The position numbers were made by a program, and so were the translations under genes. From contig JAILEL010000123.1 in assembly GCA_024687845.1 (NCBI GenBank), positions 1 to 38,767 of the forward strand: DNA of 38,767 nucleotides, written 5' to 3'. This document shows, piece by piece, positions 1 to 38,767 of this stretch (the first letter of the stretch is position 1; the number at the start of each line of letters is the position of its first letter). The notes under the pieces are model-generated. The model had not been told where the DNA came from and ran no database searches. It saw nothing but the letters and a program-made list of their open reading frames with translations. Origin of the DNA: Eubacterium sp. (GTDB lineage: Bacteria; Bacillota_A; Clostridia; Lachnospirales; Lachnospiraceae).

Positions 1-78
1 TGCAACTGGCTACCATAAATTACTTCTTAGGTCCTTCAGCTTTGCGTCACAAAGTTTCCAATGTTTTGCTAAATATAT
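1..78 (-). ncRNA. c-di-GMP-I (GEMM-I) riboswitch, 3' end cut by window edge
   Basis: Read on the minus strand, the segment shows the conserved blocks of the class I cyclic-di-GMP riboswitch in order: a GAAA tetraloop inside GGAAAC (plus positions 54-59), ACGCAAAG (40-47), GGACCTAA (27-34) and TGGTAGCCAGTTGCA (1-15). The tetraloop hairpin P1b is formed by ACA...TGT with two U-U mismatches. The last bases of the closing stem and the controlled gene lie beyond position 1, so whether it acts as an ON or OFF switch cannot be seen. An extended -10 box lies about 20 bases upstream. The assignment rests on recognition of the motif and was not scored with a covariance model. Confidence 0.78.
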
Positions 79-98
79 TATGTTTCAAATCTTTTAAT

Positions 99-107
99 AT
101 TATATCA
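99..107 (-). promoter_or_regulatory. Extended -10 promoter for the riboswitch transcript
   Basis: On the minus strand the bases read TGATATAAT, an extended -10 element (TGn plus a perfect TATAAT at 99-104). No good -35 box is visible at 17 bp, which is usual for extended -10 promoters. Transcription would start near position 92, just before the riboswitch, and run out of the window. It lies between the stop codon of aat and the riboswitch, so the off-window gene has its own promoter. Confidence 0.6.
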
Positions 108-160
108 TATATCAAAGAAAAAAGCCACATATAAATCATAAGATTTAAAATAAATATTAC

Positions 161-811
161 CTATTTCTCGATACCCTCTTTTAACATTTTAAGATATTCA
201 TCTCTAGTCACGGTTATTCCTCCCATGCTTTCCAGATGATCTGTATGAAACTGACAGTCAATAAAAACAAAGCCTTTTTCTGCTAACATTTTTGCGAGAA
301 GTATAAGTGCAACTTTAGAACCATTTTCTATAATTGTAAACATACTTTCTCCGAAAAAGCATTTTCCTATCACAACACCATAGAGTCCTCCAGCCATCTT
401 ACCATCAATAAATGACTCGACACCGACTGCATAACCAGCTCTATGAAGTTCTCCATAGGCTTCTTCCATTTCATCTATAATCCATTCGCCTTCACTTTCA
501 TGAACTGTTCTGCAATGATGCATTGTGTCAGAAAAGTCCCGGTTAATCTCAATCTTCACATCATGCTTTTTAAAAAATTTACGCATTGAATGTGATATAT
601 GAATATTCTCAGGAATAATGATAAATCTTTCAGGAGGGCTCCACCACATTATTGGGCTTTCATCATCGTACCATGGAAATATGCTGTTCTCATATGCTAT
701 GAGCAGTCGTTCCACACTGAGATCTCCACCTATAGCAAGAAGTCCATCAGGCTCAGCAAGAGAAGGATCTGGAAATACGTTAATATTTCTTGATAATCTG
801 AAAACAGGCAT
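161..811 (-). CDS. aat: Leucyl/phenylalanyl-tRNA--protein transferase
   Basis: Cytosolic enzyme that moves Leu or Phe from its tRNA to the N-terminus of proteins starting with Lys, Arg or sometimes Met, creating a primary N-degron for ClpS-ClpAP. The 216-residue product has the usual family length. It shows the N-terminal signature FPDP...GLLAIGGDLS (about residues 12-31), the IFPWY block (about 44-48), the MWWSPPER segment, and the CFFGESMF block typical of Aat. The start codon has AGAGGT 7 bases upstream. It lies 14 bp after clpA in the same direction, so clpS, clpA and aat look like one operon coding for degron writer, adaptor and unfoldase. No hairpin terminator is seen after the stop. 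Identity is clear; substrate range is inferred from the family. Confidence 0.96.
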   Translation of the reverse strand: MPVFRLSRNINVFPDPSLAEPDGLLAIGGDLSVERLLIAYENSIFPWYDDESPIMWWSPPERFIIIPENIHISHSMRKFFKKHDVKIEINRDFSDTMHHCRTVHESEGEWIIDEMEEAYGELHRAGYAVGVESFIDGKMAGGLYGVVIGKCFFGESMFTIIENGSKVALILLAKMLAEKGFVFIDCQFHTDHLESMGGITVTRDEYLKMLKEGIEK

Positions 812-825
812 AATATTACCTCTTA

Positions 826-3087
826 TTACACTTCCACTTTAAATTCTTCACTATCTACAGAAAGTACAGCCTTTCCACCATCCTTCAGCTTTCCAAAAAG
901 AATATCATCAACAAAAAGTGGTTTAATCTCATTTCTTATAACACGGTCCACTTCTCTTGCTCCGTACTCTCTGCTGATTCCCTTCTTTTGTATCAGAAGA
1001 CGAGCTTCGTCTGTTGTCTTAAGAGCAATCTTTCTTCGTCTTAACATTTCTTCAAGCTCAGAAAGCTTCTTATCTACAACCATCGCTCCCATCTCGTCAT
1101 CCATTCCATTAAACATAACTATCCTATTTAAACGATTACGAAACTCTGGTTGAAATGTATTCTTAACCTCTTCCTCAAGAACATTTTTATCTGCATATCC
1201 CTGTATGAAACCAATACTCGGCTTTCCAAGGCGGCTGGCTCCAGCATTTGAAGTCATAATTATTATTACATTTCTGAAATCAGCTTTCCTCCCCTGATTA
1301 TCTGTCAGAGTTGCATAATCCATCATCTGAAGCAGAACATTAAATATATCCGCATGTGCTTTCTCTATTTCATCCATCAGAAGTACCGAAGATGGATTTT
1401 TGCGAATCTCTTCTGTAAGGAGGCCACCTTCCTCATATCCAACATATCCTGCAGGTGCACCTATCAGCTTTGCAACAGTGTGTTTTTCAGCATATTCACT
1501 CATGTCAAAACGTACAAGTTTAACCCCAAGTTCTTTTGCAAGAGTTCTTGCAATTTCTGTTTTTCCTACTCCAGTAGGTCCGACAAAAAGAAGACTAGCA
1601 AGAGGTTTACCTTCTTCAAGTAGTCCTGCCTTTGAAAATTTGATAGCATTTACCACTTGAGACACGGCTTCATCCTGTCCAAAAACCTGTGATTTAATAC
1701 GAGACTCCAGTGTTTCAAGTCCGGAAACAGCATCAGTTTCGACAGTTTCAACGGGAACACGGCATATTTTCGTCAGTACCTCGTTAATCACATCTTTACC
1801 AACCAGCTGAATATCTTCATCTGTCCGATGCAGCTTCCTGTAAGCTCCTGCTTCATCTATAAGATCGATAGCTTTATCTGGAAGGAATCGCTCATTTATG
1901 TACTTTGCAGCCATACCTACCGCATATTTAAATAAGCCCTCTTCATATTTTACTCCGTGAAAGCTCTCATACTTTTCTCTTAGTCCTTCGAGAATATCAA
2001 CAGTTTCAGCCTCGCTTGGCTCTCTTACTTCTACATTTTGGAATCTTCGAACCAGACTCTTATTCTTCTCAAAATATTTCTTATATTCGTCAAATGTAGT
2101 TGCTCCGATAAATCTTATATGTCCTTCTGAAAGATAAGGCTTGAGCATATTTCCAGCATCAAATGAGCTTTCGCCCACAGCTCCGGCTCCGGCAAGATTA
2201 TGAATTTCATCAAGATATATGATTGGCTTTTCTTCTTTTGCAATCTCTGAAAGGACATTTTTAAAACGTTTCTCAAAATCCCCACGGTACTGGGTTCCTG
2301 CCAGCATTCCACCTAAGTCCAGAGCAAAAATTTTGCCTCCTTGTAATGGCTCAGGCACTCTGTCTTCCCTTATCATCTCAACAAGACCATAAGTAATAGC
2401 CGTTTTTCCAACCCCAGGCTCTCCTATATGCAATGGATTATTCTTATCTTTTCTGCAAAGAATCTGAATAGTCCTTTCTATCTCTTCTTCCCTGCCTATC
2501 AAAGGATTAACATCCTTTAGTGTATCATTCAGACAAGGAGCAAACAGCTTCCACTCACTTTTTTTATCTCTACTTTTTCCAGATTCAAACAAAAAGTCAC
2601 CATTCTGATTGTAAACTTCATCATCATAATTTATATCATCTTCATAATCTGAAGCATCTAAATATGCATACTCTAACTCTGCTATTTCCCTGAACAAGTC
2701 CACTTCATCTACATTCTGCAGCTTCATATAATACGTAGCATAACAGTCATCAAGCTGCCATATTCCTTTAAGCAGATGGCGCATTTTTATCTCATCACAA
2801 CCACTGCTTTCAGCCTGAACTTCAGCATATCTGAATATAAAATTAGCCAGAGCCGAAAATTGTGGTACCTCATTTTCTACTTTATCGATATTATCTTCCA
2901 GATACTCAGTCAGATTCTCCCCCAGCTCCTGAACAGAGCCACCACAATTTTCAAAAGCATCGTGAAATATTTCATTAAATGTCATCTCCAAAAGAATTCC
3001 TTCTGGAGTTATATATTCATATTTACTCTTAGCTGCCCTTACAGCGGCAGCTTCAAGAATTGATGTAACTTCATCTGATATGGTCAT
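826..3087 (-). CDS. clpA: AAA+ unfoldase ClpA, ATP-binding subunit of ClpAP
   Basis: ATP-driven unfoldase that feeds proteins into the ClpP peptidase. The 753 residues match the ClpA length. Residues 1-145 form the N-domain that docks ClpS, followed by an acidic linker. The first AAA+ module has Walker A GEPGVGKT (222-229) and Walker B IIYLDEIH (289-296); the second has GPTGVGKT (503-510) and VLLMDEIE (568-575). The ClpP-docking loop is IGF (625-627), so a ClpP partner is expected elsewhere on the chromosome. There is no long middle-domain coiled coil as in ClpB or ClpC, which separates it from those paralogues. Start: six bases after the clpS stop. Its ribosome site, GAGGAGG at 3101-3107, lies inside the last codons of clpS, suggesting translational coupling. 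Confidence 0.96.
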   Translation of the reverse strand: MTISDEVTSILEAAAVRAAKSKYEYITPEGILLEMTFNEIFHDAFENCGGSVQELGENLTEYLEDNIDKVENEVPQFSALANFIFRYAEVQAESSGCDEIKMRHLLKGIWQLDDCYATYYMKLQNVDEVDLFREIAELEYAYLDASDYEDDINYDDEVYNQNGDFLFESGKSRDKKSEWKLFAPCLNDTLKDVNPLIGREEEIERTIQILCRKDKNNPLHIGEPGVGKTAITYGLVEMIREDRVPEPLQGGKIFALDLGGMLAGTQYRGDFEKRFKNVLSEIAKEEKPIIYLDEIHNLAGAGAVGESSFDAGNMLKPYLSEGHIRFIGATTFDEYKKYFEKNKSLVRRFQNVEVREPSEAETVDILEGLREKYESFHGVKYEEGLFKYAVGMAAKYINERFLPDKAIDLIDEAGAYRKLHRTDEDIQLVGKDVINEVLTKICRVPVETVETDAVSGLETLESRIKSQVFGQDEAVSQVVNAIKFSKAGLLEEGKPLASLLFVGPTGVGKTEIARTLAKELGVKLVRFDMSEYAEKHTVAKLIGAPAGYVGYEEGGLLTEEIRKNPSSVLLMDEIEKAHADIFNVLLQMMDYATLTDNQGRKADFRNVIIIMTSNAGASRLGKPSIGFIQGYADKNVLEEEVKNTFQPEFRNRLNRIVMFNGMDDEMGAMVVDKKLSELEEMLRRRKIALKTTDEARLLIQKKGISREYGAREVDRVIRNEIKPLFVDDILFGKLKDGGKAVLSVDSEEFKVEV

Positions 3088-3093
3088 CTATCC

Positions 3094-3393
3094 CTATGCC
3101 TCCTCAATAGTCATTCTGAAGGGAAAGCCCTCTGCTTTAGCTCTATCCAAAGCTTTATTAGTTTTCGATAAAGCCACATCATATGGATAAGCACCTACCA
3201 CAGCTCTTCCATTTTTGTGTACGAACATCATAAGCTGATTAGCAGTTGCTTGATCTTTTCTAAATATATCTACAAGTATTGAAACGACAAATTCCATAGT
3301 TGTGAAATCGTCATTAAGCATTATTACATTATACTGTTTAGGTTCTCTTAATTTAATATTTGTACTACCTTTTGTCGATTCACGAGTTGACAT
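3094..3393 (-). CDS. clpS: ClpS, N-degron adaptor for ClpA
   Basis: Small adaptor that binds N-terminal Leu, Phe, Tyr or Trp and delivers the protein to ClpAP. The 99-residue product has a short flexible tail (1-17) and then the ClpS core. The pocket residues are all visible: N27, D28, D29, T31 and the gate M33 in LNDDFTTMEFV, and V58-H59 in MFVHKNG, matching N34/D35/D36/T38/M40/V65/H66 of the E. coli protein. Keeping the Met gate and the Asn/Asp pair argues for genuine N-degron binding rather than a divergent ClpS-like protein. The start has AAGGGG 7 bases upstream. Its first 14 bases overlap the end of a decayed ACT-domain reading frame on the same strand. It is first in the clpS-clpA-aat order. 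Confidence 0.96.
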   Translation of the reverse strand: MSTRESTKGSTNIKLREPKQYNVIMLNDDFTTMEFVVSILVDIFRKDQATANQLMMFVHKNGRAVVGAYPYDVALSKTNKALDRAKAEGFPFRMTIEEA

Positions 3394-3577
3394 GATATCC
3401 CCTTTCCGCCAGCACCTCTAACGCATATTCATAATTTTCTTCTTTCACAAGAATATAATCCGTATTGTATGTTGAAAAAGCAAATATACCTATTTTATAA
3501 TCTGCAAGAATTCCAGACAGTTTTGAAAGTATTCCAATCAATGAAAAATCAAGAACCCCTTCTAAACAATAGCAAAT
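3380..3577 (-). pseudogene. 3' remnant of an ACT-domain protein gene
   Basis: A frame of about 65 codons reads through CLEGVLDFSLIGILSKLSG, then IFAFSTYNTDYILVKEE, then YALEVLAERGY, and ends with TGA at 3380-3382, overlapping the clpS start. This resembles the C-terminal half of the two-ACT-domain, CASTOR-like amino-acid-binding proteins (about 130 residues), where the block GIFAxSTYxTDYILVKE is typical. The upstream half is missing: the frame meets a TAA at 3578-3580, exactly where the nested-hairpin element begins, and has no ATG or ribosome site. The overlap with clpS suggests the intact gene was once translationally coupled to it. It is read here as a truncated relic that is still transcribed as leader RNA. 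A short product from an internal TTG codon cannot be excluded. Confidence 0.7.
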
Positions 3578-3578
3578 T

Positions 3579-3701
3579 TATAAAAAGACATCTGCTGCCT
3601 GGTGAATGCTCCGCACTGCCTACGCATTAGAAAAAAGAGTCACACAAGCAATACAGCTATTAATAAATAGCCATACTCTTTCGAACAGATGTCTTAATTA
3701 C
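3579..3701 (-). ncRNA. Nested-hairpin leader RNA or small MITE upstream of clpS
   Basis: The segment is closed by perfect 10-bp inverted repeats, AAGACATCTG at 3584-3593 and CAGATGTCTT at 3686-3695. Inside lie a second stem (AAAGAGT near 3635 with ACTCTTT near 3674), an apical stem GCTATT/AATAGC, and a separate small hairpin AATGC/GCATT (about 3605-3630). On the minus strand it starts just after an extended -10 promoter, and the closing stem is followed by TTTTT, so it could be a ~115-nt terminated RNA, a leader attenuator for clpS-clpA-aat, or a small mobile repeat that cut the ACT-domain gene. No clear target-site duplication is visible. I do not recognise it as a known RNA family. Confidence 0.45.
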
Positions 3702-3707
3702 AGAACA

Positions 3708-3716
3708 ATTATAGCA
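3708..3716 (-). promoter_or_regulatory. Extended -10 promoter of the clpS-clpA-aat unit
   Basis: The minus strand reads TGCTATAAT, a consensus TATAAT (3708-3713) with an upstream TGn. No good -35 box lies 17 bp upstream; TTGTAA at a spacing of 20 is the nearest. The start point would fall near 3701, right at the edge of the nested-hairpin element, so the clpS operon would carry a leader of about 300 bases with that element and the ACT-domain relic. Confidence 0.55.
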
Positions 3717-3743
3717 AAGGATGATATTTTTCCTTACAACCGT

Positions 3744-4757
3744 TCAATTTAAAAATTCAAGTATCAGTGAATTCATGTCAAATCCACAAAGAGATTCCTC
3801 TGGCCATGAATGGCGGCCGTCTTTTACCTGAAGATTCCATACTCTTGTCTCTTTATCAGCTTCTGAATATTTAGTAAGAACTGAACCTTTTCCAATCTCT
3901 GTCTGTTCATTATGCTCCAAACCGTTGGAGGCTGCCCAGTAATCCATAACATCTTCTATAGCAGGATCTTTTGTATGTTTAGCACTTCCATCACTATTCT
4001 TAGGAACTACATCATCTTTGTCTCCAGTTATTTGAAAGAAGCTGATATCATTCTTCTCATTTTTTGAATTCCATATACTCTCCGGCATTTTCCCCGCCAC
4101 GCTCACAACTCCCGAGAAAATACTTGAAGCTTCCATGGCAATTCTATGAGTCATAAATGCTCCATTACTGAACCCTACTGCATAAACCTTATCCTTACTG
4201 AACGAATATTCCTTCTGAAGATAAACTGCTAATGAACTAAGAAATGCCACATCGTCATTTCCATCACTTGCTATTCCGGAATTCCAACCGCTTGAAGACG
4301 TAGCATCATTTGGATTCGATGCTCCATCTACATAAATTACAGCATAGCCTCGCTCACAAGCCTCTTCTTCAAAATGTACTTTACCACAAAAGCCTTCACC
4401 TGATTCTCCATATCCATGGAGCATTATAACGAATGGTGCATCTTCAGTTTTTTCTGGCAAAAATACTATGAAGTCATGTTTTATATTATCATAAGAGCAG
4501 GTATATTTATTATCAGATAAATATTCTACATCTGTAAGTTCTTCAAAATCAAGTGAATCTATCACCTCTGTAGAATCTGATATTTCTGAATCTTCTAATA
4601 TATCATCATTCTCTGATATCTCAGCAGTTTCTTCTGAAACTGTCTGTAAATCTTCTTCAATGTCCGTTTCAGTATTTTGTTCTTTACCGCAACCAGTAAA
4701 AAGAACTATCATAAACAAAACAAAGAGTAAATAGATTCCTTTTTTACCTTCAATCAT
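3744..4757 (-). CDS. Secreted PHB-depolymerase/feruloyl-esterase-like lipoprotein
   Basis: An alpha/beta hydrolase of the polyhydroxybutyrate depolymerase/carbohydrate esterase 1-like group, probably an outer-surface esterase acting on plant cell-wall esters or similar substrates; the substrate is not readable. The 337-residue product begins with a lipoprotein signal ending in FTGC (Cys23), then an acidic linker rich in Glu, Asp and Ser (about 24-75), then the hydrolase. The oxyanion block MLHGYGESG, the nucleophile elbow GFSNG (Ser197), an acid in GDKDD (Asp246-249) and the histidine in DGRHSWP (His316) form the triad. ATG at 4757 is chosen because GAGGGGAG lies upstream and the signal peptide then starts properly; a longer in-frame form to 4799 lacks a site. 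It is monocistronic, with thiI ending upstream in the same direction behind a terminator. Confidence 0.82.
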   Translation of the reverse strand: MIEGKKGIYLLFVLFMIVLFTGCGKEQNTETDIEEDLQTVSEETAEISENDDILEDSEISDSTEVIDSLDFEELTDVEYLSDNKYTCSYDNIKHDFIVFLPEKTEDAPFVIMLHGYGESGEGFCGKVHFEEEACERGYAVIYVDGASNPNDATSSSGWNSGIASDGNDDVAFLSSLAVYLQKEYSFSKDKVYAVGFSNGAFMTHRIAMEASSIFSGVVSVAGKMPESIWNSKNEKNDISFFQITGDKDDVVPKNSDGSAKHTKDPAIEDVMDYWAASNGLEHNEQTEIGKGSVLTKYSEADKETRVWNLQVKDGRHSWPEESLCGFDMNSLILEFLN

Positions 4758-4844
4758 TCTTAGCTCCCCTCTATATTTAACGGTTAACTCAAAATGCATT
4801 CATAAGCCCTATTCAAATATAACATATTATTGATGCTCTGAACA

Positions 4845-4875
4845 GAAAAAAGACGTCCATATGAATTCGGACGCC
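4845..4875 (-). terminator. Intrinsic terminator of thiI
   Basis: On the minus strand a stem GGCGTCC/GGACGTC (4869-4875 with 4852-4858, one G-U pair) closes a 10-base loop and is followed directly by six or seven T residues (plus A-run 4845-4851). It lies 18 bp after the thiI stop and separates thiI from the esterase gene. Confidence 0.85.
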
Positions 4876-4892
4876 TTATTCACAGTTATTAT

Positions 4893-6089
4893 TTATTTTA
4901 GAATCACAACCTCGGCTGTCTCTATAGCCTTCTGGTATAATGGCTCAATAATTCCTTCAAGTCTTCTTTCAGATTTTTCAATCACTGAAAGCTTAGGTTT
5001 AGTAACAGGATGTTTATCCACAAAGATAGTACAGCAGTCTTCATATGGAAGTGTACTTGTCTCAAATGTACCAATCCTTTTTGAATATTCTACTATCTCC
5101 TGTTTATCCATTCCTATAACAGGTCTGAAAACCGGGCAATCAACTGCATCATCTATAACGCTGAGACTTTGCATAGTCTGAGATGAAACCTGTCCTATGG
5201 ATTCACCAGTAACTATAGCCTGGCAATCATCTCTTGCAGCAAGGTCACGTGCCATTCTGAAGAAATATCTCTTCATAATAATTGTAAGCTGATCATGAGG
5301 ACAGTTATCATATATAGCTAGCTGAACCTCTGTAAAGTTAACTACATACATTTTTATTGGACCACTAAACTGAGATACTATTGTCCCAAGCTGCTGAACC
5401 TTTTCAAGAGCTCTAGCTGAAGTATATGGAGGTGAATTGAAATATACAGCTTCCATTTCTACTCCACGCTTTGCAACCATATAGGTAGCAACCGGGCTAT
5501 CTATTCCACCAGAAAGAAGCGACATAGCTTTTCCGTTAGTACCAACAGGAAGTCCTCCTGGTCCCGGTAATATCTTGGAATATACGTATCCCTTCTCTCC
5601 TCTTATTTCTACTTCCACCATAATATCAGGCTTATGAACATCAACATGTAGACCTTCTGATTCAAATTCCTCCAGAAGATCATGACCTATCTCCATATCA
5701 ACTTCCATAGAGTTCATTGGAAAAGTCTTATTAATTCTTCTGGTGTGAACTTTAAATGAAAAATCATAGCCTGTGTCTTCAAATGTATCTCTAAAATGAC
5801 GAATAGTAGCTTCTTTAATTGATTCATAAGTCATTTCTTCAGCTACTGTAACAGGGCAGATTCCTACTACTCCAAATATCTTTGTAAGTCTGTCAACAGC
5901 CTCATCATAGTCATAATCTGATTCAGCCTCAATGTAGATACGTCCATAATCTCTGAATACTCTGAATTCACCTATAGGCTTAAGTCTGTTTCTTATCCTT
6001 TTACAAAGTATATCTTCAAAAACATATCTATTTTTTCCTTTAGTTCCGATTTCCGCATATCTAACAAGGAACATTTTTATATTCATCAT
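4893..6089 (-). CDS. thiI: tRNA 4-thiouridine synthase ThiI
   Basis: Activates U8 of tRNA by adenylation and inserts sulfur supplied as a persulfide; some homologues also feed thiamine thiazole synthesis. The 398 residues show the N-terminal ferredoxin-like part with RYAEIGTKGKN (10-20), the THUMP domain (about 60-165) and the PP-loop ATPase with SGGIDSP (193-199). A Cys pair lies in the PYEDCC segment (Cys352/353), at the place of the disulfide-forming Cys344 of E. coli ThiI. There is no C-terminal rhodanese domain, as in most Firmicutes, so sulfur must come directly from a partner; the cysteine desulfurase gene 4 bp upstream fits that role. Two adjacent ATG codons are possible starts; GAGAGG lies upstream within the end of the preceding gene. 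Confidence 0.95.
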   Translation of the reverse strand: MMNIKMFLVRYAEIGTKGKNRYVFEDILCKRIRNRLKPIGEFRVFRDYGRIYIEAESDYDYDEAVDRLTKIFGVVGICPVTVAEEMTYESIKEATIRHFRDTFEDTGYDFSFKVHTRRINKTFPMNSMEVDMEIGHDLLEEFESEGLHVDVHKPDIMVEVEIRGEKGYVYSKILPGPGGLPVGTNGKAMSLLSGGIDSPVATYMVAKRGVEMEAVYFNSPPYTSARALEKVQQLGTIVSQFSGPIKMYVVNFTEVQLAIYDNCPHDQLTIIMKRYFFRMARDLAARDDCQAIVTGESIGQVSSQTMQSLSVIDDAVDCPVFRPVIGMDKQEIVEYSKRIGTFETSTLPYEDCCTIFVDKHPVTKPKLSVIEKSERRLEGIIEPLYQKAIETAEVVILK

Positions 6090-6093
6090 ATTT

Positions 6094-7245
6094 TTATCCT
6101 CTCACATAGTGTCTAAGCATAGGAAGTAATTCTTTAATAACTTCAATCGCATAATCAACTTCCTCAACTGTATTCTGTTCACCGAAGCTGAATCTGAGTG
6201 TTGATTCTATTCTATCCTTATCAAGACCAATAGCAGTAAGAACTGCTGACTCTTTCTTCTTATTTGAGGAACATGCGGAGCCTGAAGAAACATAGATACC
6301 TTTATCTTCAAGAGCATGAAGCATGACCTCAGATCTCACACCGACAAAACTGATGCTTGCTATATGAGGTGCACCTTTACTAACATCTGTATTGCAATAA
6401 ACATTCTCTATTTTGGTAAGCTCATTTACAAGTCTGTCTCTAAGCGATGCTATATGAGCTGTCTTTTCTTCAAAGTTCTCAAAGGTTTTTTCTACTGCAA
6501 CGCCCAGACCAGCTATAGCAGGTACATTTTCAGTACCAGAACGCATATTTTTCTGCTGTCCGCCTCCATATATTACAGGCCTTATAAGTAAGCCCTTCTT
6601 AATATAGAGGAATCCTGATCCCTTTGGTCCATGAATCTTGTGGCCGGAAACAGAAACAAGATCTGCATTTATTTTCTTTGGTAAAACCTCAATCTTACCA
6701 AAGGACTGTATAGCATCTACATGAAAATACACATCTTTGTTTTTAGCTTTGACTGCCCTTCCAATCTGTTCAACGGGCATAACAGAACCAAGTTCATTAT
6801 TAATGTGCATACAAGAAACAAGAATCGTATCATCCCTTACAGCATCTGCAAATGCATCCACATCAACCTGTCCATTTTCCCCTGCCGGAATATAAGTTAC
6901 TTCATAGCCCTCCTTAATAAGAAACTGCATGACTGCAGATACTGAGGCATGTTCTACGGAAGAAACTATAATATGTTTTCCATGACGCCTTTTAGCTAGA
7001 GCTGAACCGATAATCGCCATATTATTAGACTCTGTTCCACCAGATGTAAATACGATTTCTTCTGGAAGGCACTTAAGCACCTTAGCTATCTTAGCTGAAG
7101 AATCTTTAATTATATGTTCTGCATCAAGTCCCTTCAGATGAAGTGAGGAAGGATTACCATAATCCTCTCTCATGACCTTTACCATAATATCTATCACTTC
7201 ATCATATACTCTTGTAGTAGCTGAATTGTCAAAATAGCATTCCAT
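6094..7245 (-). CDS. Cysteine desulfurase (NifS/IscS type)
   Basis: PLP enzyme that takes sulfur from cysteine as an enzyme-bound persulfide. The 383-residue form starts MECYFDNSATT, the normal start of the family. The PLP lysine is in SGHKIHGPKG (Lys203) and the persulfide Cys is in SSGSACSS (Cys325), with the extended loop of class I enzymes. It runs 4 bp before thiI, so the pair probably makes 4-thiouridine in tRNA; a wider role in Fe-S cluster supply is possible since no iscU-like gene is adjacent. The ATG at 7245 is chosen because AGGTGAT lies 8 bases upstream; a GTG at 7284 would place the start inside a palindrome and has no site. The predicted promoter overlaps that palindrome. Confidence 0.93.
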   Translation of the reverse strand: MECYFDNSATTRVYDEVIDIMVKVMREDYGNPSSLHLKGLDAEHIIKDSSAKIAKVLKCLPEEIVFTSGGTESNNMAIIGSALAKRRHGKHIIVSSVEHASVSAVMQFLIKEGYEVTYIPAGENGQVDVDAFADAVRDDTILVSCMHINNELGSVMPVEQIGRAVKAKNKDVYFHVDAIQSFGKIEVLPKKINADLVSVSGHKIHGPKGSGFLYIKKGLLIRPVIYGGGQQKNMRSGTENVPAIAGLGVAVEKTFENFEEKTAHIASLRDRLVNELTKIENVYCNTDVSKGAPHIASISFVGVRSEVMLHALEDKGIYVSSGSACSSNKKKESAVLTAIGLDKDRIESTLRFSFGEQNTVEEVDYAIEVIKELLPMLRHYVRG

Positions 7246-7267
7246 TTGTTTATCACCTGTAAATCTT

Positions 7268-7289
7268 TTTATATTGAGTAACACTCAAT
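7268..7289 (-). promoter_or_regulatory. Palindromic operator candidate at the desulfurase-thiI promoter
   Basis: A perfect 7-3-7 inverted repeat, ATTGAGTAACACTCAAT (7273-7289), abuts a -10-like TATAAA on the minus strand (7268-7273), 23 bp before the desulfurase start codon. No strong -35 box is seen. Its position over the spacer of the promoter fits a repressor or activator site, for example of an Rrf2/IscR-like regulator, but the regulator is a guess. Confidence 0.45.
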
Positions 7290-7335
7290 CACTTATTTAT
7301 CTAAATCTTTCTTTTGAAAAATGAAGCTGTTTACA

Positions 7336-8097
7336 TCAATCATTTTCAAAAAGATAACTTAAAATCGACATCACTGTCATTCCGGCAGTCTCAGTTCTAA
7401 GTATCCTGTGACCTAAAGTAAATATTTTCGCATTTTTTTCTTCAAGCTTCTTGATCTCCGTTAACGAAAATCCGCCTTCAGGACCGATAAAAACAGCTAT
7501 TTTCTTGCCATTATAATCAGATGCTGCTATATCATTCAATAGCTTTCTGGTATAAATCATTCCCTCAGCAGACTCATACGGCACAAGAATATAGTCCATA
7601 TCAGCTGCATATCTAACAGCTTCATCAAAGATCATATATTCTCTGATTTCAGGTATGATTCCCCGACCCGACTGCTTTGCAGCTGATTCAGCTATTCCCT
7701 GATATCTGGCCTGCTTATGTTTTTTCTTTTTATCATCAAGCTTTACAACTGTACGTTCCATCATAACCGGAATCACTTCATGACACCCTAGTTCAATATT
7801 TTTTTGAATTACTGTTTCCAGCTTATCCCCTTTGGGAACTCCTTGAAAAAGATATACCAACACAGGAAGCTCAGCATTTGAATCAAATACATCGACTATA
7901 TCAGCAGTCACTTCATGCTTATCCTTTGTATCAATCTCAGTAATTCTGCAAAGATAGTCTCTTGAAGTTCCATCGCTTACAGTTATCTCATCACCAACAG
8001 AGAGACGAAGCACATTTGCAATATGATTTACATCACCACCGGATATGATTATACTTTTTTCTGCTTCTGATATATCAGACACATAAAATCTATGCAT
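7336..8097 (-). CDS. rsmE: 16S rRNA m3U1498 methyltransferase RsmE
   Basis: SPOUT methyltransferase that uses S-adenosylmethionine to methylate N3 of U1498 in 16S rRNA. The 253 residues have an N-terminal PUA-like RNA-binding domain (1-70) and the knotted catalytic domain with the SAM-binding signatures IGPEGGFS (about 207-214) and LGHRILRTETA near the C-terminus. The ribosome site is AGAGGAT, 8 bases before ATG. It follows prmA by 42 bp in the same direction, as in the B. subtilis heptacistronic dnaK operon (yqeT-yqeU). No terminator is visible after its stop; the next promoter is that of the desulfurase gene. Confidence 0.95.
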   Translation of the reverse strand: MHRFYVSDISEAEKSIIISGGDVNHIANVLRLSVGDEITVSDGTSRDYLCRITEIDTKDKHEVTADIVDVFDSNAELPVLVYLFQGVPKGDKLETVIQKNIELGCHEVIPVMMERTVVKLDDKKKKHKQARYQGIAESAAKQSGRGIIPEIREYMIFDEAVRYAADMDYILVPYESAEGMIYTRKLLNDIAASDYNGKKIAVFIGPEGGFSLTEIKKLEEKNAKIFTLGHRILRTETAGMTVMSILSYLFEND

Positions 8098-8139
8098 TTA
8101 TCTGATCCTCTTAAAATATAAATCTACAATCACTATCTT

Positions 8140-9294
8140 CTACAAAACTGCCGCAAGCGCAAACCACTCATTTTCCTGTTCACAATCTATGATTGTAAAA
8201 CCATTTTGTCCAAGCGCTATCTTTACATCATCAATCCTGTTATCACTTATTCCTGAGCAGATAAATACTCCGCCATCGCTTAGATATTCATGAATTACTG
8301 CAGACAGAGGAATTATAACATCTGCTAAGATATTTGCAACAACAATATCATATTTTCTTTTTGGGATAGGATCTGAACTTCCATTTTCAATATCTACCAT
8401 TCTGGCGGCCTCATCTGGAGTCAGAACAGAAGATATCCCCGAACCAAGACTTGCTTTTTCTATTTTATTTTTTATCTCATCTTCAGTCGTGTTCTCATCT
8501 TCTGCATTCATCTTAGCAAGATATGATTCTGCAATCTTATTTCCTACCAGAAGATTACCACAACTGAAAAGAAGCTTATCTTCACCTATATCATTTGCGG
8601 CAGCATTTATCTTACTTGAGTCTACTGCCTGCGGATCTATATCAAGTCCGTGAACATAGTCAGCCCCTAAAAGTACAGATGCGATTGAAAGTATTCCACT
8701 ACCACATCCCACATCCATAAGCGATATCTTGTCATTGATAATACTCATATCGTTTATATGCTTTTTGATAAGCCCCAGACACAGTCTGGTAGTTTCATGC
8801 GTGCCTGTACCAAAAGCCATTACAGATTCAATTCGGATTATTTTATCATTTTCCTCTATATCAAATGAAACATCAGGATCATTCTCTGCCCATACAGGCA
8901 TGATTACAAGATTTTTATATAATCTTGCCGGCTTAAAAAAGTTCTTAAAATTGTCATTCCAGGTAGAATCATCGCTGGTCTCTGTAAGATCGATGTCTCC
9001 AGTTCCAACAGGAATGAATTCACTTAGTCTTTTCAGCTCACCCCTGATAGATTCTGCAAGCTTGTCAATCTCTGTATCAGTATAGGAATTATCAAGGAAA
9101 AATGAAACTACAGCAGATTCATCTGTTTTATCCCCCATAAGGGGTATATCAACAAACATTTCTTTAATTTCTTCTTCAGTCAGAGGTTGATTATCTTCAA
9201 TCATTATTCCCTCTACACCTTGTTCATCTAAGAATTCTGAGATTAGATCAACGGCATGAATTGTAGTTGAAATAGACACTTTTTTCCAGATCAT
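8140..9294 (-). CDS. prmA: Ribosomal protein L11 methyltransferase with a 60-residue insert
   Basis: SAM-dependent enzyme that methylates ribosomal protein L11 at several amino groups. The 384-residue product exceeds the usual ~310. It has the N-terminal substrate-recognition domain (1-110), the FGTGTHETT block (161-169), motif I in VGCGSG (195-200), LDIDPQAV (217-224), and the NILADV catalytic block (321-326). The extra length is a hydrophilic stretch at about residues 250-312, between the beta strand ending in GNLL and the NILA motif; it is rich in Glu, Asn and Asp and probably loops out of the fold. AAAGGA lies 8 bases before the ATG. It stands behind the strong hairpin that follows dnaJ, so it is probably read partly by read-through from the heat-shock operon. 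Confidence 0.93.
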   Translation of the reverse strand: MIWKKVSISTTIHAVDLISEFLDEQGVEGIMIEDNQPLTEEEIKEMFVDIPLMGDKTDESAVVSFFLDNSYTDTEIDKLAESIRGELKRLSEFIPVGTGDIDLTETSDDSTWNDNFKNFFKPARLYKNLVIMPVWAENDPDVSFDIEENDKIIRIESVMAFGTGTHETTRLCLGLIKKHINDMSIINDKISLMDVGCGSGILSIASVLLGADYVHGLDIDPQAVDSSKINAAANDIGEDKLLFSCGNLLVGNKIAESYLAKMNAEDENTTEDEIKNKIEKASLGSGISSVLTPDEAARMVDIENGSSDPIPKRKYDIVVANILADVIIPLSAVIHEYLSDGGVFICSGISDNRIDDVKIALGQNGFTIIDCEQENEWFALAAVL

Positions 9295-9320
9295 ATAATT
9301 TCCTTTCTACATATTCTCAG

Positions 9321-9357
9321 TTAACAACAATTAGCGCATCCACAATGTGGATGCGCT
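9321..9357 (-). terminator. Strong hairpin between dnaJ and prmA
   Basis: A perfect 11-bp stem, AGCGCATCCAC (9333-9343) with GTGGATGCGCT (9347-9357), has a 3-base loop. On the minus strand it lies 22 bp after the dnaJ stop and is followed by AATTGTTGTTAA, a moderately T-rich tail. It probably terminates or attenuates the hrcA-grpE-dnaK-dnaJ transcript before prmA and rsmE. With a non-ideal tail it may also serve as a 3'-end stabilising structure. Confidence 0.7.
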
Positions 9358-9379
9358 GATTATTTAAAGATTAATTAAG

Positions 9380-10540
9380 TTACTTCCTGAACTTTTTCTT
9401 CTTGTGTCCGCCGAATGAAAAATCACCAGCTGAATCTGTCGAAGAACGTGTATTTACTGCAGGACCAGAAGCATTTTCATACTGATTAAGTATTGTCTTC
9501 TGTTCATCTGTAAGATTCTCAGGAACCTGTACAACAAGTGTTACATAGTGATCACCACGTACACTCTTGTTACGAAGTGTAGGAATTCCCTTTCCCTTAA
9601 GCTTAACCTTTGTATTAGTCTGTGTTCCAGCTGCGATATCGTAGCTGTAAGGACCATCAATTGTATTCAACTGAACCTTACCACCTAAAGCAGCCTGTGT
9701 AAATGAGATAGGTTCTGATGAATAAAGATCATAACCCTGTCTCTGGAATACAGGATGTCTATCAACAAGAATTGTTACAAGAAGATCTCCTCTTTCTCCA
9801 CCGTTGATACCCGGCTCACCCATCTCACGAAGTCTGATAGACTGACCATTATCGATACCAGCTGGAACCTTAATCTGAATCTTCTTCTTGCTCTTTACAT
9901 AACCAGAACCGGCACAGTTAGAACATTTATATTTAATGATCTTACCACTTCCTGTACAATCAGGACATGTCTGAACAGTTCTTGCCATTCCGAAAAGTGA
10001 CTGCTGTGTATAAACAACCTGTCCTTTACCACCACACTTAGTACAAGTATCTGGTGGATGACCTGGCTGAGCACCACTTCCCTTACATACAGGACATTGA
10101 TCCTTAAGTGGAAGCTCTATCTCAGTCTGAGTTCCGAAGATAGCCTCTTCAAATGTAACACGAACTGTAGTTCTGATATCAGCTCCCTTTACCGGACCAT
10201 TTGACTGTCTGTTACGTGAGCCGCCACCAAACATATCTCCGAATATATCTCCAAAAATATCTCCCATATCTGAGAAATCAAATCCGAATCCACCGTCTCC
10301 TGCATTCTGATCAAATGCAGCAAATCCGAACTGATCATATTTCTTTCTGTTATCAGGATCTGAAAGTATAGCATAAGCTTCAGAAGCTTCCTTGAACTTT
10401 GCTTCAGCTTCTTTATCTCCAGGATTAGCATCAGGATGATATTTTTTGGCGAGAACTCTATATGCTTTTTTTAATTCACTATCTGTAGCATTCTTGGATA
10501 CACCAAGGACTTCATACAAATCTCTCTTCTCATCTGCCAT
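9380..10540 (-). CDS. dnaJ: Chaperone DnaJ (Hsp40)
   Basis: Co-chaperone that delivers unfolded proteins to DnaK and stimulates its ATPase. The 386 residues have the J-domain with HPD (35-37), a Gly/Phe-rich linker (about 72-108), four zinc-binding CxxCxGxG repeats starting at Cys149, Cys166, Cys192 and Cys206, and the C-terminal substrate-binding domains. The C-terminal end is basic (HKKKKFRK). It starts 16 bp after dnaK behind AGGGTGA and is the last gene before the hairpin at 9333-9357. Class A architecture is complete, with no missing cysteine. Confidence 0.97.
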
Positions 10541-10556
10541 ATTAAGTCACCCTAAA

Positions 10557-12431
<1,875 letters not shown>

Positions 12432-13100
12432 TTAATTTACAACCTTTACCATAGCATGTCTAAGTACATTATTCTTAAACATGTAACCTTTTTGCATTTC
12501 TTCAGAAACAAGGTTTTCACCTTGATTTTCGTCTTCTTCATGAATAACTGCATCATGATAATTAGGATCAAATTCTTTACCAACAGCGTTCATCGGCTTA
12601 ACACCTATATCCTCAAGTGTATCCATAAGCTGTTTATAAATCTTTTCTACACCTTCTTCAAAAGGTCCCTTTTCTTCTTCACCAACACTGTCCAGAGCAC
12701 GTTCCAGATTGTCAATAACTGGAAGTATCTTTTTCAAAGCTTCCATAGCTCCTCTGTCTCCCATTTCAAGACTTTCTTTTTCGTTACGAGCTCTCATATT
12801 ATCGAATTCGGCAAGAAGTCTGGTGTATTTCTCCTTATTACCCTCTGCAAGTTCCTTTGCTTTCTCAAGCTCAGCCTGAACTGATTTGCTTCCCCTGCGG
12901 TTCTGCTTTGGAACCGGCTTAGGTTTAGCCTCGTTCGGATCAATCTCTGGTCCGATGATTATCTCTTCAGCAATATTTACAGCTGTTCCGGGAATTTCTT
13001 CGCCCTCATGAAGTGTAACTTTCTGTTCAGCCGGTAAGCTTTCACCCTCTTTTTCTTCTTTGAGGTTTCTAAGCTTATCGCTCATGTTTCTTTTCGCCAT
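12432..13100 (-). CDS. grpE: Nucleotide exchange factor GrpE
   Basis: Dimeric factor that releases ADP from DnaK. The 222 residues start with a charged, disordered stretch (1-70), followed by the long helix expected to form a coiled coil (about 72-115), the family block FDNMRARNEKE, and the C-terminal beta wing with NAVGKEFDPNYHDAV. The ATG overlaps the hrcA stop as TAATG, so the two are probably translationally coupled; AAAGGGGTGAAG lies just upstream within the end of hrcA. The disordered N-terminus is longer than in many homologues but its composition is usual. Confidence 0.96.
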   Translation of the reverse strand: MAKRNMSDKLRNLKEEKEGESLPAEQKVTLHEGEEIPGTAVNIAEEIIIGPEIDPNEAKPKPVPKQNRRGSKSVQAELEKAKELAEGNKEKYTRLLAEFDNMRARNEKESLEMGDRGAMEALKKILPVIDNLERALDSVGEEEKGPFEEGVEKIYKQLMDTLEDIGVKPMNAVGKEFDPNYHDAVIHEEDENQGENLVSEEMQKGYMFKNNVLRHAMVKVVN

Positions 13101-14167
13101 TAGTCTTCACCCCTTTGGTTTTCTTTATTTCGGAATATTGTATCCAACTCATCCGTCAGGGTTTTCAAGGTACTGACAACCTTTTTGTAATCCATACGTT
13201 TCGGTCCTATAATACCTATTGTTCCCTTTGCTCCCTCAGGAAGCTGGTAAGTCGAAGTAATGATAGAACAATCTTTCATGTTCTGAACAGGAGCTTCGTC
13301 GCCAATATAAATCTGAATATTATTTTCATCATCTTCAGACTTAAGTGTTTTGTCTGCCAGTTCATTCAGACCTGTCTGCTCCTCAAACGTTTCAAGCAGT
13401 GCTGTTGCCTTGGTAACATCTCCAAGTTCCTGAAACTTCAGGATGTTTGAAGCACCACTCGTATAAATCTTCATTTCCTCGGCTTCCTTAACAGCATCGA
13501 CTATGCCTTCAAAGATATGCTCAAGAATATCTGCATATTCTCCAGCCTGCTTCTTCATAGTCTGCATAAGCTCAAGATTAATCTGTTCTACTGATATTCC
13601 CTGAAGAAATGTATTCAGAAGAATATTAAACTTAAGTACTTCTTCATTAGACAGAGGTCTTGATACTTTAATGAGCTGATTCTTTGCTATATTATCTCCG
13701 ACAACTATTACAGCAACCAGCTCTTCTTCATCCACCTGTGACAACTGGATAAACTTAACCTGTTTATTTCTAAGCTGAGGTGTGGTAACCATCGTTGCAT
13801 ATTGTGTATTATATGCAAGAACCTTGGCAACCTGCATCAGCAGAGCTTCCAGTTTGTCAACCCTCTCCAACAGGGCACCTTCACTGCGTTTGGTTTCTTC
13901 CTTTTCAGACATAACCTTATCTACATAAAATCTGTAGCCCTTATCTGTAGGAATACGTCCAGCAGAGGTATGTGGCTGTACGATATATCCAAGCTCTTCC
14001 AAATCAGCCATCTCATTTCTTATTGTAGCAGAACTGAGATTCAGATCAGACAGTTTAGATATAGTTCGTGATCCAACCGGTTCACCCGTTTCGAGGTAAT
14101 TGGAAATGATAACTCTGAGGATGGTCTGTTTTCTGGCATCAAGATCGTATTCAAAATCCTGTCCCAT
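13100..14167 (-). CDS. hrcA: Heat-shock repressor HrcA
   Basis: Winged-helix repressor that binds CIRCE operators and needs GroEL for activity. The 355-residue product has the N-terminal helix-turn-helix (ARKQTILRVIISNYLETGEP, then VGSRTISK and SSATIRNEMADLEELGYI), the PHTSAGRIPTDKGYRFYV signature of HrcA, and the GAF-like and C-terminal domains ending with PKRMDYKKVV. The ATG at 14167 is preferred: AAAGGATGGTGAT lies upstream, closely matching the 16S rRNA complement, whereas a GTG at 14206 lies inside the CIRCE operator and cannot be a normal start. It is first in the dnaK operon and should repress its own promoter and that of htpG, which also carries CIRCE. Confidence 0.97.
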   Translation of the reverse strand: MGQDFEYDLDARKQTILRVIISNYLETGEPVGSRTISKLSDLNLSSATIRNEMADLEELGYIVQPHTSAGRIPTDKGYRFYVDKVMSEKEETKRSEGALLERVDKLEALLMQVAKVLAYNTQYATMVTTPQLRNKQVKFIQLSQVDEEELVAVIVVGDNIAKNQLIKVSRPLSNEEVLKFNILLNTFLQGISVEQINLELMQTMKKQAGEYADILEHIFEGIVDAVKEAEEMKIYTSGASNILKFQELGDVTKATALLETFEEQTGLNELADKTLKSEDDENNIQIYIGDEAPVQNMKDCSIITSTYQLPEGAKGTIGIIGPKRMDYKKVVSTLKTLTDELDTIFRNKENQRGED

Positions 14168-14199
14168 TTGATCACCATCCTTTATTAAATTTTTATTTG

Positions 14200-14226
14200 T
14201 TAGCACTCAAATATTCCGAGTGCTAA
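14200..14226 (-). promoter_or_regulatory. CIRCE operator of the hrcA operon
   Basis: A perfect TTAGCACTC-N9-GAGTGCTAA inverted repeat, matching the HrcA-binding CIRCE consensus at all 18 arm positions. It lies 32 bp before the hrcA start codon and just downstream of the predicted transcription start, in the usual place for repression. It would also form a hairpin in the 5' end of the mRNA. Confidence 0.97.
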
Positions 14227-14237
14227 TCATCTCTAAT

Positions 14238-14267
14238 AATGTACACCCGCAGAGTGTCTTATGTCAA
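14238..14267 (-). promoter_or_regulatory. Vegetative promoter of the hrcA-grpE-dnaK-dnaJ operon
   Basis: The minus strand has a perfect -35 TTGACA (14262-14267), an 18-bp spacer and a -10 TACATT (14238-14243). The predicted start near 14231 puts CIRCE at about +5 to +31. Confidence 0.75.
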
Positions 14268-14286
14268 GTAAATTTAAAAAAAAATC

Positions 14287-14365
14287 GTTACTATTCACGG
14301 TTTATGAGATTGGTAACAAAAATGACTGCTTGCAGGCACTTTTGGAGTCAACCGTAAATAGTAAC
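14287..14365. repeat. Short MITE-like repeat, doubling as hemW terminator
   Basis: A 79-bp element bounded by 16-base inverted ends, GTTACTATTCACGGTT at 14287 and AACCGTAAATAGTAAC ending at 14365 (one mismatch). It is an internally deleted, inverted copy of the long element at 33893-34231: the first ~54 bases match the long copy's right end and the last ~28 match its left end. On the minus strand the folded ends are followed by a run of nine T residues, 33 bp after the hemW stop, so it probably works as the hemW terminator. No transposase is encoded. Confidence 0.85.
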
Positions 14366-14397
14366 AAAAAAAATACAACTGTTCAGTTATCAATAAT

Positions 14398-15597
14398 TTA
14401 TTTATCCAGCAAAAAATCAGCCAAAATGTAATTGCTGACATCGATACCAATATCAGTTAACATAACTCTATTATCGGTTACCCGCATATAACCCGAATCA
14501 GCGTATTTGTTGATTATCTCACCATATACATCAAAAATTTCTCTTCCGAATCTGTTCTTGAATTCCATTCGACTGACTCCTTCTGTCATTCTAAGTCCCA
14601 GATACATGAATTCTTCTATTCTTGAATCAATATATATGGTTTCTACATTTTTCCTGAGAATTTTGGCAGCACTTTCATATAGACGTACTCTGTCAGTATC
14701 CTTTGTAAGCTCTTGTCTTACATCCTCACAAAGCTCGATATATTCATTCATATCAGTTGTATTCGAGAATCTTTCCCCTTTAAAATATGAAGAAGCGCCC
14801 AGTCCAAATCCTATATACTGACCACCCGTCCAGTAAACAATATTATGTCTGCTCTCATATCCCGGAATGGCATAATTGGAAACCTCATATCTTTTATACC
14901 CTGAGCTTGCAAGAACTTTTTTAGTCATAGCATACATATTTCTGTCTATATTTTCATCAGGAATAAGATCTATAAGATCATCTCTTTCAGCCAGCGGAGT
15001 TCCCTTCTCAACCTGTAGAGAATAAACAGATATATGCTGAGGCTTAAGTTCAGTAACCTTAGTAAGTGTATCCACCAGAGTATGCACATCCTGCATAGGA
15101 AGTCCACTCATAACATCTACGCTGATATTTTCAAAGCCTGCTCTTTTGGCATATTCATACCCCTGAAGAAAATCCTCAAAGCTATGTATCCTTCCAAGTG
15201 CTCTCAATATGTCATCATCAGCAGACTGAAGTCCCATGGATATCCTGTTTATCCCATATTCCTTGAAGCTTATCATATCTGTATATTTGATTGTCCCGGG
15301 ATTAACCTCTATGGTGATTTCAGGGAATCTATCAACCTTAAATATATGAAAAATAGTATCTAATATCTTGCCAATAAGTGCCTCATCTACTATAGAAGGA
15401 GTTCCACCACCAATATAAATCGTTTTGACATTATATCTGTCTGCAAACGGTTTATACATACGTATTTCACTCATCAGGGCATTTATATACTGAATCTGTT
15501 CAGAGTTGGTATAATCAGCAGACGACAAGAAATCACAATATATACATTTATGTTTACAAAATGGAATATGAACATATAAACTAAGCGGTCTTTTCAT
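14398..15597 (-). CDS. hemW: HemW, radical SAM heme chaperone
   Basis: Radical SAM protein related to the oxygen-independent coproporphyrinogen III oxidase but acting as a heme-handling chaperone. The 399 residues start MKRPLSLYVHIPFC, followed by the 4Fe-4S motif CKHKCIYC (Cys14, Cys18, Cys21). The next residues are DF rather than the fourth Cys found in true HemN, which places it in HemW. YIGGGTPS (SAM binding), RISMGLQS and the C-terminal HemN-like winged-helix segment (about 310-390) are present. Older annotations call such genes hemN. ATG at 15597 is chosen for GGGGGTG upstream; a GTG at 15609 has no site. It follows lepA by 27 bp, as in Bacillus, and ends before a T-run hairpin. Confidence 0.94.
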   Translation of the reverse strand: MKRPLSLYVHIPFCKHKCIYCDFLSSADYTNSEQIQYINALMSEIRMYKPFADRYNVKTIYIGGGTPSIVDEALIGKILDTIFHIFKVDRFPEITIEVNPGTIKYTDMISFKEYGINRISMGLQSADDDILRALGRIHSFEDFLQGYEYAKRAGFENISVDVMSGLPMQDVHTLVDTLTKVTELKPQHISVYSLQVEKGTPLAERDDLIDLIPDENIDRNMYAMTKKVLASSGYKRYEVSNYAIPGYESRHNIVYWTGGQYIGFGLGASSYFKGERFSNTTDMNEYIELCEDVRQELTKDTDRVRLYESAAKILRKNVETIYIDSRIEEFMYLGLRMTEGVSRMEFKNRFGREIFDVYGEIINKYADSGYMRVTDNRVMLTDIGIDVSNYILADFLLDK

Positions 15598-15624
15598 ACA
15601 CACCCCCACGTGTCAGAAATAGCT

Positions 15625-17439
15625 TTAATCTTCGTCAAGCTTCAGAACTGACATAAATGCCTGCTGTGGCACATCAACTGAACCAACCTGACGCATCCTC
15701 TTCTTACCTTCCTTCTGTTTTTCAAGAAGCTTCTTCTTTCTTGTGATATCACCACCATAACATTTAGCAAGCACATCCTTACGAAGAGCTTTAATCGTTT
15801 CTCTGGCGATAACCTTTCCACCGATTGCAGCCTGAATAGGAATTTCAAAAAGATGTCTTGGAATTTCTTTTTTCAGACGTTCACACATTTTTCTTCCACG
15901 CTCATATGCAGAATCCTGAAATACGATAAATGATAATGCATCGATATTTTCTCTATTGATCAGGATGTCAAGTTTAACAAGCTTTGATCTTGTATATCCC
16001 TTAAGTTCATAATCAAACGAAGCATAACCTCTTGATCTGGACTTAAGAGCATCAAAGAAATCATATATTATCTCATTAAGAGGAAGTTCGTATTTGAGAA
16101 GTACTCTCGTCTCCTCAATATACTCCATACTCTTATAGATTCCTCTTCTTTCCTGGCAGAGCTTCATTATAGCTCCCGTAAATTCCGATGTAACCATTAT
16201 TTCAGCATCAACCATTGGCTCTTCCATATATTCAATCTCTGAAGGATCAGGAAGATTAGAAGGATTTGTAAGATCTATTACCTCACCATTTGTTTTATGA
16301 ACCTTATATACAACTGATGGAGCTGTTGTAATGATATCAAGGTTATACTCTCTCTGAAGTCTCTCTTGTACTACTTCCAGATGAAGCAGTCCGAGAAAAC
16401 CACATCTGAAACCAAAACCAAGTGCTATACTTGTCTCAGGTTCATAGAAAAGAGCCGCATCATTCAGCTGAAGTTTTTCAAGAGCCTCCTTAAGCTCCTG
16501 ATATTTTGCGCCATCTTCAGGGTATATACCACAGAAAACCATAGGTCTTGCTTTTTTATATCCCGGAAGTGCCTCAGCACACATATTGTCTGCATCAGTA
16601 ACTGTATCACCAACTTCAGTATCTCTGACATTTTTAAGAGACGCAGTAATATATCCAACCATTCCGGCACTTATCTCATCCTGAGGAATAAACTGCCCAG
16701 CTCCAAATATACCAACCTCTACAACTTCAGCCTCGGCTCCAGTTTCCATCATATGAATTCGTGAACCTTTTCTTATATTTCCATCAAATACACGGCAGAA
16801 TATAATAACTCCCTTATAGGAATCGTAAAGGCTGTCAAAAATCAGCGCCTTAAATGGCTTATCATTATCTCCATCCGGTGCAGGAATCTTCTGTACTATA
16901 GCCTCAAGAACCGCCTCTATATTAATTCCATTCTTTGCTGAAATAAGCGGTGCATCCTCAGCCATTATTCCTATTACATCTTCTATCTCATTTTTAACTC
17001 TTTCCGGCTCAGCCGAAGGAAGATCAATCTTATTAATAACAGGAAAAACCTCAAGTTCATGATCTATAGCCATATATACATTGGCCAAAGTCTGAGCCTC
17101 AACACCCTGAGCAGCATCTACAACTAAAACAGCACCTTCACAGGCAGCCAGGCTTCGTGAAACCTCATAATTAAAATCGACATGTCCAGGAGTATCAATC
17201 AGATTAAGAATGTACTCCTCGCCGTCATTTGCTTTGTAAATGATACGTACAGCCTGCGACTTTATAGTTATACCACGCTCACGCTCAATATCCATATTAT
17301 CAAGAACCTGAGCCTGCATTTCTCTCTCTGTCAGAGTTCCTGTCATTTCAATAATTCTATCGGCAAGGGTTGACTTACCATGATCGATATGAGCGATAAT
17401 ACAGAAATTTCTAATTTTCTTTTGATCCAAATGTGCCAT
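15625..17439 (-). CDS. lepA: Elongation factor 4 (LepA), back-translocating GTPase
   Basis: Ribosome-bound GTPase that acts on stalled or newly initiated complexes. The 604 residues match the family length. G1 is AHIDHGKST (16-24), G3 is DTPGHVDF, and G4 is NKIDLP. These are followed by EF-G-like domains II, III and V and the LepA-specific C-terminal domain with [21 protein letters not shown], here given only as its key [11 protein letters not shown] part. The start is weakly marked by an A/G-rich stretch (AAAGAAAG). It leads lepA-hemW, the conserved Firmicute neighbours of the dnaK operon. No unusual features. Confidence 0.97.
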
Positions 17440-17493
17440 AATTCATTTTCTTTCTTTTTATAATTTCAATGTTCTTCTAAATCTATTACTAAT

Positions 17494-18420
17494 TCACGCA
17501 TTACTTTGTTCACTTTTCTTATTCGTTCCAATCGGAAGCTCTGCAAAAATAATAGCAACAAACATTATAATACAACCTATTATTTCATCAACTGAAAGTT
17601 TCTGACGTAGTACCACAAAACCCGAAATTGCTGAAACAACTGATTCCAGACTCATAATAAGGGATGCAACTGTTGGATTAACATCCTTCTGACCAACTAT
17701 CTGAAGAGTATAAGCAACTCCACACGCCATGAAACCGGAATAACATAAAGCAGGAAGGGCTGACCTGATCAGCTCCAAAGAAGGCATCATATTAAGATAG
17801 CACCCATCTATAGGATAGACAAAAAACATACTTAAAAAAGCCGCCATATAAAACTGAACTGATGATACAACTACGCCATCCACATCATGTGAATTTGCCT
17901 TATCAACAAAAATAATATGGAACGAAAAAATAAGCGAGCATATAAGAAGCTCAATATCTGATATTTCAAATGTATAGCTTCCATTTCTGCCTATACACAG
18001 AAAAAAAAGACCTATAAGTGCCAGAATTACACTGAGCCATATAATTCTTGAAGTCTTTTTCTTAAAAAATATACCTATAATCGGAACGAGAATTATATAC
18101 AGAGCTGTAATGAACCCTGCCTTACCTGCAGATGCCTTAAGCATAGCAATCTGTTGAAAATTGCTGGCAGCAAACAGAATAGTTCCACATCCAATTCCAT
18201 ACTTTACTGAAAGTTTTAAATCACCCGGATTATCTGATTTTTTTCTAATGAATAAGATAACAGGAATAAGTACTGTACCACCAAGAATATATCTTATCAC
18301 ACTGAAAGTAAACGGACCGATATATTCCATTCCAGCCGACTGGGCAACAAATGAAGTCCCCCAAATAATTGCTGTTAGTAACAGTAAAAACGAATTCCTT
18401 ATTGAATTATTGTTTTCCAT
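17494..18420 (-). CDS. EamA/DMT-family membrane transporter
   Basis: Polytopic inner-membrane protein of the drug/metabolite transporter superfamily. The 308 residues hold about ten hydrophobic helices in two EamA repeats; the first shows AIIWGTSFVAQ and the PFTFSVIRYILGG block typical of the family, the second the PTVASLIMSLESVVSAISG block. Substrate unknown; members export amino acids, metabolites or drugs. ATG at 18420 (MENNNSIRN) is taken as start. Longer in-frame starts up to 18474 would translate the REP-like palindrome inserted there, and the ribosome site is poor (only AAGTG), probably because that repeat displaced the original upstream DNA. The gene lies 54 bp before lepA in the same direction. 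Confidence 0.88.
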   Translation of the reverse strand: MENNNSIRNSFLLLLTAIIWGTSFVAQSAGMEYIGPFTFSVIRYILGGTVLIPVILFIRKKSDNPGDLKLSVKYGIGCGTILFAASNFQQIAMLKASAGKAGFITALYIILVPIIGIFFKKKTSRIIWLSVILALIGLFFLCIGRNGSYTFEISDIELLICSLIFSFHIIFVDKANSHDVDGVVVSSVQFYMAAFLSMFFVYPIDGCYLNMMPSLELIRSALPALCYSGFMACGVAYTLQIVGQKDVNPTVASLIMSLESVVSAISGFVVLRQKLSVDEIIGCIIMFVAIIFAELPIGTNKKSEQSNA

Positions 18421-18438
18421 AACACTTATTTCGCCCAT

Positions 18439-18489
18439 CGGGGACGGTTCTTCGTGGGTCGTAGAACGACTCACGAAGAACCGTCCCCG
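18439..18489. repeat. REP-like 51-nt palindrome
   Basis: A near-perfect hairpin: 18-base arms, CGGGGACGGTTCTTCGTG (18439-18456) with its exact complement at 18472-18489, and an inner GTCGT/ACGAC stem with a 3-base loop. The GGGACGGTTCTT core is GC-rich against AT-rich surroundings and resembles the short palindromes scattered in Clostridia and Bacilli genomes, often mobilised in trans by Y1 (RAYT-type) transposases. It lies 19 bp before the EamA start codon. No T-run follows on either side, so terminator use is unlikely. Confidence 0.85.
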
Positions 18490-18506
18490 GTGAGCTACTT
18501 ACTTCT

Positions 18507-19004
18507 TTAATATTGATATTTATTTAAAGCATATACCGCAAGAGCAAAAGTTAGTCCAATCAATACATCCGAATCATTATCAAACTCCATAATATGTGTT
18601 TCACACATATTAAGTGCCTGTCCCTGAATCAGATATGGCTCGCTTTTAACTCTCATTATCTCAAGTGCGCCACTATATACAACATACTGCCATATAACAG
18701 CATCACCTTCAATCTCCCATGGTTCATCAAAGTCTATACGATAACGTTGATGAGAAGATCTTTTATCTCTTTCGATATTACCAAACTTATCTCTGGCAGC
18801 AAATTCAAAGCAGATACCATCTCTAGTGTATTTTTCCTGCACATAAGCACATTCATTAATGGTTTCTGCTAAATATATCTTGATGCGGTGACCTGTTGCA
18901 ATAAAGTCGTCCTTAGTATAATAAACTTCTTTTCCCCTCTCATTAAATATCTTAACAGAATCATACTCTTCAAGATCCTGAGCTTTTATAAATAGTTTAG
19001 CCAT
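18507..19004 (-). CDS. LURP-one-related (tubby-like fold) family protein
   Basis: A 165-residue cytosolic protein of the LURP-one-related family, whose members have the beta-barrel-around-helix fold shared with tubby and phospholipid scramblase proteins. Visible family features are the N-terminal LFIKAQ, the SVKIFNERGKEVYYTKDD strand pair, the middle GRI...EKYTRDG strands, and the last hydrophobic helix DVLIGLTFALAVYAL (about 145-159) that fills the barrel. The biochemical role is unknown; membrane-lipid binding is a family suggestion only. It has its own promoter (19058-19086). It is separated from the EamA gene by the REP-like repeat. Assignment rests on overall pattern, not a search. Confidence 0.7.
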   Translation of the reverse strand: MAKLFIKAQDLEEYDSVKIFNERGKEVYYTKDDFIATGHRIKIYLAETINECAYVQEKYTRDGICFEFAARDKFGNIERDKRSSHQRYRIDFDEPWEIEGDAVIWQYVVYSGALEIMRVKSEPYLIQGQALNMCETHIMEFDNDSDVLIGLTFALAVYALNKYQY

Positions 19005-19057
19005 ATTCCATTTAACCCCTTAAAACATTTTTGCGTTGAAAATAACAACACAAAACT

Positions 19058-19086
19058 ATTATATCGAATTTTTCATTTTCAAGCAA
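19058..19086 (-). promoter_or_regulatory. Promoter of the LURP-one-related gene
   Basis: On the minus strand, TTGCTT (19081-19086), a 17-bp spacer and a perfect TATAAT (19058-19063). The start codon lies about 50 bases downstream of the expected transcription start. Confidence 0.65.
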
Positions 19087-19149
19087 TGAAAAAATAACAG
19101 TCACTTCACGAAATTACTGGTATCGATTTGTAAAATATTTATACTTTTA

Positions 19150-22100
19150 TCAGCTATCCAAAAGATCCATCAGCTCTTCTCTTGTCATATTTGCAAGATT
19201 GCCTGTTTCGCCACTGAGAATCTCTTCAGCCAGCTCTTTCTTAGTCTCCTGGAGCTTCACTATTTTTTCCTCAATAGTCCCCTTGGCAATAAGCTTATAT
19301 ACAGTAACTATTTTCGTCTGACCTATACGATGAGCTCTGTCCGTAGCCTGATTCTGAACAGCCACGTTCCACCACGGATCATAATGAACAACAGTATCTG
19401 CACCTGTAAGATTGAGTCCAGTACCTCCAGCTTTAAGTGAAATAAGGAACACTGGTGTTTCACCTTCATTAAAAGCCTTAACTAATCTCGCCCTTTCTTC
19501 CTTTGAGGTCTGACCTGTAATCTTATAATACTCTATTCCTTCTTTTTTTAGTACAGGCTCAATAATTTCAAACATTGAAGTAAATTGAGAAAATACAAGC
19601 GAGCGGTGTCCACCTTCAATAGCATTACTCAGAAGATCCATCAAAGCCTGCAGCTTTGCAGAACCAGATTTGTAATCTTCAAAAATAAGCGAAGGATCAC
19701 AACATATCTGACGAAGTCTTGTAAGTTCAGCAAGCACCTGTATTTTCTGCTTTTTCATATCTGCATCAGATGCATCTTCCAGCATATTTTTAAGTTTCAG
19801 AACCTGAGCATCATACAGCTTTTTCTGCTCATTTTCGAAAACTGCAATTCTTGTTTCCTCAATCTTCTCAGGCAGATCCTTAAGAACATCTTTCTTAAGC
19901 CTTCTCATAATAAATGGAGAAACCATTCTCCGAAGCTGCTGACTTGTTTCATCATCTGCTCTGGATACTATAACTGATTCATAGTCAGTTCTGAACTTTT
20001 CATAACTATAAAGATATCCTGGCATCAGATAATCAAAAATACTCCACAGTTCACTGAGTCTGTTTTCAATAGGTGTACCCGTAAGAGCTATTCTATGTTT
20101 ACTGCTAATTACCTTAACCGACTTAGTAGCCATTGTATTATGATTCTTTATATACTGAGCCTCATCAACTATCTCATAATCAAAGGAAGCATCAGCATAG
20201 AGATCAATATCTCTTTTCAGAAGATCGTACGAGGTAATAAGAACATCGTTATAATCTGAAAATGCATTTCTGATTATATCTTCTCTTTCTGATTTGTTGC
20301 CAACCACACAGCATACCTTCATATCCGGAGCAAACTTGATGAATTCCTCCCGCCAATTATATACTAGTGATGAAGGACAGATTACAAGAGAAGTTCCTTC
20401 AGCACCGGAAATCTTTCTCGCCTGAAGCATCGAAATAACCTGCAAGGTTTTTCCAAGTCCCATTTCATCAGCAAGTATACCGCCAAAGCCATATGTATCC
20501 ATTGTCATCAGCCATCTGAATCCATTCTTCTGATACTTTCTAAGTGTATTTTCAAGGTTGGGCGGAAGCTCATAATCTGCATCCTTAGTGGTTTTAAAAC
20601 TTCTTACAAGATTTTTGAAGTTCCTGTCTCTTTCTGAACTGATTTCCTCATGCTCCTCAAGCATCTTATCAAGATATAGAGCTCTATACAGAGGAACATT
20701 TACATTTCCCTTTTTCTTAATGAAATCCTTAGGAGATAGCTGTAACGCATCAAGCATTTCACTGATAGCAAGGATATTCGAATCCTCCATACTGATGAAA
20801 TCGCCATTCTTAAGTCTGTGATATTTCTTTTTCTTCTTATAGCTTTTAAGAATATCACTAAGTTCTTCTACAGAGATATCGTCTGAAATAATAGAAAGAT
20901 TCATAAGATCATTCTGAACTGAAACTCCGACTGACATATTCCATTTCTTTTTCAGTTTAAGGCTGTCAAATGCAGGTGTAGACTGTACCTCACCGTACAT
21001 CATCAGCTTCTTAACACCACCAGAAAGAAACTCATATAAAGAATCGTTATTCTTTTCGAATCCAAAAGATTTAATATCTCCATAAAATGTAGGGAAAAAG
21101 TCCAGAACTACCGAAGCAATCTCATTTTCATATTTTCTATTTCTGTAACCACTTATTTTAAGTGTCATATCAGGATTAAAGTCGATAAAATATTTATCAT
21201 CGTCATATTGAACTCTGACTTTGCAATAAACATTTTTCGTATCTGTATCCAGATAAAATGTAAAATCAGGTCGCGGTGGAAGGTATTCCTGAATAGTTTT
21301 TGAATCATCCTCTATATATTCAACATACTCTTCTATCTGAGGAAGCACATCATAATAAAAATCAGCAAGACTGTTTCTTCCGATTATTATACTTCCGTTA
21401 TTTGAATTATCAGAGAAAGCACTTATTGCATCACTATTTTCTCTGGTAATTCTATAGAGATGCCCTGTATCATAGTAATATGAGAACTTGCTGCCATTGA
21501 AGAATCTGAGATTATCAGATTCTAATTTAATCCCCTGGAATACACCATTTTCATCTACAATTTTCTTTCCATAAATCGTAACCTTTACCACATTTTCAGA
21601 AAGAAAAATATCCGGCTCATTGCGTCTATAGTATTCTGCATTTACAAAAGGAACACTTCTTCCATCATAGATATCAAAAAACATATCCAGTTTTGAACCA
21701 AACAAAGGAATAAAGTTCTTTGATAATTCACTCAGCATAGCGCTGGAATAATAACTAAAGACACTATTATTATTCTTAAGGAAGCTTTGTTTCTCCTGAT
21801 CCTCATTATATACTGACATTATATAGCCAAAAAGTTCAGCACTTTCCGGCGTAAAATCCTCAGTCTGAAAATCTATCTCATTGTTTTTTCCAAGCTTAAG
21901 TATTTCTTTTTTATTATAACTGTCAACAAGCTCTTCAATGCTCTTAAGTTTATACATCTTGCTTTTACCAAGCTTAAACTCAAGGAAGATTTTGGATGCA
22001 TCCATAACAACAACAGGTTCAAGGTTAACATTTTTGACAACACTGACTTCTGTTATTTCTTCCTCAGGCTCATCATTCATAGCAAGATTAGGTGAAAACT

Positions 22101-23031
22101 TCTTAATAAGTCTGAAACCAGAATCCGACGTTAAATCTGTAAATCTTCCACTTACACACATATAGTTTCTGAAAGCAATCAGAAGAGCCAGGGCATGCGG
22201 GCAAAGCGAATCCTTACTTTTTTTATTTCGTTTCGCCTCTAAGGATGTCTGACTCACCACATGACAGCTATATAAAGAACAATACACATAGGTTACTGCA
22301 TCGCGGGTTATATCTATGGTTACATTTTCATACCAGTTACTATAATAGGTTGAATCCTGCATTTTAGCGCTTATACGAAAGGTCAGCCCGCCAAATCCGG
22401 AATTTGCATTGTATCTATGAATCGTGAAACCAGATATTTTATCATCATCAATCAGTTTTTTTGCTTTTTCATAATTTGCTTTCGTAAATGCAAGATCCCT
22501 GGTTATATAACCCAGATCAAAAAAGCTATATTCTTCTTTATATCCCATCAGTTTCTTGTCAGTAGAATCACCTCTATTCAACTGCTGACTGTCATTAATA
22601 AAAGGATTAAAGTTCTTTGATCTGTCTGTTTTTGAGGTAGTATTAGAATTATTTAAAGTCTTTTTTTCATTTGATTGAATACTATTTTGGAGAGAATTAT
22701 CAGATAGCGAAGTTTCATCTGAGTCTTCATTATTTATCATATTCAACTCTTCCAATTTATATAGCATTGCAACCATATGTTTACAAAGATTACCATCCTT
22801 TGCATATTCACAATTACATTCCATTTCATAATGTATATCAAAAGGCGAATTGTTAGCGACAACTGCCGCCGGAAGTGACACAGTGTATTTTTTTCCATCC
22901 TGCCCCTTAACAGAAGCACAAAAAGCACTTGAAGCACGGTCTATATAAACGCTCTGCACCATGCCTGATTTATAATAATTAAGGCCTCTTTTAAGGATTA
23001 TACTATTGAATTGTTTCTTCCAATCGAACAT
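19150..23031 (-). CDS. Large SNF2-family DNA translocase with N-terminal SWIM zinc finger
   Basis: A 1293-residue protein combining a SWIM zinc-binding motif CxCx8CxH (Cys72, Cys74, Cys83, His85) with a C-terminal SNF2 helicase core. The core has motif I GGILADEMGLGKT (around residue 855), motif II DEAQ, TGTPIENRLSELWSI, and motif VI DRAHRIGQT (around 1233). Between them lies a long region (about 150-800), partly matching the bacterial SNF2-associated domain in character. SNF2 enzymes move along double-stranded DNA without unwinding; the role of this bacterial class is not established, though RNA-polymerase recycling and DNA repair are known for relatives. ATG at 23031 or the adjacent one at 23034 follows GGAGAG. 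The longer form to 23109 has no site. No terminator hairpin is seen after the stop. Confidence 0.9.
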   Translation of the reverse strand: MFDWKKQFNSIILKRGLNYYKSGMVQSVYIDRASSAFCASVKGQDGKKYTVSLPAAVVANNSPFDIHYEMECNCEYAKDGNLCKHMVAMLYKLEELNMINNEDSDETSLSDNSLQNSIQSNEKKTLNNSNTTSKTDRSKNFNPFINDSQQLNRGDSTDKKLMGYKEEYSFFDLGYITRDLAFTKANYEKAKKLIDDDKISGFTIHRYNANSGFGGLTFRISAKMQDSTYYSNWYENVTIDITRDAVTYVYCSLYSCHVVSQTSLEAKRNKKSKDSLCPHALALLIAFRNYMCVSGRFTDLTSDSGFRLIKKFSPNLAMNDEPEEEITEVSVVKNVNLEPVVVMDASKIFLEFKLGKSKMYKLKSIEELVDSYNKKEILKLGKNNEIDFQTEDFTPESAELFGYIMSVYNEDQEKQSFLKNNNSVFSYYSSAMLSELSKNFIPLFGSKLDMFFDIYDGRSVPFVNAEYYRRNEPDIFLSENVVKVTIYGKKIVDENGVFQGIKLESDNLRFFNGSKFSYYYDTGHLYRITRENSDAISAFSDNSNNGSIIIGRNSLADFYYDVLPQIEEYVEYIEDDSKTIQEYLPPRPDFTFYLDTDTKNVYCKVRVQYDDDKYFIDFNPDMTLKISGYRNRKYENEIASVVLDFFPTFYGDIKSFGFEKNNDSLYEFLSGGVKKLMMYGEVQSTPAFDSLKLKKKWNMSVGVSVQNDLMNLSIISDDISVEELSDILKSYKKKKKYHRLKNGDFISMEDSNILAISEMLDALQLSPKDFIKKKGNVNVPLYRALYLDKMLEEHEEISSERDRNFKNLVRSFKTTKDADYELPPNLENTLRKYQKNGFRWLMTMDTYGFGGILADEMGLGKTLQVISMLQARKISGAEGTSLVICPSSLVYNWREEFIKFAPDMKVCCVVGNKSEREDIIRNAFSDYNDVLITSYDLLKRDIDLYADASFDYEIVDEAQYIKNHNTMATKSVKVISSKHRIALTGTPIENRLSELWSIFDYLMPGYLYSYEKFRTDYESVIVSRADDETSQQLRRMVSPFIMRRLKKDVLKDLPEKIEETRIAVFENEQKKLYDAQVLKLKNMLEDASDADMKKQKIQVLAELTRLRQICCDPSLIFEDYKSGSAKLQALMDLLSNAIEGGHRSLVFSQFTSMFEIIEPVLKKEGIEYYKITGQTSKEERARLVKAFNEGETPVFLISLKAGGTGLNLTGADTVVHYDPWWNVAVQNQATDRAHRIGQTKIVTVYKLIAKGTIEEKIVKLQETKKELAEEILSGETGNLANMTREELMDLLDS

Positions 23032-23087
23032 CATTATCTCTCCAGTAATATAGATTGCTTTATAGCAAATGAAGTTTTCTGTATTGT

Positions 23088-23121
23088 AAAAAAAGTGCCG
23101 GTGCATCATCTACACCGACAC
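23088..23121 (-). terminator. Intrinsic terminator of htpG
   Basis: A 9-bp stem, GTGTCGGTG/CACCGGCAC on the minus strand (23113-23121 with 23095-23103, one G-U pair) is followed by seven T residues (plus A-run 23088-23094). It lies 82 bp after the htpG stop and close to the start of the SNF2 gene. Confidence 0.88.
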
Positions 23122-23203
23122 ATCATTTGATATTATTACATTTTCGAATAGCTTATTCAACTATTTTTATGTATTATCCGAATCAATATACATTTTGTTG
23201 TTA

Positions 23204-25228
23204 CTATATGAGCTTAGTAAGAATCTCATTGCTTCTTGCAACAAATCTTGTAAGTTCCTCTGCTGTTAGTGGTTTGTTAGCAAGTACTGCAAGGTCATAC
23301 AGCTGGCTGCAGATTGTAGGAGTAATCTCTTCTTCAGGATTGTCCAGAACATACTTAACAAGCTTGTTATTTGAATTCAGGACAAGTGTTTCTGTGTTCT
23401 TATTTCCAAAGTTCATACCACCCATTCCTGCATCAGCATACATTTTCATCATTTCAGCCATACGTCTGTCAGCTTCTGATTGGGTAAGCATAGATGAAAC
23501 TGATTCATCCTTAAGTGACTCAACCTTTATTTTAATCTCATCTACACCAAGAGCCTTCTTAAATGCTTCAGTTAACGCATCGGTGTATTTCTTTTCGTCC
23601 TCTTCTGAAAGTGCTTCACCCTTAAAGCTTGCACTGACGTCTGAATCTATACGTGCAAATTTGATATTTTCATCTCTTGCTTCCATCATCGTTATGTATG
23701 GATTATCGATATTATGAGTCAGATAGATGGCATCTATTCCTTCAGCTTTAAACATTTCAATATATTTAGCCTGAGTTTCAGCATCTGAAATATAGAATAC
23801 CTGATTCTCATGTGTTTCCTTTGCAGCTTCTATATAATCTGGAAGTGTGATGAACTTATCCTCAAGATTCTTAAAGATCATATAATCCTTCATCTTCTCA
23901 TCGAATTTATTATCTCTTAGGCATCCGAACTTGATAAATGGACTAAGATCTTCCCAGAGGCCTTCATATTCATCTCTGTGGTTCTTATACATTCCTATAA
24001 GCTTATCAGCAACCTTCTTGGTAATGTAATCAGAAATCTTCGCCACAAAACCATCATTCTGAAGAGCACTACGTGAAACATTCAGCGGTAGATCAGGACA
24101 ATCAATTACCCCCTTAAGTACAAGCAGAAATTCTGGAATAACTTCTTTGATATTATCCGCTACAAACACCTGGTTATTATACAGCTTAACCGTTCCTTCA
24201 AGCTTATCCATATTAGGATTAATTCTTGGGAAATAAAGAATACCCTTCAAGTTAAATGGATAATCCATATTCAGATGTATCCAGAAAAGTGGTTTCTTAA
24301 AATCAAGGAACAGATGCTGATAGAAATCTATATACTCATCATCCTTGCAATCAGCAGGAGTTTTAGTCCAAAGCGGATGTATATCATTTAATGGCTTAGG
24401 AGCATCCTTATCTTCAACTTCTTCAAAAGAATCATCGTCTTCAGCAGCTACTTCCTCAGCCTCAGCTGCATCTGCTTCTTCCTCATCGATATCACCGATA
24501 AGATCGTCCTCTTCCTTTTTCTTTAAAGCATCCTTTTTATCTTCAACAATTTTAGCCTCTGCTTCAATTTCCTTATCGAGTTTTTCCTTAGCCTTGTCTT
24601 CATTTATGTAATAAATCTCAATAGGCATAAATGAGCAATACTTATTTATTACTTCTTTAACTCTGTATTCATTTGCAAACTCAAGAGAATCCTCAGCAAG
24701 ATAAAGAGTTATAGTTGTACCTCTTGAATCCCTGTTGCCCTCGCTCATCTCATAAGTCAAGCCACCATCGCTTTCCCAGTGAACAGCCTCAGCACCATCC
24801 TTATAAGAAAGTGTATCAATAGTAACCTTTTCAGCAACCATAAATGCTGAATAAAAGCCAAGTCCAAAATGTCCGATAATCTGCTCACTCTGATCCTTGT
24901 CCTTATACTTTTCAAGGAAATCAGCAGCACCTGAAAAAGCAATCTGGTTAATATACTTTTCAACTTCTTCGGAGGTCATTCCAATACCATTATCTTCAAA
25001 AGTTATTGTTTTTTCAGCAGGACTTGAAGAAACTGTTACTTTATATTTTACATTATCTTCAACAGTAGCTTCTCCCATAGAATCAAGTCTTTTAATCTTA
25101 GTGATTGCATCAACACCATTTGATATAAGCTCTCTGATGAAAATATCATGATCTGAATAAAGCCACTTTTTAATTATTGGGAAAATATTCTCGCTGTCGA
25201 TTGAAAGATTTCCTTTTTGAATAGCCAT
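23204..25228 (-). CDS. htpG: Chaperone HtpG (Hsp90) with long acidic linker
   Basis: ATP-dependent dimeric Hsp90 chaperone. The 674 residues exceed the ~624 of E. coli. The GHKL ATPase domain shows RELISNGVDA (Glu33, Asn37), DNGIGM (Asp79) and the lid/ATP motif GHFGLGFYSAF (119-129). A strongly charged linker follows at about 210-277, with Lys-rich and then Asp/Glu-rich parts, where most bacterial proteins have only a short link; it recalls the linker of eukaryotic Hsp90. The middle domain (from PLWTK) and the C-terminal dimer domain are complete; there is no MEEVD tail. AAGAGG lies 8 bases before ATG. Transcription is predicted from a separate promoter with CIRCE upstream. Confidence 0.96.
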   Translation of the reverse strand: MAIQKGNLSIDSENIFPIIKKWLYSDHDIFIRELISNGVDAITKIKRLDSMGEATVEDNVKYKVTVSSSPAEKTITFEDNGIGMTSEEVEKYINQIAFSGAADFLEKYKDKDQSEQIIGHFGLGFYSAFMVAEKVTIDTLSYKDGAEAVHWESDGGLTYEMSEGNRDSRGTTITLYLAEDSLEFANEYRVKEVINKYCSFMPIEIYYINEDKAKEKLDKEIEAEAKIVEDKKDALKKKEEDDLIGDIDEEEADAAEAEEVAAEDDDSFEEVEDKDAPKPLNDIHPLWTKTPADCKDDEYIDFYQHLFLDFKKPLFWIHLNMDYPFNLKGILYFPRINPNMDKLEGTVKLYNNQVFVADNIKEVIPEFLLVLKGVIDCPDLPLNVSRSALQNDGFVAKISDYITKKVADKLIGMYKNHRDEYEGLWEDLSPFIKFGCLRDNKFDEKMKDYMIFKNLEDKFITLPDYIEAAKETHENQVFYISDAETQAKYIEMFKAEGIDAIYLTHNIDNPYITMMEARDENIKFARIDSDVSASFKGEALSEEDEKKYTDALTEAFKKALGVDEIKIKVESLKDESVSSMLTQSEADRRMAEMMKMYADAGMGGMNFGNKNTETLVLNSNNKLVKYVLDNPEEEITPTICSQLYDLAVLANKPLTAEELTRFVARSNEILTKLI

Positions 25229-25324
25229 ACTATACGCCTCTTTTCATTTTTATTTTTCCAGGTTACACTGTCCAACTTATCTTTATGCAGAATAACAAAA
25301 CCTGAATTAACTTCAACATTAGAT

Positions 25325-25353
25325 ATAATAGCCCTTATCAAACAATAAGTCAA
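25325..25353 (-). promoter_or_regulatory. Vegetative promoter of htpG
   Basis: Minus strand: -35 TTGACT (25348-25353), 17-bp spacer, -10 TATTAT (25325-25330). The expected start near 25318 gives a leader of about 90 bases, in which CAGGTT and AACCTG (about 25260-25310) could pair around a long loop. Confidence 0.7.
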
Positions 25354-25360
25354 TAAAAAA

Positions 25361-25387
25361 TTAGCACTCTTTTAACTTGAGTGCTAA
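25361..25387 (-). promoter_or_regulatory. CIRCE operator upstream of htpG
   Basis: A second perfect TTAGCACTC-N9-GAGTGCTAA. It ends 7 bp upstream of the -35 box of the best htpG promoter, so it is not in the usual place over the start site. Either HrcA acts from an upstream position, or a second, weaker promoter further upstream places CIRCE in the leader. Of the 387-bp gap between htpG and the next gene, this site, the promoter and the hairpin at 25420-25444 are all that I can identify; the remainder is AT-rich without an open frame. Confidence 0.95.
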
Positions 25388-25419
25388 CAAAAACATATAT
25401 TCACTATTAATCCAGAAAT

Positions 25420-25444
25420 AATCCCAGGCGAGGAACCTGGGATT
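25420..25444 (-). terminator. Hairpin between the transglutaminase-like gene and htpG
   Basis: A perfect 9-bp stem AATCCCAGG (25420-25428) with CCTGGGATT (25436-25444) and a 7-base loop. On the minus strand it is followed by ATTATTT, a moderate U-rich tail, so it may end transcription of the lipoprotein gene 170 bp upstream. The distance and weak tail keep this uncertain. Confidence 0.5.
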
Positions 25445-25615
25445 GGTGAAAGGATGGTTTTAAGTATTATTTAAGAAATCTATCTTAACTGTCTATATAA
25501 TAACATACTTCTTGTAATATTTCAACAAATTCTTTTGGAAATGTTGCACAAATTTTAATTTTATATTACCGTTATATAACGTCTTTTTAAGAGGTTTTAA
25601 ACAATTTTGTAAAAC

Positions 25616-26746
25616 TTACCGATTTATGTAAACCTTTAGAATGTTATATTTTACATTTCCAGACAATGAATACCCCACAGTTTCCACCCCATCTATCCCA
25701 AAAATAAACTGTAAGTTTTCATCATTCACTTCAAAATTATTAAGAGCGCACTCTGTTTCATTATTTATCCCAGCAACAAGATTAGTCTTAAGATAACTCT
25801 CCAGAGAATAAATATCACTTATATAAGAACCATTATGTACATAATAATTCTCCGACATACTGGAGCACACCTCATATTTTGATTTTTCCCAAATATGTGA
25901 ATCACTGAGAATATCATCATTGACATTAAAAAACTCATGGGATAATGTTTCTGTATCTCCCATAGGATCATCCCATGTAGCATCCACATTATACCAGTTT
26001 CCATTTATTTTAACCTGATTCCAGGCATGATTCTCCAATTCATCAGACTCACCATTATTACTATATGCTTTACCACTTACTACTCTGATTTCCACGCCAC
26101 TGCAGGAAAGAAGAAGATTCATGGCAGAAGCATAACCAGAGCAAACCGCTTTTCCATTCACAAGAACACCATAAGGAGTATATTCAGAGTCATCGTGATT
26201 ATCGCTTGAACCATAAACACAGTTATTTACAATATAATCATGTATTGCGATTTCTTTTTCATAATCAGACATAGCACTCATAATAGTTTCAGAAAGAATA
26301 TTTTTACATTTGGAAGTAAGTTCTATAGCATTCGTTTTCTCCTGTGGAATCTCTTTACCAGAAATGATATTATCATATGCATACATAGCATCTGATCTCT
26401 CAAAGAATAATTCAACCTTTCTGCTGCCAGGATTCTTTATAGAACTAGTATATGTAGTAATAGAAGTAACATTTCCCTTCATAGTATCTATGGAATAATT
26501 AATGTTTTTAAGTTCAGAATCAGACACCTCATCCGAAACATAAAAAGCAATAGTTCCATCCGTCCCATCAGATATCTCTTTATTCACTTTATCAACAACA
26601 TCATTAAAGCTCATAAGCGTTTCTTCCTGAGAAGACTCAAAGCCCGGATTATCAAGGCTGAAATCATCCATGCTGAGTCCACAGCCCGGCATAAGAATAA
26701 GCACCATACATAATAAACCAATAAATATTTTTCTAATACTATACAT
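25616..26746 (-). CDS. Transglutaminase-like cysteine-protease-fold lipoprotein
   Basis: A predicted surface lipoprotein with a transglutaminase-like domain; in Clostridia such proteins are usually peptidases or cell-wall proteins rather than true cross-linking enzymes. The 376-residue form has a signal ending in MPGC (Cys22), a variable middle region (about 30-150), and the papain-like core with the triad Cys202 in AVCSGYA, His240 in NHAWNQV and Asp255 in YNVDATWDD. A conserved IHDYIVNN block precedes the active site. The start is not certain: ATG at 26746 is 13 bases after GAGG, while a TTG at 26755 has better spacing and a GTG at 26767 has no site. It is divergent from argH. The substrate is unknown. 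Confidence 0.83.
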   Translation of the reverse strand: MYSIRKIFIGLLCMVLILMPGCGLSMDDFSLDNPGFESSQEETLMSFNDVVDKVNKEISDGTDGTIAFYVSDEVSDSELKNINYSIDTMKGNVTSITTYTSSIKNPGSRKVELFFERSDAMYAYDNIISGKEIPQEKTNAIELTSKCKNILSETIMSAMSDYEKEIAIHDYIVNNCVYGSSDNHDDSEYTPYGVLVNGKAVCSGYASAMNLLLSCSGVEIRVVSGKAYSNNGESDELENHAWNQVKINGNWYNVDATWDDPMGDTETLSHEFFNVNDDILSDSHIWEKSKYEVCSSMSENYYVHNGSYISDIYSLESYLKTNLVAGINNETECALNNFEVNDENLQFIFGIDGVETVGYSLSGNVKYNILKVYINR

Positions 26747-26846
26747 TATATTCAAAATATTCCTCACTCATATATTAATTAAATAAAAGTTTATCACATA
26801 AACATTTTACTTGCCACTTATAAAACATTGCGTTAAACTATAAAAG

Positions 26847-26892
26847 CTTGATTCAGTCACTTTTAGATGCACTAAAAGCGCCAAAAATCAAG
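26847..26892 (+). promoter_or_regulatory. Two-tier hairpin in the argH leader
   Basis: CTTGATT (26847-26853) pairs with AATCAAG (26886-26892) and, inside an internal loop, CTTTTAG (26860-26866) pairs with CTAAAAG (26872-26878). The structure ends 10 bases before the argH ribosome site. A possible promoter, TTGCCA (26811-26816) with TAAACT (26834-26839) at 17 bp, lies just upstream. The inner or outer palindrome could be an operator; no arginine-repressor box can be claimed. Confidence 0.45.
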
Positions 26893-26919
26893 TAATCTAA
26901 AGACAAGAGGTAAATAATC

Positions 26920-28302
26920 ATGGCTCAGTTATGGGGCGGTCGTTTCACTAAGGAAACTGACCAGTTAGTGTATAATTTTAACGCTTCTATTTCATTTGAT
27001 CAAAAATTCTTTGCTCAGGATATCCGCGGAAGTATTGCACATGCCACTATGCTTGGCGAAACTGGAATCATTTCCAAGGACGAAGCTGAAGATATAAAGA
27101 AAGGATTAAACAGTATTTTTGAGGATGTTCAGGCCGGAAAGCTGGAAATCACTTCTGAATACGAAGACATACATAGCTTCGTTGAAGCAAATCTCATAGA
27201 TAGAATCGGGGATACTGGTAAGAAGCTTCACACTGGCAGAAGCAGAAACGACCAGGTTGCTCTTGATATGAAATTATATACAAGAGATGAAATAAAAAAC
27301 ATCAAAGAACTTCTTAAGAATCTGATGAATACTCTTCACTCTATAATGAAGGATAATGTTCAGACCTATATGCCTGGTTTCACACATTTACAGAAGGCTC
27401 AACCAGTTACACTTGCTCATCACGTTGGAGCTTATATGGAAATGTTCAAAAGAGATTATTCAAGGCTCTCTGATATATATGAAAGAATGAATCTCTGCCC
27501 ACTTGGAGCCGGCGCTCTTGCAGGAACTACATATCCTCTCGACAGAGAACTGACCGCAGCTCTTCTTGAGTTTGAAGGTCCAACCCTAAATAGTATGGAT
27601 TCTGTTTCAGACAGAGATTACTTAATAGAACTTCTCTCAGCGCTTGCTACAATCAGCATGCACCTCTCACGTTTTTCAGAAGAGATAATCATCTGGAATT
27701 CAAACGAATACAGATTCATAGAGCTGGATGATTCTTATAGTACCGGAAGCTCTATAATGCCTCAGAAGAAAAATCCGGATATTGCAGAGTTACTCCGTGG
27801 TAAAACAGGACGAGTATATGGTGCCCTCATTTCACTGCTCACTACCATGAAGGGAATTCCACTCGCATACAATAAAGATATGCAGGAAGATAAGGAACTT
27901 ACATTTGATGCTATAGATACAGTCAAAGGATGCATAGTCCTTTTTGATGGTATGATAAGCACTATGACAATTAATAAAGAAAACATGGAAAAAAGCGCAA
28001 TGAACGGTTTCACAAATGCAACCGATGCCGCTGACTATCTTGTCAAGAAGGGAGTACCTTTCAGAGATGCTCACGGTATCATCGGTGGTCTCGTTCTTTA
28101 CTGTATAGATAACAACAAAGCTTTAGACGATTTAAGTATAGATGAATTTAAGAAATATTCAGAAGTCTTTGAAGATGATATCTATGAAGCCATAAGTCTG
28201 GAAACCTGTGTAAACCTTAGAAAGACCATAGGTGCACCGGGAATCGAAGCCATGAATAAAGTAATTGAAATAAACGAAAGGTATTTGAATGCTCTTAGCT
28301 AA
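26920..28302 (+). CDS. argH: Argininosuccinate lyase
   Basis: Splits argininosuccinate into arginine and fumarate, the last step of arginine synthesis. The 460 residues have the family length. The N-terminal [11 protein letters not shown], the [14 protein letters not shown] block and the fumarase-superfamily signature [12 protein letters not shown] (276-287) with its catalytic serine are visible. ATG follows AGAGGT with a 9-base gap. It is alone on the plus strand among minus-strand genes, with argG not in the window; a bidirectional terminator closes it off from the FHA gene. The position away from an arg cluster suggests control by its own leader. Confidence 0.97.
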
Positions 28303-28353
28303 GCATTCACTTACAGCGAAAAAGGCTCACAAAATGAAAAGTTCACAAAAAGA

Positions 28354-28382
28354 AAAAGCTCACAAAAGTGAGCTTTTCTTTT
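28354..28382 (+). terminator. Bidirectional terminator between argH and the FHA gene
   Basis: AAAAGCTCAC (28354-28363) pairs perfectly with GTGAGCTTTT (28368-28377) across an AAAA loop. T-rich tails follow on both strands, so it serves argH (plus) and the FHA-domain gene (minus), whose stop codon overlaps the tail. The 40 bases before it hold two imperfect copies of a TCACAAAA(N)GAAAA unit. Confidence 0.92.
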
Positions 28383-29302
28383 TATCTTACCCAGTATCTG
28401 AATTCTTCATCACCAAGTCTGATATAGTCATCATTCGAAAGCATTATCTCAACTCCCGGCTGGATAAGCTTACCATTAACAAATGTATGATTAGTTGAAT
28501 TATTATCTCTGATATAGCATTCACCATTACTGATCCTGAAAATCGCATGCTTCCTGCTTATCTTTGAATTATCTGATATCTGATAATCACAATTCACAGA
28601 TTTACCTACAAGGAATTCCTTATTCATAATAGGAATAAGTTCATTGGTAGCTACTCTTACCAGATAAGGAACAGGGTTATTATAATTCTCAGAGGTTGTA
28701 AGAACTGATGTTCCTTCATTCTCGCTTGAACCTGAAGTATCTTCATTTATATTTGCTTGTTCAAGAGATAATATATAATTATAAAAGTCTTCCAGATCAA
28801 ACATCAGTTTGCTATCCAGATATTTGAGAATCTGATCAACACATTCAACCGAATCCATATTGGCAAATCTGACCTTGCCAATAAATGTCTGAATAAACTC
28901 TGTAACGTTGCAATCTGAAAAATTCTTCGTTACAGGCATATAAAGAAGCTGAATATCAAGAGTTGATAACTCTATATACATATAATGAACATTCAAAAGC
29001 AATTTATTTAGAGGCATATTATTCTCATTAAAATAAATCAGCTGATTAAGAATATTCGAAAGCATAGCAAGGAATTCACCTTTGTATAACTGCTTACGAA
29101 GGAATTGCTCCAATGGCAATGTAGCAGGAACTTTGAATTGTAATGCTCTAACCCCATCTATAGCAACACAAGAACACTTGGTCTTATTCCCCACAAACTC
29201 ATAGTTATACATCGTCATTTCAAACTGATCTATAGGAACATCCTCTTCCAGTTTAAAATTCAGTGTGAATTCATCGTAGCTCTTATTATTAGTCTCTTCC
29301 AC
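28382..29302 (-). CDS. DUF6382-type protein with C-terminal FHA domain
   Basis: A 306-residue cytosolic protein. The C-terminal quarter (about 225-305) is a forkhead-associated domain that binds phosphothreonine peptides, with VGKSVNCDYQI, the SRKHA core (Arg/His contact residues) and STNHTFVNGKLI. The N-terminal 180 residues match the domain often found in front of FHA in Lachnospiraceae (DUF6382); its function is unknown. Such proteins often belong to Ser/Thr-kinase or type VII-like gene sets, but no kinase, phosphatase or secretion gene is adjacent here. The start is GTG, with GGGGGTG close upstream. A promoter is not clear in the 107-bp gap to typA. Confidence 0.85.
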   Translation of the reverse strand: MEETNNKSYDEFTLNFKLEEDVPIDQFEMTMYNYEFVGNKTKCSCVAIDGVRALQFKVPATLPLEQFLRKQLYKGEFLAMLSNILNQLIYFNENNMPLNKLLLNVHYMYIELSTLDIQLLYMPVTKNFSDCNVTEFIQTFIGKVRFANMDSVECVDQILKYLDSKLMFDLEDFYNYILSLEQANINEDTSGSSENEGTSVLTTSENYNNPVPYLVRVATNELIPIMNKEFLVGKSVNCDYQISDNSKISRKHAIFRISNGECYIRDNNSTNHTFVNGKLIQPGVEIMLSNDDYIRLGDEEFRYWVR

Positions 29303-29409
29303 ACCAACACCCCCAAAACAAAATATATATAAAATATCTTAACATTTTGATGATTATTTTTCAACAATAAACGTCTAAAATTGCATAAAAATATTGTAAT
29401 TTTTTGTAA

Positions 29410-31230
29410 CTATTTACGATTAGCTCTCATTCTGAGTCTTGAGTCAAGTATCTTCTTTCTGATTCTAAGACTAACCGGAGTTATTTCAAGAAGTTCATCA
29501 TTATCCAGGAAATCCAGCGACTGTTCAAGTGACATCTGTCTTGGTGGAACAAGCTTAAGAGCTTCATCAGCTCCTGAAGAACGTGTATTTGTAAGATGTT
29601 TTGTCTTACATACATTTACCTCTATGTCCTCAGAACGGCCGGTTTCTCCTACAACCATACCGGCATATACTTCAGTACCCGGAGCAATAAAGAGTGTTCC
29701 TCTCTCCTGCGCATTGAAAAGTCCATAGGTAACTGCTGTTCCAGCCTCAAATGCAATAAGGCTTCCATTGGATCTGTAATTCATATCCCCCTTATATGGA
29801 TCATAACCATCAAATACAGTGTTAATAACACCATTACCCTTTGTAGCTGTAAGGAATTCACCTCTGAATCCAATAAGTCCTCTTGCAGGGATTCTAAATT
29901 CAAGCCTTGTTACATTTCCATTGGCACTGCCCATTGCAGCAAGCTCACCCTTACGGATGCTCATCATATTAATAACTGTTCCGGCAAACTCTTCAGGAAC
30001 ATCTACTACAGCCATCTCAAATGGTTCAAGCTTCTTTCCGCGCTCATCCTCTTTATAGATAACCTCTGCCTTACTTACAGCAAATTCATAGCCTTCACGT
30101 CTCATATTTTCAATAAGAACTGAAAGATGAAGCTCTCCACGTCCGGATACCTTGAAGGAATCTGTAGATTCTGTATCTTCAACTCTTAGAGAAACATCAG
30201 TATTAAGCTCTCTGTATAATCTGTCTCTAATCTGACGGCTGGTAACGAATTTGCCTTCTTTACCTGCCAGTGGAGAATCATTTACCATGAAATTCATGGA
30301 AATAGTCGGCTCAGTAATCTTCTGAAATGGAATAGCATCCGGTTCATCAACTGAACAGATGGTATCACCGATTTTAAGATCAGCTATACCTGATACAGCA
30401 ACTATAGAACCAACTGTAGCTTCATTTACATCTATTTTGGAAAGTCCTTCATACTCATAAAGCTTAGTAATCTTAACCTTTTCTCTTCTTCCAGGTTCAT
30501 GATGATTTACGATGAGAGCTTCCTGATTAACCTTGATTGTACCATTATCTACCTTACCAACACCAATACGTCCTGTGTATTCGTTATAATCAATTGTGCT
30601 GATAAGAATCTGAGTTCCTCTATCAGGATCACCTTCAGGTGCTGGAATAGAATTGATAATAGTCTCAAAAAGAGGTTTCATATCAGTTCCCGGCTCATCA
30701 GCAGAATAAGAAGCAACCCCATCTCTTGCTGACGCATAAACGAAAGGACAGTCAAGCTGTTTCTCATTTGCATCAAGATCCAGAAGAAGCTCAAGAACCT
30801 CCTCCTCGACAGCCTCAGGTCTTGCATCAGGTCTGTCTATCTTATTAACACAGACAATAACTGAAAGGTCAAGATCAAGAGCCTTCTGAAGTACGAATCT
30901 GGTCTGAGGCATAGGACCTTCAAAAGCATCAACTACAAGAATTACTCCATTTACCATTTTAAGAACACGCTCAACCTCGCCACCGAAATCAGCATGTCCC
31001 GGAGTATCAATAATATTAATCTTAATTCCATTATAGGTTACTGCCGTATTCTTGGAAAGAATTGTAATTCCACGCTCTCTCTCAATATCGTTAGAGTCCA
31101 TGACTCTCTCAGCAACCTCCTGATTTTCTCTGAAAACACCACTCTGTCTCAGAAGGCCATCAACAAGTGTTGTCTTACCGTGGTCAACATGTGCTATAAT
31201 CGCAATATTTCTGATATCTTCTCTTACCAT
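29410..31230 (-). CDS. typA: GTPase TypA/BipA, ribosome assembly and stress factor
   Basis: EF-G-like GTPase acting in ribosome assembly and stress or low-temperature growth. The 606 residues show G1 AHVDHGKTT (14-22), G3 DTPGHADF and G4 NKIDRPDA, then domain II, the EF-G-like domains III and V, and the BipA-specific C-terminal part with [17 protein letters not shown]. The ribosome site is GGAG, 8 bases before ATG. It lies 33 bp after the LtaS-like gene in the same direction and may be transcribed with it. No clear hairpin follows the stop. Confidence 0.97.
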
Positions 31231-31263
31231 AATTTTTCTCCATGTATATATGTAATTTCTAAT

Positions 31264-33393
31264 TTACTCACCTTGATAGAACCATACTTTGGTCCTGCTT
31301 AGTTCATGTTTATCCTTATCTATCTGCGCAACCACTATGCTATCGCCAAAATTTGGTGGTTTCTCCAACGAATCTGCAGAAACCAGAATTGTATTTTCAT
31401 CAACATAGGAAGTACGTTGTCGCTCGTTATTTATCAAAACCTTGGAAAATGGGGTAAAGTTCTGACCTCTTACAACAAGACTTCCTGTAGAATCATTATA
31501 GGATATCTCATCAATGGTTATATCATATAGCCCAAGCCGCATATCAGCTTTTTGGTAAGGCTGAATATAATTAAAAGTAAATCCATCGCCATAGAGCATA
31601 TCGTACTCTATATTATGGACAGCATAATCATAAATGTCATTATTTGATGAATCACCACCAATTCCCTGTACAGCAGCATCAAGCAGACTTTGGGAATCAG
31701 GAACCTCAGTGTTAAAATATTTTCTATGAATATCCTGCATAATTCCAGGAGTAAATCCGACAGCTCTAAGTAAATAATCCGACATTTCATAAGCATAGAG
31801 GTCTCTATCTTCAAGCCCCAGATCAAAACTACTTATAATAACATAATCTGTTTGATTCTCTTCACCATCGACGAACTGTCCTTCATCAAAAGTAAGACTT
31901 GGAATATGGTCTCCATAAAGCAGGAGAACATAATCTCTTCCTCTGATATCCAGTCTTCTTTTCAACAGCCCTATCATCTGATCCATCTCATAACACTGGT
32001 TTACAAAATAGCCAAACTGATTAGTAAGTTCTGGATCATCCTTATCAAGAGTTACTTTGACATGTTCTTTACATTTAAGTTCATTCTTAGGATATCTACC
32101 GTGTCCCTGTACCGAAATCGTATATACCAGATCCGGCTTATCATCATAATCAAGAGCCTTAAAGATTTCTTCCGGCAGACAGTCATCCTTCGCCCAACCG
32201 GTTCTGGTTTTATTAAAATGCAACATATATTCAAGAGAAGTGAAGGTTTCAAAGCCAAGGTTTGCATAGGTTAAATCTCTTGAATAGAATTTGGCTTTAT
32301 TATTATGTATAGCGTGCGTTCCATATCCATTCTGACGAAGAATCTGAGCCATACTTTCACACGGTTTTTCTGTCAGAATTGTTTTATACGGATACTCTCC
32401 TGCACCAAATAATTTACTCTTCATACCAGTCAGAATCTCAAATTCTGAATTAGCAGTTCCGGCACCAATTGCAGGAACTGTAAGCCTTCCGGATGGGTAT
32501 TCCTCCATAAAAGATTTAAAGTTAGGAATCGATTCCTTATCTGTATGAATACCGCTTACGCGATTTATATCTATAAAGGATTCCAGCTGAATGACAATAA
32601 TGTCAGGAAGCTGTTTTTTATTCATCTTATATTTATATTGAACCTCATGTACATCATCCTTCGTCTCAAGCGCACCCTCCACATAAGAATCCACAAGTGT
32701 TTTGCTATAGCCTTCAGGTTTACTTATGCCCTGATCAATAACGCTATTAGAAAAACAATATACAAATCCATAGTTTTTATATGCAACACCAAGATTTGTA
32801 AACTTATCTGAAATAAGAGATGTTTCCAGGGCAAGGAATGTAAATATATATACAACTATAAAGGATATCAAAATAACGATAATAGCCTGAATATAATTAA
32901 CCTTCTCCTTTATCATCGGAGTTTTTAAAAATGCAAGTACAACAACTGTGATAAAGACAATCCCCGCGATTACAATGGCAATTCTCTGGACTAAATTGAA
33001 GTATATATTAAACATACTCAGAACATCAGAGAACATAAGAAAATCTATAGCTGAGAAAGGTGTTATTCTATATCCCAGCAGCACGAAGTTAATCGTACCA
33101 ACACCTATCCAAAGCAACATAATAAAACACATCACAAAACCTCTTCTCTTAAAAAGAAGAGAAAATGATAATGAGAAAAAAGCAATCACAATATTATATA
33201 AGAAAACAAGCGGATTATAAAAAATAAAAACAAATGGAGCAAGAAGAGATCTTCTACCAAGAGTTTCCAGAAGAACAACCTCTACGATTGAAAGCAAGAA
33301 ACCTACAAGGAGCCATTGCCACAAAGGAATCTCATATGATTTTCTGATTACTTTACCAAATCCTGATTTGATATTTTGCAAAAATGCTTTCAT
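31264..33393 (-). CDS. LtaS-family membrane sulfatase with C-terminal IPT/TIG-like domain
   Basis: Integral membrane enzyme of the lipoteichoic acid synthase family, probably transferring phosphoglycerol from phosphatidylglycerol to a surface polymer. The 709 residues have five N-terminal helices (about 25-190) and an extracytoplasmic sulfatase-like domain (about 260-570) with metal residues Glu271 in QLESF, Asp495/His496 in YGDHIPS and His431 in QGHGRYP, and the nucleophile Thr313 in GAGTANSEFE. After the catalytic domain comes an unusual all-beta module (about 625-706) with VRGQNFTPFS, resembling IPT/TIG immunoglobulin-like folds. AGGTGA lies 5 bases before ATG. Which glycerol-phosphate polymer it builds is not known. 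Confidence 0.9.
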   Translation of the reverse strand: MKAFLQNIKSGFGKVIRKSYEIPLWQWLLVGFLLSIVEVVLLETLGRRSLLAPFVFIFYNPLVFLYNIVIAFFSLSFSLLFKRRGFVMCFIMLLWIGVGTINFVLLGYRITPFSAIDFLMFSDVLSMFNIYFNLVQRIAIVIAGIVFITVVVLAFLKTPMIKEKVNYIQAIIVILISFIVVYIFTFLALETSLISDKFTNLGVAYKNYGFVYCFSNSVIDQGISKPEGYSKTLVDSYVEGALETKDDVHEVQYKYKMNKKQLPDIIVIQLESFIDINRVSGIHTDKESIPNFKSFMEEYPSGRLTVPAIGAGTANSEFEILTGMKSKLFGAGEYPYKTILTEKPCESMAQILRQNGYGTHAIHNNKAKFYSRDLTYANLGFETFTSLEYMLHFNKTRTGWAKDDCLPEEIFKALDYDDKPDLVYTISVQGHGRYPKNELKCKEHVKVTLDKDDPELTNQFGYFVNQCYEMDQMIGLLKRRLDIRGRDYVLLLYGDHIPSLTFDEGQFVDGEENQTDYVIISSFDLGLEDRDLYAYEMSDYLLRAVGFTPGIMQDIHRKYFNTEVPDSQSLLDAAVQGIGGDSSNNDIYDYAVHNIEYDMLYGDGFTFNYIQPYQKADMRLGLYDITIDEISYNDSTGSLVVRGQNFTPFSKVLINNERQRTSYVDENTILVSADSLEKPPNFGDSIVVAQIDKDKHELSRTKVWFYQGE

Positions 33394-33540
33394 TTATTCA
33401 CCTGTGATATATTCTCAGTTCAGAATAAAAATATCTTATATTAAATGAAAAAAGCCCTTTATTTACACATAAGAGGGATTATATATTATATTACTATAAA
33501 TTTCAAATAATAAATATTACAAAAAAACAGCCTATAAATG

Positions 33541-33625
33541 GCTCTTTTTTAACAATATTACTCTACTGCTACCCATATATTTAAGTTGAGTAAATTACTT
33601 AATTTTACACGCTCTTTTTTAACAA
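33541..33625 (+). repeat. 15-bp direct repeat
   Basis: The sequence GCTCTTTTTTAACAA occurs at 33541-33555 and again at 33611-33625, 70 bp apart, in the 285-bp gap between the LtaS-like gene and tRNA-Gly. The rest of that gap is AT-rich with no open frame; a weak hairpin of about 4 bp precedes the first copy. Confidence 0.6.
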
Positions 33626-33659
33626 AATAAAAACGCCCTGAAACGAATTGTTTTAGGGC
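33624..33659 (-). terminator. Intrinsic terminator of tRNA-Gly
   Basis: On the minus strand GCCCTAAAAC (33650-33659) pairs with GTTTCAGGGC (33635-33644; one A-C mismatch) around AATTC, followed by GTTTTATTTTGTT. It ends 20 bases after the tRNA. Confidence 0.85.
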
Positions 33660-33678
33660 ATTCTTTAGAAAAAATAAG

Positions 33679-33750
<72 letters not shown>

Positions 33751-33825
33751 ACATACGATAATATTACAACGATGCATTTACATCTTTCATGCCGTATCAG
33801 CAATCTCATCGCTGCAACGATGTAT

Positions 33826-33854
33826 ATATTATCACATGTTAATATCTAAGTCAA
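33826..33854 (-). promoter_or_regulatory. Promoter of tRNA-Gly
   Basis: Minus strand -35 TTGACT (33849-33854), 17-bp spacer and -10 TAATAT (33826-33831). The transcript would begin near 33819, leaving a leader of about 69 bases before the tRNA, with a small ATCG/CGAT hairpin at its start. Confidence 0.7.
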
Positions 33855-33892
33855 GCAATTTTTGAATTATTTTTTGAATCATATATCAAAAT

Positions 33893-34231
33893 GTTACTAT
33901 TCACGGTTAACTCCAAAAACACTCTTAAGTCCACATCGCATAAAGCTTATTCTTATGCAAGCATAAATAAGCTTATATGTGATGTTCTATTGCTGCTTAC
34001 GCAGCACTGAATCGTGTTTTTTGAGTTCCTGCTTGTGCCATATCACTACGTGATATGCAAGGATTGCATGGCAATCCTTGGTTCTGTTATGCAGAACGCA
34101 TCCTCACTTCGTTCGGACCATCGATTACTATGTAATCGACGGCTAAATCGCAGGTATTATGAGATAAGTAAACAAAAAGCGCCTGCAAGCAGTCATTTTT
34201 GTTACTTATCTCATAAACCGTGAATAGTAAC
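33893..34231. repeat. Long MITE-like element packed with hairpins
   Basis: A 339-bp non-coding element with perfect 16-base inverted ends, GTTACTATTCACGGTT (33893-33908) and AACCGTGAATAGTAAC (34216-34231). Inside is a row of perfect hairpins: a compound one at 33932-33981; TGCTGC/GCAGCA (33991-34006); CATATCAC/GTGATATG (34039-34057); a 10-bp stem at 34058-34080; GTTCTG/CAGAAC (34081-34097); TCGATTAC/GTAATCGA (34121-34139). It carries no transposase and no convincing reading frame. The copy at 14287-14365 is its shortened relative. It fills most of the 517 bp between the tRNA and the next gene, ending 22 bp before that gene's ribosome site. No clear target duplication is visible. Confidence 0.85.
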
Positions 34232-34267
34232 GTTGTTTATAAAATGCAAATAACAGGAGGTATCATT

Positions 34268-34699
34268 ATGGCATGCTTTTTGGTGTCAGCAGCTGAGGCA
34301 GTTGTTGTAACTGCAGTTAGAAAAGTTAGTGAGAAGAAGATAGAATCTGATCTGAAGGTAGAGGTTGATTCAGTTGAATCAAGTGACGTAACTGATGTTG
34401 GGAATGCAAGTGGTGCAAAGCTTCCATTACATAGAAAACTTAAGTGGCTTAGCAACATGCTTTGGGGAGGAAGCTTCCTTCTGATGTTCGAGCATATCTG
34501 GCATGGAGAGGTCGTTCCATGGTTCCCATTCCTCACTGCAATGAGTGATCATGCTGATATGATGGAAATGTTTAAGGAGATGGCGACAGTTGGAGTTTCT
34601 ATGGCTGTGCTTATTACCTTGGTATGGGCTGGAATCTGTGCAATAGCAGAGCATATAGTTAAGCGTCCTGAAACTGATAATTCATTTGAAACAGTTTAA
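34268..34699 (+). CDS. Small membrane protein of unknown function, first of a pair
   Basis: A 143-residue protein I cannot assign to a named family, though it resembles conserved uncharacterised proteins of Clostridia. It starts with a hydrophobic segment (MACFLVSAAEAVVVTAV, 1-17), then a charged, Ser/Val-rich linker (20-50), a membrane segment with the motif FEHIWHGE (74-81; His76 and His79), an extracellular-looking loop with PWFPFL and SDHAD (84-97), and a second membrane helix (about 108-129). The paired His and the DH pair could bind a metal or heme, but this is only inference. ATG at 34268 is preferred because AGGAGGT lies 7 bases upstream; a longer frame to 34220 would run into the MITE. 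It is 66 bp before the next small gene in the same direction. Confidence 0.85.
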   Translation: MACFLVSAAEAVVVTAVRKVSEKKIESDLKVEVDSVESSDVTDVGNASGAKLPLHRKLKWLSNMLWGGSFLLMFEHIWHGEVVPWFPFLTAMSDHADMMEMFKEMATVGVSMAVLITLVWAGICAIAEHIVKRPETDNSFETV

Positions 34700-34765
34700 T
34701 ATACAGTTTTCCTAAAAATATGATACAAAAAGTATAAAAACTGTCAGATTGGAAGGGGGCGCAAT

Positions 34766-35077
34766 ATGACACTTCTTATTACTGTTTTTGCAGCAGTTAT
34801 TGCTACAGTTAAATGGTATAACAGAAAAAATGATGATATGAAACTTGGAATTCTGATATTTATGTATTGGGGAGCTTCAATAATGTGGCTCGTAGATGCA
34901 ATATTTGAATTCTCTGAGTTACATGCTGAGTATTTTAGTCCAGCACCAATTGATATGTTAAATGATACATTTCTTGGACTTTCGGTTGTTGCACTTGGAC
35001 TTATAGTTTGGGTTGTAAGACTTCTTATTTTAGATCCGAAGGGTGTTGTAAAAAGAAGCCTTAAAAAAGTAGTTTAA
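34766..35077 (+). CDS. Small three-helix membrane protein of unknown function, second of a pair
   Basis: A 103-residue protein with three predicted helices (about 1-16, 26-46 and 67-88), a basic C-terminus (DPKGVVKRSLKK) and the motif YWGASIMWLVDAIFEF in helix two. A loop with PAPIDMLNDTF separates helices two and three. I do not recognise a named family. GGAAGGGGG lies 5 bases before ATG. It follows the first small membrane protein by 66 bp, an interval containing ACAGTTTT/AAAACTGT (34703-34710 with 34737-34744) that could fold in the mRNA, and is followed by a terminator, so the two form one bicistronic unit and probably one membrane complex. Confidence 0.85.
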   Translation: MTLLITVFAAVIATVKWYNRKNDDMKLGILIFMYWGASIMWLVDAIFEFSELHAEYFSPAPIDMLNDTFLGLSVVALGLIVWVVRLLILDPKGVVKRSLKKVV

Positions 35078-35103
35078 ATTATTAAAAAATAATTGTAAAA
35101 TAT

Positions 35104-35150
35104 AGACACTATTTATGTTTTGTTAAATGTAGGTAGTGTCTTTATTTTTT
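35104..35150 (+). terminator. Terminator of the small membrane-protein pair
   Basis: AGACACTA (35104-35111) pairs with TAGTGTCT (35134-35141), with an inner ATTTA/TAAAT helix, followed by TTATTTTTTT. It lies 27 bp after the stop of the second gene. Confidence 0.75.
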
Positions 35151-35199
35151 TGAAGCACCTACTGAACTGTTACAGACTAATTTAAATGAGGTTAATAGT

Positions 35200-36528
35200 A
35201 TGAAATTTTTTAAGGATGAGAGAGTAAGGAAGAATCTGTTTGTAGGATGTTTTCTTATAATTGTATTTTTTCTTATCTATAATATAGGGCATCTGTATAA
35301 TGGAGTGGCGAAGCTTGTAAATATATTCCTTCCTTTTATTCTTGGCTCTGCTATAGCATTTATATTAAATGTACCAATGAGAGGTATTGAGAAATACCTT
35401 TTTAGAAACAGAGATAAGTTCCCTGATGAAAAATGGGCAGGGATAAGGCGTGCCCTTGCAATTGTTCTGACATTACTTGTTACATTTTTCTTAGTTGCAC
35501 TCATCTTATATATGGTTGTTCCACAGCTGGCTGATACGATTTCCCAGATTGTTAAGCAGATTCCTGTAGGAGTCATGAATATTTCAAAATGGGCCGAGGA
35601 TAATTTCGGCGTAAACGATATAATCCAGGATTTGATTGAGGAGCTGGCGAATGACTGGAAGGCTATTCTTGAGGATGTTACAGGATTCCTGAAAAAATAT
35701 CTGAATAGTATGCTTGAAGGTGGAATAAATGCTATTACCGGCATCGTGTCCGGAGTAACTAACTTCATAATAGGGTTCATTTTTGCAATATATGTTTTAG
35801 CTCAAAAGGAAAAATTAAAGTTTCAGTTCAAGAAAATGACATATGCTCTGCTCAAGAAGGAAACGGCTGACCGATTAGTAGAAATAGCAATGCTGACAAG
35901 TAAGACATTTGCGAATTTTATTTCAGGACAGTGCTTAGAAGCATTTATCTTAGGAAGTATGTTCTTTGTAGTAATGCAGATTATGGGGTTGCCATATTCT
36001 ATGCTTATAAGTGTGCTTATAGGTGCAACGGCTCTTATTCCGATAGTAGGCGCATTTATCGGATGTGGTATAGGATTCCTATTGATTCTTCTCGTGAATC
36101 CAATAAAGGCGTTTGTCTTTTTGATAACTTTTTTAATCATCCAGCAGATCGAGGGAAATATTATTTACCCTAGAGTTGTTGGAAGCTCTGTCGGCCTTCC
36201 GGGCATATGGGTACTTGTTTCAGTTACAGTAGGTGGAAGCCTTTTCGGAGTAGGCGGAATGATTATATTCATTCCACTGGTATCGGTTGTTTATACCCTT
36301 TTCAGACGGTATGTATATAATAGGCTTAATGAGAAAAAGCTTATGGGTATGTTCTATGATGGTTATTCATCGGGTGGAGATACTTCAACCGATGCTAATG
36401 GCGATATTTCTGAGGTAACTGTTGATGCTACGGCAGAAGAAGAGATAGTGAGAACCAGAAGCGGAAAGCCATATAGGCCTAAAAATAAGAATAGAGCGCG
36501 TGGTAAGAAGAATAAGAATAATAAGTAA
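35200..36528 (+). CDS. AI-2E-family transporter
   Basis: A 442-residue polytopic membrane protein of the AI-2E/PerM family. Visible are paired N-terminal helices (12-31 and 38-57), LNVPM after the second, the VPQLADTISQIVKQIP segment, an amphipathic extracellular region (about 125-180), the central FIIGFIFAIYVLAQ helix, and the block ALIPIVGAFIG followed by the QQIEGNIIYPRVVGSSVGL signature near 320-340. Family members have been linked to autoinducer-2 export or to Na+/H+ exchange, and most have no proven substrate. The C-terminal tail (about 400-442) is hydrophilic and ends in a Lys/Asn-rich run. GAGGT lies 9 bases before ATG. A terminator follows. Confidence 0.92.
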   Translation: MKFFKDERVRKNLFVGCFLIIVFFLIYNIGHLYNGVAKLVNIFLPFILGSAIAFILNVPMRGIEKYLFRNRDKFPDEKWAGIRRALAIVLTLLVTFFLVALILYMVVPQLADTISQIVKQIPVGVMNISKWAEDNFGVNDIIQDLIEELANDWKAILEDVTGFLKKYLNSMLEGGINAITGIVSGVTNFIIGFIFAIYVLAQKEKLKFQFKKMTYALLKKETADRLVEIAMLTSKTFANFISGQCLEAFILGSMFFVVMQIMGLPYSMLISVLIGATALIPIVGAFIGCGIGFLLILLVNPIKAFVFLITFLIIQQIEGNIIYPRVVGSSVGLPGIWVLVSVTVGGSLFGVGGMIIFIPLVSVVYTLFRRYVYNRLNEKKLMGMFYDGYSSGGDTSTDANGDISEVTVDATAEEEIVRTRSGKPYRPKNKNRARGKKNKNNK

Positions 36529-36538
36529 TTGTGATTTA

Positions 36539-36562
36539 GGAGCATCGCGGGATGCTCCTTTT
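36539..36562 (+). terminator. Intrinsic terminator of the AI-2E-family gene
   Basis: GGAGCATC (36539-36546) and GATGCTCC (36551-36558) form a perfect 8-bp stem with loop GCGG, followed by TTTT. It lies 10 bp after the stop. Confidence 0.88.
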
Positions 36563-36648
36563 GACTTGACTTATATTTGCAACTGTAATTGAGTGGAGTT
36601 TTGTGATAAACTGAGAAAATCTGATAAGTAAAGGATATAAAGAGTATA

Positions 36649-37596
36649 ATGTTTGAAAAAAGATATTATAGATTCATTCTTAATTTATTTATCGTTCTGA
36701 TAATTGGAGTTACCTTGGCTCTTACTCTGTTATTCTTTTTTCATGGTGATGACAGAGATGATGACAAGGACGATGTTGATAGAAAGTCATTACAGGAATA
36801 TGTGTCGGACTATAGAAAAACTGTTGAAGACAGCGAATATATCATGCATGCGCTTGGTGGTATGGATGGTGAGAAAAGCTATATCAATTCTATCGATTGC
36901 CTTGAGTTAAAGTATTCAGAAGGATATAGACTTTTTGAGGCAGATGTATCATTTACAAGTGATGGAGTGCTTGTTCTCGCTCATAGTGGTGAGGATAATA
37001 TCTGGACGGAAAATGACTGGGAGCTGAGACTCGGGCAGGAGTACCCGTTAGATGATTCTGACAAGCATCTCTGCACATATGAAGAGTTCATGGGCTTTAA
37101 GATTCAGGGTGAGTACACTGCTACAAGCTTGGCGGAGCTTTTTGAATTTATGAAGCAGCATACAGATATGTATGTAATGATCGATGCGGGGCATAGAAGC
37201 TACGAAGATACTTTAGAGTATTATAGAGTCCTTGTTGAAACGGCAAATGGACAAACTGATATTTTAAACAGGCTGATAGCTGGTGGACAGACTACGGAAA
37301 TGGTGAGAGCTGCCAGAGAGTGCTATGATTTTCCGCTTATTAATCTCTATTATGACAGTGATGAGAGGAGAGAGGATATTATAGCTACACCGGAAAAGTT
37401 TGTAGATTACTGTAAACAGGAGAATATAATCAGCTTCAGTACAGCAAAGGAATACTATACAGAGGAAGCGGCGGAGGTTCTTTCGGGTGAAGATAGTGGA
37501 CTTATCAGTTATATCTTTACAATAAATGATATTACAGAGGCAGAGCTTATGAAGATACGCGGAGCAGACATTATCGGGACTGACTTTCTGAAGTGA
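36649..37596 (+). CDS. Membrane-anchored glycerophosphodiester phosphodiesterase-like protein
   Basis: A 315-residue protein with one N-terminal helix (10-32), an Asp-rich linker (34-45) and an extracytoplasmic TIM-barrel domain of the GDPD/PI-PLC superfamily. The catalytic pair is His67 in HALGG and His112 in LAHS, with metal residues Glu97 and Asp99 in FEADVSFTSDG. The usual HRG is replaced by HALGG, as in a divergent membrane-bound subgroup. It probably cleaves glycerophosphodiesters outside the cell; release from teichoic acids or lipids is a guess. The start has AAAGG 12-13 bases upstream, so it is only fair. CobW-like gene follows by 36 bp, and both could be one transcript. Confidence 0.82.
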   Translation: MFEKRYYRFILNLFIVLIIGVTLALTLLFFFHGDDRDDDKDDVDRKSLQEYVSDYRKTVEDSEYIMHALGGMDGEKSYINSIDCLELKYSEGYRLFEADVSFTSDGVLVLAHSGEDNIWTENDWELRLGQEYPLDDSDKHLCTYEEFMGFKIQGEYTATSLAELFEFMKQHTDMYVMIDAGHRSYEDTLEYYRVLVETANGQTDILNRLIAGGQTTEMVRAARECYDFPLINLYYDSDERREDIIATPEKFVDYCKQENIISFSTAKEYYTEEAAEVLSGEDSGLISYIFTINDITEAELMKIRGADIIGTDFLK

Positions 37597-37632
37597 ATGT
37601 AGATACTGAATTATGGAGGTTCTTGACAAAAG

Positions 37633-38607
37633 ATGATTAAGGTGGATCTTATAACGGGATTTCTCGGATCGGGAAAGACCACATTTATTACTGAATATGC
37701 AAGGTTTTTTGTTGAAGCAGGGAAAAAGGTTGCCATAATTGTAAATGATCATGGGGCAATAAATGTTGACAGACTTCTGCTTGAGCAGCAGCTTGGGGAT
37801 AGCTGTCATATAGAAATGGTTATTGGTGGAGATAAGGACTGTGCCCGTAGGAGACTCAAAACCAAGCTTATAGCCATGGCTATGGAAAAGTATGATCAGG
37901 TTCTGGTGGAGCCTTCGGGGGTTTTTGATGTAGATGATTTTATGGATCTTCTGTATGAGGAGCCTCTGGAACGCTGGTATGAAATGGGAAATATTCTTAC
38001 TATAGTTGAAGAAAATGTTTTTGATCAGAAGGAAGGCTTGTCTGATGCGGTTAAATATTTTCTTGTATCCCAGATATCAAGGGCTGGATGTGTGATTATC
38101 AGTAAGGCTCATAAATATAATGAAGATGTGATACTAAGTAAGATTAATTCCTTATTACTTGATTGTAAATGCAATCGAAAGGTCAAAAAGGTTTATATCT
38201 GGAATAAAGGCAAAATATCGTCTGATGATTTTACGAGTCTTATCAGGAGCGGCTATTCTTCAGGGGATATGATAAAGACTTCAGGCTCCGAAGAAGAAAG
38301 ATTTGATTCACTTTTCTATTTTCATGTAAAAACGCCAATAAAAAGGCTGCCAGAAACAATAAAAAGAATCTTTGAAGATGAGAATACCGGAAATGTTATA
38401 AGATTAAAAGGATTTATCAGAGATGAAAATGAAGAAACACCAGATGATGACAAGGATACAAGATGGCTTGAGGTAAATGCCACAGCCTCTGACATTCAGA
38501 TCAGTCCGACATCAGCCGGACAGGAGCTTTTTATTGTAATCGGAGAGAAGTTAAATGAGGAAAAAATAGGCTCATATTGGGAAGAATATAGAAATTCAGT
38601 GACCTAA
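37633..38607 (+). CDS. CobW/COG0523-like G3E GTPase without the CxCC motif
   Basis: A 324-residue P-loop GTPase of the G3E group (metallochaperones such as CobW, YjiA and ZigA). Walker A is GFLGSGKT (9-16), followed by NDHGAINVD (38-46), and EPSG (93-96) where the family has its Walker-B-related block. At the place of the metal-binding CxCC motif it has GGDKDCARRR with a single Cys70, so the typical Zn/Co-binding triad is absent. The C-terminal COG0523-like domain is present (about 220-324). Thus a metal role cannot be assumed. GGAGG lies 13 bases before ATG, an unusually long gap; no better start is available as MIKVDLITGF is the family N-terminus. It follows the GDPD-like gene by 36 bp. Confidence 0.85.
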   Translation: MIKVDLITGFLGSGKTTFITEYARFFVEAGKKVAIIVNDHGAINVDRLLLEQQLGDSCHIEMVIGGDKDCARRRLKTKLIAMAMEKYDQVLVEPSGVFDVDDFMDLLYEEPLERWYEMGNILTIVEENVFDQKEGLSDAVKYFLVSQISRAGCVIISKAHKYNEDVILSKINSLLLDCKCNRKVKKVYIWNKGKISSDDFTSLIRSGYSSGDMIKTSGSEEERFDSLFYFHVKTPIKRLPETIKRIFEDENTGNVIRLKGFIRDENEETPDDDKDTRWLEVNATASDIQISPTSAGQELFIVIGEKLNEEKIGSYWEEYRNSVT

Positions 38608-38648
38608 TATAGCTTTACTAAAATCTATAAAAATTCACAATTTGTCGT

Positions 38649-38678
38649 TTGACTACCTTCTTATTATTAGCGTATAAT
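38649..38678 (+). promoter_or_regulatory. Promoter of the gene at the right edge
   Basis: TTGACT (38649-38654), an 18-bp spacer and perfect TATAAT (38673-38678). It gives a leader of about 54 bases before the next start codon. Confidence 0.8.
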
Positions 38679-38738
38679 TATTCCTTGGTGAGTCGTCTTA
38701 AAGGTATGGGGGAGAAATACATTTAAGGAGATTTTTTG

Positions 38739-38767
38739 ATGTATAAAAACGGTTCTAAATTCTTGGG
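38739..38767 (+). CDS. 5' end of an unidentified gene, cut by window edge
   Basis: Begins MYKNGSKFL and leaves the window after nine full codons. AAGGAG lies 9 bases before ATG and a strong promoter precedes it, so it is almost certainly a real gene. Too little is present to suggest a function. Confidence 0.65.

Follow-up and report, generated by a model that had tools for sequence, protein, structure and literature searches.

The window, i.e., the whole stretch of 38,767 nucleotides that was analysed (Eubacterium sp., contig JAILEL010000123.1), carries at positions 33893-34231 a segment of 339 bp bounded by perfect 16-bp inverted ends, which extend to 19 nt at 95%. It contains a second inverted repeat (34157-34177 and 34196-34216; 21 nt, 90%), and in its predicted fold we read about eight hairpins between the ends, with nearly no spare sequence. 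These are a 19-bp stem-loop, GCTGC/GCAGC, CATATCAC(TAC)GTGATATG and CAAGGATTGC(ATG)GCAATCCTTG, followed by GTTCTG/CAGAAC, a weak TCC/GGA, CGATTAC(TAT)GTAATCG and a long 3' hairpin. Folded as RNA, the 339 bases reach -138.2 kcal/mol against -72.1 +/- 5.0 for 100 shuffles (z -13.2), and folded as DNA they reach -85.9 (z -12.1); in both cases, 0 of 100 shuffles did as well. This confirms the original prediction of perfect 16-base ends around a dense row of hairpins.

A tRNA gene (33679-33750, minus strand) lies about 140 bp from the segment, and a nearby sulfatase gene has 13 relatives with best-segment identities of 53-73%. Their titles name Lachnospiraceae, Eubacterium or Clostridiales, and several come from the rumen, so the window has the look of DNA of a rumen Lachnospiraceae. 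At the start of the window, a c-di-GMP-I riboswitch (1-80, minus strand) is truncated by the window end. The end motif occurs five times in the window at up to 3 mismatches, for 0.24 expected; this repetition, together with the copies found in related genomes, rules out a single-copy curiosity. A second, internally deleted copy (Table 1) shares its intergenic gap with an inverted repeat at 14199-14225, TTAGCACTC..GAGTGCTAA, located near the start of a run of minus-strand genes (13100-14206 onward), which we take to be a CIRCE/HrcA operator.

A compound of two nested elements

The segment is not one element but a compound, in which an element B of 114 bp is lodged inside an element A, of 225 bp without B and with ends GTTACTATTCACGG. 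When related genomes were searched by blastn with the 339 bases, matches were found in 39 of 146. Many of these copies run from position 1 to 142 and continue without a gap at 256-339, which corresponds to A without its middle, while positions ~142-255 are found by themselves elsewhere in relatives and correspond to B. The insertion point, CCTGCTT^CGCAGG, is the loop of a small hairpin of A. B occupies the same loop in the same orientation in three other genomes (L061, L065, where the 5' part of A is absent, and L067), and the flanks of these three loci and of the window do not align with one another, indicating unlinked sites. B also occurs in tandem (L280-L282), and in one genome, G001, a B-bearing compound is present at five sites (L275-L279) as near-identical copies, four of which start with the hairpin GGTGTCAAAAGTACCTTTTGACACC and all of which end in ..TTTTGACACTTATGTCAT. 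As for A, besides the long form there is one with a shorter core, whose P4 is a small hairpin.

Since each of the two occurs in relatives without the other, one long MITE is ruled out. The original prediction of a long MITE-like element thus stands for its anatomy (ends, multiple copies, internally deleted copies) and falls for its unity, two families being involved. Likewise, the hairpin density that it found unusual for a MITE is real, but it does not characterize a single MITE, because the inserted B supplies it.

A combines fixed ends with a branched fold, in which the ends form the outer stem P1, followed by P2, a three-way junction that is conserved, a small hairpin and a long one. B is a modular array of small hairpins, which also occurs alone, in tandem and in other elements, and is hosted here by a hairpin loop of A. 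A model of A (R3, see below) matches the window element at 33909-34041 with 110.4 bits, and the B model (R2) matches it at 34035-34144 with 112.5 bits, the window copy having belonged to the R2 training set.

Table 1. Coordinates of elements A and B and of their stems in the window.
Feature	Position	Strand	Remarks
Element A, 5' part	33893-34034	+	positions 1-142 of 339; joined directly to 256-339 in relatives
Element A, 3' part	34149-34231	+	same join seen in relatives
Element B, 114-bp small-hairpin array	34035-34148	+	in A loop CCTGCTT^CGCAGG; alone in relatives
Left terminal inverted repeat GTTACTATTCACGGTT, outer stem P1	33893-33908	+	
Right terminal inverted repeat, outer stem P1	34216-34231	-	
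Stem P2, 5' arm	33909-33922	+	partner 34014-34027
Stem P2, 3' arm	34014-34027	+	
Conserved linker/P3 strand TCTTAAGTCC of three-way junction	33923-33932	+	
Stem-loop P4, GCAAGC loop	33933-33985	+	
Hairpin P5, GCTGC-GCAGC	33992-34005	+	
Small hairpin CCTGC/GCAGG, loop holding B, 5' arm	34028-34032	+	
Small hairpin CCTGC/GCAGG, 3' arm	34150-34154	+	
Long 3' hairpin P6, tip CTGCAAGCAG	34157-34216	+	
B hairpin 1, loop C(TAC)G	34039-34057	+	
B hairpin 2	34058-34080	+	
B hairpin 3	34081-34097	+	
B weak hairpin TCCTCACTTCGTTCGGA	34101-34117	+	
B hairpin 5	34120-34139	+	
Second A copy, internally deleted, 79 bp	14287-14365	-	ends and remnant of last hairpin

Spread and inferred mobility

The original prediction suggested a search of the genome and its relatives; in the window and in related genomes, the element proved multi-copy, with the second pair of ends in the window and with matches of the A core model (R1) in 21 of 195 related genomes. 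The B model R2 has matches in 52 of these 195 genomes, and the wider A model R3, built on 81 copies, in 35 of 395. The R1 search gives up to at least 15 A copies in a genome, the per-genome counts of R1, R2 and R3 all being lower bounds, as at most 17, 19 and 8 candidates per genome were scored, respectively. A is short, non-coding, dispersed and multi-copy, with terminal inverted repeats, which are general features of bacterial MITEs (for a review, see PMC10969869). It differs from MITEs in general in that its whole body keeps its pairing, that copies are fixed at their sites and that no parent transposase was found in the three families searched.

Among 40 end pairs, which include overlapping pairs from tandem copies, two perfect 8-bp target duplications were observed for 0.084 expected (maximum of 2 in 1000 shuffles); one more pair has 7/8, and most have none, good ends included. 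Near-identical copies of the G001 compound at different sites also speak for mobility. From these sequences, the 8-bp duplications being weak evidence, we infer that A and B spread by transposition, the transposase being probably supplied in trans.

No transposase of the three families searched, a point that the original prediction had proposed to check, lies between A ends (12 genomes searched for PF01609, 16 for PF01797 and 16 for PF03050), and the genome with at least 15 A copies (G055) has no match in any of them. Reciprocally, R2 and R3 matched none of 32 transposase loci, a set that comprises 22 Y1 loci and all of the 7 PF01609 loci but L297. One of the Y1 loci, L352, has a partial gene where the contig ends and, at a distance of about 240 bp, an exact A end with no core. 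Several other origins were considered and rejected. A DDE parent was sought among elements with GTTACTATTCACGGGTTAACCG ends (G031, G041 and G015), where ORF lists inspected by eye at some loci showed no transposase between the ends; at L150, an ORF resembling an IS630-type transposase is present at a distance of about 4 kb. A 1397-bp end pair at L134 encloses an ORF that is, by eye, not a transposase. Finally, a phage or plasmid origin was set aside, as the element gave no blastn match in phage or plasmid collections; the 16-mer end is present in six viral contigs, which by our own estimate is no more than chance, and a related 18-mer was not found in viral contigs.

Conservation of the pairing

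Across related genomes, it seems to be the fold that is preserved, the stems changing in sequence. For 17 full-length A copies, RNAalifold gives 75 pairs, 44 of which show compensatory changes. In an alignment of 80 distinct A copies (A7), which was fitted to the structure and therefore favours it, 94.7% of cells are paired against 72.3% after shuffling, both sides have changed in 47 of 48 pairs, and the covariation score is 0.459 against 0.149 for shuffles and 0.029-0.065 for slid structures; all measures lie above all 500 shuffles and all slid structures. The B alignment (22 copies) was made with MAFFT, not fitted to structure, and has 97.6% of cells paired against 86.2% shuffled, both sides changed in 16 of 32 pairs and a covariation score of 0.306 against 0.090; for further pair types, the level was matched by 3 of 500 shuffles. 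The compensatory changes that the original prediction had asked to look for are thus very strong. Decay of the stems without compensation, or a single-copy and non-conserved region, would have been the opposite of what is observed in these multi-copy elements with conserved pairing.

Such compensation bears on one alternative, an ordinary MITE whose inner sequence would be irrelevant and whose structure would be inherited from a palindromic ancestor. The ends, the copy number, the internal deletions and the weak 8-bp duplications all suit it, but it is strongly disfavoured by the compensation, which extends to same-site copies, and by the outer stem of old copies, which differs in sequence yet still pairs. 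We regard it as highly improbable.

Several A copies are indeed flanked on both sides by DNA common to different genomes (on the right only for L230/L243), and they provide an in-place natural record of the turnover of long stems under a kept fold. In 12 comparisons within 8 same-site groups, where groups of three were counted pairwise so that counts are not independent, 93 pairs have both letters replaced and remain Watson-Crick, and 337 are unchanged; the other changed pairs are, on the given strand, 11 G-U, 24 A-C and 33 in other states. Among unpaired letters, 105 of 433 differ. These counts exclude L104/L204, whose flanks show that they are not one site (with them: 108 double, 13 G-U, 25 A-C, 34 other and 364 same), as well as two groups with deletions (L205/L237 and L102/L214) and a near-identical row (L236). 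For example, between L218 and L222, whose flanks are 92-94% alike, P6 has two paired double changes, and at a third spot pairing disappeared on one side and arose again close by. In six genomes, A occupies one site next to a tRNA gene; the element is present in 6 of the 7 loci that have the tRNA motif, among which L325/L328 and L235/L236 are nearly identical pairs.

Beyond point changes, whole stem arms were replaced between same-site copies such as L230 and L243. Some stems of L221 and L222 are, by eye, closer to other copies of their own genome than to their same-site partners, and point changes may thus be supplemented by gene conversion or re-insertion. Arm swaps of the L230/L243 kind are also what one would find if the fold were unselected and replication template switching copied arm onto arm, keeping dead repeats palindromic, and its prediction, as set out in PMC8794818, is that double changes come in concert, with few wobble intermediates. 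This mechanism leaves unexplained the near-invariant unpaired letters of the A junction (U 0.94, C 0.90, C 1.0 and UCUA 0.92-0.97), even if the overall advantage of unpaired over paired columns in conservation is modest (entropy of 0.79 vs 0.97 bits), and it does not account for loop letters that are biased at two positions around a variable middle. We find it an unlikely explanation.

DNA or RNA

Covariation is commonly held as strong evidence of a functional RNA, while A and B combine very strong covariation with little of the G-U tolerance of an RNA control. On the given strand, A copies have 59 G-U against 70 A-C cells and B copies 24 against 19; the SRP RNA of 15 related genomes, counted in the same way, has 23 against 0. 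On the complementary strand, A has 70 G-U against 59 A-C over all copies, and 24 against 11 between same-site copies, which is a lean to RNA there. The counts cover the first 92 of 105 A matches, the first 84 of 113 B matches and 15 of the 18 SRP RNAs listed; the A rows left out are 12 antisense echoes and one weak sense match (L132), and the B rows are antisense echoes and some weak sense matches of ~22-44 bits. Columns where G-U is the commonest pair were excluded, hence 24 and not 94 for B and 23 and not 89 for the SRP RNA. Equal G-U and A-C counts are weaker evidence than they appear, because mismatches in dead copies decay symmetrically.

The loops are the second line of evidence. In stems of at least 6 bp, 41 of 44 A triloops are TNC, 40 of them closed by C-G, and so are 144 of 228 B triloops (131 C-G-closed), for 6 of 117 in the flanking DNA background; B has a further 47 TNT triloops closed by C-G. 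The middle letter varies and the outer two are mostly fixed, the counts being not independent since loops are inherited among related copies. On the complementary strand, which folds at least equally well in 16 of 17 A copies, TNC reads as GNA. The complementary strand of A also has a G(CUUG)C loop, which is a stable RNA tetraloop as well. ViennaRNA gave an identical energy for all 11 triloops tried, so that the stability of GNA rests on the literature, GNA minihairpins being described in PMC4686876 as extraordinarily stable as DNA.

The complementary strand of A is also where the known RNA Clostridiales-1 (RF01699; Weinberg et al. 2010) comes in. Read on this strand, A appears to share with it an outer stem, a long hairpin with a GCUUGC tip and a GAG..GCGGA hairpin motif with a GNA-type triloop, in a similar stem order; the model aligns end to end, with many unmatched pairs in mid-alignment. 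It matches several A relatives (L323 42.7, L321 42.1, L125 42.1, L324 37.9 and L061 37.7 bits); by cmscan, 4 of 13 A-bearing loci match in one set and 1 of 9 loci (L061) in a second, whose five other A loci have none. A match of 43.8 bits at L068 (2813-2946, minus strand) lies in a tRNA-dense stretch, away from the two B copies of that locus. The gathering score of 48 bits is not reached (37.7-43.8), and the window element gives no match up to E 1. Since the scores are below threshold and only some A relatives match, A is possibly a remote relative of Clostridiales-1 and not a member. The statement of the original prediction that no named family has these ends holds insofar as searches of an open-access library gave none, with the reservation of these sub-threshold matches. 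The table passage on Clostridiales-1 in PMC2864571 is silent on terminal repeats, mobility, nesting and strand-symmetric pairing.

A could be a true structured RNA, a Clostridiales-1 relative made from the complementary strand (in UTRs or as a small RNA) and incidentally mobile. Besides the Clostridiales-1 matches, the near-invariant junction letters and the same-site wobble counts, this would agree with a UC/UC internal loop that reads, from the sequence, as tandem GA on the complementary strand, and with the flanking genes, which by simple ORF calls run with this strand about 2:1 (32 vs 16; 24 vs 14 with orthologs counted once), as suits a transcript. However, most A loci submitted to cmscan, as well as the window element, lack a Clostridiales-1 match, the matches obtained are all below the gathering score, the all-copy wobble count is far from that of the SRP RNA, and the opposite orientation is seen at 16 of 48 tandem sites, or at 14 of 38 when orthologs count once. 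We hold this reading to be possible, if rather doubtful.

Of the two options left by the original prediction, DNA cruciforms or a folded RNA, the wobble and loop tests lean to DNA without settling the matter, and the pairing is, on these comparisons, most plausibly kept at the DNA level. That A and B are nested, MITE-like, long-resident palindromic families with hairpins preserved as DNA has in our view about an even chance of being right. The complementary strand would then fold as single-stranded DNA or as a cruciform, and the hairpins would be maintained by selection, helped by template-switch repair; as a mere guess, the fold might serve the handling of single-stranded DNA in replication or transposition. 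More tentatively, there may be a large class of intergenic elements in bacteria, perhaps including Clostridiales-1, conserved as folded single-stranded DNA and not as RNA, with purely Watson-Crick hairpins and with hyperstable d(C-GNA-G) and d(G-CTTG-C) loops on one strand, whose members would be site-fixed, nest and swap arms. If the DNA reading is true, DNA elements may have been catalogued among the candidate RNAs, and counting wobble against A-C pairs together with a loop census would be a cheap general test.

Hairpins are important as single-stranded DNA in IS200/IS605 and REP/RAYT systems. The left-end hairpin of the G001 compound resembles a stretch beside a Y1-transposase gene (31-bp match, 93.5%); unlike in REP/RAYT, no linked Y1 transposase was found for A and B, R2 and R3 being without match in the 22 Y1 loci. 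A and B also recall the Bacillus cereus repeats bcr1-bcr18, which passages of PMC3446304 describe as short, dispersed and intergenic, bcr1-3 being MITE-like and bcr10 and bcr18 having a conserved secondary structure. The host group is different, the likeness is one of description and not of sequence comparison, and those passages do not take up nesting or the question of DNA versus RNA.

Two further arrangements were seen in related genomes. At L125 (G037), the short A core is repeated four times head-to-tail, and three of these copies stop early at a similar point. Another family, with ends near GTTACTRTTCACGGGTTA, is found at L127, L166, L168 and L171 in G031, G043 and G030, and related ends occur in G041 and G015.
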